Made by a program: the position numbers and the translations under genes. A stretch of DNA of 64,000 nt from Streptomyces sp. NBC_01775 (lineage in GTDB: Bacteria; Actinomycetota; Actinomycetes; Streptomycetales; Streptomycetaceae), in the NCBI RefSeq assembly GCF_035917675.1, contig NZ_CP109104.1, positions 5,208,001 through 5,272,000 of the forward strand. The letters are read 5' to 3'. The stretch's first letter is position 1. Each line of letters begins with the position of its first letter. The notes beneath the pieces are model-generated. The model made no database searches and had not been told where the DNA came from. It saw only the letters and a program-made list of their open reading frames with translations. Positions 1 to 64,000 of the stretch are shown one piece after another.

Positions 1-155
1 AGCACGGCCACGGCCAGCCCGCCCGCGGCGGCCAGGACCCAGGCGAGGCGGCGCGCGAGCACGGCCCGGCGCGGGGTCCGCAGCGCGGCGGCCTCAGTGC
101 CGCTACCGCCGTGTGGCGCCCCGGCAGGGCTGGCGGTGGGCACGGCGGCAGGCAT
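1..155 (-). CDS. N-terminus of a membrane protein, cut by the window edge
   Basis: Only the first 51 codons are present, reading leftward from an ATG at 155. The peptide has a Pro/Ala/Gly-rich head of about 28 residues, then a basic stretch (RTPRRAVLARR) and the start of a hydrophobic helix (LAWVLAAAGGLAVAVL). That layout fits the first transmembrane helix of an integral membrane protein, perhaps a transporter permease, but too little is visible to assign a family. It is divergent from the HAD gene at 251. Confidence 0.55.
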   Translation of the reverse strand, partial: MPAAVPTASPAGAPHGGSGTEAAALRTPRRAVLARRLAWVLAAAGGLAVAV

Positions 156-250
156 CGCGTTCCTCGGTGCGTACGACGGGCGGGATCGCTGAAAGAGGCG
201 GAGCGGAGCAGGTAAGGCGGACCTAAGTGTAAGGCGTAGGGCAAGGCACA

Positions 251-1063
251 ATGATCGACATGGTTTCGCACGCTTCGTCCCCCACGACCTCCCCCACGAC
301 CCCCGGCACGGCGTCCCCCACGGCCCCTGGCCCGGAGTCCGCCACCGCCTCTCGCACGGCGTCCCCCTCCGAGCCCATTGAGGCTTCCCCCACGGCGGCA
401 CCCGTAGCCCCCCGCACGGCATCCTTCGACGCGGCCCGCGCGGCCGGTGCCCCGGGAACCCTGACCATCGGCTTCGACCTCGACATGACGCTGATCGACT
501 CCCGCCCCGGCATCCACGCGGCCTGGCGCAGGCTGTCCGCCGAGACCGGGGTGCGGGTCGACGCGGACCTGGTCGTCTCCCGGCTCGGCCCGCCGCTCAC
601 CCAGGAGCTGGCCCACTGGTTCGCCGAGGAGGACATCCCGGCAGCCGCCGAGCACTACCGCGCGCTGTACCCCGACTACGCGATCGAGCCGAGCCCCGCC
701 CTCGCGGGCGCCCGCGAGGCCTTCGCCGCCGTCCGGGAGGCGGGCGGACGCGCGCTCGTCGTCACCGCCAAGCACCGGCCCAGCGCCCAACTGCACCTGG
801 AACACCTGGGCATGGAACCCGACCTGCTCATAGGCGAACTCTGGGCCGAGGGCAAGGCGGAGGCCCTGGTCGAGCACCGCGCCGCCGCGTACGTCGGCGA
901 CCACGTGGGGGACGTGCGAGGAGCGCGCACGGCCGGAGTGGTCTCCGTCGCCGTCGCCACGGGACCGTGCTCGGAAGCGGAACTGACCGAGGCGGGCGCC
1001 GACATCGTCCTGCCCGACCTGACGGCCTTCCCCCGCTGGCTGCGGGAGTTCACACGCCCCTAG
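251..1063 (+). CDS. HAD-family hydrolase (phosphoglycolate phosphatase-like)
   Basis: Predicted cytoplasmic haloacid-dehalogenase-superfamily phosphatase of 270 aa. The nucleophile motif DLDMT lies at about residues 76-80, followed by a cap region, and the acidic motif GDHVGD is near residue 216. These are hallmarks of Mg-dependent phosphotransferases acting through an aspartyl-phosphate. About 68 residues ahead of the domain form a Pro/Thr/Ser/Ala-rich low-complexity tail, so either the true start lies further in or the tail is a species-specific extension. ATG 251 has only a weak AAGG upstream. The substrate cannot be told. The gene converges on a small membrane protein gene with a hairpin between them. 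Confidence 0.85.
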   Translation: MIDMVSHASSPTTSPTTPGTASPTAPGPESATASRTASPSEPIEASPTAAPVAPRTASFDAARAAGAPGTLTIGFDLDMTLIDSRPGIHAAWRRLSAETGVRVDADLVVSRLGPPLTQELAHWFAEEDIPAAAEHYRALYPDYAIEPSPALAGAREAFAAVREAGGRALVVTAKHRPSAQLHLEHLGMEPDLLIGELWAEGKAEALVEHRAAAYVGDHVGDVRGARTAGVVSVAVATGPCSEAELTEAGADIVLPDLTAFPRWLREFTRP

Positions 1064-1075
1064 GGGCCGGACTCA

Positions 1076-1101
1076 CGTGACCCCCCGGCCCGGGGGTCAC
1101 G
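1076..1101. terminator. Bidirectional hairpin terminator
   Basis: A perfect 10-bp stem (CGTGACCCCC / GGGGGTCACG) with a 6-nt loop sits between the converging HAD gene and the small membrane protein gene. There is no U-tract, which is normal for Streptomyces. Confidence 0.7.
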
Positions 1102-1119
1102 CCCCCTTGAGGCGCCGGT

Positions 1120-1353
1120 TCAAGCGCCCTCGGCGGCCCGACGCTGTGCCCTGGCCGTGCGGACGACCCCGGCGGCGGCCAGCGCGAATCCGGCGCCCAT
1201 CAGCATGCAGACGAAATAGGCGGGCGCCGGGAGCGGTGTGGTGCCCAGGAAGAGCGGAGCGACGGTGGCGAGCGTGGCCACCGCCCCGACCAGGGAGACG
1301 ATCCCGCCGATTCGTACGAGAAGATCACCGGCGGAGGGAGTTTCAGTGTTCAC
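1120..1353 (-). CDS. Small two-helix membrane protein, function unknown
   Basis: A 77-aa product starting at GTG 1353. A short polar head (MNTETPSAGDLLVR) is followed by two hydrophobic segments, at about 15-36 and 44-63, joined by a short Pro-containing loop, then a basic Arg-rich tail that should lie in the cytoplasm. No family is recognised. It is transcribed divergently from the cold-shock gene across a 271-nt intergenic region. Confidence 0.6.
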   Translation of the reverse strand: MNTETPSAGDLLVRIGGIVSLVGAVATLATVAPLFLGTTPLPAPAYFVCMLMGAGFALAAAGVVRTARAQRRAAEGA

Positions 1354-1440
1354 CCGCCCAGGGTAGATCGCACTGCGGGCGCTCTCCCAAACGGTGCGGG
1401 CGCTCTCTCAGCGGCACCGGGGGGTGCCCAAGAACCACTC

Positions 1441-1505
1441 GGTGGCACCTTGCCACCAGGGCGGGGGCCATTAACCTTGGTGGTAGCGGGTCTTTCGGCC
1501 CGCTC
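1441..1505 (+). promoter_or_regulatory. Hairpin-rich leader upstream of the cold-shock gene
   Basis: The 271 nt before the cold-shock gene contain GGTGGCA/TGCCACC (1441-1457, 3-nt loop), a CCACCA/TGGTGG pair, and AGCGGG/CCCGCT (1486-1505). Cold-shock mRNAs in other bacteria have long structured leaders. That this one is transcribed is an inference, because no promoter was identified. Confidence 0.35.
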
Positions 1506-1624
1506 GACTGCTCTTCAGGGGGGTTGGGGGGCCATCGCAGGCGACCTTCGCCCCAGTACAGCAGACCCATTTTCCAGTAGCCGCAGCCCGGTGCTTCCGG
1601 ACGAGTACGAGGACGAGGACAGAC

Positions 1625-2008
1625 GTGCCTACCGGCAAGGTCAAGTGGTTCAACAGCGAGAAGGGCTTCGGCTTTCTCTCCCGTGACGACGGCGGCGACG
1701 TCTTCGTGCACTCGTCAGTGCTCCCGGACGGCGTGGACGCGCTGAAGCCGGGCCAGCGCGTGGAGTTCGGCGTGGTCGCCGGACAGCGGGGTGACCAGGC
1801 GCTTTCCGTGACGATGCTGGACCCGGCCCCGTCCGTGGCTGCGGCGCAGCGCCGCAAGCCGGACGAGCTGGCCTCGATCGTGCAGGATCTGACGACGCTG
1901 CTTGACGGCGTCTCCCAGTCCCTGGAGCGCGGGCGCTACCCCGACAAGCAGCACGGCCACAAGATCGCCGGCTTGCTTCGCGCCGTCGCCGACCAGCTCG
2001 ACATCTAG
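1625..2008 (+). CDS. Cold-shock domain protein with C-terminal extension
   Basis: A 127-aa nucleic-acid-binding protein. Residues 1-66 form a cold-shock domain with both RNA-binding motifs visible: KGFGFL (13-18) and VFVH (26-29). Classic CspA-type proteins are about 67 aa. This one carries about 60 extra residues (from about 70) predicted to be helical and charged, a layout known in a second class of actinobacterial cold-shock proteins. GTG 1625 is the start because the CSD begins directly there (MPTGKVKWFN). It probably acts as an RNA chaperone, and the role of the tail is unknown. Confidence 0.92.
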   Translation: MPTGKVKWFNSEKGFGFLSRDDGGDVFVHSSVLPDGVDALKPGQRVEFGVVAGQRGDQALSVTMLDPAPSVAAAQRRKPDELASIVQDLTTLLDGVSQSLERGRYPDKQHGHKIAGLLRAVADQLDI

Positions 2009-2050
2009 TGCCGTGACCGGCAATGTTTGCCCGTCAAGGAGCGTCGTCGT

Positions 2051-2256
2051 GGGGGCACCGCCCGCGCGAGCGGAGCCGAGCGTGGGGGAGCGTGCGATCG
2101 CAAGGCGGCCGGAAGCCCTTGATCGGGGTCTCCTCTGCTCTGGGGGCACCTCCCGGCCGAAGGCCGGGGGAGGAGTTGAGAGCTTGGGGAAGGAGCTACC
2201 AGGGCTTTTGGCCAACGCCGCTGGGGGCACCCCCTGCTCGGAGAGCTTGGGGGAGT
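2051..2256 (+). repeat. Three copies of a dispersed GC-rich intergenic repeat
   Basis: The 374-nt gap between the cold-shock gene and mqnD holds no gene. It carries three related blocks beginning GGGGGCACC and ending in a GGGGGAG-like run (about 2051-2090, 2142-2193, 2223-2256). The second contains the hairpin CCCGGCC-GAA-GGCCGGG. Relatives occur in this window near 27,980, 35,490, 39,730 and 59,340. They probably also serve as terminators for the genes converging here. Confidence 0.6.
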
Positions 2257-2382
2257 GCGTGCCGGGCGGCGCGACAGGGCAAAGCTTGCCGGGAGGGGCA
2301 CTAGGGACTCCACGCTGGTCCAGGGGCGCCACGCTCCACGTCCGGGGAGAGACCGGCAGGGGGAGGGGATCCCAGGAGGGGA

Positions 2383-3297
2383 TCAGGGAAAGCTGAGCGC
2401 GTCCGGGCCGAGGGGCGGTACGAGCCCCTCGGCCGCCGCGCGGCTGAGCAGCCCGCGCACCGCCGCGTAGCCGTCCTCGCCCAGCTCCTCGGTGAACTCG
2501 TTGACGTACAGCCCGATGTGCTGCTCGGCCACCGCCGGGTCCATCTCCTGGGAGTGCGCCAGCACATAGGGCCGCGAGATCTCGGGGTCCTTCCAGGCCG
2601 TCCGCACCGAGGTGCTGATCGTCGCCGCCAGCTCGCGCAGCTTCTTCTCGCCCAGCGAGCGCTTGGCGATGATCGCGCCCAGCGGGATCGGCAAGCCGGT
2701 GGTGGACTCCCAGTGCTCGCCCATGTCGGCGAGGCTGTGCAGGCCGTAGTCCTGGTAGGTGAAGCGGGCCTCGTGGATGACGAGTCCGGCGTCGACCTCG
2801 CCGTCGCGGACCGCCGGCATGATCTCGTGGAACGGCAGCACGACGATCTCGCCGACGCCGTCGGGCACCTCGGCGGCGGCCCACAGCCGGAAGAGCAGAT
2901 ACGCGGTCGAGCGCTCGCTCGGCACCGCCACGCGCTTGCCGCTCAGCGCCTTCGCCTCGCCCGCCTCGCGCGTGAGCACCAGCGGGCCGCAGCCGCGTCC
3001 GAGGGCGCCGCCGCAGGGGAGCAGGGCGTACTCCTCCAGCACCCACGGCAGGACCGCGTACGACACCTTCAGCACGTCCAACTCCCCGCGCTCGGCCATC
3101 CCGTTGGTGAGGTCGATGTCCGCGAACGTGACCTCGGGCGCCGCCGCGCCGGGCACGCGGCCGTGCACCCACGCGTCGAAGACGAACGTGTCGTTCGGGC
3201 AGGGCGAAAAGGCGATGGAGAGGGGGCGGGGGGCGGTGTCTGTGTCCCTGACTGTGTCCATGGCTGTGTTCATGGCTCCGTTCACGACTGTGTTCAT
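2383..3297 (-). CDS. mqnD: 1,4-dihydroxy-6-naphthoate synthase (futalosine pathway)
   Basis: MqnD converts cyclic dehypoxanthine futalosine to 1,4-dihydroxy-6-naphthoate in the futalosine route to menaquinone. The product (304 aa from ATG 3297) shows the periplasmic-binding-protein-like fold typical of the family, with the signature IAFSPCPNDTFVFDAW near residue 27. LKVSYAVLPWV and GCGPLVL follow. The gene lies 20 nt after mqnB on the same strand, the order known in S. coelicolor (SCO4327-SCO4326). The start is uncertain: ATGs at 3297, 3273 and 3261 lie in a repetitive Met-Asn-Thr-rich head that family members lack. Confidence 0.93.
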   Translation of the reverse strand: MNTVVNGAMNTAMDTVRDTDTAPRPLSIAFSPCPNDTFVFDAWVHGRVPGAAAPEVTFADIDLTNGMAERGELDVLKVSYAVLPWVLEEYALLPCGGALGRGCGPLVLTREAGEAKALSGKRVAVPSERSTAYLLFRLWAAAEVPDGVGEIVVLPFHEIMPAVRDGEVDAGLVIHEARFTYQDYGLHSLADMGEHWESTTGLPIPLGAIIAKRSLGEKKLRELAATISTSVRTAWKDPEISRPYVLAHSQEMDPAVAEQHIGLYVNEFTEELGEDGYAAVRGLLSRAAAEGLVPPLGPDALSFP

Positions 3298-3317
3298 GAC
3301 TGCGGGGGGCCTGCCCC

Positions 3318-3968
3318 TTACCGGGTGAGCTTGCCGAAGGCGGTCGTGAGCGCGGCGAGCGCCTCCGGGATACGCCACGCCGCGCGGTCGCGGGGCCCGA
3401 CGGCGTTGGAGACCGCACGGATCTCCATGACGGGCACCCCGTGCGCGGCGGCGGCCTCGGCGACACCGAAGCCCTCCATCGCCTCCGCCGCAGCGCCCGG
3501 ATACCGCTCCAGCAGGAGCGCGGCGTGCTCTTGGGTGCCGGTGGCGGTGGAGACGGTCAGCACGGGGCCCGTGCGCGCGCCGGTCGCCTCGGCGGCGGCC
3601 CGTACGAGGTCCTCGGGGGGATGGTGCGCGGAGGTGCCGAAGCCCAGCTCCGCGACGGACGCGAACCCCGTCGGGGTCTGCGCGCCCAGATCGGCCGCCA
3701 CGATGCGGTCGGCGATCACCGTGTCGCCGAGCGCGATGCCGCCGGCCGCGAAGCCGCCGCCGATTCCGGCCGAGACGACCAGGTCGTACGGCCGGCCCTC
3801 GTACGCGGCCGTCACCAGCGCGGTCGCCGTCCCGGCGCCGGCCGCGCCGGGGCCTACGCCCACGGCTGTGACGTCGGCACCGGGCGCCGCCCGTTCGACG
3901 GCCTCCCGCTCGGCGGCCACGGCCACGACGACGAGCACCCGTCCGAATGTTTCCAGCACGCGCCACAC
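3318..3968 (-). CDS. mqnB: Futalosine hydrolase
   Basis: MqnB cleaves futalosine to hypoxanthine and dehypoxanthine futalosine, an early step of the alternative menaquinone pathway in the cytoplasm. The 216-aa protein has the purine-nucleosidase/PNP-family landmarks: the GVGPGAAGAGTAT segment near 37, SAGIGGGF near 66 and the active-site region AAEAMEGFGVAEA near 156. GTG 3968 is the longest start, and a shorter one just before VLVVVAVAAERE is possible. It is immediately upstream of mqnD, with which it should be co-transcribed. Confidence 0.93.
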   Translation of the reverse strand: MWRVLETFGRVLVVVAVAAEREAVERAAPGADVTAVGVGPGAAGAGTATALVTAAYEGRPYDLVVSAGIGGGFAAGGIALGDTVIADRIVAADLGAQTPTGFASVAELGFGTSAHHPPEDLVRAAAEATGARTGPVLTVSTATGTQEHAALLLERYPGAAAEAMEGFGVAEAAAAHGVPVMEIRAVSNAVGPRDRAAWRIPEALAALTTAFGKLTR

Positions 3969-4168
3969 CTCCGGCGGCCCATTCTCCGCGTTGCCGACTC
4001 CCGCCTCGATGGCACCCCCCGCGTCAGTGGTGGGGCCGCGCCGCCTTGTTTCCGCCGCCTCCCGTTCCCGCCGCGATGACGGCTGGGGCCCGCCTCCCTT
4101 TCCGCCGCAACGGTGGCGCGCTACGACGGACAGGGTCCGGCGGAAGGGCCGACGGCCGAGGCCGGTTC

Positions 4169-4205
4169 GGCACCGCCGGTCCGCGCCGTGGGGCGTCTCG
4201 CCGTC
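4169..4205. repeat. Single copy of the 17.2-kb repeat family
   Basis: The intergenic 3969-4260 region contains no gene. It contains a 37-nt block starting GGCACCGCCGGTCCGCGCCG that is almost identical over its first 22 nt to the repeat units at 17162 and 17288, so this element is dispersed. Confidence 0.55.
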
Positions 4206-4260
4206 ACGGCGGGAAAAGGGGGTGCGGTCGGGAAGGGGTGCGCGGCGGGGCGAAAGGGCG

Positions 4261-4755
4261 TCAGTCCGTGGTGGTGCTCTTCAGAGTGAAGTGCCAGATG
4301 CCCTTGAAGTCGCCGCCGGAGGTTTCCACGATGCTGATCTGGACGCTCTTCTTCGGCGCCGAGGGCTGCCCCTGCGCCGACTGGCTCTGGAAGAACGCCT
4401 CGCCGGGGAGGGAGTAGTAGGTCTTCTTGACCGGTTCGGGCAGCGCGGGCTTGCCGTCGACGAGGACGAGCCAGCCGTGGTCGCCCGTCTCCGGGTCGAC
4501 TCCGAGGCGGAGCTTGTCGCCCGTGCTGACGGAGACCGTCTTGTCGGCCTTCTTGCTGAGGCACTTGCGGACCTCGGCCTGCGGGAGCGCCTTGCCGTCG
4601 TCGTAGCAGGCGGCCTCGGTGGTCACCGAGTCGCTGCCGACCGTCGCGGTCACCATCGGGGTCGGCTTGTCGCACGCCGAGAGGGCGACGAGGCCGAGCG
4701 AGGCGGCACCGAGGGCGGTGGCGGTGCGCACGCCCCGCCGCGACTGTGACGACAT
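4261..4755 (-). CDS. DUF2771-type lipoprotein
   Basis: Predicted exported lipoprotein, 164 aa from ATG 4755. That ATG has GGAG 6 nt upstream, whereas the upstream ATG at 4782 has no ribosome-binding site. A basic n-region (SSQSRRGVRT), a hydrophobic stretch and the lipobox LSAC are followed by a beta-rich domain. The composition and position beside futalosine hydrolase match the DUF2771 family of actinobacteria, whose function is unknown. It lies 53 nt after the MFS gene on the same strand and may be co-transcribed with it. Confidence 0.75.
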   Translation of the reverse strand: MSSQSRRGVRTATALGAASLGLVALSACDKPTPMVTATVGSDSVTTEAACYDDGKALPQAEVRKCLSKKADKTVSVSTGDKLRLGVDPETGDHGWLVLVDGKPALPEPVKKTYYSLPGEAFFQSQSAQGQPSAPKKSVQISIVETSGGDFKGIWHFTLKSTTTD

Positions 4756-4808
4756 GCGGCTCCGCCGCGTGAGCTTGCTCATGCGGGCAGGCTACCGGGC
4801 GGTTCCGG

Positions 4809-6239
4809 TCAGGCGACGCGGGGGTGCGGCGTGCCGCGGCGGGCGGCGACGAGCAGCCCTCGTACGGCCGTGAGCACACCGGCGGCCACCAGCCCGGCCG
4901 CCACGGCCATGCCCAGGCGGCCGACGAGGGGGAGGGCGATGCCGATGGCGCCCCCCGCGACCCAGGACATCTGCATCAGCGTCTCCGAGCGCGCGAAGGC
5001 GGAGGTGCGGACCTCTTCGGGCATGTCGCGCTGGATGAGCGCGTCCAGCGACAGCTTGCCGAGCGCCTGCACGATGCCCGCCGTCGCGGCGACGGCGGTC
5101 ACGGCGACCGCGCCGTAGAAGGCCGCAGCGACGATGGTGGCGGCGAGCGCGCACAACAGGACGCAGGTGATGATCAGTTCGGGCCCACGGCTGCGCAGCA
5201 GCGCGCCGAGCGCGGTGCCCAGCGCGTTTCCGGCGCCGGCCGCGACGCCCGCCAGGCCGAGGGAGACGGCGGCCGACAGCCCGCCCAGCGGGTGCTCGCG
5301 CAGCAGGAAGGCGAGGAAGAAGGTGAGGAACCCGGACAGCGCGCGCAGCGAGGAGTTCGCGAACAGCGCGCTGAGCACCGAGGAGCCGACGGTCCGCAGC
5401 CCGGGCCGCCGCTCCGGCCGGTCCTGGCTGCGGGTCTGCTCCCGGGCCCGCTCCTGGCGGTTGGTCCGCTCCCGGCCCCGAGCCCGCTCCCGGCCCCGGG
5501 CCCGCTCCCGGCCCCGCCCGCGTGGCGCGTCGCGTACGAGGTGCGCGGGGCGCTCCCCCTTCGCGGAGTCGACCTTGTGGTCGAGGGAGAAGGAGAGGAA
5601 GGTGCCGACGATGAACACGGCGAAGGCGCCGTACAGCGGCCACTTGGCACCCAGCGCGTGCAGCCCCGCACCGGCGGGCGCCGCGGCGCCGGTGGCCAGC
5701 AGCCCGGCGAGGGTCACCCGGGAGTTGGCCTTTACGAGTGAGATACGCGGCGGCAGCAGCCTCGGTACCACGGCCGAGCGCACCACGCCGTACGCCTTGG
5801 AGGACACCAGTACGCCCAGCGCCGCCGGGTACAGCTCCAGGCCGCCGGTGGCCACGGCGGTCGCCATCGTCAGCGCCAGCAGCGCGCGGGCCAGCATCGC
5901 CGCGGCCATCGCCGCGCGCCGGCCGTGCGGTACGCGGTCGAGCAGCGGGCCGATCACGGGCGCGAGGATCGCGAAGGGCGCCATCGTCACCGCGAGGTAC
6001 AGCGCGACGCGGCCTCGTGCCTCCCCCGTGGGGACGGAGAAGAAGACCGTCGAGGCGAGTGCCACGGTGATGAGCATGTCGCCCGCCGAGTTGACGGCGT
6101 GCAGTTCGATGAGCTTGCCGAGGCCGGACTCGCCCGCGCCTTCCGCGTGGGTGGCGCGGCGGATGCGGCGCGCCACCGCGGCCGGTGGCCGGCTGAGGGC
6201 GCGTGCGACACGGCGGAGCCCGCTGGGTTTCCCGGGCAT
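4809..6239 (-). CDS. MFS transporter with an Arg-rich central loop
   Basis: A 476-aa multi-pass membrane protein of the major facilitator superfamily, with about 12 hydrophobic segments. The first half (LIELHAVNSAGDML, then GPLLDRVPHGRRAA between helices 2 and 3) and second half (MPEEVRTSAFARSETLMQM) read as an uncharacterised actinobacterial MFS subgroup. The cytoplasmic loop between the halves (about residues 235-285) is a run of RGRERA-type repeats, far more basic than usual. ATG 6239 is used here, and an in-frame GTG at 6251 is equally possible. The substrate is unknown. Confidence 0.85.
   Translation of the reverse strand: MPGKPSGLRRVARALSRPPAAVARRIRRATHAEGAGESGLGKLIELHAVNSAGDMLITVALASTVFFSVPTGEARGRVALYLAVTMAPFAILAPVIGPLLDRVPHGRRAAMAAAMLARALLALTMATAVATGGLELYPAALGVLVSSKAYGVVRSAVVPRLLPPRISLVKANSRVTLAGLLATGAAAPAGAGLHALGAKWPLYGAFAVFIVGTFLSFSLDHKVDSAKGERPAHLVRDAPRGRGRERARGRERARGRERTNRQERAREQTRSQDRPERRPGLRTVGSSVLSALFANSSLRALSGFLTFFLAFLLREHPLGGLSAAVSLGLAGVAAGAGNALGTALGALLRSRGPELIITCVLLCALAATIVAAAFYGAVAVTAVAATAGIVQALGKLSLDALIQRDMPEEVRTSAFARSETLMQMSWVAGGAIGIALPLVGRLGMAVAAGLVAAGVLTAVRGLLVAARRGTPHPRVA
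5460..5520 (-). repeat. In-gene tandem repeat encoding RGRERA units
   Basis: About 18-nt units (CGGCCCCGNGCCCGCTCC on the plus strand) are repeated roughly three times inside the MFS gene and encode RGRERA-RGRERA-RGRERT. The repeat keeps the reading frame and only lengthens the central cytoplasmic loop. Confidence 0.8.
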
Positions 6240-6518
6240 GTCGGGAGCCACGCCGTTCAGTGTGCCCCAGAAGCCGGGCCGGAAGCCGGTGGCGCGAGGG
6301 CCGCTGCGGCTGGCTGCGGATTCCTTCTCGGGGCCCGTGGGGTAGCGTGGGTGAACGGTGCGCACCGCACGGCCCCTTTGAGCGCGGGCGCGCGGACGTC
6401 GCAGCGGCCCCCCGGTCCCGCTCCGTCCCCGACCCCGCCCCTCCTTCTGTGGCCGTACGGGCAGCGCATGCCGACAACGGCGCGACGGCCTAGGAGAGAC
6501 GATTCTTGTGAGTGCTGC

Positions 6519-7475
6519 ATGAGTGCCGCGACGCGGAGTGCGACCCGTAGCGCGCGGAGCCGCCGCGCCCCCGACAAGCTGTGTGCCGAGGCCGTCGAGC
6601 TGGCCAGGGAGGCGGTCGAGGAGGCCGCCGACCCGGGAACGGTCGGTGAGTGGATCGAGGCCGTCGCCGACGAGGACCGAGTCGTCACTCACCTCTTCGA
6701 GGCCCGCATGTCCGGGTACCGGGGCTGGCGATGGGCTGTCACCGTCGCCCGCGCCTCCCGGGCCAAGAAGGTCACCGTCGACGAGTCGGTGCTGCTGCCC
6801 GGCGAGGACGCGCTGCTGGGCCCCGAGTGGGTGCCCTGGAGCGAGCGGCTGCGCCCCGGCGACCTGGGGCCCGGCGACCTGTTGCCGACCGAGGCCGAGG
6901 ATCCGCGCCTGGAGCCCGGCTTCCTGGGCGAGGACGTCCCGCCGCCCAACTCTCCCGTGGCCGACGAGGAGCTCCCGGTCCCAGGGCTGGAGCGGGTGGG
7001 TATCGGCTCCGTCGCCGACGAGCCCGGCATGGGGCGCAAGCGCGTCTTGTCGCGGGTGGGTCTGCACGAGGCGGCCGACCGCTGGGAGGAGTCCTACGGG
7101 CCCAAGACGCAGATGGCCCAGTCGGCGCCGGCGAACTGTGTGAGCTGCGGTTTCCTGGTGCCGGTCGCGGGCTCGCTGCGGCAGGCGTTCGGGATCTGCG
7201 CCAACGAGTTCAGCCCGGCCGACGGGCACGTGGTCTCCCTCGCCTACGGCTGCGGGGGCCACTCGGAGGCCGCCGTCATGCCGCGCCCGCCCCAGCCGCC
7301 GCCGCATGTGATCGACGAGACGCTCGCCGATCCCTTCACGCTCGCGGACCCGGCGCCGGGGGCGAACGGCGCCTCCTCAGCGGACGCCGTGAACGTCGAG
7401 GCCGGCGCCGAAGCGGCTGCGTCCGCCCGCGCGGACGCGGGAGCGGGCGCGCGCGAGGGCTCCACGGGCGAGTGA
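6519..7475 (+). CDS. DUF3027-family protein
   Basis: A 318-aa soluble protein resembling the actinobacterial DUF3027 family, function unknown. After a basic head (SATRSARSRRAPDKL) comes a conserved N-terminal part with VVTHLFEARMSGYRGWRWAVT, an acidic middle, and a Cys-bearing region near 206-242 (NCVSCGF, FGICAN, YGCGG) that could bind a metal. The last 70 residues are Ala/Gly-rich. ATG 6519 is the only in-frame start, but the best ribosome-binding site (GGAGA, 6493) is spaced for an out-of-frame GTG at 6508, which opens a 4-codon ORF ending in an ATGA overlap. Confidence 0.82.
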   Translation: MSAATRSATRSARSRRAPDKLCAEAVELAREAVEEAADPGTVGEWIEAVADEDRVVTHLFEARMSGYRGWRWAVTVARASRAKKVTVDESVLLPGEDALLGPEWVPWSERLRPGDLGPGDLLPTEAEDPRLEPGFLGEDVPPPNSPVADEELPVPGLERVGIGSVADEPGMGRKRVLSRVGLHEAADRWEESYGPKTQMAQSAPANCVSCGFLVPVAGSLRQAFGICANEFSPADGHVVSLAYGCGGHSEAAVMPRPPQPPPHVIDETLADPFTLADPAPGANGASSADAVNVEAGAEAAASARADAGAGAREGSTGE

Positions 7476-7598
7476 CGTAGCCTCTCCTGGCCGCAGGGCC
7501 ACCGCCGCACCGACCGACGGGCGTGGCCCCGCGCGGGCGGGGGACTCGGGCTCCCGTGAGGTGTCGGGACGGGACTCGTGGGTGAAGGAGCCGGTGAC

Positions 7599-10500
7599 GT
7601 GAGGGACGCGTTCGGGACCGAACGGTTGCGACAGGGCGTGCTGGACGGGTGGGCGGCCTCCGCCGCGCGCTTCCGCGAGGACGCCAACGCCGAGCAGGAC
7701 CTCGCGCTGGGGGGCTACCGCGACCGCCTCGTGGTCGAGCTGGCCCAGAACGCCTCGGACGCGGCGGCCCGCGCCGGGGTGCCCGGCAGGCTCCGGCTCA
7801 CGCTCGGCGCCGACGGCACGCTGAGCGCCGCCAACACCGGCGAGGCGCTGGACGCCGCCGGCGTCGAGTCGCTGTCCACGCTGCGTGCCTCCGCCAAACG
7901 GGACGAGCCCGAGGCGTCGGGCGGCGCGTCCGTGGGCCGCTTCGGCGTCGGCTTCTCGGCCGTACTGGCCGTCACCGACGAGCCCGCCGTCGTCGCCCGT
8001 ACGGGGGAGGGTGTGCGCTGGTCGCTGGCCGAGGCGCGGGAGCTGACCCGTGCCGCGGCCGGCCGCAATCCCGAGCTGGCGGGGGAGCTGGACCGCCGCG
8101 AGGGCCATGTGCCGCTGCTGCGGCTGCCCTTGCCCTATGGGATCGGCGAGGGCGGTGGGGATGGCGGGGCAGGGCCCGTACCCGCCGGATACGACACCGC
8201 CGTCCTGCTGCCTCTGCGTGACGAGGCGGCGCGCGCGCTCGCCCGCGAGCTGCTCGGCGCCGTCGACGACGGGCTGCTGCTCGCCCTCCCCGGGCTGAGC
8301 GAGGTCGTCATCGAGACCGGGGACGGCCCCGCGCGCACCCTCACCCGGCACGCGGGCCCCGGCGAGGGCGCCTACGTCCGCATCGAGGACAGCACCGACG
8401 GAAGCACCGAGAGCGGCGGCGCAGGGGCGGCCACCGTGACCCGCTGGCGGCTCTCGTCCGACAGCGGGACCGCCGAGCCCGCGCTGCTGGCCGACCGTCC
8501 TGTGGAGGAGCGCGCACGGCCCTCCTGGTCGGTCACCTGGGCGGTCCCCGTCGACGCCGACGGCGCGCCCGTCAAGCCGCGTACGGCGGCCTGTGTGCAC
8601 GCGCCGACGCCCACCGACGAACCCCTCGGCTTCCCGGCTCTGTTGCTGGCCTCTTTCCCGCTGGAGCCCACCCGGCGGCACGTCGCGCCCGGACCGCTCA
8701 CCCGCTTCCTGCTCGGCCGCGCCGCCGACGCCTACGCCGCGCTCCTGCGCGACTGGCGCCCCGTGAGCACCGGGACCATCGACCTGGTGCCGGGCCCGCT
8801 CGGAATGGGCGAGCTGGACGGGGAGTTGCGCGCGCTGGTGCTCAAGCGGCTCCCGGAGACGCCGTTCCTGGCGAGCGCCGCGACCCGGGGCGGGAGCGAG
8901 GGCGCGGCGGACGACGGCGCCACGGCGCTGGACGCCGGTGCCACGGCGCCGGGCGGCAGCGGTGCCGCCGTACCGGACGAGGGAGCCGCCGCGCTCGGCG
9001 AGGCGGAAGACGGCGCCGGGCCCTACGCGCTGCGTCCCCGCGACGCGGAGATCATCGAGGGCGCGGGCGCGGAGACGGTCGCCGTACTGGCCGAGCTGTT
9101 CCCCAACCTGCTGCCCGCCGGGCTGGAGCGCAGGGCCGAGCTGCGGGTGCTGGAGGTCGCCCGGGTGCCGCTGGGCGAGGCCGTCGACCGGCTCGCGGGC
9201 ATCGAGCGCGACCCGGGCTGGTGGTGGCGGCTCTACGACTCCCTCACCGGCGTCGATCCCGAACGGCTGTCGGGGCTCACGGTGCCGCTGGCCGACGGAC
9301 GTACGGCGGTGGGCCCGCGCCATGTGCTGCTGCCGCTGCCGGACGGCTCGGCGTCGTCCTTGGGGGACCGGCCGGACGAAGTCTGGGGGAGGCTCGCCCG
9401 CTTCGGCCTGAAGGCCGCGCACACCGACGCCGTCCACCCGCTCCTGGAGAAGCTGGGCGCCACCCCCGCCACCCCCCGCGCCGTGCTCACCACTCCGCAG
9501 GTGCGCGCGGCCGTCGCCGCGTCCCTGGACGCCGAGGAGGCGTGGGACGAGGAGGGCGCGGGGCTGCCCGACCCCGACGAACTGGCCGACACGGTCCTCG
9601 GCCTCGTCCGCGACGCCGGGCTCGCCCCGGGCGACGAGCCCTGGCTCGGCGCGCTCGCGCTGCCCGACGAGGACGGCGAGCCCGCACCCGCCGCCGAACT
9701 CGTCTACCCCGGAAGCCCCTTCGCGCGCGTCCTGCGCGAGGGCGAGCTGGCCGCCTGCGACGCGGACCTGGCCGAGCGGTGGGGCGAGCAGCCGCTGACC
9801 GCCGTCGGCGTGCAGGCCGCCTTCGCGCTGGTCCGCGCCACGGACGTGGTGCTCGACCCCGACGAACTGGAGCCCGGCGAGGGCGACTTCCCCGAGCCCG
9901 ACGACCCCGGGCTGCTGGACGCCGTGGACGTGTGGTGCGAGGACGTGCTCGACCAGCTCGACGGCGAGGGCGACGGCGCCGGCGGGCTGCCGCCGGTCGC
10001 CACCGAGATCGTCGCCGTGCGCGATCTCGACCTGGTCGACGACGCGTGCTGGCCCGAGGCCCTGGCGATGCTCGCCCGGCCCCCGCTGCGGGACGCGCTG
10101 ACCGCGCCGGTGCGGGTCCGGCTGGCCGACGGCACCACCGCCGACGTACGCCCCTACACCGCGTGGTGGCTGCGCGGCCACCCCGTGCTGGACGGCCGCC
10201 GCCCCGCCGGACTCCGCGCCTCGGGCGGCGACCCGCTGCTGCGCGGGCTGTACGAGGAGGCCGACGCGGGCGACGTCCAGGACCCGCAGGTGCTGCGTGC
10301 GCTGGGCGTACGCACCTCGGCCGCCGCGCTGCTGGACGAGCCGGGCGGCCCCGCCGAACTGCTGGGGCGGCTCGCGGATCCCGCGCTGGAGGTGGAGCCC
10401 GCCCAACTGCACGGCCTCTACACGCTGCTCGCCTCGGCGGGCCTCGACCCGGCCGAGGTCACCCTGCCCGATGCGCTGCGCGCGGTACGGGACGGCGAAA

Positions 10501-10943
10501 CGGCCGTGGTCGACGAGGGGGAGGCCGTGGTGGCCGACGCGCCCGACCTCGTACCACTGGCCGCCGGGGGGCGGGCCCTGTTGCCGGTGCGGCCCGGTGC
10601 CGCCGCCGAGCTGGCCGCGCTGCTGGAGGTCCCCGCCCTGAGCGAGGCCGTGCCCGGCGAGGTCGCCGGGCACGGTACGGAGCGCGAAGTGCCCGCCGCC
10701 GTGCGGGCGTTGCTGCCGGACGCGCCGGCGAGCTACCGCGAACACGACGAACTGCTGGTCGACGGCGTCGAGCTGGACTGGCGCCGCGCTCCCGACGGCA
10801 CGCTGCACGCCGCCACCCTGGAGGGCGTCGCCGCGGCGCTGGCCTGGGCGGCCGGCCACTGGTCCCGCCGCTTCGAGGTGGCCGCCCTCCTGGAGGACCC
10901 CACCCGCACGGAAGAGCTGTCCCGCTCCCGCTGGTTCGACTGA
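7599..10943 (+). CDS. Giant GHKL/Hsp90-type ATPase (sacsin N-terminal-like)
   Basis: A 1114-aa protein. The N-terminal 200 residues are a GHKL ATP-binding domain, with N-box ELAQNASDAA near 47 and a glycine motif GRFGVGFSAVLAV near 113, as in Hsp90 and the sacsin repeat. The remaining 900 residues are acidic, Leu/Ala-rich and carry no recognised catalytic motif. Related large ATPases are conserved in Streptomyces and annotated as Hsp90-like or sacsin N-terminal-like, with an unproven chaperone role. GTG 7599 follows GAAGGAG at 8 nt and is preferred over GTG 7578. The gene stands alone, between the DUF3027 gene and a strong terminator. Confidence 0.85.
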   Translation: MRDAFGTERLRQGVLDGWAASAARFREDANAEQDLALGGYRDRLVVELAQNASDAAARAGVPGRLRLTLGADGTLSAANTGEALDAAGVESLSTLRASAKRDEPEASGGASVGRFGVGFSAVLAVTDEPAVVARTGEGVRWSLAEARELTRAAAGRNPELAGELDRREGHVPLLRLPLPYGIGEGGGDGGAGPVPAGYDTAVLLPLRDEAARALARELLGAVDDGLLLALPGLSEVVIETGDGPARTLTRHAGPGEGAYVRIEDSTDGSTESGGAGAATVTRWRLSSDSGTAEPALLADRPVEERARPSWSVTWAVPVDADGAPVKPRTAACVHAPTPTDEPLGFPALLLASFPLEPTRRHVAPGPLTRFLLGRAADAYAALLRDWRPVSTGTIDLVPGPLGMGELDGELRALVLKRLPETPFLASAATRGGSEGAADDGATALDAGATAPGGSGAAVPDEGAAALGEAEDGAGPYALRPRDAEIIEGAGAETVAVLAELFPNLLPAGLERRAELRVLEVARVPLGEAVDRLAGIERDPGWWWRLYDSLTGVDPERLSGLTVPLADGRTAVGPRHVLLPLPDGSASSLGDRPDEVWGRLARFGLKAAHTDAVHPLLEKLGATPATPRAVLTTPQVRAAVAASLDAEEAWDEEGAGLPDPDELADTVLGLVRDAGLAPGDEPWLGALALPDEDGEPAPAAELVYPGSPFARVLREGELAACDADLAERWGEQPLTAVGVQAAFALVRATDVVLDPDELEPGEGDFPEPDDPGLLDAVDVWCEDVLDQLDGEGDGAGGLPPVATEIVAVRDLDLVDDACWPEALAMLARPPLRDALTAPVRVRLADGTTADVRPYTAWWLRGHPVLDGRRPAGLRASGGDPLLRGLYEEADAGDVQDPQVLRALGVRTSAAALLDEPGGPAELLGRLADPALEVEPAQLHGLYTLLASAGLDPAEVTLPDALRAVRDGETAVVDEGEAVVADAPDLVPLAAGGRALLPVRPGAAAELAALLEVPALSEAVPGEVAGHGTEREVPAAVRALLPDAPASYREHDELLVDGVELDWRRAPDGTLHAATLEGVAAALAWAAGHWSRRFEVAALLEDPTRTEELSRSRWFD

Positions 10944-10950
10944 CCTGACG

Positions 10951-11007
10951 TGGCTGCCGCCACCCTTGTCCCACTGGCGCGAGGTGGGACAAGGGTGGCG
11001 GCAGCCA
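10951..11007. terminator. Perfect 24-bp bidirectional terminator hairpin
   Basis: TGGCTGCCGCCACCC... pairs perfectly over 24 bp with its inverted copy across a 9-nt loop. It lies 8 nt after the stop of the ATPase gene and 27 nt before the stop of the converging lipoprotein gene. Confidence 0.9.
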
Positions 11008-11033
11008 ACCGGGGGGAGAGGTCTCGCGGGGCG

Positions 11034-12392
11034 TCAGCCCTTGGAGCCGAAGACGGCTGCCAGGGGGCGGTCCTTGGCCTTGGTCGTGGACGAGGGCTCG
11101 CTGACGTTGTCGCCGCCGAGGTAGAGGCGACGGTTGGCGTAGAGCATGCGGGAGTCGCCGATGTCGAAGTTGCTCTCCAGCTCATAGCTGGCGGGGGAGT
11201 TCTGCTGGAGCTTCGTCTTCTTCTTCGCCTGCGGGTCGATCCGCCAGACCGCTCCGCCCTCTTCGCTGTACCTGTTGCTTTCCTGGTATGCCAGGACCTT
11301 CCCGCTGGGGTCGAGCCCGATGGGGGTCAGCGCGCCGTCCTCGGTGCCCTCGACCGTGCTGGTGGGCTTGCCGGTCTTCAGGTCGATGGCGACGATGTCG
11401 TTGTCCGCCTCGGAACCGGAGGACTCGTCGGTCGAGAGGTAGAGCGCGTTGGCCTTCTTGCTGACGGCGAGCTGCTTGCAGTCGGTGACCTCGGTGGCGG
11501 GGCAGTCGGGGTCGTACTTCCCGTACTTGCCGCCGGTCGCGTTGACCTTGGCGAGCAGCCGCCCGCGTGCCGCGCTGTCGTCGACGGACAGGAACGAGGA
11601 CACCCCGGAGCCGCCCTGCGCCTTGCCGTTGTCGGCGGCGAGGACCAGCGGGTCGGTGGAGACCACGTGGACGTTCTCCGTCCCGGCGGGCAGCGAGAAG
11701 GTCGACTTCGCGGCGCGGGTGCGGGGGTTGACCGTCTGGACCTTCAGCCGTGGGTTGTCGGTCGTGCCGCAGTCCCGTACGGCGATCATCTTCTGCTCAC
11801 TGCCCGCGTAGGCGTCGGCGGGGCAGCGCTGGTCGGAGTCGGGGGCCCACAGCGGCCGGCCGCTGATCGTCCAGCCCGCGGTGCCGGCGGTCCCTCCCGC
11901 GGCGACGGTGCCGCCGCCGATGGTCACCTCGTCGAACATCTGCTCGGAGCCGTCCTCCATGGCCTGCTTCTGCCACAGCAGCTTGCCCCGCTTCAGGTCC
12001 ACGAGCCCGACCTCGGTGCACACGGCGGGGTCTTCCTTGTCGTTCTCGAAGACGACGGCGATCAGACCGTCCTTGGTGGGCTCCGGCGAGGACCAGCACA
12101 GCTCGCCGCCGAGCGGCACGGTCCACTGCGCCGCGCCGCCGTCCAGCGGGTATCCGACGATCTTTTTCAGGTCCGCCTTGACGAAGTTCTTGTCGGTCGC
12201 CCACATGCCCATGGCGCCCGCCATCTCGCTGACCTTGGCCATCGGCACCTTGTTGAGCAATTTCGCCTGGGGGGCCGATTCCGATGCGCCCTCTCCGCTC
12301 GCGCCGTCCTGTTCGTCCGAGCCGCAGCCACTGAGCACCATCGTGACCGCAAGCGCCGTCCCGGCGAAAACCGCTCTGCGGGAGGTAGGCAT
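11034..12392 (-). CDS. PQQ-like beta-propeller lipoprotein
   Basis: A 452-aa exported lipoprotein. MPTSRRAVFAG is a twin-arginine-like n-region, and a hydrophobic stretch ends in the lipobox LSGC (Cys23), after which a Ser/Glu/Gly-rich linker leads into repeated propeller blades. Blade-like segments include VGLVDLKRGKLLWQ and IVAIDLKTGKP. Such PQQ-like (BamB-fold) lipoproteins are common in Streptomyces, usually near signalling or cell-envelope genes, and lack a known substrate. ATG 12392 is chosen over ATG 12407 because AAGGAG lies 6 nt upstream. It runs toward the 24-bp terminator. Confidence 0.85.
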   Translation of the reverse strand: MPTSRRAVFAGTALAVTMVLSGCGSDEQDGASGEGASESAPQAKLLNKVPMAKVSEMAGAMGMWATDKNFVKADLKKIVGYPLDGGAAQWTVPLGGELCWSSPEPTKDGLIAVVFENDKEDPAVCTEVGLVDLKRGKLLWQKQAMEDGSEQMFDEVTIGGGTVAAGGTAGTAGWTISGRPLWAPDSDQRCPADAYAGSEQKMIAVRDCGTTDNPRLKVQTVNPRTRAAKSTFSLPAGTENVHVVSTDPLVLAADNGKAQGGSGVSSFLSVDDSAARGRLLAKVNATGGKYGKYDPDCPATEVTDCKQLAVSKKANALYLSTDESSGSEADNDIVAIDLKTGKPTSTVEGTEDGALTPIGLDPSGKVLAYQESNRYSEEGGAVWRIDPQAKKKTKLQQNSPASYELESNFDIGDSRMLYANRRLYLGGDNVSEPSSTTKAKDRPLAAVFGSKG

Positions 12393-12571
12393 CTTGTTCT
12401 CCTTCATGCGCGGGCACGGCCGCGCCGAACCAACGATTCACTTGCCTCGGAATTCTTGCTTCCACGGCATGGTGATTTCAACAGAAAATGGCTTTTCGTT
12501 GGTTCAGTTGAAGTGATCCCGAGATTATTTCAGAAATCCTGGAAGTGAAAACGCCGGGTGTTCGTTCCCGG

Positions 12572-14992
12572 TTACGCGGGGAATTTCCGGGCGACCCACC
12601 GCCAGGCCACCTCCAGCAGCACTCCCGCGACCGCCGCGACCGCGACCGCCACCCACGGAAGGGCCGCGCCGACCAGGCGGAGCGCGAAGAAGTGCTGGAG
12701 CGCGGGCGTGACGAGGACGACGAGGAAGGCCGCTGCCATCGTCAGTACGAGGCCGATCCGCCACCACGTATAGGGCCTGGCGACGATGGCCAGCACCCAC
12801 ATGGCGATCAGGAAGAGCGTCAGCGTCGCCGCGCTCGTCTCGGCGGACAGCGCGTTCTCCCCCGAGTAGTGGTGCCGCGCCAGCAGATACGTACCGAAGG
12901 TGGCGGTGCCCGCGATGATCCCGGAGGGGACCGCGTACCGCATCACGCGCCGTACGAAATGCGGGCGCGCCCGCTCCTTGTTGGGCGCCAGCGCCAGGAA
13001 GAAGGCGGGGATGCCGATGGTGAGCGAGGAGAGCAGGGTGAGGTGGCGCGGCAGGAAGGGGTAGGGGAGCTGCCAGCAGATCACCAGAAGCGCCAGCAGC
13101 ACCGAGTAGACGGTCTTGGTCAGGAACAGGTTGGCGACCCGCTCGATGTTGCCGATGACGCGGCGCCCCTCGCCGACGACCGAAGGCAGCGTGGCGAAGC
13201 TGTTGTTGAGAAGCACGATCTGCGCGACGGCCTTGGTCGCGTCCGAACCGGAGCCCATGGAGACGCCGATGTCGGCGTCCTTGAGCGCGAGGACGTCGTT
13301 GACCCCGTCGCCCGTCATGGCCACGGTGTGCCCGCGCGATTGGAGCGCGCCCACCATCTCCCGCTTCTGCTGCGGGGTGACCCGGCCGAACACCGCGTGG
13401 TCCTCCAGCTTCCGTGCCATGGCGCCTTGTTCGGCGGGCAGCTTGCGCGCGTCCACCGGGGCCTCGGCGCCGGACATGGCGAGCTTGCCCGCGACGGCGC
13501 CGACGGAGACCGCGTTGTCGCCGGAGACCACCTTGGTACCTACGGATTGCTCGGCGAAGTAGTGGAGGGTCTCGGAGGCGTCGGGCCGCAGCCGCTGTTC
13601 GAGGACGACCAGCGCGGCCGGCTCGACGCGCTGCGCGACCTGCTCCCCGGCGCCGCTCGCGCTCTCCAGCCCGTCGGCGGCGCGGGCCAGCAGCAGGACC
13701 CGCAGCCCCTCCCGGTCGAGCCTGTCCACCTCGGCGAGCGTCGGGTCGCCCTTGGCCAGCAGCACATCGGGTGCCCCCATCAGCCAGGCCACGGCGCTCC
13801 CGTCGCTCTCCTCGAAGGCGGCGCCGCTGTACTTCCGGGCCGAGGAGAAGGGCAGCGTGTCGGTGCACCGCCACCCGCCGTCGCCGTCCTCCGATGCCGG
13901 GTACGCCTCGATGATCGCCTGGAGGCTCGCGTTGGGGTTCGGCTCCGAGGCGCCGAGCGCGCCGAGCACGCGGCCCGCGTACTCCTCGCCGGTGCCGCTG
14001 AGCGTGCGCACCTCGCGGACGTCCATGCCGCCCTCGGTGAGGGTGCCGGTCTTGTCCAGGCAGACGACGTCGACCCGCGCCAGGCCCTCGATGGCGGGCA
14101 GTTCCTGGACGAGGCACTGCTTGCGGCCCAGCCGGATGACGCCGATGGCGAAGGCGACCGACGTCAGCAGGACGAGCCCCTCGGGGACCATGGGCACGAT
14201 CCCGGCGACCATGCGCCGGATAGCCGCCCTGACGTCGCTGTGCTCCACCACGAGCTGGCTGAGGATGAGGCCGACGGCCGCCGGGATCATCATCCAGGTG
14301 ATGTATTTGAGGATCTGGCTGATGCCGCTGCGCAGTTCGGAGTGGACGAGCGTGAAGCGGCTGGCCTCCTCGGCGAGCTGTGCGGCATAGGCTTCGCGCC
14401 CCACCTTGGTCGCGGTGAACGCGCCGCTGCCCGCGACCACGAAGCTGCCCGACATGATCTGGTCGCCCGGCCGTTTGACCACCGGGTCGGCCTCGCCGGT
14501 CAGCAGGGACTCGTCGGCCTCCAGGCTCTCGGACTCCGCCACCGTGCCGTCGACCACGCACTTGTCGCCGGGACGCAGCTCCACCAGGTCGCCGAGCACG
14601 ATCTCGCCGGTCGGGAGCTCGGCACTCTCGCCGTCCCTGCGCACCCGGGGCCGGGCCTCGCCGATGACGGCCAGGTTGTCGAGGGTCTTCTTGGCCCGCA
14701 GCTCCTGGACGATGCCGATGCCGGTGTTGGCGAGGATCACGAAGCCGAAGAGGCCGTCCTGGATCGGTCCGACGACCAGAATGATCAGGAAGAGGATGCC
14801 GATGATCGCGTTGAAGCGGGTGAAGACGTTGGCCCGGACGATGTCGCCCGTGGACCGGCTGCTGCGGACGGGGATGTCGTTGACCTCCCCGCGCGCGACC
14901 CGCTCCTCGACCTCCGCCCGGGTGAGACCGCCCGCGCGGGGCGCTTCCCCCGCTCTACCGGCTTCGGCTCCACTTTCTGGGGGGTGCGTCAT
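12572..14992 (-). CDS. P-type cation ATPase, CtpE-like
   Basis: An 806-aa membrane ATP-driven cation pump. The dephosphorylation motif SLLTGEAD, a PMVPEGL motif in the membrane, phosphorylation motif DKTGTLT (Asp313) and hinge MTGDGVNDVLALKDAD appear in order, with about ten transmembrane helices. Stretches such as NDIPVRSSR, RANVFTRFNAI and CLVQELPAIEGLARVDVVC closely resemble M. tuberculosis CtpE, which transports Ca2+ and maintains the cell surface. I therefore infer a Ca2+ importer or exporter of that group. There is no metal-binding CXXC N-terminal domain. The 179 nt downstream to the lipoprotein gene show no gene. Confidence 0.9.
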   Translation of the reverse strand: MTHPPESGAEAGRAGEAPRAGGLTRAEVEERVARGEVNDIPVRSSRSTGDIVRANVFTRFNAIIGILFLIILVVGPIQDGLFGFVILANTGIGIVQELRAKKTLDNLAVIGEARPRVRRDGESAELPTGEIVLGDLVELRPGDKCVVDGTVAESESLEADESLLTGEADPVVKRPGDQIMSGSFVVAGSGAFTATKVGREAYAAQLAEEASRFTLVHSELRSGISQILKYITWMMIPAAVGLILSQLVVEHSDVRAAIRRMVAGIVPMVPEGLVLLTSVAFAIGVIRLGRKQCLVQELPAIEGLARVDVVCLDKTGTLTEGGMDVREVRTLSGTGEEYAGRVLGALGASEPNPNASLQAIIEAYPASEDGDGGWRCTDTLPFSSARKYSGAAFEESDGSAVAWLMGAPDVLLAKGDPTLAEVDRLDREGLRVLLLARAADGLESASGAGEQVAQRVEPAALVVLEQRLRPDASETLHYFAEQSVGTKVVSGDNAVSVGAVAGKLAMSGAEAPVDARKLPAEQGAMARKLEDHAVFGRVTPQQKREMVGALQSRGHTVAMTGDGVNDVLALKDADIGVSMGSGSDATKAVAQIVLLNNSFATLPSVVGEGRRVIGNIERVANLFLTKTVYSVLLALLVICWQLPYPFLPRHLTLLSSLTIGIPAFFLALAPNKERARPHFVRRVMRYAVPSGIIAGTATFGTYLLARHHYSGENALSAETSAATLTLFLIAMWVLAIVARPYTWWRIGLVLTMAAAFLVVLVTPALQHFFALRLVGAALPWVAVAVAAVAGVLLEVAWRWVARKFPA

Positions 14993-15086
14993 GCTTTGAC
15001 GGTACGGTGCCGAATGCCCGTTTGGGCGGCGCGGATGCTGCCCGTGGGGCAGCCCTCTCCGCGCGTGAGGTCAGCGGTCCAGCCCC

Positions 15087-15159
15087 GCGCCCGGGTCGGC
15101 CGTCCGGGCCCTGCGCCTGGGTCAGCCATCCGGGCCTGCGCCCGGGGCGGTCGCCCGGC
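15087..15159. repeat. Short imperfect tandem repeat between genes
   Basis: A 25-26 nt unit (core CCGGGCC(C)TGCGCC then GGGTC(G/A)GCC) is present two to three times in the 177-nt gap between the P-type ATPase start and the DUF2530 stop. No gene is visible there. Confidence 0.45.
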
Positions 15160-15169
15160 CCGTCCCGGA

Positions 15170-15433
15170 TCAGTCCCGCTGCGCGGCCTCGCGGATCGCC
15201 GCGTCGCGGGCCCGTACGTACCAGATGCCGATGCAGCCCAGCCCGGCGCCGGCGGCGCACGTCCACAGCCACCAGGTGTGGCCGTGGTCGTCGAACCAGC
15301 CGTAGAAGGGGAGTTGGGCGAGGAAGAGAACGAGCCAGACGACGGTGCCGGTCACGACCGTGGCGATGACGTTGCCCTCCAGGGGCTCGGGTGCCTCGCG
15401 CTCACCGTTGGTCCACTTGTCCATGAGGCCCAT
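15170..15433 (-). CDS. DUF2530-type two-helix membrane protein
   Basis: An 87-aa protein with a polar head (MDKWTNGEREAPEPLEGN) and two transmembrane helices, VIATVVTGTVVWLVLFLAQL and TWWLWTCAAGAGLGCIGIWY, then a charged tail (RARDAAIREAAQRD). The pattern matches the small actinobacterial DUF2530 family, function unknown. ATG 15433 has GGGAG 8 nt upstream. It is divergent from the purine permease gene. Confidence 0.75.
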   Translation of the reverse strand: MGLMDKWTNGEREAPEPLEGNVIATVVTGTVVWLVLFLAQLPFYGWFDDHGHTWWLWTCAAGAGLGCIGIWYVRARDAAIREAAQRD

Positions 15434-15677
15434 CGCGGCGGCTCCCTCTGTTTCTCGGCCGCTGTCTCCGGCCTTGCCCCGCCGCCCGGTGTGCCGGGCG
15501 GTCAGTACACCAGCGTAACGAGCGCGGCCAAGGTTCTACGCGCGGAGATGGCGATCATCGGGCTTGTTTGTTCATACTGAACCTATCTGGATCCGACTGG
15601 TTTCTTTCGTCTGATGCTCCAAGCCGATCCGGTCCGCCCCCCAGCCTTCTCAGGCCAGCACGTACCCGAGGTCACGC

Positions 15678-17156
15678 ATGTCCGCTTCGGCCAGCCCGGT
15701 CGATTCCGGGGCTTCCCCGTCCGAGGACGCCCCTCCGCCCGCTCCGTCCTCCGCCCTGGACCGCTTCTTCAAGATCTCGGAGCGCGGGTCGACCGTGAGC
15801 CGCGAGGTCAGAGGCGGGCTCGCGACCTTCTTCGCGATGGCCTACATCATCGTGCTGAACCCGATCATCCTCGGCGCCGGTACGGACAAGTTCGGCCATC
15901 ACCTCGACAACGGCCAGCTGGTGACGGCCACCGCGTTCATGGCGGGGCTGACCACGCTCCTCATGGGCGTCATCGGCAACGTCCCCATCGCGCTGGCCAC
16001 CGGCCTGGGCATCAACGCTGTCGTCGCGCTCCAGCTCGCCCCCAAGATGAGCTGGCCCGACGCCATGGGCATGGTGGTGCTCGCCGGCCTGGTGCTGATG
16101 ATCCTGGTCGCCTCCGGCCTGCGGCAGCGGGTCATGGACGCCATCCCGAACGGGCTGCGCCGGTCGATCGCGATCGGTATCGGCCTGTTCATCTCGCTGA
16201 TCGGCCTGGTCGACTCCGGCTTCGTCACCCGCAACCCGGACGCGGCCAAGACCACCGTGCCCCTCGGCCTCGGCCAGGGGGGTCAGCTCCAGGGCTGGCC
16301 GGTGGTGGTCTTCGTGCTCGGCCTCGCCCTGATGTTCATCCTCACGGTCCGCAGGACCAAGGGCGCCATCCTCATCGGCATCGCCGCCATGGCCGCCCTC
16401 GCGATCGTCATCAACCTCGTCGCGGACATTCCCGACGCCGCGTGGGGCCTGGCGGTGCCCTCGGTGCCGGACTCGGTGGTCGGCACCCCGGACTTCGGGC
16501 TGATCGGGCAGGTCAGCTTGTTCGGCGGCTTCCACGAGGTCGGCTGGCTGACCGGCTGTCTGTTCGTCTTCACCGTGCTGCTGTCGGGGTTCTTCGACGC
16601 GATGGGCACCATCATCGGCGTCGGCGAGGAGTCAGGGCTGGCCGACGAGCGGGGCCAGCTGCCGCGCATGGGCCGCATCCTCTTCCTGGACGGCGTCGGC
16701 GTGGCGGGCGGCGGGCTGGGCTCCTGCTCGGCCAACACCTGCTTCGTCGAGTCCACGGCCGGCGTCGGCGAGGGCGCCAGAACGGGCCTCGCCAACGTCC
16801 TGACCGGCTCGCTCTTCCTGCTGGCGCTGGTCTTCACCCCGCTGGCGAAGGTCGTCCCCTCCCAGGCGGCGACCCCCGCACTGCTGGTCGTCGGCTTCCT
16901 GATCATGGCCACGAACGTCCGGGAGATCGACTGGGGCGACTACACCGTCGGCATCCCGGCGTTCTTGACGATCGTCGCGATGCCCTTCACCTACAGCATC
17001 ACCAACGGCATCGGCATGGGCGTCATCGCCTTCATCCTGCTGCGCGCCGCCACGGGCCGGCTCCGCCAGGTGCCGTGGCTGCTGAACGTGGTCGGCCTCT
17101 GCTTCCTCGTCTACTTCCTCCTGCACCCGATCGAACAGCTGCTCGGCGTCAAGTAA
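15678..17156 (+). CDS. NCS2-family purine permease (AzgA-like)
   Basis: A 492-aa multi-pass permease predicted to import adenine, guanine or hypoxanthine by proton symport. Family landmarks are EVRGGLATFFAMAYIIVLNP near 44, ATAFMAGLTTLLMG, LATGLGINAVVAL, and GSCSANTCFVESTAGVGEGA near 349, the conserved substrate-site loop of the AzgA/NCS2 subgroup. The head of about 30 residues is Ser/Pro-rich. ATG 15678 has GAGG 7 nt upstream. The specific purine is not determinable by eye. Confidence 0.9.
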   Translation: MSASASPVDSGASPSEDAPPPAPSSALDRFFKISERGSTVSREVRGGLATFFAMAYIIVLNPIILGAGTDKFGHHLDNGQLVTATAFMAGLTTLLMGVIGNVPIALATGLGINAVVALQLAPKMSWPDAMGMVVLAGLVLMILVASGLRQRVMDAIPNGLRRSIAIGIGLFISLIGLVDSGFVTRNPDAAKTTVPLGLGQGGQLQGWPVVVFVLGLALMFILTVRRTKGAILIGIAAMAALAIVINLVADIPDAAWGLAVPSVPDSVVGTPDFGLIGQVSLFGGFHEVGWLTGCLFVFTVLLSGFFDAMGTIIGVGEESGLADERGQLPRMGRILFLDGVGVAGGGLGSCSANTCFVESTAGVGEGARTGLANVLTGSLFLLALVFTPLAKVVPSQAATPALLVVGFLIMATNVREIDWGDYTVGIPAFLTIVAMPFTYSITNGIGMGVIAFILLRAATGRLRQVPWLLNVVGLCFLVYFLLHPIEQLLGVK

Positions 17157-17161
17157 GGCGG

Positions 17162-17455
17162 GGCACCGCCGGCCCGCGCCGTGAGGGCTGGGCGCCGTTG
17201 CGGCCTCCTCTTTTCCGCCGCGACGGCGCGATGCACGTCGTATGCGACCGGTGGTCGGTACGCACCCCCGCCCCTCGGGGAGGGAGTGGCACCGCCGGGC
17301 CGCGTCGTATGGGCTGGGCGCCGTTGCGGCGGGAGGGGGGCCGTCCGCAGCGGCGTGTAGGCGCGATGTGCGTGACCGGCGGTTGGTACGCCCCACTGCC
17401 ACCTCGGGGGTACCGCCGCGCCGTAGGGGCGGTAGGTGCGGGGCACTGCACGGCG
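17162..17455. repeat. About 126-bp tandem repeat, two full units plus a partial third
   Basis: The 344-nt gap after the permease gene holds two diverged copies of a 126-nt unit (17162-17287 and 17288-17413) and the start of a third. Each unit opens with a 42-nt block (17162-17203, 17288-17329) beginning GGCACCGCCGG and ending GGCGCCGTTGCGG, and then has a second shared block beginning GGCGCGATG. A related single block lies at 4169. No gene is seen here, and the short ORFs through it are artefacts of the repeat. Confidence 0.75.
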
Positions 17456-17485
17456 TGAGGGGCCAGCAGGGGCGCGGGGAAAACA

Positions 17486-17501
17486 GGGGGCGAAAGCCCC
17501 C
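17486..17501 (-). terminator. GNRA-capped hairpin after the RHH gene
   Basis: GGGGGC-GAAA-GCCCCC directly abuts the stop codon of the ribbon-helix-helix gene. Confidence 0.6.
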
Positions 17502-17719
17502 TACGCCGAGTGGCCGTAGAAGCGCTCGGTCTCGTCGACGGCAGTCTTGAAGCGTTCGTCGAAGTCGTCGCGAATGAGCGTCCGGACCACATAGTCCTGG
17601 ACGCTCATTCCGCGTTTCGCGGCATGGTCGCTGAGGCGCTCGAAGAGGGCCGTCTCCACGCGCAGGCTGAGCACCTGCGAGTCCGGCTGGTCACGGTGGG
17701 CGGGCGTCAGTCGGGTCAT
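17501..17719 (-). CDS. Ribbon-helix-helix (CopG/Arc-like) DNA-binding protein
   Basis: A 72-aa protein. SQVLSLRVETALFERLSDHA followed by KRGMSVQDYVVRTLIRDDF has the beta-strand/helix/helix layout of ribbon-helix-helix repressors. Thus it is probably a dimeric DNA-binding regulator, or an antitoxin-like protein without a visible toxin partner. ATG 17719 is used, and an in-frame GTG at 17728 adds three residues. It is divergent from the MarR gene. Confidence 0.75.
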   Translation of the reverse strand: MTRLTPAHRDQPDSQVLSLRVETALFERLSDHAAKRGMSVQDYVVRTLIRDDFDERFKTAVDETERFYGHSA

Positions 17720-17815
17720 ACGATCCACGGTCGCGAAGCCACCCCGCCCGCTGTCCCGCGAATGTGCTCCGGCTCACCCGAACGTGTGAGCGCTGTGCGC
17801 CGAACCAGGTAGTAC

Positions 17816-17842
17816 TTAGGCGGAGTAATGAGTTAGGCTAAC
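17816..17842. promoter_or_regulatory. Candidate MarR operator
   Basis: TTAGGC is repeated directly 17 nt apart (17816, 17833), and the second copy is part of the imperfect palindrome GTTAG-G-CTAAC (17832-17842), ending 4 nt before the marR start. This is the expected place for autorepression by the MarR product. Confidence 0.45.
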
Positions 17843-17846
17843 GACC

Positions 17847-18317
17847 ATGTCGGAACAGCTCTCCGTCCCGCCACTGGCGGACGGGCCACCACTGGACGCG
17901 CTCGACCGGGAGGCGGTCAATACGCTCCGTGCCGCGGTGCTCCGCCTCTCCCGCCGGCTCAAGAACCAGAGAGTCGACGAGTCGCTGAGCCCCGCGGAGA
18001 TGTCCGTACTCGGCACCCTCGCGCGCTGCGGCACGGCCACCCCGAGCGAACTGGCGCGCAAGGAGCACGTACAGCCCCCGTCGATGACCCGCATCGTCGC
18101 GATGCTGGAGGCCAAGGGGCTGGTCCGGCTCCAGGCGCACCCCGAGGACCGCCGCCAGAAGGTGGTCACCCAGACAGAGCAGGCCGAATCCATGCTGGCC
18201 GCGGCCCGCACGAAGCGGAACGCCTGGCTGGCCGAGCTGTTCGCGGAGCTGGACGAGGACGACCGGGCGACGCTGCGCGCCGCAGCGCCCGCGCTGGAGA
18301 AGCTGGCACATCTGTAA
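17847..18317 (+). CDS. MarR-family transcriptional regulator
   Basis: A 156-aa winged-helix regulator. The recognition region reads LARCGTATPSELARKEHVQPPSMTRIVAMLEAKGLV, followed by the wing with the DRR(Q)K motif (HPEDRRQKVV), typical of MarR. Long helices at both ends provide the dimer interface. The following MFS gene starts 33 nt later, so it most likely controls the exporter and itself. The candidate operator lies just upstream. The ligand is unknown. Confidence 0.92.
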   Translation: MSEQLSVPPLADGPPLDALDREAVNTLRAAVLRLSRRLKNQRVDESLSPAEMSVLGTLARCGTATPSELARKEHVQPPSMTRIVAMLEAKGLVRLQAHPEDRRQKVVTQTEQAESMLAAARTKRNAWLAELFAELDEDDRATLRAAAPALEKLAHL

Positions 18318-18350
18318 CGAGAAGGACCCAGAAGGGGAGGCGAACCCGCA

Positions 18351-19739
18351 TTGAGTACGGGCCACGGAGCAGACTCCGCACCCGCACCATCCGCACCTGA
18401 CGACAACGAAAAGCCACCGCGCGACAGCGACAAGGCTTCGCGGAACGCCGCGAAGCCCTCGATGTTCAGCTCGCTGAGGATCCGTAACTACCGCCTCTTC
18501 GCGATGGGCCAGGCGGTATCCAACACCGGCACCTGGATGCAGCGCATCGCCCAGGACTGGCTGGTCCACAGCCTCACGGGCTCCTCGACCGCCGTCGGTG
18601 TCACCACGGCCCTCCAGTTCCTGCCGATGCTGCTGTTCGGCCTGTACGGCGGAGTGATCGCCGACCGCTGCTCCAAGCGCAAGCTGCTGTTCGTCACCCA
18701 GTCCGCCATGGGCCTCACCGGGCTGGTGCTGGCCGCGCTCACCCTCAGCGGGAACGTGCAGGTCGCGCACGTCTACGCGCTCGCCTTCGTCCTCGGCCTG
18801 GTGACCGTGGTCGACAACCCCACCCGGCAGACCTTCGTCTCCGAGATGGTCGGCCCGGCGCAGATACGCAACGCCGTCTCGCTCAACTCCGCGAACTTCC
18901 AGAGCGCGCGGCTGGTCGGCCCCGCCGTCGCCGGTGTGCTCATCTCGGCCGTGGGCGGCGGCTGGGCGTTCCTCCTCAACGGCCTCTCCTTCGCCGCGCC
19001 GCTCATCGGTCTGCTGATGATGCGCACCTCGGAGCTGTACCCCAGCGAGCGCGTCGAGCGCGGCAAGGGGCAGCTGCGCGAGGGTCTGGGCTATGTGCGC
19101 GGGCACCCCGAGCTGGTGTGGCCGATCGTGCTCGTCGGCTTCATCGGGACCTTCGGCTTCAACTTCCCCATCTGGCTGACCGCCTTCACCAGCGACGTCT
19201 TCGACGCGGGGCCCGGCACCTACGCCCTGCTCAACTTCCTGATGGCCGTCGGCTCCGTCGTCGGCGCGCTGCTGGCCGCCCGGCGCGGCCACTCGCGGCT
19301 GCGGCTGATGACGGGTGCCGCCGCGCTCTTCGGCGTCCTGGAGATGGTGGCGGCGCTCTCGCCGTCCTTCTGGCTGTTCGCCGCGCTGATGGCGCCGATC
19401 GGGCTGATGGGCCTGACGCTCAACGTCACGGCCAACTCCAGCCTCCAGCTCGCCTCCGACCCCGTGATGCGGGGGCGCGTGATGAGCCTGTTCATGATGG
19501 TCTTCGTGGGCGGGACGCCCATCGGCGGCCCGATCATGGGCTGGATCACCGACGCCTGGGGCGCGCGCGCCGGCTTCCTGGCCGGTGGCGTCATCTCGGC
19601 GGTGGCGGCCCTGGCCGTGGGCCTGGTGCTGGCCCACCTGGCGGGGCTGCGTCCCGCCTTCGGCCTGCGCAAGGGCCGGCCGCTGGTCCGCTTCGTCGCC
19701 CGGACCGGCGCCGAGGAGAGAGTGCCGGAGGCGGCGTAG
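18351..19739 (+). CDS. MFS exporter (EntS/MFS_3 type)
   Basis: A 462-aa exporter starting at TTG 18351 behind AAGGGGAGG. After a 37-residue charged head come 12 hydrophobic helices with SLRIRNYRLFAMGQAVSNTG and LLFGLYGGVIADRCSKRKLL, the loop 2-3 motif. The hallmark of this subgroup, VVDNPTRQTFVSEMVG, appears near 153. Related proteins export siderophores or small drugs. The MarR gene upstream suggests inducible export of an aromatic or lipophilic compound, which is inference. Confidence 0.9.
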   Translation: MSTGHGADSAPAPSAPDDNEKPPRDSDKASRNAAKPSMFSSLRIRNYRLFAMGQAVSNTGTWMQRIAQDWLVHSLTGSSTAVGVTTALQFLPMLLFGLYGGVIADRCSKRKLLFVTQSAMGLTGLVLAALTLSGNVQVAHVYALAFVLGLVTVVDNPTRQTFVSEMVGPAQIRNAVSLNSANFQSARLVGPAVAGVLISAVGGGWAFLLNGLSFAAPLIGLLMMRTSELYPSERVERGKGQLREGLGYVRGHPELVWPIVLVGFIGTFGFNFPIWLTAFTSDVFDAGPGTYALLNFLMAVGSVVGALLAARRGHSRLRLMTGAAALFGVLEMVAALSPSFWLFAALMAPIGLMGLTLNVTANSSLQLASDPVMRGRVMSLFMMVFVGGTPIGGPIMGWITDAWGARAGFLAGGVISAVAALAVGLVLAHLAGLRPAFGLRKGRPLVRFVARTGAEERVPEAA

Positions 19740-19799
19740 GGCCCCGGCGGGGGCAGCCGCTGCGGACGGCCGCGCGAGGCTCTGGCAGTCTGCGCGGTC

Positions 19800-20378
19800 A
19801 TGAGACTCTTCGCAGCGCTCTTGCCCCCTGCCGAGGCCGTCGGCGAACTGGCCCACGCCGTGGGTCCCCTCAGACGTCTGCCGGGCGCGGACGAGCTGAG
19901 GTGGTCCAAGACGGAGAACTGGCACCTCACACTGGCCTTCTACGGCGAGACGGACGACCACGAGGCCGCCGACCTGCGGACGAGGCTCGCCCGCGCCGCG
20001 CACCGCGCCCAGGAGTTCCCCCTGCGCCTCGGCGGCGGTGGCCGCTTCGGCGACCGCGCGCTGTGGGCGGCCCTGACGCCGGACAGCGCGCGCACCGCAC
20101 TGACCGGGCTGGCCGGGGCGGCCTCCGCCGCCGGCCGCCGCGCCGGGCTGATCGCGCCCGGCGAGGAGCGCGGCTACCGCCCCCATCTGACCCTGGCCCG
20201 CGCCCGGGGAACCGTGGTGGACCTGCGCCCGTACGTCACCGAGCTGGACCGCTTCCAGGGCTCGTCCTGGACCGCGCGGGAGCTGGTGCTGGTGCGCAGT
20301 GTGCTGCCCGACAGCGGCGTCGAGGGGGAGCAGCCGCGCTACCTGCCGGTGGAGCGCTGGCCCCTGGGGCAGGCCTAG
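19800..20378 (+). CDS. thpR: RNA 2',3'-cyclic phosphodiesterase (2'-5' RNA ligase family)
   Basis: A 192-aa member of the 2H phosphoesterase family, which opens RNA 2',3'-cyclic phosphates and can join 2'-5' ends in vitro. Both catalytic HxTx motifs are present as HLTL, at 42-45 and 129-132, at the usual spacing, and the N-terminus MRLFAALLPP is typical. Its cellular role in bacteria is not settled. It begins 60 nt after the exporter gene and ends before a bulged hairpin. Confidence 0.92.
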   Translation: MRLFAALLPPAEAVGELAHAVGPLRRLPGADELRWSKTENWHLTLAFYGETDDHEAADLRTRLARAAHRAQEFPLRLGGGGRFGDRALWAALTPDSARTALTGLAGAASAAGRRAGLIAPGEERGYRPHLTLARARGTVVDLRPYVTELDRFQGSSWTARELVLVRSVLPDSGVEGEQPRYLPVERWPLGQA

Positions 20379-20394
20379 CCGGGCCCGGGGCTCG

Positions 20395-20447
20395 GGGGCC
20401 GGAGCCGGGCGCGAACCGGGGCCGGGGGCGGGTTCGCCTCCGGCCCC
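20395..20447 (+). terminator. Bulged terminator hairpin after thpR
   Basis: GGGGCCGGAG plus GCGAACC (separated by a 6-nt bulge) pair with GGTTCGC plus CTCCGGCCCC, giving 17 bp in all with a 13-nt loop. Confidence 0.6.
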
Positions 20448-20463
20448 GGTTACCGTGGGCGGC

Positions 20464-20556
20464 GTGAATGCCAAGACCAGAATGCGGATCGTGACCGGAA
20501 CGCTCGTGGTGCTCTTCGTCGTGGTCGTCCTGGCCTCGGCCCTGGGCGGCCACTGA
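20464..20556 (+). CDS. Tiny single-span membrane peptide
   Basis: A possible 30-aa peptide from GTG 20464: a basic head (VNAKTRMR), one transmembrane helix (IVTGTLVVLFVVVVLASAL) and a short GGH tail. Its clean n-region/helix layout argues it is real, but there is no strong ribosome-binding site and no recognised family. It sits between the thpR terminator and the hexamer repeat. Confidence 0.45.
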   Translation: MNAKTRMRIVTGTLVVLFVVVVLASALGGH

Positions 20557-20583
20557 GCCCTCACCGGTCCCGGATCCGACCTC

Positions 20584-20637
20584 GATTCCGATTCCGATTC
20601 CGATCCTGATTCCGGCCTCGATACCGGTCCCGGTCCC
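20584..20637. repeat. Nine degenerate GATTCC hexamers
   Basis: Three perfect GATTCC units are followed by GATCCT, GATTCC, GGCCTC, GATACC and two GGTCCC units, ending 3 nt before the stop codon of the aldo/keto reductase gene. It is a simple-sequence tract with a decay gradient. Confidence 0.85.
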
Positions 20638-20640
20638 GCG

Positions 20641-21636
20641 TCACCAGGCGAAGGCCTCCGGGGTGGGGCCCGGGCCCGGGAAGATCTCGTCCAGTGAGGC
20701 CAGCAGCTCGTCCCCGAGCTTCAGCTCGACGGCGCGCAGGGCCGAGGCGAGCTGGTCGGCCGTGCGCGGCCCGACGATGGGGCCCGTCACCCCCGGACGT
20801 GTCAGCAGCCAGGCGAGGGCGACCTCGCCTGGCTCCAGGCCGTGCTTGGCGACCAGCGTCTCGTACGCCTCGATCTGGTCGCGCACCGCGGACTTCTTCA
20901 GCGCGTCGGCCGAACGGCCCGAGACGCTGCGCCCCTGACCGCCCTCGCGGGACTTGCGCACCGCGCCGCCCAGCAGCCCGCCGTGCAGCGGCGACCAGGG
21001 AATGATGCCGAGACCGTAGCTCTGTGCCGCCGGGATGACCTCCATCTCGGCGCGGCGCTCGGCGAGGTTGTAGAGGCACTGCTCGCTGATGAGTCCGAGG
21101 GAGGAGCGGCGCGCCGCGGCCTCGTTGGCCTGGGCGATGTCCCAGCCGGCGTGGTTGCTGGACCCCACGTAGAGGATCTTGCCCTGCTGGACCAGCACGT
21201 CGATGGCCTGCCAGATCTCGTCCCAGGGCGTGTCGCGGTCGACGTGGTGGAACTGGTACAGGTCGATGTGATCGGTGCGCAGCCTGCGGAGGCTGGCGTC
21301 GACGGCACGGCGGATGTTGAGCGCCGAGAGCTTGTCGTGGCTGGGCCAGGGCGTCTCACCGGCCGCCATGTTGGCGTAGACCTTGGTGGCCAGGACGGTC
21401 TTGTCGCGGCGGCCGTTGCCCTGCGCGAACCAGCTCCCGAGGATCTCCTCGGTGCGGCCCTTGTTCTCGCCCCAGCCGTAGACGTTGGCGGTGTCGAAGA
21501 AGTTGACGCCCGCACCCTGCGCGGCGTCCATGATCGTGTGGCTGTCGGACTCGTCGGTCAGCGGCCCGAAGTTCATCGTGCCGAGAACGAGCCTGCTGAC
21601 CTTGAGTCCCGTGCGTCCGACCTGTGTGTACTCCAT
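20641..21636 (-). CDS. Aldo/keto reductase
   Basis: A 331-aa NADPH-dependent TIM-barrel oxidoreductase. The catalytic tetrad is visible: Asp48 (FFDTANVYG), Tyr53, Lys85 (ATKVYA) and His130 (YQFHHVD). GPRTADQL near the C-terminus is the cofactor-phosphate-binding segment. The sequence resembles the potassium-channel beta-subunit/YajO-like branch that reduces aldehydes and ketones. The physiological substrate is unknown. The TetR gene lies 54 nt upstream on the same strand, which suggests co-transcription or control by it. Confidence 0.92.
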   Translation of the reverse strand: MEYTQVGRTGLKVSRLVLGTMNFGPLTDESDSHTIMDAAQGAGVNFFDTANVYGWGENKGRTEEILGSWFAQGNGRRDKTVLATKVYANMAAGETPWPSHDKLSALNIRRAVDASLRRLRTDHIDLYQFHHVDRDTPWDEIWQAIDVLVQQGKILYVGSSNHAGWDIAQANEAAARRSSLGLISEQCLYNLAERRAEMEVIPAAQSYGLGIIPWSPLHGGLLGGAVRKSREGGQGRSVSGRSADALKKSAVRDQIEAYETLVAKHGLEPGEVALAWLLTRPGVTGPIVGPRTADQLASALRAVELKLGDELLASLDEIFPGPGPTPEAFAW

Positions 21637-21690
21637 TCCGTCACGCTAGACGCTTCGAGTGGGCTCCAGGCAAGGCCGCACGCCGCGCGA

Positions 21691-22428
21691 TCAGCCGGCG
21701 GCGGTGCCGTCGGCGCCGTCCCCGGCAGGCTCTTCGGCGGTCTTCCGGGTGGTCTCCGGGGTTTCCCCATCGGCCTTCCCGTCCGCTTCCCCGGCGTGCG
21801 CCGAGGTACGGAACGTCCCTGCCACGGCGGCCTGGTGGGCCACTTCGGCCGCCTTGCGCGCCAGGTCGGCGTCGATGGGGCGGCGAGTGATCAGCAGCCG
21901 GTAGTAGAAGGGCGCGCTGAGCGCGGAGATGATCTCCCCCGTGTCCGTGTCCGGCGGCACCTCGCCCCGCTCGACGGCCCGCTCCACCAGGACCGAGACC
22001 ACCTGGATCCGGTCCCCGAAGGCATCGCGCAGCATCCGGTCGGCGCGCGGATCGTTGAAGGCGGCGGCGACCATGCACTCGATGAGGCGACGGTTGCGGG
22101 GAGTGGAGTGGAAGGCGGCGATGTTTTCGGCCATGGAGTGCAGATCGCCGAACAGGCTGCCGGTGTCGGGGACGGGGATGGTCGTGCTCGTCCTGCTCAG
22201 CAGGTCGACGATCACGCCCTCGACGGTGCGCCATCTGCGTCTGATCGTCGCGGCGTGCACCCCCGAGCGGCGGGCGAGGCCCTCGATGGTGAGCGCGGCG
22301 AAATCATCGGTGTCGAGCTCGTCCAGGACCGCCGCCAGCACGGCGGCACGCGTACGGGCGGTGCGCCCGCCGGGCCGGGTGGCTCCGTGGGGCTTGGGCG
22401 TCGACTCCCGCGTGGGTGGCTCAGTCAT
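21691..22428 (-). CDS. TetR-family transcriptional regulator
   Basis: A 245-aa regulator. The HTH (FAALTIEGLARRSGVHAATIRRRWRTVEG) spans about residues 42-70. The ligand domain contains the TetR_C-like DRIQVVSVLVERAVERGEVPPDTD region, and the last 40 residues are a low-complexity Glu/Ala/Gly/Thr tail absent from relatives. It is upstream of and co-oriented with the aldo/keto reductase, its likely target. Start ATG 22428. Confidence 0.9.
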   Translation of the reverse strand: MTEPPTRESTPKPHGATRPGGRTARTRAAVLAAVLDELDTDDFAALTIEGLARRSGVHAATIRRRWRTVEGVIVDLLSRTSTTIPVPDTGSLFGDLHSMAENIAAFHSTPRNRRLIECMVAAAFNDPRADRMLRDAFGDRIQVVSVLVERAVERGEVPPDTDTGEIISALSAPFYYRLLITRRPIDADLARKAAEVAHQAAVAGTFRTSAHAGEADGKADGETPETTRKTAEEPAGDGADGTAAG

Positions 22429-22512
22429 GGGCTCCGCGTTGCATAGAAGCGTGCGTTCCGGTTATTCTCTCACCAGTTAGTGCGCGAAAACGTGCATTAG
22501 TCGGGGGATGGT

Positions 22513-22556
22513 GAACGCCCTGTGTGTGGCCGGGAACGGTTGTGCACAGGGCGTTC
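22513..22556 (+). promoter_or_regulatory. 12-bp hairpin with downstream T-run in the divergent region
   Basis: GAACGCCCTGTG pairs perfectly with CACAGGGCGTTC across a 20-nt loop. The plus strand continues GCGGTTTT, so it looks like a rightward terminator or attenuator ahead of the small Cys protein gene at 22712. It could also be a regulator site in this 283-nt gap. Confidence 0.45.
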
Positions 22557-22711
22557 GCGGTTTTCGTGTACGCCAGTGTGGCTGAATCTCGTGTTCCGCA
22601 GGTGGCCCGGGCACCGATCCGGCGCAAATGATGCGGCATGTGACGCGATCCTCCATGCTCGCGGAGGGTACTCCCGGTACCCGGGGCGGCACCCGAGCGC
22701 TGGAGGTCCGC

Positions 22712-22936
22712 ATGGAGCACGAGATGCGTGCGGAATATGAAGAGGGCGTCTCTCCCGGCGATCCCGACGCCAGGGTCAAGGTCTGGCACATGGTGCGGAA
22801 CGCGAGCGCGCAGGCGATGTGCGGGCGCCCGCTGGACCCCGGCGCCGCCACCCAGCCGGCGGAGGCCTGGGGCACCCCGCGCGGTGAGCCGTTCTGCCAC
22901 AGCTGCGGCGCCCTCTACCTGCGCGAGGGCCCCTGA
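22712..22936 (+). CDS. Small Cys-containing protein, zinc-ribbon-like
   Basis: A 74-aa protein starting at ATG 22712, which has a strong GGAGG 5 nt upstream. An acidic head (MEHEMRAEYEEG) is followed by VWHMVRNASAQAMCGRPLDPG and FCHSCGAL. The one Cys plus a CxxC could form a partial metal site, and proteins of this kind are widespread, uncharacterised Streptomyces hypotheticals. Its last 22 nt overlap the 3' end of the convergent GDSL hydrolase gene. Confidence 0.72.
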   Translation: MEHEMRAEYEEGVSPGDPDARVKVWHMVRNASAQAMCGRPLDPGAATQPAEAWGTPRGEPFCHSCGALYLREGP

Positions 22937-23679
22937 ACGGGCGGCGCGGCGAGCTCCGGTTCGCGGGATCCGTCCCACGGCGTCGCGGCGAGCTCCGGTT
23001 CGCGGGGTGCGCCCTGCGGCTCGTACGGGCCGCCCACCGCCCACGCCTGGTGCAGCGCCCCGGCGAAGGCCGCGGCGATGCGGTGCTCGCCGCGGACCGA
23101 GGGATGGGTGCCGTCATAGGTGTCCCGCTCCACCGACCAGCCCTCCGGTGCCGAGGCCGGCAGCAGCGGTGACAGGGGCTCCGACAGCTCGGCGACGGCC
23201 TTGCCCAGCAGCGTGTTGAAGTGTGCGCACTCGGCCGCGAAGGCCGCGTCGTGCACCGCCCGCACATTGGGGATGACCGGCAGCAGGACGCCGCGCACCC
23301 GGGGGTTCGCGGCGCGGGCCGCTGCCCAGAAGCGCTCCACGTTCCGCGCGGTCTGCGCCGCGTCGGTGTAGAAGCCGAGGTCTATCAGGCCGAGCGAGAC
23401 CAGCAGGGTGTCCGCCTCGCAGGCGGCGACCGCCTCGCCGATGACCGGGGCCATGTGCAGCCATCCCTCGCCCCAGCCCGCCAGATGACCCCGCGCGGAG
23501 GCGGGGAAGGCGGGATCGGCGTACGCCTGCGATCCCTCGTGCAGCGCGGTGCGCGGGCCGACGACGCGCGCGGTGCCGGGAGGCAGGGTGCGGCCCAGGT
23601 GCTGCCACATCCGGTAGCGCCAGGTGTGGTCGCCGGCGGCACCGATCGTCATCGAGTCGCCGACGAAGAGGATGCGCAT
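22915..23679 (-). CDS. SGNH/GDSL-family hydrolase
   Basis: A 254-aa serine hydrolase of the SGNH fold. MRILFVGDSMTIG opens the protein with the Ser nucleophile block, and DGTHPSVRGEHRIA near 205 supplies the Asp/His pair. Without a signal peptide it should be cytoplasmic, and likely substrates are esters. The C-terminus carries a duplicated REPELAA segment (unit about 13 aa), from a 39-nt direct repeat. ATG 23679 has GGA 7 nt upstream. It overlaps the convergent small Cys gene and diverges from the propeller gene. Confidence 0.85.
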   Translation of the reverse strand: MRILFVGDSMTIGAAGDHTWRYRMWQHLGRTLPPGTARVVGPRTALHEGSQAYADPAFPASARGHLAGWGEGWLHMAPVIGEAVAACEADTLLVSLGLIDLGFYTDAAQTARNVERFWAAARAANPRVRGVLLPVIPNVRAVHDAAFAAECAHFNTLLGKAVAELSEPLSPLLPASAPEGWSVERDTYDGTHPSVRGEHRIAAAFAGALHQAWAVGGPYEPQGAPREPELAATPWDGSREPELAAPPVQGPSRR

Positions 23680-23737
23680 CCGCACATCCTGGGGGATCGT
23701 GCGCTGAGCTGCACCGTGATGCTGGACACTTGGTGCC

Positions 23738-24853
23738 ATGTCTGTGCGTACGCGTGCTGTGGGGATACGAGTGGGATGCGGTGTGGCGGCGGTGGCGGGG
23801 CTGGTGCTGACACCAAGTGCCGCGCCCGGGGCGGTCGCCGCCCCGGCTCCGGCGGCCGTCTCCGCCGCTTCTGCGGCGTCCGCCGTCCCCGCTTCGGACG
23901 GGGACGGGCCGCAGGGCTTCACCTTTCGCGACTCCCGGATCACCGAGTCCAGCGGCCTGGCCGCGAGCCGTACGCACAAGGGCGTCTACTGGACGCACAA
24001 CGACTCCGACGACGGCCCGTACGTCTACGCCGTCGACGGGCGCACGGGCAAGACCGTCGCCACCGTCACCCTGCGCGGCATCAACCCGCGTGATGTGGAG
24101 GCGATTTCGGTGGGCCCGGACGGTGACGTGTACGTCGGTGACATCGGGGACAACCTCGGCGGCACCTGGCCCAACGTGTGGATCTACCGCTTCCACGAGC
24201 CGAAGCGGCTCGGCGACACCACGGTGACCCCCACCCGCTACACCGTCCGCTACGCGGGCGGGGCGCGCGACGCGGAGTCGCTGATGGTGCACCCGAAGAC
24301 GGGGCGGGTCTACATCGCCAGCAAGAACGGCGAGGGCAAGGGCGGCCTCTACGCCGGGCCCGAGCGGCTGACGGCGCAGGGCGTCAACACCTTCTCGCGC
24401 GTCGCGAAGATCGACCTCCAGGCGACCGACGGGGCCTTCTCGCCGGACGGGAAGCGGCTGGTGCTGCGCGCCTACTTCGGTGCGACGGCCTACCGCTGGG
24501 AGGGGAAGGGCGTGAGCGGCGGCGTCTCCCGTATCGGGACCGTGCCCCTGCCGATCCAACGGCAGGGCGAGGCCGTCACCTTCGCCCCCGACGGGCGCAC
24601 GCTGATGTACGGCTCCGAGGGCGCGCGCAGCGAGGTGGAGCCGGTCCGTCTGTCCGGCGACGCGGTTCCCCCGTCCGCCGAGGACGGCTCTGGCGGGAGC
24701 GGCGACGACGGGAAGGGCGGGGGCGCCGGAGACTCGGCGGGCGAGGACGGCCTCTTCGGCGCCGACCGGCCCATGGTGTGGGCCGGGGCCACCTTCGCCG
24801 GCGCGCTCGTGCTGTGGCTGGGGCTCAGGCGCGTCTTCCGCCGCCGCGATTGA
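23738..24853 (+). CDS. Secreted, C-terminally anchored beta-propeller protein
   Basis: A 371-aa surface protein with a signal peptide at 1-35 (RVGCGVAAVAGLVLTPSAAPGA). The propeller domain has blade-like runs (SSGLAASRTHKGVYWTHNDSD, VEAISVGPDGDVYVGDIGDN, AFSPDGKRLVLR). A Gly/Asp-rich linker near 312-333 and a single helix (WAGATFAGALVLWLGL) before RRVFRRRD suggest anchoring to the membrane with the propeller outside. No catalytic residues are recognised. It diverges from the GDSL gene with a 58-nt shared promoter region. Confidence 0.8.
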   Translation: MSVRTRAVGIRVGCGVAAVAGLVLTPSAAPGAVAAPAPAAVSAASAASAVPASDGDGPQGFTFRDSRITESSGLAASRTHKGVYWTHNDSDDGPYVYAVDGRTGKTVATVTLRGINPRDVEAISVGPDGDVYVGDIGDNLGGTWPNVWIYRFHEPKRLGDTTVTPTRYTVRYAGGARDAESLMVHPKTGRVYIASKNGEGKGGLYAGPERLTAQGVNTFSRVAKIDLQATDGAFSPDGKRLVLRAYFGATAYRWEGKGVSGGVSRIGTVPLPIQRQGEAVTFAPDGRTLMYGSEGARSEVEPVRLSGDAVPPSAEDGSGGSGDDGKGGGAGDSAGEDGLFGADRPMVWAGATFAGALVLWLGLRRVFRRRD

Positions 24854-24879
24854 TTGTGCCGTCGCGGTTGGTTCGGTTG

Positions 24880-24933
24880 CCGGGGCTGGTTCGGCTACCC
24901 GGGGCTGATGCCCCGACCGGGGCTGGTTCGGCT
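24880..24933. repeat. Duplicated 17-mer in a gene-free gap
   Basis: The 301 nt between the propeller and TetR genes hold no convincing gene. CCGGGGCTGGTTCGGCT occurs at 24880 and 24917, with further degenerate GGTTGGTTCGG-like copies on either side. Confidence 0.55.
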
Positions 24934-25154
24934 GCTTGCGGCTGATGCCGCCGCGGTTGGGTCTGTCCGGCGGTTTCTGTTGTCCTCTTTCCTGGTGCTG
25001 CGCAGGGGCTGCCCTGCCGGTGCGTTGCAGAGTGCGGGCGCCTGGTGGCTGGTCGGGCCCGCGCGGCGGAGCCGCATATGACACAGCCCCGCGCCCCTTT
25101 GGGGCTCGCCCTGGTGCAGGGCACGCATGATCAGCCGGAGACGGTCCGGGGACT

Positions 25155-25922
25155 TCAGGCCGCGCGGCGAGCGATGAGCTGTTCGAAGCCGTCCAGGAGC
25201 GCCTTGACGCCGAAGCGCATGGAGTCGACCGCTTCGGCGGAGAACGCGTCGTCGTCCAGCGCGGACAGTGCGGGGAAGGCCCCCTCGGTGATCGCCTGGA
25301 TCATGTACGGCTCCTGGGTGCGCCAGAACTCCTCGTCGCTCACTCCCGACTGCTGCGCGGCGAGCTGGTACAGCACATGGGAGCGGGCCGCTCCCATGAC
25401 GAGGCTGTCGAGCGCGATGAGCACGCCCATCTTCTCCTGGCCGTTGAGCGGCAGCCCCTCCATGGCCTCCAGGGTGACGTCGAGGCCCGCCATGGTGTGC
25501 GGGCCGAGCACGGGGCGGGCCTGGTTGATCTGGAGCAGCCACGTGCTGGTCGTGTAGAGCTTCCAGGAGCCCTCGGCGACCATCTCCAGCGCGGGGCGCC
25601 ACTCCTTGCCGCGCAGGTCCGCCAGCCCTTCGGAGGGCCCGTTCACGTGGTCCACCATCAAGGCGATCAGCTCGTCCTTGCCGGGCACGTAGCGGTACAG
25701 GGACATCGTCCCGACGCCGAGTTCGGCGGCGACGGTGCGCATGGAGAGCGCGGAGAGCCCGTCGCGGTCGGCGAGCCGGACGGCGGTGCGCACGATCTTC
25801 TCCAGAGTCAGCGCGGGCTTGGGGCCGCGCGCCGGGCGGCTCTTGCCGGTTCTGCCCCACAGCAGGTCGAGGCTGCGGAGGAGCCGGGGGAGGCCCTCGT
25901 CTTCGCTGTGCTCGGTGGTCAT
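25155..25922 (-). CDS. TetR-family regulator of a drug exporter
   Basis: A 255-aa regulator from ATG 25922, with an alternative ATG at 25934. The HTH (GLSALSMRTVAAELGVGTMSLYRYVPGKDELI) is followed by a TetR_C-type ligand domain (KEWRPALEMVAEGSW, ALDSLVMGAAR). It is divergent from a DrrA/DrrB-type exporter with a palindromic element between them. This arrangement is standard for TetR repressors released by the exporter's substrate. Confidence 0.9.
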   Translation of the reverse strand: MTTEHSEDEGLPRLLRSLDLLWGRTGKSRPARGPKPALTLEKIVRTAVRLADRDGLSALSMRTVAAELGVGTMSLYRYVPGKDELIALMVDHVNGPSEGLADLRGKEWRPALEMVAEGSWKLYTTSTWLLQINQARPVLGPHTMAGLDVTLEAMEGLPLNGQEKMGVLIALDSLVMGAARSHVLYQLAAQQSGVSDEEFWRTQEPYMIQAITEGAFPALSALDDDAFSAEAVDSMRFGVKALLDGFEQLIARRAA

Positions 25923-25982
25923 GGTGCCCGCCATCCTAAGTAATCCCGGTTGCCGGTTAATCCCTTGCGAGCATCTGCGTAG

Positions 25983-26014
25983 GCTGTACGCTTTTCTTGT
26001 TGGGTACAGCGTAC
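25983..26014. promoter_or_regulatory. Candidate TetR operator between tetR and the ABC genes
   Basis: GCTGTAC (25983-25989) and GTACAGC (26004-26010) form a perfect inverted repeat, overlapped by GTACGC / GCGTAC (25986-26014). The element lies in the divergent promoter region 51 nt before the ABC ATPase start. Confidence 0.55.
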
Positions 26015-26064
26015 TCAATTCATGGGCGGCGGAAAGACCGCCCGGACACAAGGGGAGGAAACGC

Positions 26065-27059
<995 letters not shown>

Positions 27060-27063
<4 letters not shown>

Positions 27064-27890
27064 GCGTCATGGACCGTGCGAGCGTCACGCACGCCCCCGA
27101 GCGGCGGCTGTACTGGGCGGTGGCCGACTGCTGGACGATCGTCCGCCGCGACCTGACCCACCTGGTCAAACAGCCCTCGCTGATCGCCTGGCAGCTCGGC
27201 TTCCCGATCGTGTCCGTGCTGCTGTTCGTCTACGTCTTCGGCAGCGCCATGGACGTCGGAAAGGGCGTGGACTACAAGGACTACGCCATGCCCGGCATGT
27301 TCGCGATGACCATGGCCTTCGGCTTCATGAACACCGCGATGGCCGTCGTCGTGGACAAGGAGCGCGGGGTCACCGACCGCTTCCGCTCCATGCCGATGTC
27401 GCCCTCGGCGGTGGTCACCGGGCGCGGCGTCTCCGACGTGCTGCACGCCGCGCTCGACCTGGTGGTGCTGGCCGTCATCGCGCTCGTGGTGGGCTGGCGT
27501 TCGGACGGCAGCCTGCCGGCCACGCTGTACGCGTTCGCGCTGCTGCTCCTGCTGCGGTTCGCGCTGATATGGATCGGGGTGCTGCTGGGGCTGATGGCGC
27601 CGAACCAGGAAGCGGCGGGCAACCTGTTCGCCGTCGCCTTTCCCTTCGGGATGGTCTCCAGCGTCTTCACTCCGCCGTCCGCCATGCCGGACTGGCTCGG
27701 GGCCATCGCGATGTGGAACCCCGTCTCCTCGACGGCCAACGCGGTGCGCGACCTGTACGGCAATCCGCTCCCTTCGGGAGGCAGCTGGATCGAGGAGCAT
27801 GCCGCGTTGATGGCGGTGGTGTGGCCTGTGGTGCTCACGGCTGTGTTCCTGCCGCTCGCGGTCCACCGCTTTCAGCGGCTGAGTCGCTGA
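27060..27890 (+). CDS. ABC-2 type permease, DrrB type
   Basis: A 276-aa membrane partner of the preceding ATPase, with about six transmembrane helices. The ABC-2 family signature [19 protein letters not shown] lies near 100, followed by [29 protein letters not shown]. Start ATG 27060 overlaps the ATPase stop by 4 nt. Together the pair should export a hydrophobic compound or antibiotic, and the substrate is unknown. Confidence 0.94.
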
Positions 27891-27920
27891 GCCTGCGGGG
27901 GCTCCGCCCCCGCACCCCCG

Positions 27921-27971
27921 GTCCTCAATCGCCGGACGGGCTCAATTTGAGCCCGTCCGGCGGTTGAGGAC
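27921..27971. terminator. 25-bp terminator hairpin in a dispersed repeat
   Basis: GTCCTCAATCGCCGGACGGG... pairs over 25 bp (one G-T) with its inverted copy across a 1-nt loop, between the converging permease and serC genes. The block after it (about 27978-28012) has the CCCCCAGCCTCCGGCCGGGA repeat also seen near 35,490 and 59,340. Confidence 0.85.
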
Positions 27972-28039
27972 GAGCGCTCCCCCAGCCTCCGGCCGGGAGG
28001 TGCCCCCAGCGCGATTCTTTGGCGAGGGCACAAGCGAAG

Positions 28040-29167
<1,128 letters not shown>

Positions 29168-29269
29168 CTAGTGCCCGGGAGCTTGTGCGGTACCGGAGAG
29201 TCCAGCGCATGAGATAGGACGACGAAAACGGAGCCGCCCGGACAGGCGGCCCCGGCATAGGCTGAGGCC

Positions 29270-29650
29270 ATGAGCGGCCCGAGACCGGGAGCCAGGCCCG
29301 GACCCGACGACGTGCGGCGCATCGCCCTCTCCCTGCCGGAGACCACGGAGGTCGAGGCGTGGGCGATGCCGACGTTCCGCGTCGCGGGAAAGATGTTCAT
29401 CACGATGCCCGACGACGAGTCCTCCTTCGCCGTGCGCTGCCCCCGTCTGGAGCGGGGCGAGCTGATCGCGGCCGAGCCGGAGAAGTTCTGGGTGCCGCCC
29501 CACGAGGCCGGCTCGAACTGGGTACGCGCCCGCCTCGCGGCCCTGGAGGACATGACCGAGCTGCGCGACATCCTCGTCGACTCCTGGCAACAGGCCGCCC
29601 CGTCACGGCTGTTGGAGACCTTCACGGCGCCGGGGCCGCACGCGGGCTGA
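29270..29650 (+). CDS. MmcQ/YjbR-family protein
   Basis: A 126-aa small protein of the YjbR/MmcQ fold. DVRRIALSLPETTEVEAWAMPTFRVAGKMF is the family signature, and FWVPPHEAGSNWVRARL follows. Such proteins have a CyaY-like fold and are called DNA-binding on structural grounds. No function is proven. Start ATG 29270. It is followed by 109 nt without a gene. Confidence 0.88.
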   Translation: MSGPRPGARPGPDDVRRIALSLPETTEVEAWAMPTFRVAGKMFITMPDDESSFAVRCPRLERGELIAAEPEKFWVPPHEAGSNWVRARLAALEDMTELRDILVDSWQQAAPSRLLETFTAPGPHAG

Positions 29651-29759
29651 GCGCGCCGCCCGAAGCGTCCCGCTGCGGCGTTGCCGGGGGAGTGACGGGC
29701 AACACAGTCACCGAGATCGTTCCAGGGGCAGCGGCGACCGGGCATCAACGGGCACGCTG

Positions 29760-32612
29760 ATGCCCATGGCAGACGCACGGAATCTGGAACGGGCACTGCG
29801 AGCGGCGGTGCGTGGCGGCGAGGTGGAGTTCGGAGCCCAGGACAGAGCGCTGATGACGATGGACGCGTCGAATTACCGGCGCGTTCCGCTGGGAGTCGTG
29901 GCGCCCAGGGATGACGACGATGTGGCGGCGGCGCTGGCCGTCTGCCGTGAGCAGGGCGTTCCCGTGGTGGCGCGGGGGGCGGGGACGTCCATCGCGGGGC
30001 AGGCCACCGGGGTCGGGGTCGTCCTGGATTTCACCCGCCATATGCGCACCATCGAGCAGCTCGATCCGGATGCCCGCACCGCGGTGGTGCGCCCCGGCGT
30101 GATCCTGGACGACCTGCGCGGCGCCGCGGGCGCCTTCGGACTCACCTTCGGGCCCGACCCCTCCACCCACAGCAGGTGCACGCTCGGCGGGATGATCGGC
30201 AACAACTCCTGCGGCTCGCACTCGGTGGCCTGGGGCACCACCGCGGACAACGTCCACGAGCTGGAGGTCCTCACCTACGCGGGCGAGCGGGCCCGGCTCG
30301 GGCGGGGCGGAGAGGGCGTTCCGGAGCGGCTCAGGGCGGGTGTCTCCTCACTCGTTCAGGGCGAACTGGCCCGGCTGCGCACCGGATTCCCCGAGCTGCC
30401 GCGCCGTATCTCCGGATACGCGCTCGATGAGCTGCTGCCCGAGAAGGGCGAGGACTGGGCGCGCGCCTTCACCGGCAGCGAGGGCACCCTGGGCGTGCTG
30501 ACGCGCGCCACGGTCAAGCTGGTCCCGACGCCTGGCGCCCGCGTCCTGGCCGTCCTGGGCTACGCGGACGAGAGCGCGGCGGCCGAGGCTGCCGCCGGGC
30601 TGCTCCAGCACCAGCCGCTGACCGTCGAGGGCATGGCGAACGACCTGGTCAGCGACGCGTCGCGGGCCTCACTGCCCAGGGGCGGCGCGTGGCTGTTCGT
30701 GGAGGTCGGCGGGGACGACGCGGCCCACGCGAAGGCCAACGCCGAGGCGCTGTGCGCCGCCGCACGCGAGGGCACGACGGCCCACGCGCTGGTCACCGAC
30801 CCGGCCGGGCAGCGCTCCTTGTGGCGGGTGCGCGAGGACGCCTCGGGCACGGCGACCCGGATGCCGGACGGCAGCGAGGCGTGGCCCGGCTGGGAGGACT
30901 GCGCGGTGCCGCCGGCGCGGCTGGGCGCGTATCTGCGTGACTTCCGCAAGCTGCTGGGCGAGTACGGGCTGCGCGGGCTGCCCTACGGGCACTTCGGCGA
31001 CGGCTGCATCCATGTGCGCATCGACTTCGACCTGCTGGGCCAGGCGGGTATCGCGAAGTTCCGCGACTTCTCCACGGCGCTGGCGGACACCGTCGTCGCG
31101 CACGGCGGCTCGCTCTCCGGTGAGCACGGCGACGGCCAGGCCAGGGCCGAGCTGCTGCCCCGGATGTACGGCGAGGAGATGGTCGGGCTCTTCGGCCGGT
31201 TCAAGGACCTGTGGGACCCGGCGGGCGGCCTCAACCCGGGCATGCTGGTGCGCCCGGACCCGCTGGACGCCAATCTGCGCTTCGCGCCGCTGCCGCGCAA
31301 TCCGGTGGACGTGGAGTTCGGATACCCGCACGACGGGGGCGACTTCTCCGCAGCCGTCCGCCGCTGCGTGGGCGTCGCCAAGTGCCGCAACGAGACGGCG
31401 TCGGGCGCGAGCGTGATGTGCCCGTCCTTCCGCGCGACGGGCGAGGAGAAGCACTCCACGCGCGGCCGGGCCCGGCTGCTGCACGAGATGCTCGCGGGCG
31501 AGGTCGTCACCGACGGCTGGCAGTCCGAGGAGGTGCACGACGCGCTCGACCTGTGCCTGTCGTGCAAGGGGTGCAAGAGCGACTGCCCGGTCGGGGTGGA
31601 CATGGCCACCTACAAGGCCGAGTTCTTGCACCACTATCACAAGGGCGACGACAAGACGGGCACTCCGGGCAAGCGACGCCCGATGGCGCACTACTCGATG
31701 GGGTGGCTCCCGCTGTGGCTGCGGCTGGCCGCGACCTCGCGCACGGTGCCGCTGCTCAACGCCGGAGCGCGCGTCCCGCCCCTCGCCGCGCTCGCCAAGC
31801 GCCTGGGCGGCCTCGCCCCCGAGCGGGACATCCCCGCGCTGCCCCGTACGCCCTTCACCCACTGGTGGCGCAAGCAGCCGGGCAGGGCGGAGGCGGGTGG
31901 CAAGCCGGTGGTGCTGTGGCCGGACACCTTCACCAACTACCTCTCCCCGGAGGCCGGTTCGGCGGCCGTGCGGGTCTTCCAGGACGCCGGGCTGCGGCCC
32001 GTCGTACCGCCGAAGCAGGTGTGCTGCGGGCTGACCTACGTCTCCACCGGCCAGCTGGACAAGGCGCGCGCGGTGATGCGCCGCACCCTCGACCGGATCG
32101 AGCCCGCGCTGGACGCGGGCCTGCCCGTCGCCGTGCTGGAGCCGCCGTGCGCCGCGGCACTCCAGACGGACGTCCCCGAGCTGCTGAGCGACGATCCGCG
32201 CGCCAAGCGGCTCGCGAAGGCGGTGCGGACCTTCGCCCAGACGCTGGAGGAGCACGCGCCCGACTGGGAGCCGCCACGGGTCGACCGGCCGGTGGCCGGC
32301 CAGACCCACTGCCATCAGCACGCCGTCATCGGCGAGGCGGCCGACAAGCGGCTGCGCGAGCGCGCCGGGCTGACCGGCGAGCTCAGTGGTGGCTGCTGCG
32401 GTCTGGCGGGCAACTTCGGCTTCGAGAAGGGCCATTACGAGGTCTCCGCCGCCTGCGCCGACGACCAGCTCCTGCCCGCACTGCGGGAGGCGGCCCCCGG
32501 CACGGAGATCCTCGCGGACGGCTACTCGTGCCGCACCCAGATGGACCAGCTCGGCGGCTATTCCAGCCGCCACCTCGCGGAGGTGCTGGCGGAACACCTC
32601 CCGCGGCGTTAG
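29760..32612 (+). CDS. Fused FAD-linked oxidase / Fe-S / CCG-domain oxidoreductase (D-lactate or 2-hydroxyacid dehydrogenase type)
   Basis: A 950-aa fusion of three modules. Residues 40-520 are a PCMH-type FAD domain (ARGAGTSIAGQATG at 71-84) with the FAD-oxidase C-domain (GHFGDGCIHVR, SGEHGDGQAR). Residues 535-610 hold a two-cluster 4Fe-4S ferredoxin region (CVGVAKC, CLSCKGCKSDCP). The tail has two CCG domains (QVCCGLTY near 754, GGCCGLAGNFG near 876), as in heterodisulfide reductase/GlpC. Single-chain proteins of this kind oxidise D-2-hydroxyacids such as D-lactate and pass electrons to quinone. Starts ATG 29760 or 29766. Confidence 0.92.
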   Translation: MPMADARNLERALRAAVRGGEVEFGAQDRALMTMDASNYRRVPLGVVAPRDDDDVAAALAVCREQGVPVVARGAGTSIAGQATGVGVVLDFTRHMRTIEQLDPDARTAVVRPGVILDDLRGAAGAFGLTFGPDPSTHSRCTLGGMIGNNSCGSHSVAWGTTADNVHELEVLTYAGERARLGRGGEGVPERLRAGVSSLVQGELARLRTGFPELPRRISGYALDELLPEKGEDWARAFTGSEGTLGVLTRATVKLVPTPGARVLAVLGYADESAAAEAAAGLLQHQPLTVEGMANDLVSDASRASLPRGGAWLFVEVGGDDAAHAKANAEALCAAAREGTTAHALVTDPAGQRSLWRVREDASGTATRMPDGSEAWPGWEDCAVPPARLGAYLRDFRKLLGEYGLRGLPYGHFGDGCIHVRIDFDLLGQAGIAKFRDFSTALADTVVAHGGSLSGEHGDGQARAELLPRMYGEEMVGLFGRFKDLWDPAGGLNPGMLVRPDPLDANLRFAPLPRNPVDVEFGYPHDGGDFSAAVRRCVGVAKCRNETASGASVMCPSFRATGEEKHSTRGRARLLHEMLAGEVVTDGWQSEEVHDALDLCLSCKGCKSDCPVGVDMATYKAEFLHHYHKGDDKTGTPGKRRPMAHYSMGWLPLWLRLAATSRTVPLLNAGARVPPLAALAKRLGGLAPERDIPALPRTPFTHWWRKQPGRAEAGGKPVVLWPDTFTNYLSPEAGSAAVRVFQDAGLRPVVPPKQVCCGLTYVSTGQLDKARAVMRRTLDRIEPALDAGLPVAVLEPPCAAALQTDVPELLSDDPRAKRLAKAVRTFAQTLEEHAPDWEPPRVDRPVAGQTHCHQHAVIGEAADKRLRERAGLTGELSGGCCGLAGNFGFEKGHYEVSAACADDQLLPALREAAPGTEILADGYSCRTQMDQLGGYSSRHLAEVLAEHLPRR

Positions 32613-32766
32613 GCGGCGTCAGGCGGGATCCGCAGGGAGGACGAGGGGCCCTTCGAGTACGGCGTCGCCCAAGACCGCGGCGCCTTCGAAGGGTTCCTCG
32701 CCTTGCCCGGCGGGGCGGATCGCGGTCCATCACAGGGAATCGCAGGCCTGTGCGCTTGCCCTCGGC

Positions 32767-32818
32767 GCTGGTCGGTGCTGGTCGGTGCTCGTTGGTCTAG
32801 TTGGTCTCGTTGGTGCTC
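32767..32818. repeat. GT-rich simple repeat
   Basis: GCTGGTCGGT twice, then GCTCGTTGGTCTAGTTGGTCTCGTTGGT: a degenerate 10-nt tandem tract. The gap 32613-33220 has no convincing intact gene. On the minus strand at about 32628-32730, an open stretch without a start codon (GAAVLGDAVLEGPLVLP) may be a decayed gene end. Confidence 0.5.
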
Positions 32819-33082
32819 TTTGGCCGGAGTGCCGTTCCGAACGACCTTGACGGCCTTGATGACTACGAGGACGAGGACGCTCCTCAGGGCGATCCCCGAC
32901 AAGGGGAAGGCCGGGCTTCCGCCGGAGCCGTCGTGTGTTCGTTACCTCCCGTCGTGACAGTGCTGCCTTCCGGCCCCGCCCGGCCTCATCCCGCCCGGCT
33001 CCGCGGCCGAGGGCCCGAGTGCGGCGCCGGCGTTCGCCGCCGAGGGGAGACGCGCACCGGAACGCGCATGGGAAAAGCAATG

Positions 33083-33094
33083 CAAGCACGCTTG
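33083..33094. promoter_or_regulatory. Palindrome upstream of the acyl-CoA operon
   Basis: CAAGC-AC-GCTTG is embedded in GCAAGCACGCTTGCTTG followed by a TTTTTT run, 127 nt before the first gene of the catabolic operon. AAGC/GCTT-type inverted repeats are typical of TetR-family sites at acyl-CoA metabolism promoters. The operon's own TetR gene is at 41936. Confidence 0.5.
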
Positions 33095-33220
33095 CTTGTT
33101 TTTTGCGCGGCTGCCACTCTCTGTGCCACGTACGGCCGTTGAGGGCGCGCTCGCGTGCCTGTCCGAGGGTGGGCTCGCGTGCCTGCCGACGGCCGACACC
33201 ACACGAGGAAGGCGCTGCCC

Positions 33221-34063
33221 GTGGCCGGAGCCGATGCCGTGCGCGCTGCCGCGCTCGACGAACTGCTGGAAGACCTGCGGGCCGAGGGTGAGGACCTGGA
33301 CCGTCTGGTCGCGGATCTGCCGCCCGCGCGCTGGGCCACCGCCACCCCCGCACCCGGCTGGACCGTCGCGCACCAGATCGCCCACCTGGCGTGGACCGAC
33401 CGGCGCGCGCTGCTCGCCGCCACGGACGCCACGGCCTTCGGCAGGGAGGCCGAGGAACTGCTGGCGCGCTCCGGAGCGGCCGGCTTCGTCGACGAAGGCG
33501 CCGAGGACGGCGCCCGGCGGCCCGTGCCGGAGCTGCTGAACCACTGGCGCACCGGCCGCGCCGACCTGCTCACCGTGCTCGCGGCCCAGCCCTCCGGCGC
33601 CCGGATGCCCTGGTACGGGCTGCCCATGAGCGCACCCGGCATGGCCACCGCGCGCGTCATGGAGCTGTGGGCGCACGGTACGGACGTCGCCGACGCGCTC
33701 GGGGTGCGCCGTGCGCCGACCGCACGGCTGCGGCACGTCGTACGGATCGGCGTGCGCGCCCGCGACTACGCCTACACCGTCCACGGCCTGGAGCCGCCCG
33801 CCGAGCCCTTCCGCGTCGAACTGACGGCTCCCGACGGCGAGATGTGGGTCCACGGTCCGCAGGACGCCGCCCAGCGTGTCACGGGGGACGCGCTCGACTT
33901 CTGTCTGCTGGCCACCCAGCGCCTGCACCGCGACGACGCGCGGGTGCGCGCCGAGGGACCGGATGCCGAGCGGTGGCTGTCCCTCGCGCAGGCGTTCGCG
34001 GGCCCGCCGGGTGCGGGGCGGGCCCCGGCCGGGGCGGGTGAGGGGGAGGGGGAGGGCGCGTGA
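33221..34063 (+). CDS. TIGR03084-type metal-binding protein (maleylpyruvate isomerase/DinB-like)
   Basis: A 280-aa cytoplasmic protein. Residues 10-170 form a DinB/MDMPI-like four-helix bundle, with likely metal-ligand segments [14 protein letters not shown] near 41 and [14 protein letters not shown] near 147. In this fold three His residues bind a divalent metal, and relatives use mycothiol. Residues 175-265 form the small C-terminal domain, and the tail is Gly/Glu-rich. GTG 33221 follows GAGGAAGG. Its stop overlaps the AtuA-family start (GTGA), so it heads the operon. The reaction is unknown. Confidence 0.85.
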
Positions 34064-36000
34064 CGGGGCCGGGGGCGGAGGCGGGGTCAGGGGCTGAGCC
34101 GGAGTACGGACCGGGGGCTGGGGGCGGGCCGGGGGCGGAGGCCGGGGCGGCCAGGACGGGTTTCGCTGCGGCATCCGGTGGTGTGCTGCGGGTCGGCAAC
34201 GCCTCGGGCTTCTACGGGGACCGGTTCTCGGCGCTGTCCGAGATGCTCACCGGAGGCCCCCTGGACGTGCTGACGGGGGACTATCTCGCCGAGCTGACCA
34301 TGCTGATCCTCGGCAGGGACCGGATGAAGGACCCTTCGCGCGGTTACGCGAAGACCTTTCTGCGGCAGCTGGAGGAGGGGCTCGGCCTCGCCCAGGAGCG
34401 CGGCGTCGCCCTCGTCACCAACGCGGGAGGGCTCAACCCGGCCGGGCTCGCGGACGCGGTACGGGAGTTGAGCGCGCGCGTCGGGGTGCCCGCGCGGGTC
34501 GCCCATGTCGAGGGCGACGACCTGCTGCGGCAGGGACCGGACGGGCGCTGGGGCGAGGGCGTGCTCACCGCCAACGCCTACCTGGGCGGCGCCGGAATCG
34601 CCGCGTGCCTGCGGGCCGGGGCCGATGTCGTCGTCACCGGGCGCGTCGCCGACGCGGCACTCGTCAGCGGCGCGGCGGCGGCCCGCTTCGGCTGGGCCGA
34701 CGACGACTGGGACCGGCTCGCGGGAGCCGTCGTCGCCGGGCACGTACTGGAGTGCGGGGCGCAGGCCACCGGCGGCAACTACGCCTTCTTCGTGGACGAG
34801 GGCCTCGATGTGCGGCGGCCCGGCTTCCCGCTGGCCGAGATCCACGACGACGGTTCGTCCGTCATCACCAAGCACCCGGGGACGGGCGGCGCCGTGACGG
34901 TCGGCACGGTGACGGCCCAGCTCCTCTACGAGACCGGCGGCCCCCGCTACCTGGGCCCCGATGTGACCGCCCGCCTGGATTCCGTGCGGCTCACCCAGGC
35001 GGGCCCCGACCGTGTCCGCGTCGACGGCGTCCGGGGCGAGCCCCGCCCCGACACCCTGAAGGTCGGTCTCACCCGGATCGGCGGCTTCCGCAACGAGGTC
35101 ACCTTCGTCCTCACCGGCCTCGACATCGAGGCCAAGGCGGCGCTGGTGCGCGGCCAGATGGAGGTCGCGCTGACCGATCCTCGTCCCCGTGAAGTCCGTT
35201 GGACCCTCGCCCGGACGGATCACGTGGACGCGGGTGTCCAGGAGGAGGCGAGTGCGCTGCTGCGGCTTGTCGTCCGCGACGCGGAGGAGGCGGTGGTCGG
35301 CCGCGCTGTCTCGGGCCCCGCGATCGAGCTGGCGCTCGCCGGCGTTCCCGGCTTCCATGTGACGGCTCCGCCGTCGCGGGGGGCGCCGTACGGGGTGTTC
35401 GAGGCGGCGTACGTCGACGCGGCGACGGTCCCGCATGTTGCCGTGCTGCCGGATGGGGCGCGGGCGGATGTTTCTTTCCCCGGCCCCTCCCCCAGCCTTC
35501 GGACGGGGGGACCCCCACCGTCCCGAGACCCCTCAGCCCGTCCGGCCATTGAGGAGGAGCGGAGCGGCACAGGGGGTTCGCGGGGCGCTCTCCGCGAGAA
35601 ACGGGAACGCGAGAAACGGGAACGCGAGAAACGGGAAGGGGCGGGGCAGGGGCGGGCCCACACCCGCCGCGCCCCCCTCGGCGGAGTCCTCGGCGCGCGC
35701 AGCGGCGACAAGGGCGGGGACGCCAACATCGGTGTATGGGCGCGCGGCGCGGACGACCAAATCTGGCGGTGGATGGCCGCGGAGCTGACGGCGGAGCGGC
35801 TCCGCGAACTGCTGCCGGAGGCGGCTGCGCTGCCGATCGCGCGGTATGAGCTGCCGAACCTCAAAGCCCTCAACTTCGTGATCGAGGGCCTGCTCGGCGA
35901 CGGCGTCGCCGCCGCGCACCGCTTCGACCCGCAGGCCAAAGCGCTGGGCGAGTGGCTGCGCTCCCGGCACCTGGAGATACCGGAGGAACTGCTGACGTGA
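34060..36000 (+). CDS. AtuA/DUF1446-family protein split by a repeat-derived linker
   Basis: A 646-aa protein of the acyclic terpene utilisation AtuA family. The DUF1446 domain ([21 protein letters not shown] near 43 to about 465) includes [36 protein letters not shown] and [11 protein letters not shown]. The C-terminal AtuA-like domain ([21 protein letters not shown]) starts near 544. The 75 residues between are low-complexity ([19 protein letters not shown], then REKRE repeats) and their DNA is a copy of the intergenic repeat seen elsewhere here. The first 38 residues are Gly/Ala/Glu-rich. AtuA's reaction is unknown. It couples to neighbours by GTGA overlaps at both ends. Confidence 0.88.
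35489..35660 (+). repeat. Intergenic repeat carried in frame inside the AtuA-family gene
   Basis: CCCTCCCCCAGCCTTCGG, then CAGCCCGTCCGGCCATTGAG, three 15-nt units (GAGAAACGGGAACGC) and ACGGGAAGGGGCGGGGC. The same blocks in the same order occur in non-coding DNA at 39721-39845 and partly at 27921-28012. Here they are translated as the linker between two domains. Confidence 0.8.
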
Positions 36001-37613
36001 CAGGTCCATTGGCACGGGTCAGATCCGCGCTCGACACCGCGAGCGCCGACTACGCGGCGAACCGCGACACCATGCTCGGCCGGCTCGCCGAGCTGGAAGC
36101 CGAGCAGGCGAAGGCGCTCGCGGGCGGCGGGGAGAAGTACGTCGGGCGGCACCGTGAGCGCGGCAAGCTGCTGGCGCGCGAGCGCGTCGAGCTGCTGCTC
36201 GATCCGGACACGCCCTTCCTCGAGCTGTCGGCGCTCGCCGCGTGGGGCAGCGACTACACGACGGGTGCCTCGCTGGTGGCGGGGATCGGCGTCGTGGCGG
36301 GCGTCGAGTGCCTGATCACCGCGAACGACCCGACCGTGCGGGGCGGCGCCAGCAACCCGTGGACGCTCAAGAAGGCGCTGCGTGCCAACGAGATCGCGTA
36401 CGCCAACAGGCTGCCGTACATCAGTCTGGTGGAGTCGGGCGGCGCCGATCTGCCGAGTCAGAAGGAGATCTTCATCCCGGGCGGTGCCCTGTTCCGGGAC
36501 ATCACCCGGCTCTCGGAGGCGGGCATTCCGACCGTGGCGGTCGTCTTCGGCAACTCCACGGCGGGCGGCGCCTACATCCCCGGCATGTCGGACCACGTGA
36601 TCATGGTCAAGGAGCGCGCGAAGGTCTTCCTCGGCGGGCCGCCGCTGGTCAAGATGGCGACCGGCGAGGAGGCCGACGACGAGGAGCTGGGCGGCGCCGA
36701 CATGCACGCGCGTACCTCCGGGCTCGCCGACCACTTCGCGCTGGACGAGCCGGACGCGCTGCGCCGGGCCCGCCGTGTGGTCGCCCGCCTCAACTGGCGC
36801 AAGGCGCACCCGGATCCGGACCCGCGCACGGTGGAGGAGCCGCTGTACGACGCGGAGGAGCTGCTCGGCATCGTCCCGGGCGACCTGAAGGTGCCCTTCG
36901 ACCCGCGCGAGGTGATCGCGCGGCTCGTGGACGGCTCGGCCTTCGACGAGTTCAAGCCGCTGTACGGAGCGAGCCTGGTGACCGGGTGGGCGCGGCTGCA
37001 CGGGTATCCGGTCGGCATCCTCGCCAACGCGCAAGGGGTGCTCTTCAGCGAGGAGTCGCAGAAGGCCACGCAGTTCATCCAGCTTGCCAACCAGCGCGAC
37101 ATCCCGCTGCTCTTCCTGCACAACACGACCGGATACATGGTCGGCAAGGAGTACGAGCAAGGCGGCATCGTGAAGCACGGCTCGATGATGATCAACGCCG
37201 TCTCCAACTCGAAGGTCCCGCACCTGTCCGTGCTGTTGGGCGCGAGCTACGGGGCGGGCCACTACGGCATGTGCGGGCGCGCCTACGACCCGCGTTTCCT
37301 GTTCGCCTGGCCCAGCGCCAAGTCGGCCGTCATGGGCCCGCAGCAGCTCGCCGGAGTGCTCTCGATCGTGATGCGGGAGTCCGCGGCGGCCAAGGGCAAG
37401 CCGTTCGACGAGGAGGCGGACGCCGGGCTGCGCGCGATGGTCGAGCAGCAGATCGAGAGCGAGTCGCTGCCGATGTTCCTGTCCGGGCGGCTCTACGACG
37501 ACGGCGTGATCGACCCGCGTGACACCCGCACGGTGCTGGGCGTGTGCCTGTCGGCCATCCACACCGCGCCGGTCGCCGGAGCCCGCGGCGGCTTCGGAAT
37601 CTTCCGGATGTGA
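35997..37613 (+). CDS. Acyl-CoA carboxylase beta subunit (methylcrotonyl/geranyl-CoA carboxylase type)
   Basis: A 538-aa carboxyltransferase subunit that moves CO2 from carboxybiotin to an acyl-CoA. Family landmarks are ARERVELLLDPDTPFLELS near 59, GSDYTTGASLVAGIG, VESGGADLPSQKEIF near 145, GNSTAGGAYIPGMSD and LLGASYGAGHYGMCGRAYDP near 413. The last resembles methylcrotonyl- and geranyl-CoA carboxylases more than propionyl- or acetyl-CoA ones. GTG 35997 overlaps the AtuA stop (GTGA) with GGAGG 10 nt upstream. It pairs with the biotin subunit at 37765. The substrate is inferred only from neighbours. Confidence 0.93.
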   Translation: MTGPLARVRSALDTASADYAANRDTMLGRLAELEAEQAKALAGGGEKYVGRHRERGKLLARERVELLLDPDTPFLELSALAAWGSDYTTGASLVAGIGVVAGVECLITANDPTVRGGASNPWTLKKALRANEIAYANRLPYISLVESGGADLPSQKEIFIPGGALFRDITRLSEAGIPTVAVVFGNSTAGGAYIPGMSDHVIMVKERAKVFLGGPPLVKMATGEEADDEELGGADMHARTSGLADHFALDEPDALRRARRVVARLNWRKAHPDPDPRTVEEPLYDAEELLGIVPGDLKVPFDPREVIARLVDGSAFDEFKPLYGASLVTGWARLHGYPVGILANAQGVLFSEESQKATQFIQLANQRDIPLLFLHNTTGYMVGKEYEQGGIVKHGSMMINAVSNSKVPHLSVLLGASYGAGHYGMCGRAYDPRFLFAWPSAKSAVMGPQQLAGVLSIVMRESAAAKGKPFDEEADAGLRAMVEQQIESESLPMFLSGRLYDDGVIDPRDTRTVLGVCLSAIHTAPVAGARGGFGIFRM

Positions 37614-37620
37614 GCGGGGT

Positions 37621-37723
37621 GCGCGACGTGAGCGGGGCGCGCGACGTGACCGGATGCGCGACGTGACCGGATGGGCGACGTGACCGGATGCGCGACGTGA
37701 CCGGATGGGCGACGTGACCGGGG
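37621..37723. repeat. Six tandem 17-mers between the carboxylase genes
   Basis: Units of GCGCGACGTGACCGGAT (variants begin GGGCG or end AGCGGGG) run at period 17 from 37621 to 37723, directly upstream of the biotin subunit. This makes the only long gap (151 nt) in the front half of an otherwise overlapping operon. Each unit contains GTGA. Confidence 0.9.
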
Positions 37724-37764
37724 TGGGCCGGATGAAGGAAGAAAAGGACACGGTGGAGCAGCGA

Positions 37765-39714
37765 ATGATCACATCCGTACTGGTCGCCAACCGGGGAGAG
37801 ATCGCGCGGCGCGTCTTCCGCACCTGCCGCGAGCTGGGCATCGCCACCGTCGCCGTCCACGCCGACCCGGATGCCGGGGCGCCGCACACCAGGGAGGCCG
37901 ACGCCGCCGTACGGCTGCCGGGCAGCGCCCCGGCGGACACCTATCTGCGCGGCGACCTGATCGTGAAGGCGGCGCTGGCGGCCGGGGCCGACGCGGTGCA
38001 CCCCGGCTACGGCTTCCTGTCCGAGAACGCCGGCTTCGCGCGCGCCGTGCGGGACGCGGGGCTGGTGTGGATCGGGCCGCCGCCCGCCGCGATCGAGGCC
38101 ATGGCCTCCAAGACCGGCGCCAAGAAGCTGATGTCCGGTGCCGGGGTCCCCCTGCCGGCCCCCCTGGAGCCCGACGGCATCACGGCGGACGACCTGCCCG
38201 TACTGGTCAAGGCGGCGGCCGGGGGCGGCGGGCGCGGCATGCGCGTCGTCCGCGAACTCGCGGCCCTGGACGGCGAGATCGAGGCAGCCGGCGCGGAGGC
38301 CGCAGCCGCCTTCGGGGACGGCGAGGTCTTCGTCGAGCCGTACATCGAGCGGGGGCGGCACGTCGAGGTGCAGGTGCTGGCCGACGCCCACGGCCAGGTG
38401 TGGGCGCTGGGCACCCGCGACTGCTCGCTCCAGCGGCGCCACCAGAAGGTCATCGAGGAGGCGCCCGCACCCGGGCTGCCCGACGAGCTGCGCCGTACCC
38501 TCCAGGACGCGGCGGTCGCCGCCGCCCGCGCCGTCGCCTACGAGGGCGCCGGCACCGTCGAGTTCCTCCTCGCGGAGACGGGCCGCCCGTACTTCCTGGA
38601 GATGAACACCCGCCTTCAGGTGGAGCATCCGGTCACCGAGTTGGTGCACGACCTGGACCTGGTCGAATGGCAGCTCCGCATAGCGGAGGGCGAGCCCCTC
38701 CCGGCAAACGGCGCACCGGATGCCCGAGGACACGCCGTCGAGGCCCGGCTGTACGCCGAGGACCCCGCACACCAGTGGCGGCCCCGGACCGGCACACTGT
38801 GGCGGCTCGACGTCCCGGGCGAGGTCCGGGTCGACGCGGGCGTCGAGGACGGCAGCGAGATCGGCACGCACTACGACCCGATGCTCGCCAAGGTCATCGC
38901 CTGGGCGCCCACCCGCGCCACCGCTGTCCGCAAGCTCGCCCACGCGCTGGAACGGGCCCGCGTGCACGGCCCCGTCACCAACCGCGACCTGCTCGTCCGC
39001 TCCCTGCGCCACCCCGACTTCGTCGTCGGCCGCCTCGATACGGGCTTCTACGACCGCCACTTGAGCGCGCTGACCGCCCCGCCCGCAGGGGAGGGCGCCG
39101 CCCACGCGCTGCTGGCGGCGGCGCTGGCCGACGCGGTGCGGAGCGAGGGGGTGCGGGCCGGGTCGGCGCCCCGGCCCGCTGTCGCCAAGCGGGTCGGCGG
39201 GTGGCGCAATCTCGCCTCCCAGCCGCAGTGCCGGCGGTATGCCGACGAGGACGGTACCGAGCACGAGGTGCGCTACGTATGGGGCCGGGCCGGGCTCGCG
39301 CCCGCGCCGGGCACGTATCCCGGCGTCCGCGTCCTGGAGGCCGCGCCCTCGTCCGTCGTCCTCGAAGCCGACGGCGTACGACGGGAGTTGGCGGTGGCGC
39401 GGTACGGCGACCATGTTTTCGTCGGATCCGTGGGGCCGTACGCCTTCACCGCCCTTCCCCGCCTTCCCGAGCCGGAGGCGGCCACCGAGCCGGGGTCGTT
39501 GCTGGCCGCGATGCCGGGGACGGTCGTCCGGATCGCGGAAGGCCTGACGGAGGGCACCTCCGTCACCGCCGGGGAGCCGTTGCTGTGGCTGGAGGCGATG
39601 AAGATGGAGCACCGGGTGGTGGCTCCCGCGGACGGGGTGCTCAGCGCGTTGTCCGTTGGGGTCGGCCAGCAGGTTGATGTGGGCACGGTGCTCGCCGTTG
39701 TGACCGAGGAGTAG
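37765..39714 (+). CDS. Acyl-CoA carboxylase alpha subunit (biotin carboxylase + BCCP)
   Basis: A 649-aa biotin-carrying subunit. The biotin carboxylase domain starts at once (SVLVANRGEIARRVFRTCRELG) and contains HPGYGFLSENAGFA, the ATP-grasp glycine loop AAAGGGGRGMRVV near 152 and FLEMNTRLQVEHPVTE. A linker region leads to the biotinyl domain with EAMKMEH, whose Lys613 is biotinylated. The chain length and layout are those of MccA/AtuF-type subunits. ATG 37765 has GGAG 7 nt upstream, and in-frame starts at 37732 and 37753 are alternatives. It works with the beta subunit at 35997. Confidence 0.94.
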   Translation: MITSVLVANRGEIARRVFRTCRELGIATVAVHADPDAGAPHTREADAAVRLPGSAPADTYLRGDLIVKAALAAGADAVHPGYGFLSENAGFARAVRDAGLVWIGPPPAAIEAMASKTGAKKLMSGAGVPLPAPLEPDGITADDLPVLVKAAAGGGGRGMRVVRELAALDGEIEAAGAEAAAAFGDGEVFVEPYIERGRHVEVQVLADAHGQVWALGTRDCSLQRRHQKVIEEAPAPGLPDELRRTLQDAAVAAARAVAYEGAGTVEFLLAETGRPYFLEMNTRLQVEHPVTELVHDLDLVEWQLRIAEGEPLPANGAPDARGHAVEARLYAEDPAHQWRPRTGTLWRLDVPGEVRVDAGVEDGSEIGTHYDPMLAKVIAWAPTRATAVRKLAHALERARVHGPVTNRDLLVRSLRHPDFVVGRLDTGFYDRHLSALTAPPAGEGAAHALLAAALADAVRSEGVRAGSAPRPAVAKRVGGWRNLASQPQCRRYADEDGTEHEVRYVWGRAGLAPAPGTYPGVRVLEAAPSSVVLEADGVRRELAVARYGDHVFVGSVGPYAFTALPRLPEPEAATEPGSLLAAMPGTVVRIAEGLTEGTSVTAGEPLLWLEAMKMEHRVVAPADGVLSALSVGVGQQVDVGTVLAVVTEE

Positions 39715-39751
39715 TTGTTCCCCAGCCCCACCCCCCGGCCGGGAGGCGCTT

Positions 39752-39779
39752 CCGGAGGGGCTGAATTCAGCCCCTCCGG
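39752..39779. terminator. Perfect 28-nt palindrome in a dispersed repeat
   Basis: CCGGAGGGGCTGAA and its exact inverse abut with no loop, inside the 171-nt gap before the acyl-CoA dehydrogenase gene. The surrounding block (39721-39845) is the repeat family found inside the AtuA gene. It may cause partial termination within the operon. Confidence 0.65.
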
Positions 39780-39885
39780 CGATTGAGGAGCGGGGGGTTG
39801 GGGGCGGCGCCCCCAAAAAAACGGGAAGGGGCGGGGCCGGGGCCAAAGTCCGCGCGCACGCCAACACACGCAAACGGAGGGACAC

Positions 39886-41058
39886 ATGACCAGTACAGGT
39901 CTCATCGAGAGCGAGGAACAGCGCGCCTTGCGCAAAGCGGTGGCGGCCCTCGGCGCGCGCTACGGCCGCGACTACTTCGCGCAGGTCGTCAAAGAGGGCA
40001 AGCACACCGACGCGCTGTGGGCGGAAGCCGCCGCGCTCGGCTATCTCGGGGTGAGCCTCCCCGAGGAGTACGGAGGCGGCGGCAGCGGAATCCAGGAGCT
40101 GGCGATCGTCCTGGAGGAGCTGGGCGCGGCGGGTTGCCCGCTGCTGATGCTGGTGGTGTCACCAGCGATCTGCGGCACCGTCATAGCCCGCTTCGGCACC
40201 GACGAGCAGAAGCGCACCTGGCTGCCGGGTCTGGCGGACGGCACGCGCAAGATGGCGTTCGGTATCACCGAGCCCGACGCGGGCTCCAACTCGCACCGGA
40301 TCACCACCACAGCGCGCCGTGACCCGCAGACGGGCGAGTGGCTGCTCACCGGCCGCAAGGTCTTCATCTCGGGCGTGGACATCGCCGACGCGACGCTGAT
40401 CGTCGGGCGTACCGAGGACGCGCGGACGGGCAAGCTCAAGCCGTGTCTGTTCCTCGTACCCCGGGACGCTCCCGGCTTCTCGTACAGCCGGATCGACATG
40501 GAGCTCGGTGCTCCGGAGAAACAGTTCGAGCTGGTGCTCGATGAGGTGCGGCTGCCCGCCGAGGCGCTGGTGGGGGACGAGGACGCGGGGCTGCTCCAGC
40601 TGTTCGCCGGGCTCAATCCGGAGCGGATCATGACGGCCGCCTTCGCGCTGGGCATGGCCCGGTACGCGATCGGGCGGGCGCTGGAGTACGCGCGGACGCG
40701 GCAGGTGTGGAAGGAGCCGATCGGCGCGCACCAGGCGATCGCACACCCGCTGGCGCAGGCGCACATCGAGGTCGAGTGCGCCCGGCTGATGACGCAGAAG
40801 GCGGCCCGGCTCTACGACGAGGGCGACGACACCGGCGCGGGCGAGGCGGCCAACATGGCCAAGTACGCGGCGGGCGAGGCGTGTGTGAAGGCCGTCGACC
40901 AGTCCGTCCACACGCTCGGCGGCAACGGCCTGACCCGCGAGTACGGGCTAGCCGCGATGATCACGGCCTCGCGGGTGGCCCGGATCGCGCCGGTCAGCAG
41001 GGAGATGATTCTCAACTACGTCTCCCACCAGACCCTCGGCCTCCCCAAGTCGTACTGA
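39886..41058 (+). CDS. Acyl-CoA dehydrogenase
   Basis: A 390-aa FAD flavoenzyme introducing a 2,3 double bond into an acyl-CoA and reducing ETF. YLGVSLPEEYGGGGSG near 51, FGITEPDAGSNSHRITTTA near 125 (FAD/substrate loop) and FAGLNPERIMTAAFALGMARYAI near 242 are visible. The Glu of NPER occupies the position of the base in isovaleryl-CoA-type enzymes. The C-terminus has TLGGNGLTREYG and then ARIAPVSREM in place of the common YEGTNEI motif. It shares TGATG with the hydratase start. In an Atu/Liu-like scheme it would act before the carboxylase. Confidence 0.93.
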   Translation: MTSTGLIESEEQRALRKAVAALGARYGRDYFAQVVKEGKHTDALWAEAAALGYLGVSLPEEYGGGGSGIQELAIVLEELGAAGCPLLMLVVSPAICGTVIARFGTDEQKRTWLPGLADGTRKMAFGITEPDAGSNSHRITTTARRDPQTGEWLLTGRKVFISGVDIADATLIVGRTEDARTGKLKPCLFLVPRDAPGFSYSRIDMELGAPEKQFELVLDEVRLPAEALVGDEDAGLLQLFAGLNPERIMTAAFALGMARYAIGRALEYARTRQVWKEPIGAHQAIAHPLAQAHIEVECARLMTQKAARLYDEGDDTGAGEAANMAKYAAGEACVKAVDQSVHTLGGNGLTREYGLAAMITASRVARIAPVSREMILNYVSHQTLGLPKSY

Positions 41059-41939
41059 TGGGCGGGCCCACGGCGAACGGTGAGGCCATGGAGAACGACA
41101 GGGCCACGGAGAACGACGAGTCCATGGAGAACGACGAGGCCAGGGAGGACGGGAAGCCGCCGGTCACGGTCGGCCTCCAGGACGGCGTCCGCACACTCAC
41201 CCTCGACGCGCCGCACCACCGCAACGCCCTGTCGGCCCGGCTGGTCGCCGCCCTGTACGCCGCGCTGGAGACGGCCGAGGCGGACCCGGAGACCCGGGCC
41301 GTGCTGCTCACCCATACGGGTAACACCTTCTGCGCGGGCGCCGACCTGAGCGAGGCGTCCGGAGAGGCGGCACCGGCCGACGCACCGCTCGACGCACCGC
41401 TCGCCCTGGCCCGGCTGCTGCGTACGCTCGTCGCCTTCCCCAAGCCGGTCGTGGCCCGGGTGACCGGGCATGTGCGGGCCGGTGGGACGGGGCTGCTGGC
41501 GGCCTGTGACATCTCCGTCGCGGGTCCCGGTGCGACCTTCGCGTTCACGGAGGCGCGGATCGGGGTGGCGCCCGCGGTGATCTCCATGCCGGTGCTGCCG
41601 CGTATGGACGCGCGCGCCGCGGCGCGCTACTGGCTCACGGGCGAGCGCTTCGGGCCGGAGGAGGCGGCGCGGGTCGGGCTGGTGACGCTGGCGGCCGAGG
41701 ATCCGGACGAGGCCTTGGCGCCGGTGCTCGACGGGCTGCGGCGCGGCTCGCCGCAGGGACTCATGGAGTCGAAGCGGCTGGTCAGCCGGAAGGTGCTGGA
41801 GGCGTTCGACCGGGACACCGGTACGCTCGCTGAGCTGTCGGCGCGGCTGTTCGCGTCGCCGGAGGCCCACGAGGGCATGACGGCTTTCCTCGAACGACGG
41901 GATCCCGAATGGGCAGCGCGGCACACGCCCGTGCGGTGA
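41058..41939 (+). CDS. Enoyl-CoA hydratase/isomerase family protein
   Basis: A 293-aa crotonase-fold enzyme. After a repetitive head, the fold runs from VTVGLQDGVRTLTLDAPHHRNALS near 35, with oxyanion-hole elements FCAGADLSEASG near 94 and HVRAGGTGLLAACDISVAG near 140. The general-acid/base Glu sits near the EARIGVAPAVI segment. ATG 41058 overlaps the dehydrogenase stop (TGATG). In an Atu/Liu-like route it would hydrate the carboxylated enoyl-CoA. The head (residues 10-27) is three MENDRA-like hexapeptides. The downstream TetR gene starts at its stop. Confidence 0.92.
   Translation: MGGPTANGEAMENDRATENDESMENDEAREDGKPPVTVGLQDGVRTLTLDAPHHRNALSARLVAALYAALETAEADPETRAVLLTHTGNTFCAGADLSEASGEAAPADAPLDAPLALARLLRTLVAFPKPVVARVTGHVRAGGTGLLAACDISVAGPGATFAFTEARIGVAPAVISMPVLPRMDARAAARYWLTGERFGPEEAARVGLVTLAAEDPDEALAPVLDGLRRGSPQGLMESKRLVSRKVLEAFDRDTGTLAELSARLFASPEAHEGMTAFLERRDPEWAARHTPVR
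41085..41138 (+). repeat. Three 18-nt units encoding (M/T)END-x-x
   Basis: ATGGAGAACGAC, ACGGAGAACGAC and ATGGAGAACGAC recur every 18 nt and give MENDRA-TENDES-MENDEA at the start of the hydratase. Confidence 0.85.
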
Positions 41940-42523
41940 ACGCGCGCGGCGCGGCCCCCAAACAGGACCGCAGCCGTGCCACTCGGCAACGGCTGCTGGA
42001 GTCGGCGGTGACCTGCCTGGCCGAGCACGGCTGGTCGGGCAGCACCGTCACTGTCGTCGCCGAACACGCGGGCGTCTCGCGGGGCGCGGCGCAGCACCAT
42101 TTCCCCACCCGTGAGGACCTGTTCACGGCGGCGGTCGAGTACGTCGCCGAGGAGCGCTCGCGCGCGCTGAGCGAGCTGCCGAAGCCGGAGTCGGCGTACG
42201 CCGCCGTGGACACGCTGGTCGGGCTCTACACCGGGCCCCTGTTCCGCGCCGCGCTGCACCTGTGGGTCGCGGCGTCCAACGAGCCGCAGCTCGGCCCCCG
42301 GGTGACCGCGCTGGAGGCCCGCATCGGGCGGGAGACGCACCGGATGGCCGTGAAACTACTGAGCGTGGACGAGCGCGAGCCCGGCGTGCGCGAGACCGTG
42401 CAGGGCCTGCTCGACATGGCGCGCGGCCTGGGCCTGGCCAACTTGCTGACGGACGACAGCCCGCGCCGCGAGCGGGTCGTGGCGCAGTGGGCACGGCTGG
42501 TGGAGCGCGGCCTGAACGGCTGA
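41936..42523 (+). CDS. TetR-family regulator at the end of the acyl-CoA operon
   Basis: A 195-aa regulator from GTG 41936, whose GTGA overlaps the hydratase stop, so it is translated with the operon. A longer start at ATG 41909 is possible. The HTH is WSGSTVTVVAEHAGVSRGAAQHHFPTREDL, near 31-60, where RGAAQHHFPTR is typical of the FadR/AtuR-like acyl-CoA-sensing group. The likely role is feedback repression of the operon through the palindrome at 33083. It ends 37 nt from a convergent TetR gene. Confidence 0.9.
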   Translation: MNARGAAPKQDRSRATRQRLLESAVTCLAEHGWSGSTVTVVAEHAGVSRGAAQHHFPTREDLFTAAVEYVAEERSRALSELPKPESAYAAVDTLVGLYTGPLFRAALHLWVAASNEPQLGPRVTALEARIGRETHRMAVKLLSVDEREPGVRETVQGLLDMARGLGLANLLTDDSPRRERVVAQWARLVERGLNG

Positions 42524-42560
42524 GGCCCCACCTTCAGTACCCCCATCCCCGTGCCCCTGA

Positions 42561-43148
42561 TCAGCTCGTCCCCGCCAGGCCCGCGCGCGCCGCACCGAGG
42601 ATCTCCTCCGACAGCGGGGAGCCGTTGGTGGCGCGGGCCAGGACGAGTGCGCCGACCATCGTGCACAGCCGGGTGACGCCGTCCTGGTCCTCGGTGGCCA
42701 GCCACTCGGCGAAGTCGGACACTCCCTCGGCGTAGACGCGGTGTGCGTCGCGCTCGCCCCCTCCGCGCCGCGCGTCGCGCTCGCCCGCCCCGCGCGCCAT
42801 GTCGGCGGCCAGTGCGGCGGCGGGGCAGCCCTCTGCCACGTTGTCGCGGTGCTCTGCGGAGAGGTAGACGTCGATCACCGCCTGCTGGGCGGCCTCGCGC
42901 TGTCCGGCATGCTGCTCAAGCCCGGCATCGCGGAGCCGGGTCAGCTCCTCGAACGCGTGGGCGGTGGCTTCGTCGATGAGCGCCTCCTTGGAGGCGAACT
43001 GCTTGTAGAAGCCGCCGTGGGTCAGGCCGGCCGCCTTCATGAGGTCGGCGACGCTGGCATGCGTTCCCTGTTCCCGGAACAGCCGGGAGGCGGTCTCCAC
43101 GACCCGCCGGCGGTTCTCCTCCGCCTGCGCCTGCGATACGCGGCCCAT
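42561..43148 (-). CDS. TetR-family regulator divergent from an SDR gene
   Basis: A 195-aa regulator with HTH THASVADLMKAAGLTHGGFYKQFASKEALI near 29-59, characteristic of the TetR_C_33-like group that often controls short-chain dehydrogenases. The ligand domain contains GCPAAALAADMARG followed by a duplicated GERDARRGGGERDAHR insertion. It diverges from the SDR at 43266 with a perfect inverted repeat between them. Confidence 0.9.
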   Translation of the reverse strand: MGRVSQAQAEENRRRVVETASRLFREQGTHASVADLMKAAGLTHGGFYKQFASKEALIDEATAHAFEELTRLRDAGLEQHAGQREAAQQAVIDVYLSAEHRDNVAEGCPAAALAADMARGAGERDARRGGGERDAHRVYAEGVSDFAEWLATEDQDGVTRLCTMVGALVLARATNGSPLSEEILGAARAGLAGTS

Positions 43149-43197
43149 CAGCCACCTCCCGTTTGGATGTCGGTTGCCATCTATTCTAGACCCGTGT

Positions 43198-43219
43198 TTA
43201 GATTGTAGTCATAATCTAA
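43198..43219. promoter_or_regulatory. Candidate TetR operator between tetR and SDR
   Basis: TTAGATT and AATCTAA are perfect inverted arms 8 nt apart, in a locally AT-rich divergent promoter region (a TATTCT-like box is at about 43182). Confidence 0.6.
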
Positions 43220-43265
43220 TTCGGGCAGGCCGCCCGGCGGCGCGCCCGCAACCCTGGGAGCAGGC

Positions 43266-43970
43266 ATGGAACCGATGGAACCGCTGGAACTGAAGGACGC
43301 GGTCGCGGTGGTCACCGGCGCCAACCGGGGGCTCGGGCGGCAGCTGGCCACCCAGCTCGTGGAGCGCGGAGCGAAGGTCTACGGGGCGGCCCGCCGCCCC
43401 GAGACGGTGGACCTGCCGGGCGTCATCCCCCTGCGGCTGGATGTGACGGACGAGGAGTCGGTCCGGGCCGCGGCACGCACCGCGTCGGACGCGACGCTGC
43501 TGGTGAACAACGCGGGCATCTCCACCGCCACACCGCTGATCGCGGGCGGGCTGGACACGGTGCGCCTGGAGATGGAGACGAACTTCTTCGGTCCGCTCAC
43601 CGTGACGCGGGCCTTCGCCCCCGTCATCGAGGGCAACGGCGGCGGCGCCGTACTCAACATCCTGTCCGTCCTGTCCTGGCTGCACCCCGCCGGCCTCGGG
43701 TCCTACGCCGCGACCAAGGCCGCGGCATGGGCGCTGACCGACGCGGCCCGGGAGGAGCTGGCTCCCCACGGCATCACCGTCTCGGCGCTGCACGTCGGAT
43801 ACATGGACACCGACATGGCCGCGGGCGTCCCCGCCGATCAGAAGACCGCACCCGCCGACGTCGCCGCTCAGGCCCTGTACGGCATCGAGACGGGCTCGCC
43901 CGAGATCCTCGCCGACGAGGTCACCCGGCACGTCAGGCAGAGCCTGGCCGCTTCGCCGAACGCGGCGTGA
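43266..43970 (+). CDS. Short-chain dehydrogenase/reductase
   Basis: A 234-aa classical SDR. The nucleotide-binding motif TGANRGLG (17-24), NNAG (81-84) and the catalytic SYAATK (Tyr147, Lys151) with Ser near 134-137 are all present. The substrate is unknown. It is likely repressed by the divergent TetR. The stop codon is followed within 15 nt by the tail of a degraded aldo/keto reductase gene. Confidence 0.93.
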   Translation: MEPMEPLELKDAVAVVTGANRGLGRQLATQLVERGAKVYGAARRPETVDLPGVIPLRLDVTDEESVRAAARTASDATLLVNNAGISTATPLIAGGLDTVRLEMETNFFGPLTVTRAFAPVIEGNGGGAVLNILSVLSWLHPAGLGSYAATKAAAWALTDAAREELAPHGITVSALHVGYMDTDMAAGVPADQKTAPADVAAQALYGIETGSPEILADEVTRHVRQSLAASPNAA

Positions 43971-43983
43971 GGCCCCCGCCCGT

Positions 43984-44217
43984 GCCGCCCGGTACGCGAC
44001 CTCGCTCGTCCCGGTCATCGGGCCGCGCAGCCTCACCCAGCTCGACAGCTACCTGGGCGCTCCCGACGTCCACCTGACGCCGCAGCAGTTCGCCCGCCTG
44101 TCCGAAGTCAGCGAGGTGCAGCTCGGCGTTCCCCACGAGGCGATCGCCAGGTCCCTGGACGGCGTCCAGGGAGGCGACGCCGGCCGCGTCGTCCCCCGGC
44201 CGCAGCCGGTGGCCTGA
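43984..44217 (+). pseudogene. C-terminal remnant of an aldo/keto reductase
   Basis: Right after the SDR gene the plus strand encodes, without a start codon, ARYATSLVPVIGPRSLTQLD and then YLGAPDVHLTPQQFARLSEV and LGVPHEAIA, ending at TGA 44215-44217. GPRSLTQLD is the cofactor-binding segment near the end of aldo/keto reductases, and the rest matches the usual C-terminus. About 75 of the expected 330 residues remain and the catalytic tetrad is missing, so the gene has been cut by deletion or recombination. Confidence 0.75.
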
Positions 44218-44258
44218 TACCCGAAGGCCCGAAGCAACGGAGATCGCGTCCTCTCGCG

Positions 44259-44338
44259 GACGAGAGCCGACGAGAAGCGCCGACGAGAAACCCGGACGAG
44301 AAGCGCCGACGAGAAGCGCGACGAGAAACGGAGACGAC
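44259..44338. repeat. 13-mer tandem repeat abutting a start codon
   Basis: About six copies of GACGAGAAGCGCC (variants GACGAGAAACCCG, GACGAGAAACGGA) end 1 nt before ATG 44340. The last unit supplies the GGAG ribosome-binding site. Confidence 0.88.
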
Positions 44339-44339
44339 G

Positions 44340-45344
44340 ATGAAGGCCTTCATGATCGAGCGGTACGGCGACAAGGACGGCGGGCACCTCGCCGAGACGC
44401 CCGACCCGCAGGTGGGCGCCGACGACGTCCTGGTCCGGGTCCGCGCGGCGAGCGTCAACCCGCTGGACCTCAAGCTCCGCGAGGGGGAGTTCAAGGCGAT
44501 CCTCCCGTACCGCCTCCCGCTCGTCCTGGGCAACGACGTCGCCGGGTCGGTGGCCCAGGTGGGGTCGGCGGTCACGCGGTTCGCGGTGGGCGACGAGGTC
44601 TACGCGCGGCCCGACAAGGACCGCATCGGGACGTTCGCCGAACTCATCGCCGTCCACCAGGACGACGTGGCGCTCAAACCGGCCACGCTCACCATGGAGG
44701 AGGCCGCGTCCCTTCCCCTGGTCGCCCTGACCTCCTGGCAGGCGCTGGTCGAGCGGGCACAGGTGCGGCCAGGCCAGAAGGTCCTCATCCACGCGGGCTC
44801 CGGCGGCGTCGGCACCATCGCCGTCCAGCTGGCCAAGCAGCTGGGCGCGCACGTGGCCACCACCGTGAGCACGGCCAAGGCCGACCTGGTCAAGGGGCTC
44901 GGCGCGGACGTCGTCGTCGACTACAGACAGCAGGCGTTCGAGACGGTCCTCGACGGCTACGACCTCGTCCTGGACACCCTCGGCGGCGAGACGCTGGAGA
45001 AGTCCCTGCGGGTGCTCAAGCCCGGCGGGCAGGTCATCGGCATCGCCGGACCTCCCGACCCGGCCTTCGCCCGCGAGCTGGGCGCGAACGCGATCCTCCG
45101 GCTGGCGATGAGCGCGCTGAGCTTCAAGACCCGGCGCCGCGCCAAGCGCCGTGGCGTGACGTACTCGTTCCTGTTCATGAAGGCCGACGGCGACCAGCTG
45201 CGCGAACTCACGCCGCTCATCGACGCCGGGAAGATCCGCCCCGTCGTCGACCGAGTCTTCCCGTTCGAGGAGACCCGGGAGGCCATGGAGTACGTCGAGA
45301 AGGGCCGCGCGAGGGCCGGCAAGGTCGTCGTCGCGATGGCGTGA
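44340..45344 (+). CDS. NADP-dependent quinone oxidoreductase-like (MDR family)
   Basis: A 334-aa zinc-independent medium-chain dehydrogenase/reductase. The GroES-like N-half has RAASVNPLDLKLREG near 36 and LGNDVAGSV. The Rossmann motif HAGSGGVGTIAVQLAKQLGA lies near 151-170, and ALTSWQAL precedes it. Relatives reduce quinones, enones or alpha,beta-unsaturated carbonyls with NADPH. It follows the SDR and aldo/keto reductase remnant, a redox cluster. Its ribosome-binding site is formed by the upstream tandem repeat. Confidence 0.92.
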   Translation: MKAFMIERYGDKDGGHLAETPDPQVGADDVLVRVRAASVNPLDLKLREGEFKAILPYRLPLVLGNDVAGSVAQVGSAVTRFAVGDEVYARPDKDRIGTFAELIAVHQDDVALKPATLTMEEAASLPLVALTSWQALVERAQVRPGQKVLIHAGSGGVGTIAVQLAKQLGAHVATTVSTAKADLVKGLGADVVVDYRQQAFETVLDGYDLVLDTLGGETLEKSLRVLKPGGQVIGIAGPPDPAFARELGANAILRLAMSALSFKTRRRAKRRGVTYSFLFMKADGDQLRELTPLIDAGKIRPVVDRVFPFEETREAMEYVEKGRARAGKVVVAMA

Positions 45345-45405
45345 GGGCAGGGCCCCCGCAGCCCGACGCCCGCGCGTATCCGGGCTTGAGGTCTTCGAAG
45401 GCTTG

Positions 45406-46419
45406 TCAGGGCCGGCGCCCGCTGGGGGTCTCACTCCCCAGACAGCTCAGCGCCTGCATGGCCTCGCGCTCCAGGCGCGAAAGATCGCAGAGGATGGTGC
45501 CTGCCTGTACGAGGCACTGTGCGTCGCCTGATTCACCGGCTTTTGCGATCAGTGCCGCGGCTTCCGTCCACAGGATGGCCGCCTCGGTGTACAGCCCGTG
45601 GCCGGTGCGCAGGTGGCTGCTGTCGATCAGTTGGGCGCATTCGGCCAGGAAGTCGCGGTAGAGGTTGCGGAACAGGGCGCCGCCGGTGCCGGCCTTCTCC
45701 ATCAAGAGGGCAGCTTGCGGCAGGTCCCGCTGTGGGTTGTCGGTGCGCTGGAGCCAGGTGCGTACCAACTTCCCGGCCTTCCCGATGCCTCGGTGGCCGA
45801 GGTTGGCGATGGGCGGGTTGAGGAAGGCGTCGGCGCAGGCGGCGATGGCGGGAACGATCTGGTCCCGCGGGGAGGGCGGGTTCCCCGGAGCGGTGAGGGT
45901 GAAGGACCGGTGCCTGGCGGTCATCGGCCCACGCGCGGCCCTGGCCCGGGCGAGGCCGGCCAGGCTGGTGGATACCGCTCCGCCTTGCTGGTCGGTGTCC
46001 ACCAGATAGGCGTCGTGATCGTCATAGCCGTACATGGCGACGACGTGACCGCCGAAGTGCACCTTCGACCCGAAGTAGTCCAGGTGGTAGCTGTCGAGCT
46101 GTAGTCCGACGGGTTGGCCGGCGTCGATGAGGGCCGCCACGTTCTCCCATGCCCTGCGGGGGGAGGTGGTCTCCTGGACCAGGAGTTCCATGTTGAGTCC
46201 GGTGGCCAGGTTTCTGGTGAGGTCGAAGGGTTTGACCCGTCCCCCGAGGAAGGGGAAATCCATGTTCTTGCTGTCCCAGTAGATGAAGGACAGGCCGGCG
46301 CCGAGGCCGAAGAGCATGGGCTCGGACAGGTCGAGTCCTTGGTGCCGAAGCAGCACCCCCAGAGCTGTCGTCTCGCAGTGCTGCGAAGCGCGGGCATCGA
46401 TGTCGATCACTGTGGTCAT
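45406..46419 (-). CDS. BtrH N-terminal-domain protein (papain-like acyltransferase/peptidase fold)
   Basis: A 337-aa protein. Residues 1-150 match the BtrH N-terminal domain, a papain-fold unit with Cys15 (SQHCETTAL), His125 (HFGGHVVAMYGYDD) and Asp141 (YLVDTD) positioned as a triad. Residues 155-330 match the accompanying DUF4872 domain. In butirosin biosynthesis BtrH moves an acyl group from a carrier protein to the aminoglycoside, but no other biosynthetic genes are seen here. ATG 46419 overlaps the stop of a 66-codon upstream ORF (ATGA). The DNA is visibly less GC-biased than its neighbours, suggesting later acquisition. Confidence 0.8.
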   Translation of the reverse strand: MTTVIDIDARASQHCETTALGVLLRHQGLDLSEPMLFGLGAGLSFIYWDSKNMDFPFLGGRVKPFDLTRNLATGLNMELLVQETTSPRRAWENVAALIDAGQPVGLQLDSYHLDYFGSKVHFGGHVVAMYGYDDHDAYLVDTDQQGGAVSTSLAGLARARAARGPMTARHRSFTLTAPGNPPSPRDQIVPAIAACADAFLNPPIANLGHRGIGKAGKLVRTWLQRTDNPQRDLPQAALLMEKAGTGGALFRNLYRDFLAECAQLIDSSHLRTGHGLYTEAAILWTEAAALIAKAGESGDAQCLVQAGTILCDLSRLEREAMQALSCLGSETPSGRRP

Positions 46420-46616
46420 GCCGTGCTCTCCTGGACGGGGATGATCAGCCGGGTCATCAGCTCTTCTCGCGGTGCCTCGGCCGGCCCGACGGGACAGGCC
46501 TCACATGCGGGCGCTTGGGCGCGCGGTCCGACCGCTGGGCCCGTACGGTACCGCCCGCCGAAGTCCCGTGCCGCCCCTGCCAGTTCATCTGCGTCCACAT
46601 GGATGTGAACAAGCAC
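46416..46616 (-). CDS. Small protein translationally coupled to the BtrH-like gene
   Basis: A possible 66-aa product from GTG 46616. It begins VLVHIHVDADELAGAARDFG, has a Pro/Ala-rich middle with CEAC, and ends MTRLIIPVQESTA. Its TGA overlaps the BtrH-like ATG (ATGA), which is the main reason to believe it. No strong ribosome-binding site or family is visible. It could be a carrier, substrate peptide or accessory subunit for the BtrH-like protein. All of these are speculation. Confidence 0.5.
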   Translation of the reverse strand: MLVHIHVDADELAGAARDFGGRYRTGPAVGPRAQAPACEACPVGPAEAPREELMTRLIIPVQESTA

Positions 46617-46637
46617 GGCTTCTGCTTGTGCGCAGTC

Positions 46638-46666
46638 TTGACGGTCCTATAAGGCACTTCTAGTGT
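46638..46666 (+). promoter_or_regulatory. HrdB-like promoter of the symporter gene
   Basis: TTGACG (46638-46643), a 17-nt spacer, TAGTGT (46661-46666). This fits the main vegetative sigma consensus and lies 56 nt before the symporter start. Confidence 0.7.
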
Positions 46667-46693
46667 GACGTGCTGTTCAGCGATCTGGCACAC

Positions 46694-46709
46694 GTTCATG
46701 TAGATGAAC
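46694..46709. promoter_or_regulatory. Palindrome in the symporter leader
   Basis: GTTCAT-GTAG-ATGAAC lies just downstream of the predicted transcription start and ends 2 nt before the AGGGAG ribosome-binding site. A repressor bound here, or the RNA hairpin itself, could control expression. Confidence 0.45.
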
Positions 46710-46721
46710 TAGGGAGCCGCC

Positions 46722-48257
46722 ATGTCCGGGTTGGACTGGGTAGTCGTCGGGGCGTACTTCTTCGTCATGCTCGGCATCGGTCTGTGGGCGTCCAAACGGG
46801 TCGACAACGTTGCCGACTTCTTCACCGCACGCGGCCGAATACCCTGGTGGCTGTCCGGCATCTCGCACCACATGTCCGGCTACAGCGCCATCATGTTCGT
46901 CACGTTCGCCGCCGTCGCCTACGACTACGGCATCACCGTCTACTTCTGGTGGCCCCTCACGATCGGCATCGGCGTCGGCATCGGGGCCTTTCTCTTCGCT
47001 CCCCGCTGGAACAGGCTGCGCGCCAAGCACGGCGTCAACTCCCCGCTGGAATACCTGGCCGTGCGCTACAACCTGCCCACCCAGCAGGTCCTCGCCTACA
47101 GCGGCGCGGCGCTCAAGGTCGTCGACATCGCCGCCAAGTGGGTCGCCATCGCCGTCCTGTTGCAGGGCTTCGCCGACCTCCCGCTCGCCTGGGGCATCGG
47201 CCTCACCGGCGTGTGCACGATGTTCTACATGGCCTTCGGCGGGCTGTGGGCCGACGTCCTCACCGACCTGGGCCAGTTCATCATCCAGTTCATCGCCGGC
47301 ATCGCCATGCTCGTGGCCGTCATGGCGCACCTGAGCGGCGTCTCCACGCTCTGGACGATGTGGGGCGACCTGCCCGCCAGCCACAGCGACCCGGTCAACG
47401 GGACGGTCACCACCACCTTGATCATGGCGTTCCTGTTGGTGAAGACGTTCGAGTACAACGGCGGCATGTGGAACCTCGCCCAGCGCTACATGGCGGCGCC
47501 CTCCGGCTCCCGGGCGAAGAGGTCGGCGCTGCTGTCCAGCGCGCTGTGGATCGTCTGGCCGCTGATCCTCTTCATCCCGATGATCGCGGCGCCGCTGATC
47601 GTGCCGGGCCTTGAGAACGGCGAGCAGTCCTACATCAAGCTCGCCCAGGAACTGCTCCCCACCGGCCTGATCGGGCTCCTGCTGGCCGGGTTCTTCTCCC
47701 ACACGATGGCGATGGTCGCCTCCGACTCCAACGTCATCACCGCCGTCATCACCCGCGACCTCGCCCCGGTGATCGTCCCCAAGGTGCGGGCGCTGGGGGA
47801 GAAGCCTCAGCTGCTGTTCGCCCGGATCACCACGGTCGCCTTCGTCACGGTCAGCATGAGCTTCGCGCTCTTCGCCGACCCCAACGGCTTCATCATGACG
47901 GTCGTCGTCAGCATCGTCGCCGCCACCATGGGCCCCATCTCCATCCCCCTGATGCTCGGCCTGCTCCCCTGGTTCAAACGCCACGGAGCCTGGGCCGCGA
48001 TCGGCTCCTGGGCGGGCGGCCTGGCGGTGTGGGCGTACCTGTACTGGGGCGTACCCGACGCGGACGTCACGGAGTCGATGACGGTGGGCTTCCCCCTGCT
48101 GACCTCGCTGACGCTGTACGTGGTGATCGGCCTCGTCAAACCCGAGGGCTCGGTCGAGGGCGACGCCCTCGTGGACTCCCTCAACGACGACCCCATCGCC
48201 CCGGCCCAGGGGACAGCCCCGGACGCGCCTACGCTGCCGCCGATGGAGGTGCGGTAG
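46722..48257 (+). CDS. Sodium:solute symporter (SSS family)
   Basis: A 511-aa membrane protein of the SSS/LeuT-fold family, with about 13 hydrophobic helices. Landmarks are FTARGRIPWWLSGISHHMSGYSA near 35, GVNSPLEYLAVRYN near 107, a FGGLWADVLTDLGQ segment near 173 and FFSHTMAMVASDSNVITAVITRDL near 325. The last is the region around the Na2 site. It uses Na+ to import a small solute, possibly a sugar. The C-terminus is a disordered acidic/Pro tail. It has its own promoter and leader palindrome. Confidence 0.92.
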   Translation: MSGLDWVVVGAYFFVMLGIGLWASKRVDNVADFFTARGRIPWWLSGISHHMSGYSAIMFVTFAAVAYDYGITVYFWWPLTIGIGVGIGAFLFAPRWNRLRAKHGVNSPLEYLAVRYNLPTQQVLAYSGAALKVVDIAAKWVAIAVLLQGFADLPLAWGIGLTGVCTMFYMAFGGLWADVLTDLGQFIIQFIAGIAMLVAVMAHLSGVSTLWTMWGDLPASHSDPVNGTVTTTLIMAFLLVKTFEYNGGMWNLAQRYMAAPSGSRAKRSALLSSALWIVWPLILFIPMIAAPLIVPGLENGEQSYIKLAQELLPTGLIGLLLAGFFSHTMAMVASDSNVITAVITRDLAPVIVPKVRALGEKPQLLFARITTVAFVTVSMSFALFADPNGFIMTVVVSIVAATMGPISIPLMLGLLPWFKRHGAWAAIGSWAGGLAVWAYLYWGVPDADVTESMTVGFPLLTSLTLYVVIGLVKPEGSVEGDALVDSLNDDPIAPAQGTAPDAPTLPPMEVR

Positions 48258-48310
48258 GGCTTCCACGGGGTGGCGCCCTCGGGGTGGTGGGTGCCTCGGG
48301 ATGGGTGTTG

Positions 48311-48354
48311 CCACCGCCCCGGGGCGCTCACCGCCCCGGGGCGGGTGTGGTGGT
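48311..48354 (+). terminator. Duplicated CGCCCCGGGGCG hairpin
   Basis: CCACCGCCCCGGGG can pair with CCCCGGGGCGGGTG...GG, and each half is itself a CGCCCCGGGGCG palindrome. It lies about 55 nt after the symporter stop. Confidence 0.6.
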
Positions 48355-48365
48355 GGGCTGGCGGT

Positions 48366-48500
48366 TCAAGTGCGGTAGTTCTCCTGCTTCTTGATTTCGG
48401 CGGTTGCGGGGATGGCGAGGTCCCGTAGGATGCTGCGGGTTTCCTTGACGGTGACGCCGTCGGGAACCGCACGGATTCGGCTTGGACCGCCAGATACCGC
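48366..48500 (-). pseudogene. Unidentified gene tail
   Basis: Downstream of the membrane-anchored protein gene, the minus strand encodes RAVPDGVTVKETRSILRDL and then AIPATAEIKKQENYRT before a TGA, with protein-like composition but no start codon in frame near it. It may be the 3' end of a lost gene. No family is recognised, and chance coding potential cannot be excluded. Confidence 0.3.
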
Positions 48501-48519
48501 GTCCGGGAGGTCCGGCGCT

Positions 48520-49113
48520 CTACTTCTCACAGCCCAGCGTCCCCGTCGCATGCTTCGCTGCTCGCCTGGCGAGCTTGAGCAGGTCCTTCTCGTGGTCGGT
48601 GCCCCGTCGGGCAATGGCTTTGACGTCCAAAGCGTGTTGGCGTCCCGCTCCCGAGGCCGAGCACGGCACATACAGCGTCGCCGCGTGCGGGCCGGTGAAG
48701 CCACCTCCGTAGAGCTTCACGCGGTGCCGGTCGGACGGCTGGGCGAGATCGGTTTTCGTGATTTCCTCGGCCCACTCCTGCTGGTCGTCCGAAGTGGAGA
48801 TGACCGTGAGCTTCACGGCCAACCGGTCGTCGGCCCGCACCTCGCAAGTGAGGAGGGGGATGGCGTTCCCGGTGGACTGCAGGACCGATACCGAGAAGGA
48901 CTGCGCGCGAGGCACTATGCGGCGCAGCTCCTTCGTGCTGTCGGTGCCGGTAATGAGAGAACAGTCCTTCTGGCTTGTGGACCGGAACGAACTGGGAGGG
49001 TCTTCTTCGGTGGCGATCAGCGCGGTCGTCAGCCCTGCGACTACCAGAAGGAGTAGCGCGACGGTGATCATCAGCGCTTTCGTCAAGGAGGGGCGAGTGA
49101 GGAGAGATTTCAT
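48520..49113 (-). CDS. Membrane-anchored extracytoplasmic protein of the ESX-like module
   Basis: A 197-aa protein with a short basic head (MKSLLTRPSLTK), one hydrophobic helix (ALMITVALLLLVVAGLTTALIA, about 13-34) and a soluble domain outside. Four Cys (DCSLI, LLTCEV, YVPCSAS, LGCEK) could form two disulfides. No family is recognised. Its ATG overlaps the stop of the 796-aa gene by one base (TAATG), so the two are translated together. It might be a partner or immunity-type protein for the WXG proteins, by context only. Confidence 0.75.
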   Translation of the reverse strand: MKSLLTRPSLTKALMITVALLLLVVAGLTTALIATEEDPPSSFRSTSQKDCSLITGTDSTKELRRIVPRAQSFSVSVLQSTGNAIPLLTCEVRADDRLAVKLTVISTSDDQQEWAEEITKTDLAQPSDRHRVKLYGGGFTGPHAATLYVPCSASGAGRQHALDVKAIARRGTDHEKDLLKLARRAAKHATGTLGCEK

Positions 49114-51503
49114 TATTCGGCCTGCCCAAGGTCGATTTTGGGCAGGGTCTTAACCTGGTCATGGCTCGTCAGCTCGGTACCCATCAGTTCGGCGTCTGAA
49201 GCCGCACCGTTGAACCCGTCTGCGCTGCCCGAGCGCACCCAGGTGTCCCATGTGTCTTCACCATATTCCCCCTTGATGAAGTTTCCGTGCCCCATGTCTT
49301 TGCCGATTTTTATGTCGTCCGCACTGGCCCGGCTCCAGAATTCACCTGCCATTTTTGCTTTCTCGGCTCCCTCGTTGGGCATATTGTGCATGCCCCATTC
49401 GCTAGGGCCGATGAAGAGTCCTCCCCCTGTGACTCCTGAGACGAGCGCGGACGTGACCGGGTTGAGCTTGCTGGCAGCCTTGGCCAAGGCTATCCCGGTG
49501 GCGGTCGCGCCTCCTGAGTAACCCCAGGTGCCGGTACGCGTAACCGCTTCTTTGTATTTTTCGTCGTGCTCAAGTCCTTCACTGATCAGTGCTTCTTGCC
49601 GGCCGATCGTGAGGGCTCCCGTCACGTATCCCGACTGCCGTGATGCTCGGCTCACCACGTCCTCGGCGCGAAGCCTGGCATCCTTTTCGTCGGACTCGAA
49701 CCGATCCGACTCCGGAATTTTCGCTTGAAGCTCAGGATCAAGGTGATGCCGGAGAAGCCCTTGAGCGTAATCCTTCTGTCCGGCAAGGATTTCGCCGTAC
49801 CCTTCGGGTGATTGTCCAAGGGATATCAAGAAACGAGACAAATTTCTCTTGGAATCCCCGTGCTCGCCGAATACGGCGGCATCTCCTGAGATGGGATACA
49901 TTCGTTGGACAGTCGCCGACTGGTCCCCTTCCAGCCCCCGATAGATATCGGGCATGTATTCACGGGCCATTCGACCAAGATTGCCACCTATGTCCGGTTC
50001 TCCCGTGAGGCGGTATGGATGCTCCGATACGGCTTTGACGACGTCCTCCATGATGCGAGCCTGGGTGGGAGTGTGCACCAGCGAGTCAGGTTCCGCCCCG
50101 GGAACATGACCGGTCGCGCCGGACTCCAAGGCGTCTGCCAGCGCGTTGCGCCCGGTGTCCCCGCCCCCGGAGTCCGCAATCGTCTCCCACGGACGATCAT
50201 TGAACAGGTAGTCGAAGTGGGAGTGTCCGCTCTGACCACTTTCGCCGCGTGGGCCTCCGAAGAAGTCGGCGGAAGCATCCGGATTGTGCGAGAGGGCCTC
50301 CATCAACCCGATCATCGGGTCCAGACCCGCGTCCTTGTCGCTGCCGGGTCCGAAGTGGATCTGACCGGTCTGGGCGTAGGAGGGCAGGCTGTCCCACGGC
50401 AGCACGTTCTTGCGTGACTTGCCGCCCGGACCGGGGTCCTTGACATCTCCGGTGTGCTTCTTCTCGTAGGCGACCAGGGCGTCGCCGTACTTGTTGAGGA
50501 AGGCACCGTCGTACGTGCCGTGCCGCATCAGGTTGCTCATGGCCTGGAAGCCGTAGATCGGCTTGTGCTGGGACGTACCCGTGAGGGGCTGGTCGCCGAC
50601 CCCGATCGCACCCTTTTTCCAGGTGTCCATGTCGCCGCTCTCGGAGCGGGACGCCGTCGCCAGGGTGGTGCCCAGGCCCGTCTCCAACTCGCCCAGCAGC
50701 CCCTTCCGGGTGCTTATGGCCTTCGTGTCTGCCCCGTGGCCATCCGCTTTCCACCCGTCGAGATCCATCGCCTTGGCGAAGAACGCGAGTGATTTCTTCG
50801 GCCCCATTTCGGTGGCGACTCGTTCCGCGAAGACGGGATCTTTCCCACTGCGCTTCAGCCAGTCGTTGAGGTGGTCGAGCTGGGTGTTGCTCAGCTTGCC
50901 CGGGTCCTTGGCGGTGAGCTTGAGGACGACGTCCGCGTCCTTGACGGCCTGACGGGTCTTCTCGAAATCGGTGATGCGGGACGAGAGGAAGTTGTACTTG
51001 CCCTTCGCCTCGTGCCGTAGCGATTCCGCAGCGCCCCTATCCGTGGTGTGGGCGGCCTTGAGGACCTTCTCGATGTCCTCGACCACGGCATCGATCTGCT
51101 TCTGGGTGGGCTGGGGGTCGGCGCCGTCTCTCGGCTCCACGACGCCGCTCGCTGTGACGTGGACGCTCTTGTCGGCGTTCGCCACCACGTCCGCCAACGC
51201 TTCCTTGTGGGCTTTCATCTTGGTGTGCAGCCCGTGCAGGATCGTATGCACGCTCCGGGCCGTCGCCAGCACGTCTCGGAACTCCCCGGCGGTCTTCGTC
51301 ACGAACTTCTTCGTCACGTCCGCGTTGTTCCCGGACCAATCCGCCCCGCCGGCCTTCTTCGCGAGCCCCGCCGCATTGGTGCCCTGCTTGTGCCCGTCCT
51401 CGCCGGCCAGCTTGACCAGGTCATCGACCATGTCCTTCCAGTCGCTGACCGCCTTCTTCAAAGTACCCAACCGCAGGTCGTGGAGCTGGCGGTAGGTGAC
51501 CAT
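49113..51503 (-). CDS. Large WXG-headed protein (DUF6571-like)
   Basis: A 796-aa protein. The first 200 residues are helical with a WSG turn at 56-58 (GADWSGNNADVTKK) between two helices, the layout of WXG100/ESX substrates. The remainder is polar, without transmembrane helices, with segments such as YGFQAMSNLMRHGTYDGAFL and SGHSHFDYLFNDRPWE, and a Gly/Ala-rich stretch near 690-725. It resembles Streptomyces proteins filed under DUF6571, function unknown. The 3' half is less GC-rich than its neighbours. It lies between the WXG-like gene (45 nt upstream) and the membrane-anchored gene (1-nt overlap). Confidence 0.78.
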   Translation of the reverse strand: MVTYRQLHDLRLGTLKKAVSDWKDMVDDLVKLAGEDGHKQGTNAAGLAKKAGGADWSGNNADVTKKFVTKTAGEFRDVLATARSVHTILHGLHTKMKAHKEALADVVANADKSVHVTASGVVEPRDGADPQPTQKQIDAVVEDIEKVLKAAHTTDRGAAESLRHEAKGKYNFLSSRITDFEKTRQAVKDADVVLKLTAKDPGKLSNTQLDHLNDWLKRSGKDPVFAERVATEMGPKKSLAFFAKAMDLDGWKADGHGADTKAISTRKGLLGELETGLGTTLATASRSESGDMDTWKKGAIGVGDQPLTGTSQHKPIYGFQAMSNLMRHGTYDGAFLNKYGDALVAYEKKHTGDVKDPGPGGKSRKNVLPWDSLPSYAQTGQIHFGPGSDKDAGLDPMIGLMEALSHNPDASADFFGGPRGESGQSGHSHFDYLFNDRPWETIADSGGGDTGRNALADALESGATGHVPGAEPDSLVHTPTQARIMEDVVKAVSEHPYRLTGEPDIGGNLGRMAREYMPDIYRGLEGDQSATVQRMYPISGDAAVFGEHGDSKRNLSRFLISLGQSPEGYGEILAGQKDYAQGLLRHHLDPELQAKIPESDRFESDEKDARLRAEDVVSRASRQSGYVTGALTIGRQEALISEGLEHDEKYKEAVTRTGTWGYSGGATATGIALAKAASKLNPVTSALVSGVTGGGLFIGPSEWGMHNMPNEGAEKAKMAGEFWSRASADDIKIGKDMGHGNFIKGEYGEDTWDTWVRSGSADGFNGAASDAELMGTELTSHDQVKTLPKIDLGQAE

Positions 51504-51548
51504 AACATCCCCCTCTGTGCTGTTCCGCGCTATCGGCTCGGCCTCGCC

Positions 51549-51998
51549 CTACTTGATGTAGTCGTAGATGCGAGAAACGGTCATGGCTTTGCCCGCGGCG
51601 TTCTTCATGCCCGTCTGGATGTCGTCTTCGTCCTTTGTGTGCTGCGCCTTGGTGTAGTCGAGATGGTTGGAGATGTGCGCGCACGCTTCTTTGATCGTGC
51701 CCAGCTTGGTGTTCCAGGCGTCGTGCAGCGTGGTGAGTGCCGCGCCCGCGTCAAGCCCGTCGTTGAACAGCTGCGTCGCGGCGTCGAAAGTGTTCTGCCG
51801 AGCGAGATCCCCCGTCGTGGACAGCTTCTGATGCAGCGAGTAGGCCATGTTCCCGAGCGCCCCCAACTCATCGTCTTGGACGACGAGATCGGCCGCTTTC
51901 CCGTTGGGGCCCCCGGTCGGTTTGCCGTTCGCGCCGTCCGGTGGCAGCGCGTGATTCAGTCGCATTCCTACGCGGTCGTCTTCTGCGTGAGCCGACAT
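51549..51998 (-). CDS. WXG100/ESAT-6-like small protein
   Basis: A 149-aa protein from ATG 51998, preceded by GGAGGGGGAG. After a disordered Pro/Gly-rich head, residues 40-149 form two predicted helices around a Trp turn (LHDAWNTKLG, Trp95), with a C-terminal YDYI segment. This fits an ESX-type secreted or chaperone protein rather than a canonical 100-aa WXG100. It heads the three-gene unit. No EccC-type secretion ATPase is in the window, so export would depend on a system elsewhere. Confidence 0.72.
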   Translation of the reverse strand: MSAHAEDDRVGMRLNHALPPDGANGKPTGGPNGKAADLVVQDDELGALGNMAYSLHQKLSTTGDLARQNTFDAATQLFNDGLDAGAALTTLHDAWNTKLGTIKEACAHISNHLDYTKAQHTKDEDDIQTGMKNAAGKAMTVSRIYDYIK

Positions 51999-52373
51999 TG
52001 CTCCCCCTCCTGTAACCAGTTGTGGCGAACCGATCACAGGCCCCTACCCAACAGAGCGTGGCTATATCATCACGATTCGCTTGCACCGCGGGTTCCGTCA
52101 GTGCGCTCCCAGAGCGGGGCTATGGCGACTCCTCCTTCTGGTGCGGCGGCCGGGGGAGTTGAGGCGGGCGGCTGGGGGAGCGCACATCGGGGCTGTTCAG
52201 GCGCGACCGGTGCGGTCGTTCTGGCGGTACGCGGCACAGGCGTAAGGCGGGGCGGGATGCGCTACGCGGCCTTGGCTCCCGTTCTCACGTCGATGGCCGG
52301 GCGGGCGGTCGCCCGAGCTGCGCCGTGCCGTACGTCAGGCGCCCCGTCCGCCGTGATCAGGACGGCCGCGGAC

Positions 52374-52426
52374 CGGAAAAGTGCGCTGCCCCCCGGCCAC
52401 ATACCGGGGGGCAGCGCACTTTTCCG
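52374..52426 (-). terminator. Perfect 23-bp terminator hairpin
   Basis: CGGAAAAGTGCGCTGCC... pairs over 23 bp across a 7-nt loop, 49 nt beyond the stop of the small secreted protein gene. The rest of 51999-52475 shows no gene. Confidence 0.9.
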
Positions 52427-52475
52427 CTTCAGGGTGTGGCGTCAGCGGGACGCGTCCCCGCCTGGCCGCGACCAA

Positions 52476-52727
52476 TCAGCGGTAGTAGATCGACATGGGG
52501 CTCTTGTCGTCGTCACACCAGACCTCGTTGAACCCGGACTGCTTGGCATACGGCAGCTCCGTGGCCTCGCACTCCGCCTTCGAGGAGTAGTTCTCGGCCC
52601 CGACGGGCTGCCAGGCGGCGCCGGGCGGCGGGTCGGCGGACGCGGGTGTGGCGGTGGTCAGCGGAATCGCGACCGCGGCGGCACCAATCGCCAGACCGAC
52701 ACCGATACGGGAACGCCATGACTTCAT
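52476..52727 (-). CDS. Small secreted protein A (two Cys)
   Basis: An 83-aa precursor from ATG 52727 with GGAGGACTT upstream. The signal peptide is MKSWRSRIGVGLAIGAAAVA with the cut expected after ATPASA, leaving a mature chain of about 55 residues (DPPPGAAWQPVGAENYSSKA...). Its two Cys (ECEATE, VWCDDD) probably form one disulfide. It is a paralogue of the gene at 55182, with a similar signal, PPPG-W-VG-E opening and Cys spacing. Function unknown. Confidence 0.8.
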   Translation of the reverse strand: MKSWRSRIGVGLAIGAAAVAIPLTTATPASADPPPGAAWQPVGAENYSSKAECEATELPYAKQSGFNEVWCDDDKSPMSIYYR

Positions 52728-52933
52728 AAGTCCTCCATGCGGTAAGCCTCTTCGAGATTTCTCGCGCACCGCTCTTCCAAAAAGCCGCCTCGGCCGTGAA
52801 ACCGCCGGCTCGGTGCGCGTCGTTCAGGACGTTCGATGCGGGCCCCGCGGCGAAAGTTCACGGCGTGGTGAGAATTCATCGCCGGTCCGGGTCGCCCGCC
52901 CGGAGGCCGGTTCGAGTGAGGCTTCCGGCCCGT

Positions 52934-53425
52934 TCACACCGGAAGCTTCAGCTCCGCCCACAGCGTCTTGGTGACCAGGTCGTTCACTCGCTCTCCCCAC
53001 CGGTCCGCCACCGCGTCCACCAGCACCAGTCCGCGCCCGGACTCCTCCTCGGCGTCCGACGGCGACCGGGGCACCCTCGTCGGCAGCGGCTTGTCCGCGC
53101 GAGCGTCGGTGACCTCCACCCGCAGCACTCTCCCCGGCTCCGCCTCGCTCACCGTGAGGCGGAGCCGGAAGTCCCGGCCGACGTTGCCGCAGTGCCGCAC
53201 CGCGTTCGCCGCCAGCTCGGCCACGATCAGCGCCGCCGAGTGGGCCGTCGTACACCGGAACGGAACCCCGCGCTCGTCCAGCCACTGCGCCGCGAGCAGG
53301 CGCGCGAGGCGCGCCCCGCGACGGGTGGAACTGAGCTGCACGGTGAACGTGGCCTGAGCCGCCCCCCGCCCCCGGTGGACCTGGGGTGGCTCAGGCTGGC
53401 GAATGCTGGGCGTTTGCGGATTCAT
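52934..53425 (-). CDS. Anti-sigma-factor-like ATP-binding protein (HATPase_c_2)
   Basis: A 163-aa protein of the RsbW/SpoIIAB-type GHKL kinase group. N-box ELAANAVRH (Asn74), G1-like VTDARADKPL and G2 EESGRGLVLVDAVADRWG (near 126) are visible. Streptomyces has dozens of such single-domain proteins paired with WhiJ-type XRE regulators and DUF397 proteins (abaA-like loci), and the XRE and DUF397 genes are right next to it, divergently transcribed. It may bind a sigma factor or the regulator. Confidence 0.9.
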   Translation of the reverse strand: MNPQTPSIRQPEPPQVHRGRGAAQATFTVQLSSTRRGARLARLLAAQWLDERGVPFRCTTAHSAALIVAELAANAVRHCGNVGRDFRLRLTVSEAEPGRVLRVEVTDARADKPLPTRVPRSPSDAEEESGRGLVLVDAVADRWGERVNDLVTKTLWAELKLPV

Positions 53426-53602
53426 GGCGTGACGGTCCCGCTACGCCGCTAGCGTCTGCCAGGTCAGGAGCGCGTGCCCGGCCCACACGTACGTCATCAC
53501 ATGCTTCCTGCGCGGAGTTGTACGGGCCGCACACCGTGACCTCACCACGGCGAACGGCGTTGACGCGAGGGCCATTGAGGCCGCACAAGGACGTGAGAGC
53601 GT

Positions 53603-54502
53603 ATGACCGACGCGAACGAGCGCACGCCGACACGGAAGAAGGACGGCAGGGCCGTCCCCTCGTCCCGCACATCGGGCACCACCCACCAGCGCAAACGCGA
53701 GGACGACCGCCCCGGCATCTGGATCGCCTACGGCAAGCTGCTGCGTAAGTTCCGCCTGGCGGCGGGGTATTCACAGGAGGCGCTGGCCCCGCTCCTCGGC
53801 TACTCGCCGGAGCAGGTCGCCTCCGTCGAGCAGGGCCGCCGCCCGGCGAAGGCCCCCTTCACGGAGGCGGCGGAACGAGTACTGGACGCGGGCGGCGTCC
53901 TGGCCACGCTCCAGGAGGATGTGGACTTCGCGAAACTCCCCGCGTTCTTCCGGGACTTCGTCCTGCTGGAGATGGAGGCCGTAAGTCGGTTCGACTACGA
54001 CCCGCTGCTGGTCCCGGGGCTGTTGCAGACGAACCGCTATGCGCGGGCCCTGTTCGAGGGCCACGTTCCCATGCTTGACGAGGATGCCGTCGAGGACAAC
54101 GTGGATATTCGCCTGAACAGGCAGAAGATCCTCACCAAGAGCCCGCTCGTCGACTTCTCCTTCGTACTCGGAGAGGCCGCGCTGCGCCAGGAGCTGGGCG
54201 GGCCGGACACGATGCGGGAGCAGTACGGCCACCTGCTGGCTCTGAGTGAACTCCGTAACGTGGCCATCCAGGTCGTGCCGATCGGATCCGGCTTTCACAC
54301 CGGACTCAACGGCGGATTCGTGGTTGTGGAGACCTCGGAGCACCAGCAGTACGGCTACTTCGAGGCGCAAGACATCGGCCATGTCGTGGGTGACGCCAAA
54401 CAGGTAAGCACCTTCGCTCTGCGGTATGGCAAGCTGCGATCACAGGCGCTGAACGTCGAGAAGTCAGCCGCCTTCATCCAGCAGTTGGCAGGAGAGCGAT
54501 GA
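53603..54502 (+). CDS. WhiJ-type XRE regulator (HTH + DUF5753)
   Basis: A 299-aa DNA-binding protein. A charged 35-residue head precedes the HTH (LLRKFRLAAGYSQEALAPLLGYSPEQVASVEQGRR, about 47-80). The large C-terminal DUF5753 domain has FDYDPLLVPGLLQTNRYARALFEG and QVVPIGSGFHTGLNGGFVVVE. WhiJ-like regulators influence development and antibiotic production, and each acts with a cognate DUF397 partner. The first DUF397 gene overlaps it by ATGA, strong evidence that they work together. Confidence 0.94.
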   Translation: MTDANERTPTRKKDGRAVPSSRTSGTTHQRKREDDRPGIWIAYGKLLRKFRLAAGYSQEALAPLLGYSPEQVASVEQGRRPAKAPFTEAAERVLDAGGVLATLQEDVDFAKLPAFFRDFVLLEMEAVSRFDYDPLLVPGLLQTNRYARALFEGHVPMLDEDAVEDNVDIRLNRQKILTKSPLVDFSFVLGEAALRQELGGPDTMREQYGHLLALSELRNVAIQVVPIGSGFHTGLNGGFVVVETSEHQQYGYFEAQDIGHVVGDAKQVSTFALRYGKLRSQALNVEKSAAFIQQLAGER

Positions 54503-54702
54503 CGAACGAGCAGGAGACAGCCCGGCTCCACGAGCTGTCCTGGTTCAAGAGCAGTTACAGCGGCTCCGGCGGCGGCAACTGCGTGGAGGTCGCCCGCGCG
54601 GCCGACGCCGTCCATGTCCGTGACTCCAAGGAGCAGCGCGGCCCGGTCCTCTCGGTTCCGCCCCGCCAGTGGGCGGCCTTCATCGAGAGCGTGGCACGGT
54701 GA
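54499..54702 (+). CDS. DUF397 protein, copy 1
   Basis: A 67-aa protein: LSWFKSSYSGSGGGNCVEVA, then VHVRDSKEQRGPVLSVPP and WAAFIESVAR, the complete DUF397 signature. ATG 54499 overlaps the XRE stop (ATGA). Such proteins are the partners or antagonists of WhiJ-type regulators. It is the first of three tandem copies with a 191-nt period. Confidence 0.93.
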   Translation: MTNEQETARLHELSWFKSSYSGSGGGNCVEVARAADAVHVRDSKEQRGPVLSVPPRQWAAFIESVAR

Positions 54703-54893
54703 CGGCGGGCCCCGGCTCGCACGAGCTGTCCTGGTTCAAGAGCAGTTACAGCGGCTCGGATGGCGGCAACTGCGTAGAGGTCGCCCGCGCAGCTCACGCC
54801 GTCCACGTCCGTGACTCCAAGGAACAGCGCGGACCGGTCCTCTCGGTTCCGCCCCGCCAGTGGGCGACCTTCATCGAGAGCGTGGCACGGTGA
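54699..54893 (+). CDS. DUF397 protein, copy 2
   Basis: A 64-aa near-copy of the previous protein (LSWFKSSYSGSDGGNCVEVA, VHVRDSKEQRGPVLSVPP). GTG 54699 overlaps the copy-1 stop (GTGA). DNA identity with copy 1 is very high, so the duplication is recent or kept uniform by gene conversion. Confidence 0.92.
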   Translation: MTAGPGSHELSWFKSSYSGSDGGNCVEVARAAHAVHVRDSKEQRGPVLSVPPRQWATFIESVAR

Positions 54894-55093
54894 CGGCGGG
54901 CCCCGCCTCGCACGAGCTGTCCTGGCACAAGAGCAGCTACAGCGGCCCGGACGGCGGTGACTGTGTGGAGGTCGCGCACACCACGGGTGCGGTGCATGTC
55001 CGTGACTCCAAGGAACAGCGCGGCCCGATCCTCTCCGTACCGTCCGGCCAGTGGGCGGCCTTCGTCGCCTTCGCGGGGCGGCGGCTGCGCTGA
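54890..55093 (+). CDS. DUF397 protein, copy 3
   Basis: A 67-aa more diverged copy (LSWHKSSYSGPDGGDCVEVA, VHVRDSKEQRGPILSVPS) with a different end (WAAFVAFAGRRLR). GTG 54890 overlaps the copy-2 stop (GTGA). The Phe-to-His and Asn-to-Asp changes in the otherwise conserved core hint at separate specificity. Confidence 0.92.
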   Translation: MTAGPASHELSWHKSSYSGPDGGDCVEVAHTTGAVHVRDSKEQRGPILSVPSGQWAAFVAFAGRRLR

Positions 55094-55100
55094 ACCCGAA

Positions 55101-55141
55101 ACAGTTCGGCCCCGCCACAACACGTGGCGGGGCCGAACTGT
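55101..55141. terminator. Perfect 18-bp bidirectional hairpin
   Basis: ACAGTTCGGCCCCGCCAC and its exact inverse, 5-nt loop, between DUF397 copy 3 and the converging small secreted protein gene. Confidence 0.9.
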
Positions 55142-55181
55142 GCCTGGGCCGGGGAAGGGGCCGGTCAGGCCGCGCGGCGTC

Positions 55182-55451
55182 TCAGCGCATCCACTCCGAG
55201 TAGAAGTTGGGGAGGCCGGGCTGCGGGTTGCTGGTGCAAGTGGCCTCGTGGTACTTGGGGTTCAGCGGCAGGTCGCTCTGCATCTGGTCGTAACAGGCCT
55301 GCCAGGAGTCGAAGGACTCGCCACCGACCTCCTGCCAGCCGTCACCGGGCGGCGGGGTGGCCGCGGACGCGGTGGTGGCGGTCAGGGGGATCGCGATCGC
55401 TGCGGCAGCCGTGGCGAGACCGAGAACGAGACGAGAGCGCCTGGACTTCAT
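55182..55451 (-). CDS. Small secreted protein B (two Cys)
   Basis: An 89-aa precursor from ATG 55451 with GGAGGAAAGC upstream. Signal peptide MKSRRSRLVLGLATAAAA with cleavage expected after TTASA. The mature part begins ATPPPGDGWQEVGGESFDSW and has two Cys (WQACYD, ATCTSN). It is paralogous to the 52476 gene, and about 130 nt upstream of both start codons are also similar. It is larger than protein A by six residues. Confidence 0.8.
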   Translation of the reverse strand: MKSRRSRLVLGLATAAAAIAIPLTATTASAATPPPGDGWQEVGGESFDSWQACYDQMQSDLPLNPKYHEATCTSNPQPGLPNFYSEWMR

Positions 55452-55845
55452 GCTTTCCTCCATCGAACGTCTTGCGTTCTTGCGTACTTCTCACGCACAG
55501 CTCTCCTGGAGAGCCGCCACCGCCGAAAGCCGCGGCGCGGTGCGTCGTGCACGAGGTTCGATGCGGGCTCCGGGAACAAGGTTCACGCGAAGCGGGATTC
55601 GTGAACCCGGTGCGCCCCGGAGCCGGATGAGGCGGCGCCCCTCGGCCCGCGGACCCGTCCACCTCGCGCGGGCGCCACCAGGGGTCCGTGGCCGTCAGGC
55701 AACCATTGATCCCATTGGTTCGTCCTAGCCAGGGTCACGTTCGCCGGAACGGCAGCCCGTTGATGTCTCAACTAAGCGCCTGATGAGGCGAGTTGAGGGC
55801 TGCGGGTTCCTTGATGGACACGAAAGGAAGAGGTCCATTAACACG

Positions 55846-56757
55846 TTGAGACAGTCGGCGGGGGCTCCTCGCTCCCACCACAGCGGCCGACACGTCAAGA
55901 GCCTGCGCACCGCCATGGTGGCGGCACTCTCGCTGGGGCTCACAGCCGCCGCCTCGGCCGCCTACGCGGCCCAGCCCTCCCCGCCGCCGGCCGGGCCGGG
56001 CGCGGAGGGCGGGAATCACGCCAAGATAATCGGCGGAGGCGAATCGAAGGAGCAGTACTCCTTCATCGCCTCCCTCCAGTACCAGCGCGGTGACGACCCG
56101 GACAGCCACCGCTGTGGCGGCGCCCTCATCGCCCAGGACTGGGTCGTGACCGCCGCGCACTGTGTCTCGGAGCCCGGCGAGGCCGGAGAGCCGTACAAGC
56201 TGCTGGACCCCTCGAAGTTCCACATGCGGATCGGCTCCAACGACCGCACCACGGGTGGCTCCGCCGTGAAGGTGAAGCAGTTCCAGGTGCACCCGGACTT
56301 CATCTACTTCACCTCCGAGAAGGATTACGGCAAGGACATCGCCCTGATCCAGCTCGCCGAGAAGGTCCCCCAGAAGCCGGCCCCCTTCGCCACCGAACTG
56401 CCCGCCGAGGGCGACACGGTGAAGACGATGGGCTGGGGATACACCAAGGCGAGCGACGCCGACCCCGCGCTGCTTCCCAAGAAGCTGCGCGAGATCGACC
56501 TGAAGGTGCTCAAGCCCACCGCCGAACTGTGCAACAAGGGCGAGAGCGGCACCCTGGAGGGCGACTTCTGCGCCGATGAGGGCGGCAGCGGCGGCACCTG
56601 CGGCGGGGACTCCGGCACCCCGGCCGTGCAGAAGGTCAAGGGCCGCTGGCAGGTCACGGGCCTCAACAGCCGCGCGGTCGGGGAGTGCGGCACCTACTCC
56701 GACATCTTCACCAGCACCGGTGGATTCGACGACTGGATCAAGAGCGTCATCGGCTGA
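55846..56757 (+). CDS. Secreted trypsin-like serine protease
   Basis: A 303-aa precursor of an S1-family (chymotrypsin-fold) protease. The n-region RHVKSLRTA and helix MVAALSLGLTAAASAAYA give a signal peptide, a Pro-rich propeptide follows, and the mature chain should begin at Ile61 (KIIGGG). The catalytic triad is His105 (VTAAHC), Asp164 (KDIALIQL) and Ser256 (TCGGDSGTP). Ten residues before Ser256, CADEGGSGG lacks a clear S1 specificity Asp, so strict trypsin specificity is uncertain. TTG 55846 is the best start. ATG 55915 would lose the n-region. Confidence 0.88.
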   Translation: MRQSAGAPRSHHSGRHVKSLRTAMVAALSLGLTAAASAAYAAQPSPPPAGPGAEGGNHAKIIGGGESKEQYSFIASLQYQRGDDPDSHRCGGALIAQDWVVTAAHCVSEPGEAGEPYKLLDPSKFHMRIGSNDRTTGGSAVKVKQFQVHPDFIYFTSEKDYGKDIALIQLAEKVPQKPAPFATELPAEGDTVKTMGWGYTKASDADPALLPKKLREIDLKVLKPTAELCNKGESGTLEGDFCADEGGSGGTCGGDSGTPAVQKVKGRWQVTGLNSRAVGECGTYSDIFTSTGGFDDWIKSVIG

Positions 56758-56760
56758 GGA

Positions 56761-56848
56761 GCGCCGCCGCGCGCGAGCCGGGGAACGCGCGCGCATCGGT
56801 TTCAGCGAGGGCGACGACGAAGCGCCGCCGCGCGCGAGCCGGGGAACG
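56761..56848. repeat. 27-nt direct repeat after the protease gene
   Basis: GCGCCGCCGCGCGCGAGCCG plus GGGAACG is present at 56761-56787 and identically at 56822-56848, in the 189-nt gap before citrate synthase. No gene is visible in the gap. Confidence 0.8.
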
Positions 56849-56946
56849 GCCGGCCCGGGCTAGGTGGCCCGGGTGCCAGGCCGGTTCGTCGCGCGGCTCC
56901 CCGCGCCCTCGGCCGAGCTCGGCCGGGAGGCGCGGCGGAGGGCCGG

Positions 56947-58038
56947 TCAGTCCGCGTACCCCTCCACCTCGCGGGGGTCACGAGGGGCAGGCCCCACATA
57001 CCGGGCAGAGGGCCGCACCAGGCGTCCCGTCCGCTTCTGTTCCAGGATGTGCGCGGACCATCCCGCCGTCCGCGCGCAGGTGAACATCGAGGTGAACATG
57101 TGCGCCGGCACCTCGGCGAAGTCCAGCACGATGGCCGCCCAGAACTCGACGTTGGTCTCCAGCACCCGGTCGGGCCGCCGGGCGCGCAGCTCTTCGAGGG
57201 CGGCCCGCTCCAGGGCCTGTGCCACCTCGTACCGGGGTGCGTCCAGCTCCTTCGCCGTCCGCCGCAGCACGCGCGCCCGCGGGTCCTCCGCGCGGTAGAC
57301 CCGGTGGCCGAAGCCCATCAGGCGCTCGCCGCGGTCCAGCTGCCGGCGTACGTACCCGGCGGCATCGCCGGTCCGCTCGATCTCCTCGATCATCCCGAGC
57401 ACCCGCGAGGGCGCGCCCCCGTGCAGCGGGCCGGACATCGCGCCGACGGCGCCGGAGAGCGAGGCGGCCACATCGGCGCCGGTGGAGGCGATGACGCGCG
57501 CGGTGAACGTCGAGGCGTTCATGCCGTGTTCCGCCGCCGAGGTCCAGTACGCGTCGACGGCCGCGATGTGCTTGGGGTCGGGCTCGCCGCGCCAGCGCCG
57601 CATGAAGCGCTCGACGACGGTGTCCGCCTTGTCGATCTCCTTCTGCGGCACCATGGGCAGGCCCTGCCCGCGTGCGGATTGCGCGACGTAGGAGAGCGCC
57701 ATGACGGCGGCGCGGGCCAGGTCGTCACGCGCTGTGGACTCGTCGATGTCGAGCAGCGGTTTGAGGCCCCAGACGGGCGCCAGCATGGCCAGCGCCGACT
57801 GGACGTCGACCCGGATGTCGCCGGAGTGCACCGGGATGGGGAACGGCTCGGCGGGCGGCAGCCCCGGGTTGAAGCCACCGTCCACCAGCAGGCCCCACAC
57901 GTTCCCGAAGGACACGTGACCGACCAGGTCCTCGATGTCCACGCCGCGGTAGCGGAGCGAGCCGCCTTCCTTGTCGGGTTCGGCGATCTCCGTCTCGAAC
58001 GCGACGACCCCTTCGAGTCCGGGTACGAAGTCGGACAT
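56947..58038 (-). CDS. Citrate synthase 2 (CitA type)
   Basis: A 363-aa citrate synthase-family enzyme, shorter than the 430-aa GltA type. The family segments are AEHGMNAS near 169, GPLHGGAPS with His206, and GFGHRVYR with His245. The usual catalytic Asp (NVDF) is Glu298 here (TNVEFWAA). The C-terminus ILEQKRTGRLVRPSA matches the actinobacterial CitA subgroup. It would condense acetyl-CoA or another acyl-CoA with oxaloacetate. It is divergent from pdxH, as in S. coelicolor. Start ATG 58038. Confidence 0.9.
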   Translation of the reverse strand: MSDFVPGLEGVVAFETEIAEPDKEGGSLRYRGVDIEDLVGHVSFGNVWGLLVDGGFNPGLPPAEPFPIPVHSGDIRVDVQSALAMLAPVWGLKPLLDIDESTARDDLARAAVMALSYVAQSARGQGLPMVPQKEIDKADTVVERFMRRWRGEPDPKHIAAVDAYWTSAAEHGMNASTFTARVIASTGADVAASLSGAVGAMSGPLHGGAPSRVLGMIEEIERTGDAAGYVRRQLDRGERLMGFGHRVYRAEDPRARVLRRTAKELDAPRYEVAQALERAALEELRARRPDRVLETNVEFWAAIVLDFAEVPAHMFTSMFTCARTAGWSAHILEQKRTGRLVRPSARYVGPAPRDPREVEGYAD

Positions 58039-58094
58039 CTGGCGGCTCCCTCATGAAAGCGCCGCCAGAGCTGTGCTGACGGCGAAACGGCCTG

Positions 58095-58177
58095 CTGCTG
58101 CGGACTGCGGAACGGCTGCGGACTGCGGAAAGGCTGTGGAACGGCTGCGGAAAAGGCTGTCGAACGGCTGCGGAACG
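58095..58177. repeat. GCTGCGGAACG tandem repeat upstream of citrate synthase
   Basis: GCTGCGGACTGCGGAACG and five or six shorter variants (GCTGCGGAAAAG, GCTGTCGAACG and others) lie 57-139 nt upstream of the citrate synthase start. The rest of the 463-nt divergent gap with pdxH shows no gene. Confidence 0.8.
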
Positions 58178-58501
58178 GATCTGGTGCCGGGGGTGGGACG
58201 GAACGGTTCACCTGCCGCGCCCCGCGGCTAGAGGACCGGGCCGTCATCTCGGTCATGCCCGGCCCGGCGGATGGTCACGCTCCGTTGTGCCGTGGCGGAC
58301 ACCCGTGCCGGACGGAGCGGCAACGATAGCTTCCGATGTCCGGATGCCACAGCTCCCCGCCCGGAATTCTGGCCGTTCCGGCACCTGCGCGACAGCGTGA
58401 GATGAGGCACAGGGGGCGATTCCGGACCCCCAGGTGTGCGGAGGGTGTCCGGCGGGCAGACTGTCCGACCGCGGGCCCGGCCGATGCTGCAAGATAGCGG
58501 C

Positions 58502-59233
58502 GTGCCACACGCTGACGATGACGCCGCCGCCCGTACCTCCCGCCGTACGACCGCGAGTTCGACCGCCACACCCGCGCGCACGGCGACCACCCTCGACCCC
58601 GCCGCGATGCGCGCGCACTACCGCGCCGAGGGCCTCTCCGAGCAGCACCTGGAGCCCGGCCCGTTCGCGCAGTTCTCGCTCTGGTTCGCCCAGGCCGAGG
58701 CCAGCGGGCTGCACGAGCCCAACGCCATGATCGTCTCCACCGCCGACGAGCGGGGCCGCCCCAGCTCCCGCACCGTCCTGCTGAAGCGCTACGACGAGCA
58801 GGGCTTCGTGTTCTTCACCAACTACGGCTCCCGCAAGGGGCGCGAGCTGGAGGCGAACCCGTATATCTCCCTGCTCTTCCCCTGGCACGGCATCGCCCGC
58901 CAAGTGATCATCTCCGGCACGGCCGAGCGCACGGGCCGGGACGAGACGGCCGCCTACTTCCGCACCCGCCCGCACGGCTCCCAGCTGGGTGCCTGGGCGA
59001 GTGAGCAGTCCTCCCGCGTGGCCTCCAGGGAGGAGCTGGACCGGATGTACGCGCAGCTCGCGGCCCGCTATCCGGAGGGTGAGGACGTCCCGGCTCCCGC
59101 CCAGTGGGGCGGCTACCGCGTGCGCCCGGAGACGGTCGAGTTCTGGCAGGGCAGGGAGAACAGGCTGCACGACAGGCTGCGCTTTACCCGTACGGAGGAC
59201 GACGGCTGGGAGGTGGAGCGGCTCTGCCCCTGA
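58502..59233 (+). CDS. pdxH: Pyridoxamine 5'-phosphate oxidase
   Basis: PdxH uses FMN and O2 to oxidise pyridoxamine or pyridoxine 5'-phosphate to pyridoxal 5'-phosphate. The 243-aa protein has a 30-residue Thr/Ala/Arg-rich head and then [22 protein letters not shown]. The FMN-site segments [19 protein letters not shown] and [11 protein letters not shown] follow, and the ending [14 protein letters not shown]...WEVERLCP is the family's signature. GTG 58502 lies 6 nt after a CAAGAT -10-like hexamer, so the mRNA may be leaderless. ATG 58484 is an alternative. Confidence 0.94.
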
Positions 59234-59338
59234 GCGGGACCCCTGGAGCCGTGGGCCCGTGGGCCCGTGGAGCCGTGGAGCCCCGGAGCCCGAGGGGCAT
59301 CCGGGCAGCAGAACGGCCCGTGGGCTGCTCCCTCCGCC

Positions 59339-59355
59339 CCCAGCCTTCGGCTGGG
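59339..59355 (+). terminator. CCCAGCC-TTC-GGCTGGG hairpin after pdxH
   Basis: A 7-bp perfect stem within another copy of the CCCCCAGCCTTCGGCTGGGA repeat family, about 105 nt after the pdxH stop. A GAGCCGTGGGCCC-type simple repeat lies between them. Confidence 0.6.
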
Positions 59356-59463
59356 AGGTACCCCAAAGGGCGGAGGGCGCCGGTCGGACGAGTCCGACGA
59401 GCCCACGGGCCGGGTGACTGCTTGGATTGGCCGGCGAGCCGGCGTCACGCTGTGGCGTCGGCC

Positions 59464-59502
59464 CTAGGCCGCAGCCACCTCACACGTCCGGTGATTGATC
59501 AT
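59464..59502 (-). CDS. 12-codon leader-like ORF with an extreme ribosome-binding site
   Basis: ATG 59502 opens MINHRTCEVAAA, ending at TAG 59464-59466. Five nt upstream is GAAAGGAGGTGATCC (59508-59522), complementary over 15 nt to the 3' end of 16S rRNA, far longer than a normal Shine-Dalgarno sequence. A consensus-like promoter lies just before it. No co-directional gene follows, because pdxH converges from the other side. It could be an expressed micropeptide, a decayed leader, or part of a small RNA. Confidence 0.5.
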   Translation of the reverse strand: MINHRTCEVAAA

Positions 59503-59535
59503 CAGCCGGATCACCTCCTTTCCTGTGTGCCCCAC

Positions 59536-59564
59536 ACGCTAGGCACAGCTGTGGACCCGGGCAA
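59536..59564 (-). promoter_or_regulatory. Promoter of the tiny minus-strand unit
   Basis: Read leftward: TTGCCC (59564-59559), a 17-nt spacer, TAGCGT (59541-59536). The predicted transcript would start near 59529, only a few nt before the Shine-Dalgarno sequence. Confidence 0.55.
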
Positions 59565-59685
59565 ACGAATTTCGGGGCGACAACGATTTTCCCGAATCCG
59601 GTGTGCGCTCGGTCACGTTCGAGTTGAATGATCCGTACATACGCGGTGGCGTTCCGCAACGGCAGCATGGGCAGGGGGTGCCGAG

Positions 59686-61197
59686 GTGGCGGCTCGATCG
59701 AAGACACACTCAGCGTCGTCCTCCGACGGTGACGACGGCGGGCCGGACGACGAACTCCTTCTCGCCGCCCTGCTGGACGGCATGGACGCCGCGCTGTGCG
59801 CCTTCGACGCCGACGGCGTGGTCACGCACTGGAACCGCGAGGCGGAGCGGATGCTCGGCTGGACGCAGGAGGAGGCCGTCGGCCGCCAGGGCCTGGCGGG
59901 CTGGGCGGTGCGCGCGGCGGACGCCGAGGAGGTCGAGGGCCGCCTCATGGGCGCGATGCGCGGCCCCGGGCGCCAGGTGCACGAGTTCGCGCTGCTGACC
60001 AAGGACGGCGGGCGCGTGCTGGTGCGCATCCAGTCCTCCGGAGTGACCGGCGCCGACGGCCGCGCCAAGGGCGTCTACTGCGCCTTCAGCGAGGTGCACG
60101 CCCAGATCGACCTGGAGCGCTCCATCGCCCTGAGCGAGGCCCTTCTGGAGGACGCCTCCTGGGGTGTGGTCCTGGTCGACGCCGACCTGCGCCCCACCGT
60201 CGCCAACGCCTACGCGGCGCGCGCCTTCCACGTCCCCGCCCGCGCCGCCATGCTGGGCCGCCCGCTCGGCGAGCTGCTGGAGCAGGGCATGGAGGAGCTG
60301 GAGGGCGCTCTCCAGCACGTGCTCGGCGAGGGCGCGCCCCCTGCCCCTGCCGAGATCTGGGTGACGCTGCGCGGGTATCCGGACGAGCAGGAGGACGCCG
60401 CGGCATCCGGTGGCGCGGGAGCGTCCGGCGGCGCCGGAGCGACCGGAACCGGCGGGACGAGCCCGGAGGAGCCGGACTCGGCGCGCCGCTGCTGCTGGCG
60501 CAGCGGCTTCCTGCGGCTGGCCTCGCCCCTGGCCGAGGAGCCCGTGCCCCTGGGCGTCGCGTGGCTCTTCCAGGACATCACCGCGAGCAAGCGGTCCGAG
60601 CGCGACGCGGCGCGGCTGCGCTTCCGCGACAGCCAGCTCCACCGCGCGACCCGGGCCGCGGGGGAGTGCGAGGACCCCATGGACGCGGCGCTGATCCACC
60701 TGGAGTTCGCCCTCGCGGGCTTCGCCGACCACGCGCTGCTCGACCTCGCGGTCGACCCGGGCCCCGAGCCCGTCCCCGAGCTGGACACCTCGCTGGATGC
60801 CCTGCCGTCCGTGGAGCCGCGCCTGGTGCGGGCCGCGCTGACGCCCGCCTCCCGGGGCCGCCCGCCCCTGATCGAGGCGAACGCGGAAAGCGGGATTCCG
60901 GTGGCCTACGCGGAGGGCCATCCGGCGCTCCAGGCGTACCAGCGGTGCACCTCCGTACGCGCCAGCGGCAGCGGTCCCGGGGCTCCGGAGGACTGGGCGC
61001 GGACCCGCAAGTGGCCCCAGGGCACGGTGCACGGGCTGTGCACCGTGCTGCGCAGCCGGGGGCGCTCGCTGGGGGTGGTCACCTTCCTGCGGGACGCGGG
61101 CGGGCATCCCTTCGACCGCACCGACGCGGTCTACGCGGAGGAGATCGCCGCGCACGTGGCCTCTGCGGTCGACCTGGCGAACGCACTGGCGAAGTGA
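59686..61197 (+). CDS. PAS-domain sensor protein with GAF-like C-terminal domain
   Basis: A 503-aa soluble signalling protein. PAS domain 1 (about 22-140) has DGMDAALCAFDADGVVTHWN and MLGWTQEEAVGR. PAS domain 2 (about 150-305) has SWGVVLVDADLRPTVAN, a Gly/Ala-rich insert near 240-260 and WLFQDITASKRSERD. The C-terminal 180 residues look GAF-like (LIHLEFALAGFADHALLDLAV, VTFLRDAG). There is no kinase, phosphatase or HTH domain, so the output must be protein-protein contact. Relatives in Streptomyces carry a PP2C phosphatase here. GTG 59686 follows AGGGGGTG. Confidence 0.85.
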   Translation: MAARSKTHSASSSDGDDGGPDDELLLAALLDGMDAALCAFDADGVVTHWNREAERMLGWTQEEAVGRQGLAGWAVRAADAEEVEGRLMGAMRGPGRQVHEFALLTKDGGRVLVRIQSSGVTGADGRAKGVYCAFSEVHAQIDLERSIALSEALLEDASWGVVLVDADLRPTVANAYAARAFHVPARAAMLGRPLGELLEQGMEELEGALQHVLGEGAPPAPAEIWVTLRGYPDEQEDAAASGGAGASGGAGATGTGGTSPEEPDSARRCCWRSGFLRLASPLAEEPVPLGVAWLFQDITASKRSERDAARLRFRDSQLHRATRAAGECEDPMDAALIHLEFALAGFADHALLDLAVDPGPEPVPELDTSLDALPSVEPRLVRAALTPASRGRPPLIEANAESGIPVAYAEGHPALQAYQRCTSVRASGSGPGAPEDWARTRKWPQGTVHGLCTVLRSRGRSLGVVTFLRDAGGHPFDRTDAVYAEEIAAHVASAVDLANALAK

Positions 61198-61270
61198 CCG
61201 ATTCCGACCGGATTCCCCGCTGTTCCGACAGCTCGGCCGTAGAAGCGGGCTCATCAGCGGGCGGGTCGGC

Positions 61271-62023
61271 TCAGCGGTAGAAGATCCGGTCCGCGTACTC
61301 CTCCATCACGCGCGCGTTCCAGTCGTGCCCGCCGTCCACGTTGCCCGAGCGCAGCATCGGAGGCTCGATCCCCCGGCGCACCAGCTCGCCCGTGGCCGAG
61401 GCCACGACGGCCTGCATCAGCGCGCTGGTGACGACCGTGGAGGCGGGCGCGAAGGGGGCGTCCACGCCCTCCGCGCTCAGTTCGGCGTCCCCGACGGGGA
61501 TCCTGCTGTCGATGACGACGTCGCAGTGGTCCTTGAGGAAGGTGCCTGTGGTGTGCCGGGAGCGGGTGTCCTTGGCGTAGCCGACGGAGGTGACACCGAC
61601 CACCTTGATGCCGAGCGCCCGCGCGTGCGTCGCCAGCTCGACGGGCAGCGGGTTGCGCCCGGACAGGGAGATGACGATCAGCACGTCGCCCGCGCGCGCC
61701 GGGCTGGAGTCCAGCGCGGCGCCCGCCAGCCCGTCGACCCGCTCCAGGGCGCTGCCCAAGGTGGCGGGGCGGACGTCGACTCCGGTGAGGCCCGGAATGT
61801 TGAGGAGGTTCATCAGGGCGAGCCCGCCGGCGCGGTAGACGGTGTCCTGGGCGGGCAAGGAGGAGTGGCCCGCGCCGAAGACGAAGATCCGGCCGCCCTC
61901 GGCGACGGTCTGCGCGAGCAGCGCGCCGGCCGCCTCGACGTTCTCCGTCTCGCCGTCCCTCACCTGCCGAAGCAGTCCGATGGCAGCGTCGAAGAAGTCC
62001 TCCGCCAGCTTCCTGTCACTCAT
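61271..62023 (-). CDS. SIS-domain sugar-phosphate-binding protein
   Basis: A 250-aa protein with a SIS fold: GRIFVFGAGHSSLPAQDTVYRAGG near 44 and VLIVISLSGRNPLPVELATHARALGIKVVGVTS near 113 form the phosphosugar site. It resembles the UPF0309/MurQ-like group of isomerase or etherase relatives. ATG 62023 starts the conserved part (MSDRKLAEDFFDAA), after GAGGGGCC. It is divergent from dmdR1, the arrangement known in S. coelicolor. Confidence 0.9.
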   Translation of the reverse strand: MSDRKLAEDFFDAAIGLLRQVRDGETENVEAAGALLAQTVAEGGRIFVFGAGHSSLPAQDTVYRAGGLALMNLLNIPGLTGVDVRPATLGSALERVDGLAGAALDSSPARAGDVLIVISLSGRNPLPVELATHARALGIKVVGVTSVGYAKDTRSRHTTGTFLKDHCDVVIDSRIPVGDAELSAEGVDAPFAPASTVVTSALMQAVVASATGELVRRGIEPPMLRSGNVDGGHDWNARVMEEYADRIFYR

Positions 62024-62240
62024 CGCCCGGCCCCTCGCGTCGTTGCGGAAAACGGTCCCGTCCCGTGTACGGCGATCACGTTGAGGTCTGGACCTTTCCT
62101 CTGTCAACACCGTGTGCCCACGGGCCGTGACAGGCTGGGAGCGCTGTCAATACCGCATTCCGCCGCGGGAGGCACGGTTGTCACCGCGATGCGTCAGAAT
62201 TGAATCCAGGGCCACCGCACGAGCTGACTAGGGGCTACGC

Positions 62241-62936
62241 ATGTCAGGACTCATCGACACCACGGAGATGTATCTCCGTACCATCCTGGAGCTTGAGGAG
62301 GAGGGTGTGGTCCCCATGCGTGCCCGCATCGCCGAGCGCCTGGACCAGAGCGGACCGACGGTCAGCCAGACCGTGGCCCGGATGGAGCGCGACGGGCTGG
62401 TCACGGTGGCCGGGGACCGGCACCTCGAGCTGACGGCGGACGGCCGCCAGCTGGCCACCCGCGTCATGCGCAAGCACAGGCTCGCGGAGTGTCTGCTGGT
62501 CGATGTGATCGGCCTGGAGTGGGAGCAGGTGCACGCCGAGGCGTGCCGCTGGGAGCACGTGATGAGCGAGGCGGTCGAGCGCCGCGTCCTGGATCTGCTG
62601 CGGCACCCCACCGAGTCGCCGTACGGCAATCCCATCCCCGGCCTGGAAGAGCTGGGCGAGAAGGCGGAGGCGGATCCCTTCCTGGACGCCGGCCTGGTCA
62701 GCCTGAGCGAGCTGGAGCCGGGCGGCGAGGGCAAGACGGTGGTCGTGCGCAGGATCGGGGAGCCGATCCAGATGGACGCCCAGCTGATGTACACGCTGCG
62801 GCGGGCCGGGGTGCAGCCGGGCGCCGTGGTGAGTGTGAACGCGGGCGCGGCCGGCGGGGTGCAGGTCGGCAGCAGCGGCGAGGCGGCGGAGCTGGGAGCG
62901 GAGGTCGCCGCGCACGTGTTCGTGGCCAAGCGCTGA
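62241..62936 (+). CDS. dmdR1: DtxR-family iron-dependent repressor (DmdR1/IdeR type)
   Basis: A 231-aa Fe2+-activated repressor of siderophore and iron-uptake genes. The HTH domain ([28 protein letters not shown], 27-54) is followed by the metal and dimer domain. Metal ligands fall at the same numbers as in DtxR: Met10, His79, Glu83, His98, Cys102, Glu105 and His106. A C-terminal SH3-like domain ([23 protein letters not shown]) completes it. The position beside the SIS gene matches S. coelicolor dmdR1 (SCO4394), where an antisense ORF, adm, has been reported. Confidence 0.96.
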
Positions 62937-63038
62937 GCGCGACGGCGCCGCGGTGAGGCCTTGAGAAGGCCTTGAGGGGAGCCCGCGGCGGTGCGGGGGC
63001 GCACGCGTTCCGCGTATCACGCGTCGCCACCTTCCCAA
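62244..63038 (-). other. Long antisense ORF across dmdR1 (adm position)
   Basis: An open frame of 264 codons lies wholly opposite dmdR1, His/Leu/Arg-rich, and another of 258 codons exists in the next minus frame (62228-63004). In S. coelicolor the antiparallel gene adm overlapping dmdR1 is reported to be expressed. Long antisense frames are common at this GC content, so the frame alone proves nothing. I cannot tell which frame, if either, matches Adm. Confidence 0.25.
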
Positions 63039-63213
63039 TTGGCCCTTGCGGTATCAGAGTTGCCGGAATACGAGCGGCGGTGCGCGGAGCGTGCGACGCT
63101 GTCGCTGGTGGAGTGAGTGCGCCGAGGGGAACGGTTGCGCCGCCGCGCACTCGGGCGGAAGGGGAGCATCAATGCTGTGTTCCGCGTGGGGCAGTGCGGG
63201 CCGGAGAAACACT

Positions 63214-63247
63214 CGGGGCCCCGGCGCCGTCAGCCGCCGGGGCCCCG
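63214..63247. terminator. 13-bp hairpin after dmdR1
   Basis: CGGGGCCCCGGCG and CGCCGGGGCCCCG pair perfectly across an 8-nt loop in the 505-nt gap after dmdR1. No gene is seen in 62937-63394. Confidence 0.8.
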
Positions 63248-63394
63248 CCTCCCCATGTCCCCCCCCGCAGCGACCCGGAGCCCCGAGCTCCCAGGGTCTG
63301 CTCCCCTCCCGGTTCCTGTCTCCCCCCATGGGCGCCGGACAATCCCGGGCCCATGTCACTCGAAGGTGGGGTGTTCGCCACGAGGCCCGGTTGT

Positions 63395-63410
63395 TCGAAT
63401 AGAAGTTCGA
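63395..63410. promoter_or_regulatory. LexA-box-like site
   Basis: TCGAATAGAAGTTCGA differs in one position from the actinobacterial SOS consensus TCGAAC-N4-GTTCGA and ends 31 nt before the start of the alpha/beta-hydrolase gene. Confidence 0.45.
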
Positions 63411-63441
63411 TAGGGTGATGCAGCGGTCAGAGGGAGTGGGG

Positions 63442-64000
63442 GTGCCACGACGCATGGTGCGACGGATCAACGTGACGGGTGCGGACGAAATCCGGCTGGC
63501 TGCCTGGGAATTCGCAGATCCGCCCAAGGGTGCGCCGGAGGACGAGAAGAGCCGGCAGGCTGCCCGGACCGCCGCCGGGGAGCAGGACCGCAAGGTGCCG
63601 GGAGTCCTCCTGCTGCACGGGCTGATGGGCCGCGCCTCACATTGGGCGGGCACCGCGCGCTGGCTTTCGGGCCGCTACCGCGCCATCGCCATCGATCAGC
63701 GCGGCCACGGACGCAGCGACAAGCCCGGCGACGGACCCTTTGACCGGGATTCCTACGTCGCCGACGCCGAGGCCGCCATCGAAGAGCTCGATCTCGCGCC
63801 GGTCGCGCTCATCGGCCACGCCATGGGCGCGCTCACCGCCTGGCAGCTCGCCGCCAAGCGGCCCGACCTGGTGCAGGCCCTGGTCGTCAGCGACATGCGG
63901 GCCTCGGCCCTGGGCGAGCAGTCGCAGCGGGAGTGGGAGGAGTGGTTCAAGTCCTGGCCCGTTCCCTTCGCGACGCTCGGCGACGTACGCAAGTGGTTCG
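63442..64000 (+). CDS. Alpha/beta-hydrolase-fold protein with Ala at the nucleophile, cut by the window edge
   Basis: The first 186 codons of an alpha/beta-hydrolase. GVLLLHGLMGRASHW (54-68) provides the oxyanion region, AIDQRGHGRSDKPGDG follows, and the nucleophile elbow reads LIGHAMGALTAW, with Ala127 where the family has Ser (GHSMG). If the rest is normal, the protein would be non-catalytic for ester hydrolysis. GTG 63442 has AGGGAG just upstream, and in-frame ATG/GTG codons at 63454/63457 are alternatives. A LexA-like site lies in the promoter region. Confidence 0.85.
   Translation, partial: MPRRMVRRINVTGADEIRLAAWEFADPPKGAPEDEKSRQAARTAAGEQDRKVPGVLLLHGLMGRASHWAGTARWLSGRYRAIAIDQRGHGRSDKPGDGPFDRDSYVADAEAAIEELDLAPVALIGHAMGALTAWQLAAKRPDLVQALVVSDMRASALGEQSQREWEEWFKSWPVPFATLGDVRKWF

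Follow-up and report, generated by a model that had tools for sequence, protein, structure and literature searches.

The window, by which we mean the whole 64-kb stretch of DNA analysed, contains a single Rfam match at gathering level: the actinobacterial small RNA Ms_IGR-5 (RF02471), found by covariance-model scan on the minus strand at 59528..59308 with 66.3 bits against a gathering cut-off of 45. The match runs the full length of the model (positions 1-184), as membership in the family requires. The MFE of 59528..59308 is -126.8, compared with -102.6 ± 4.7 for shuffled sequences (z = -5.10), and the MFE fold contains helices P1, P2, P3 and P4 and a terminator-like hairpin. The RNA is single-copy in its own genome (120 bits with a newly built model; the runner-up scores 13.6). 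An earlier note on this DNA had described a tiny unit of about 100 nt. That extent did not hold up: those nucleotides are the 5' part, about a third, of an RNA of about 221 nt that is structured and belongs to an Rfam family, two points which the note missed. Judged from its sequence, the locus is a stand-alone structured small RNA of RF02471, with the following features.

59536..59564, minus strand: promoter TTGCCC-17-TAGCGT (sequence; TANNNT and TTG upstream in nearer relatives; missed by a generic scan)
59308..59528, minus strand: whole small RNA, Rfam RF02471 Ms_IGR-5 (Rfam score, MFE z-score, our own covariance model)
59524..59527, minus strand: 5' arm of helix P1, CACA (covariation, MFE fold)
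59508..59522, minus strand: Shine-Dalgarno (SD) element GAAAGGAGGUGAUCC, complement of the 16S 3' end (exact match; at least 15 nt of Watson-Crick and G-U pairs in 172/180 loci)
59464..59502, minus strand: 12-codon ORF MINHRTCEVAAA*, ATG to TAG (sequence; equivalent ORF in 180/180 loci)
59485..59490, minus strand: 5' arm of the pseudoknot, CGGACG, codons 5-6 (covariation; GGAC alternatively pairs with the SD tail, P2, in nearer relatives)
59481..59484, minus strand: 3' arm of P1, UGUG, codon 7 and the first base of codon 8 (covariation, MFE fold)
59471..59479, minus strand: 5' arm of helix P3, GGUGGCUGC, within codons 8-11 (covariation, MFE fold)
59413..59421, minus strand: 3' arm of P3, the linker GCAGUCACC (covariation, MFE fold)
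59385..59390, minus strand: 3' arm of the pseudoknot, CGUCCG, in the loop of the terminator hairpin (covariation in relatives; pairs locally in its own MFE fold)
59314..59412, minus strand: terminator-like hairpin P5, without a U tail, bearing the pseudoknot loop (Rfam alignment, MFE fold; apical stem covaries in relatives)

RF02471 was detected in 54 of 61 genomes, its own included, in 88 of 396 genomes of the phylum at E 0.001 (50 of them above the gathering cut-off), and in none of 14 control genomes. R1, a covariance model built from 45 sequences of our own set, finds the RNA in 158 of the same 396 genomes at E 0.001, though its E-values are rough, and in 193 of 295 genomes of the class, with one copy per genome in nearly all rows listed. 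The RNA was missing from other families; twelve such genomes, searched again singly, gave a best E of 0.07. Among the matches listed, an IUPAC pattern of the deeper type hit records labelled Solirubrobacterales, Thermoleophilaceae, Conexibacter and Acidimicrobiia. Copies of this type also occur in metagenome-type records labelled Acidobacteriota and Chlamydiae (L228, L250), which are either mislabelled bins or copies from outside the phylum.

Comparisons were made over 180 loci, 120 found with RF02471 and 60 "held-out" loci found only with R1. The 120 leave out 19 weak sub-gathering genomes of the 88 and include 19 sub-gathering loci; of the 70 R1-only genomes (158 less 88), 60 were used, G201 and the nine weakest being left out. 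The model that found the held-out loci contains P1, P2, P3 and P5a, and neither the pseudoknot nor the ORF. For pair counts, nine duplicates were removed from the 120, leaving 111 distinct sequences, two of them without a loop anchor; the held-out structure test leaves out three loci (L169, L205 and L210) of the 60. Alignment A1 holds 57 diverse loci and alignment A2 45 of those. The sequences are related by descent, and comparisons with shuffles are not probabilities.

As the earlier note stated, pdxH converges on the RNA and no co-directional gene follows directly downstream, as a leader-peptide attenuator would have. There is no overlap: some 75 nt separate the end of the RNA from the pdxH stop at 59233. 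The four neighbours in the window were sought by tblastn in flanking sequence of at most 1.5 kb, less where a contig ended, and at least one of them was found in 52 of 120 loci and none in 68. A downstream, converging pdxH is present in 30 of the 120, a hand count in which genes may intervene; in L059 and L075 a partial pdxH match lies in the opposite orientation beyond a converging citA. Elsewhere a converging citA (in loci such as L009, L057, L064 and L066) or a SIS gene (L052) lies downstream. Locus L002, which is mycobacteria-like, has an upstream ORF resembling the aminodeoxychorismate-lyase type and a downstream one resembling a small fatty-acid-binding-like protein, as judged from the sequences of the two. 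We take these neighbours to be the equivalents of Rv0812 and Rv0813c. A literature search under the names of the two proteins found no sRNA report. Because neighbours differ between loci, the comparison indicates a stand-alone gene in changing surroundings, neither a leader nor tied to pdxH.

The likely +1 is the A at 59528, 7 nt downstream of the promoter TTGCCC-17-TAGCGT. This promoter, proposed in the earlier note, has elements that are kept in nearer relatives: in 92 distinct upstream stretches (L001-L092; raw counts), TANNNT lies within the final 20 nt before +1 in all 92 and at 6-7 nt from +1 in 89, and TTG follows the 17-18 nt spacing from TANNNT in 88. The 28 deeper loci have TANNNT in only 14 cases and TTG in 2 (raw counts). 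No sigma-70-type promoter and no U-tailed terminator were called at the locus by generic scans. Since the likely +1 puts the start of the 16S-complementary 15-mer at nucleotide 7, the element lies near the 5' end of the RNA, as had been claimed, and not at its very first nucleotide.

GGATCACCTCCTTTC occurs exactly once in the window, at 59508-59522 on the plus strand. Exact copies of this 15-mer in the genome number seven: six at 16S 3' ends (identified by eye from identical 16S-like preceding sequence) and this site, the only one outside them. On the minus strand it is the complement of the 16S 3' tail and a maximal Shine-Dalgarno sequence 5 nt ahead of the ATG at 59502, both as proposed earlier. 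With the 16S 3' terminus of this genome (..GGATCACCTCCTTTCT) as the reference for all 180 loci, uninterrupted complementarity of at least 15 pairs, G-U included, is found in 172 (112 of the first 120 and all 60 held-out loci). Strict Watson-Crick runs of at least 15 are found in 28 of the 120 and 3 of the 60, and the runs are shorter in 149 of the 180. The sole non-16S copy in the genome and the conservation across loci are the grounds on which we reject a chance 15-mer. These alignments demonstrate that complementarity to the 16S tail is conserved, which fits the suggestion of the earlier note that the RNA may capture 30S subunits.

The complement is followed by a reading frame in every locus. 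Here the ATG at 59502 opens a frame whose TAG ends at 59464; in all 180 loci there is an ORF of 10-17 codons that starts 3-12 nt past the SD and runs to one fixed structural stop. The start is ATG, GTG or TTG in 156 of 180, as against about 25 with shuffled loops; by set of loci, the shuffles predict any start in 38.0 of the first 120 and 17.7 of the 60 held-out loci, and a canonical start in 17.2 and 7.5, respectively. The frame of GAG GTG stops exactly five codons later in 119 of the first 120 loci (TAG 90, TGA 18, TAA 11) and one codon further on in the remaining one. A canonical start 3-12 nt past GGTG falls in the GAG GTG frame in 105 of these 120 loci and in the other two frames in 3 and 3; the distance from SD to GAG ranges from 27 to 38 nt, and the frame is nonetheless kept. 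The held-out loci, which R1 found outside its building set, have the ORF to the same structural stop in 60 of 60 cases, 51 with a canonical start. A near-cognate start (AUC, AUU, CUG, AUA or ACG) is required in 24 of the 180 loci. Near-cognate starts behind a maximal SD are mostly seen in deeper actinobacterial loci (L100, L105, L108, L113, L118, L203, L209 and others). According to PMC4633059, an AUU start is robust in mycobacteria.

The encoded peptide is far less constrained. Loop codons show 268 nonsynonymous and 82 synonymous single changes, a ratio of 3.27 where random change gives 3.87, in 284 close, non-independent pairs among 91 ORFs. Eight of the 60 held-out loci (L159, L167, L169, L180, L186, L195, L201 and L216) have the ORF in a different frame with respect to the GAGGTG motif; their predicted peptides are quite different, and start and stop are kept. 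A C-terminal T-x-E-V is common among the 145 distinct peptides (T in 126, E in 137, V in 137), and the residue before E-V, encoded by a P1 arm, is variable (R 50, L 37, C 16, V 15, S 12, P 6, E 4, others). Because ORF, start and stop are kept in all loci, the loop codons are near-neutral and eight loci have shifted frame, the pattern indicates that the frame is under selection and the peptide hardly so. A peptide that drifts within a kept frame suggests that the passage of a ribosome over the RNA, and not the peptide, is what matters. The earlier note had looked to conservation of the 15-mer, the promoter and the twelve codons in relatives as a sign of function; the complement (172/180), the promoter (in nearer relatives) and the ORF (180/180) are conserved, but the loop codons are near-neutral.

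Two minor features of the frame may be mentioned. In the frame-shifted group P1 is present and most members are shorter; no good pseudoknot was found there. GAGGUG, in codons 8-9 (59476-59481), is a second SD-like hexamer; it precedes the last sense codon by 6 nt, a distance at which it could hold a ribosome during termination.

The reading frame is threaded through a covarying fold. P1 joins nucleotides 2-5 to the four bases through the G of GAG, and in 111 distinct 5' ends its pairs 1-3 form in 109-110 and pair 4 in 81, or 410 of 444 paired cells compared with 310.7 ± 6.1 in shuffles. Its variants include CACG/CGTG, CACA/TGTG, CCAG/CTGG, CTTC/GAAG, CCGA/TCGG and CGTA/TACG, among others. In the held-out loci the pairs of P1, which was already in R1, form in 55-57 of 57 (for example CGAC/GTCG, CCAC/GTGG, CGAG/CTCG, CAAC/GTTG). 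P3 joins GGTGRCTGC to the linker GCAGTCACC, with compensations GGTGACCAT/ATGGTCACC, GGTGGCTAC/GTAGCCACC and GGTGGTTGG/CCAACC. Of its nine pairs, four are almost invariant. Pre-alignment counts lean towards P3, since the placement of the right arm was picked by pairing, whereas the count on the MAFFT alignment A2 is free of such biases.

The pseudoknot joins xGGACx to the loop of the terminator hairpin. The loop anchor was chosen regardless of pairing but needs TCC, so that the flanking positions are the only tests: the two most variable flanks pair in 80 and 85 of 109 loci, against 47.4 ± 3.6 and 49.0 ± 4.4 in shuffles. One position further out, one side gives 57 against 53.3 shuffled and the other is paired in 10 of 109. 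In the held-out loci, where the pseudoknot lay outside R1, own arms score 12.82 and swapped arms 10.78 ± 0.30 (maximum 11.58 in 200), and exact 6-mers are found in 22 of 57 loci against a swapped mean of 7.7 (maximum 16).

Taken together on A2 (45 sequences), P1, the pseudoknot, P3 and P5a pair in 91.5% of 1020 cells (shuffled, 80.2 ± 0.7) with 101 double-change cells (shuffled, 25.4 ± 4.1) and a covariation of 0.330, a value reached in 0 of 500 shuffles; slid controls attain at most 42.3% paired, 26 double-change cells and a covariation of 0.072. A variant with P2 has 92.8% of cells paired and 62 double-change cells. Unaided, RNAalifold returned the pseudoknot helix and P3 from A2; it gave P1 neither from A2 nor from the 5' domain alone, where it returned six pairs without covariation. 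P4 is predicted by folding alone, and the ORF stop would lie at its base.

Two other helices were considered. P2, which pairs GUCC of the SD tail with GGAC, was rejected as a universal helix: its four inner pairs are not clearly above shuffles, and only the next two are. Some held-out loci have UGAC, CGAC or AGAC in place of GGAC; there the terminator loop follows (GUGACC/GGUCAC, GCGACC/GGUCGC) and the SD tail is unchanged. Because the inner pairs are weak and these changes are tracked by the terminator loop and not by the SD tail, we keep P2 for nearer relatives only. The 5' helix printed by Rfam (14-19:55-60) has 84.8% of cells paired, equal to shuffles, and no compensatory double change in 45 sequences whose columns were mapped by hand. 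The RF02471 consensus printed by cmscan has no P1, P3 or pseudoknot, and a model of that type cannot hold a pseudoknot. The window RNA, a member of RF02471, differs from that consensus in these elements. The comparative counts give good support to the covarying fold, in which P1 and P3 are joined by a pseudoknot that pairs codons 5-6 with the terminator loop.

The linker can also pair elsewhere. Its GCAG (59418-59421) can pair with CUGC in the 3' tail (59308-59313) as an alternative to P3. Loci with GCAG have a matching tail of their own in 52 of 67 cases and other linker types in 4 of 34; for ACAG/CUGU the figures are 6 of 10 and 5 of 91 (10 of the 111 loci, in which no stem was found, are left out). 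This alternative pairing may serve as a lead, and its pattern may simply follow phylogeny.

A putative S. coelicolor counterpart of this RNA is scr4389. The excerpt of PMC8388888 does not name scr4389 among the conserved sRNAs. Other excerpts from the literature describe homologues directly: S. lividans SLIV_16488 is annotated through Rfam as this RNA with RNA-seq "yes" (PMC8079986), an S. avermitilis sRNA transcription unit matches Ms_IGR-5 in a study that mapped starts and ends (PMC8780764), and M. smegmatis ncMSMEG15794c overlaps IGR-5 (PMC10454040). PMC4974804 reports ribosome-protected reads on the M. abscessus and M. smegmatis homologues, and its authors caution that many classical ncRNAs are also footprinted. 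The Rfam hit line and the excerpts of the literature found, a scope that excludes the original description of Ms_IGR-5, give no function, ORF or 16S complement for RF02471.

We consider it reasonably probable that this is a ribosome-docking RNA in which translation of the short ORF opens the pseudoknotted core of the same RNA and the peptide is disposable. It is by SD pairing that the 30S subunit docks, and a ribosome in elongation melts the helices that it meets. The 5' region offers the 16S 3' tail a pairing partner of 15-16 nt and a start codon, and the codons of the ORF double as strands of P1, the pseudoknot and P3, with the stop at a fixed point by the base of P4. An initiating ribosome would have to unfold the core and would finish at the fixed stop; when initiation fails, the core would refold. 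Docking would be easy and elongation would have to break the core, so the conserved act would be docking, a short transit and a defined termination. The function would then be a switch between a ribosome-held, unfolded state and a folded one, which differ in whether the pseudoknot loop and the linker are free; the peptide would be a by-product. Candidate readouts are the holding back of 30S subunits, decay of the RNA, and pairing of a target with the freed linker. In this account the anatomy is well supported, and the transcription of homologues in two Streptomyces and the ribosome footprints on the mycobacterial homologues lend support from relatives; we infer translation of the ORF, the opening of the core by it, and a regulatory effect of translation rather than of the peptide. 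Against the reading stand the near-cognate starts in 24/180 loci, the local pairing of its own pseudoknot loop in the MFE fold, the failure of RNAalifold to give P1, the poor pseudoknot of the frame-shifted group, the strict Watson-Crick runs below 15 nt in 149/180 loci, and the footprints seen on classical ncRNAs in general.

The rival accounts each explain part of these data. A pure 30S decoy, which would sequester subunits through the 16S tail and use the start and stop codons only to stabilise or clear the complex, is unlikely in our estimate; the complement exceeds the usual SD length (172/180 with G-U) and the homologues carry footprints (PMC4974804), but a decoy by itself requires neither a fixed in-frame stop nor a covarying pseudoknot with the terminator loop. 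An ordinary trans-acting sRNA that base-pairs through the linker GCAGUCACC or the loop, with incidental translation, would agree with the stand-alone, one-copy gene, the conserved C-rich linker and an Hfq-based screen as the origin of the family (according to a title cited in PMC10454040). We regard it as quite unlikely, given that the linker is paired in P3 and that incidental translation leaves the kept start and stop unexplained.

The earlier note had also raised a micropeptide gene, whose function would lie in its 12-residue product, with the SD serving only to have it made. The ORF in 180/180 loci and the common T-x-E-V end speak for this; however, the conserved residues coincide with nucleotides of P1, the pseudoknot and P3, the P1-encoded residue before E-V varies, the loop codons are near-neutral, and eight of the 60 held-out loci encode unrelated peptides in another frame. 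We rejected the peptide as the product on these last two grounds, and a micropeptide gene in the usual sense seems very unlikely. Its third suggestion, an antisense regulator of pdxH, draws on the convergence of pdxH in this window, and the leader or attenuator of a following gene is a related idea. Both are extremely improbable: the RNA stops short of the pdxH ORF, the neighbours change (68/120 loci have none of the four, and pdxH lies downstream and converging in just 30/120), and no co-directional gene lies directly downstream here.

A bolder version of the docking model is offered tentatively, and we hold it to be possible but doubtful. By analogy the RNA could act as a "6S RNA of the ribosome", mimicking a perfect ribosome-binding site throughout the phylum. 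It would hold 30S under limiting initiation by pairing along the whole 16S tail, and would be opened and released by translation of the 10-17-codon ORF through the pseudoknot, thereby reporting or buffering initiation capacity. 6S RNA mimics the nucleic-acid substrate of RNA polymerase and is opened by short futile synthesis. The likeness is in function only: each RNA would imitate the nucleic acid on which a central machine works, here with the 30S ribosome and not RNA polymerase as the proposed target, and no homology is claimed. Leader-peptide attenuators and uORFs likewise have a short ORF whose translation regulates, but here no co-directional gene lies directly downstream and the peptide codons are unconserved. 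Extended SD motifs are linked with non-canonical starts in the excerpt on an arginine-sensing uORF of S. aureus (PMC13009471). The dual-function sRNA/mRNA IsrK (PMC4825925) resembles this RNA in having an ORF and alternative structures that affect 30S access; it is a prophage RNA with downstream genes, and no 16S-tail complement was seen in the excerpt.

The combination of a 16S-tail complement, a kept ORF with a drifting peptide and a pseudoknot that covaries and passes through the ORF appears to be new for RF02471. If translation of the frame is a switch, actinobacteria, antibiotic producers and mycobacteria alike, would have a general ribosome-run RNA device. The new structure also sharpens detection (158/396 phylum genomes with R1 vs 88/396 with RF02471). 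The Caulobacter sRNA CC2171 (RF01867), whose model carries the same GAAAGGAGGUGAUCC near its 5' end, scores 15.8 bits against a gathering cut-off of 75 at 59436-59530 (minus strand), so the window RNA is not a member of that family; CC2171 is possibly an independent alphaproteobacterial RNA of the same kind.
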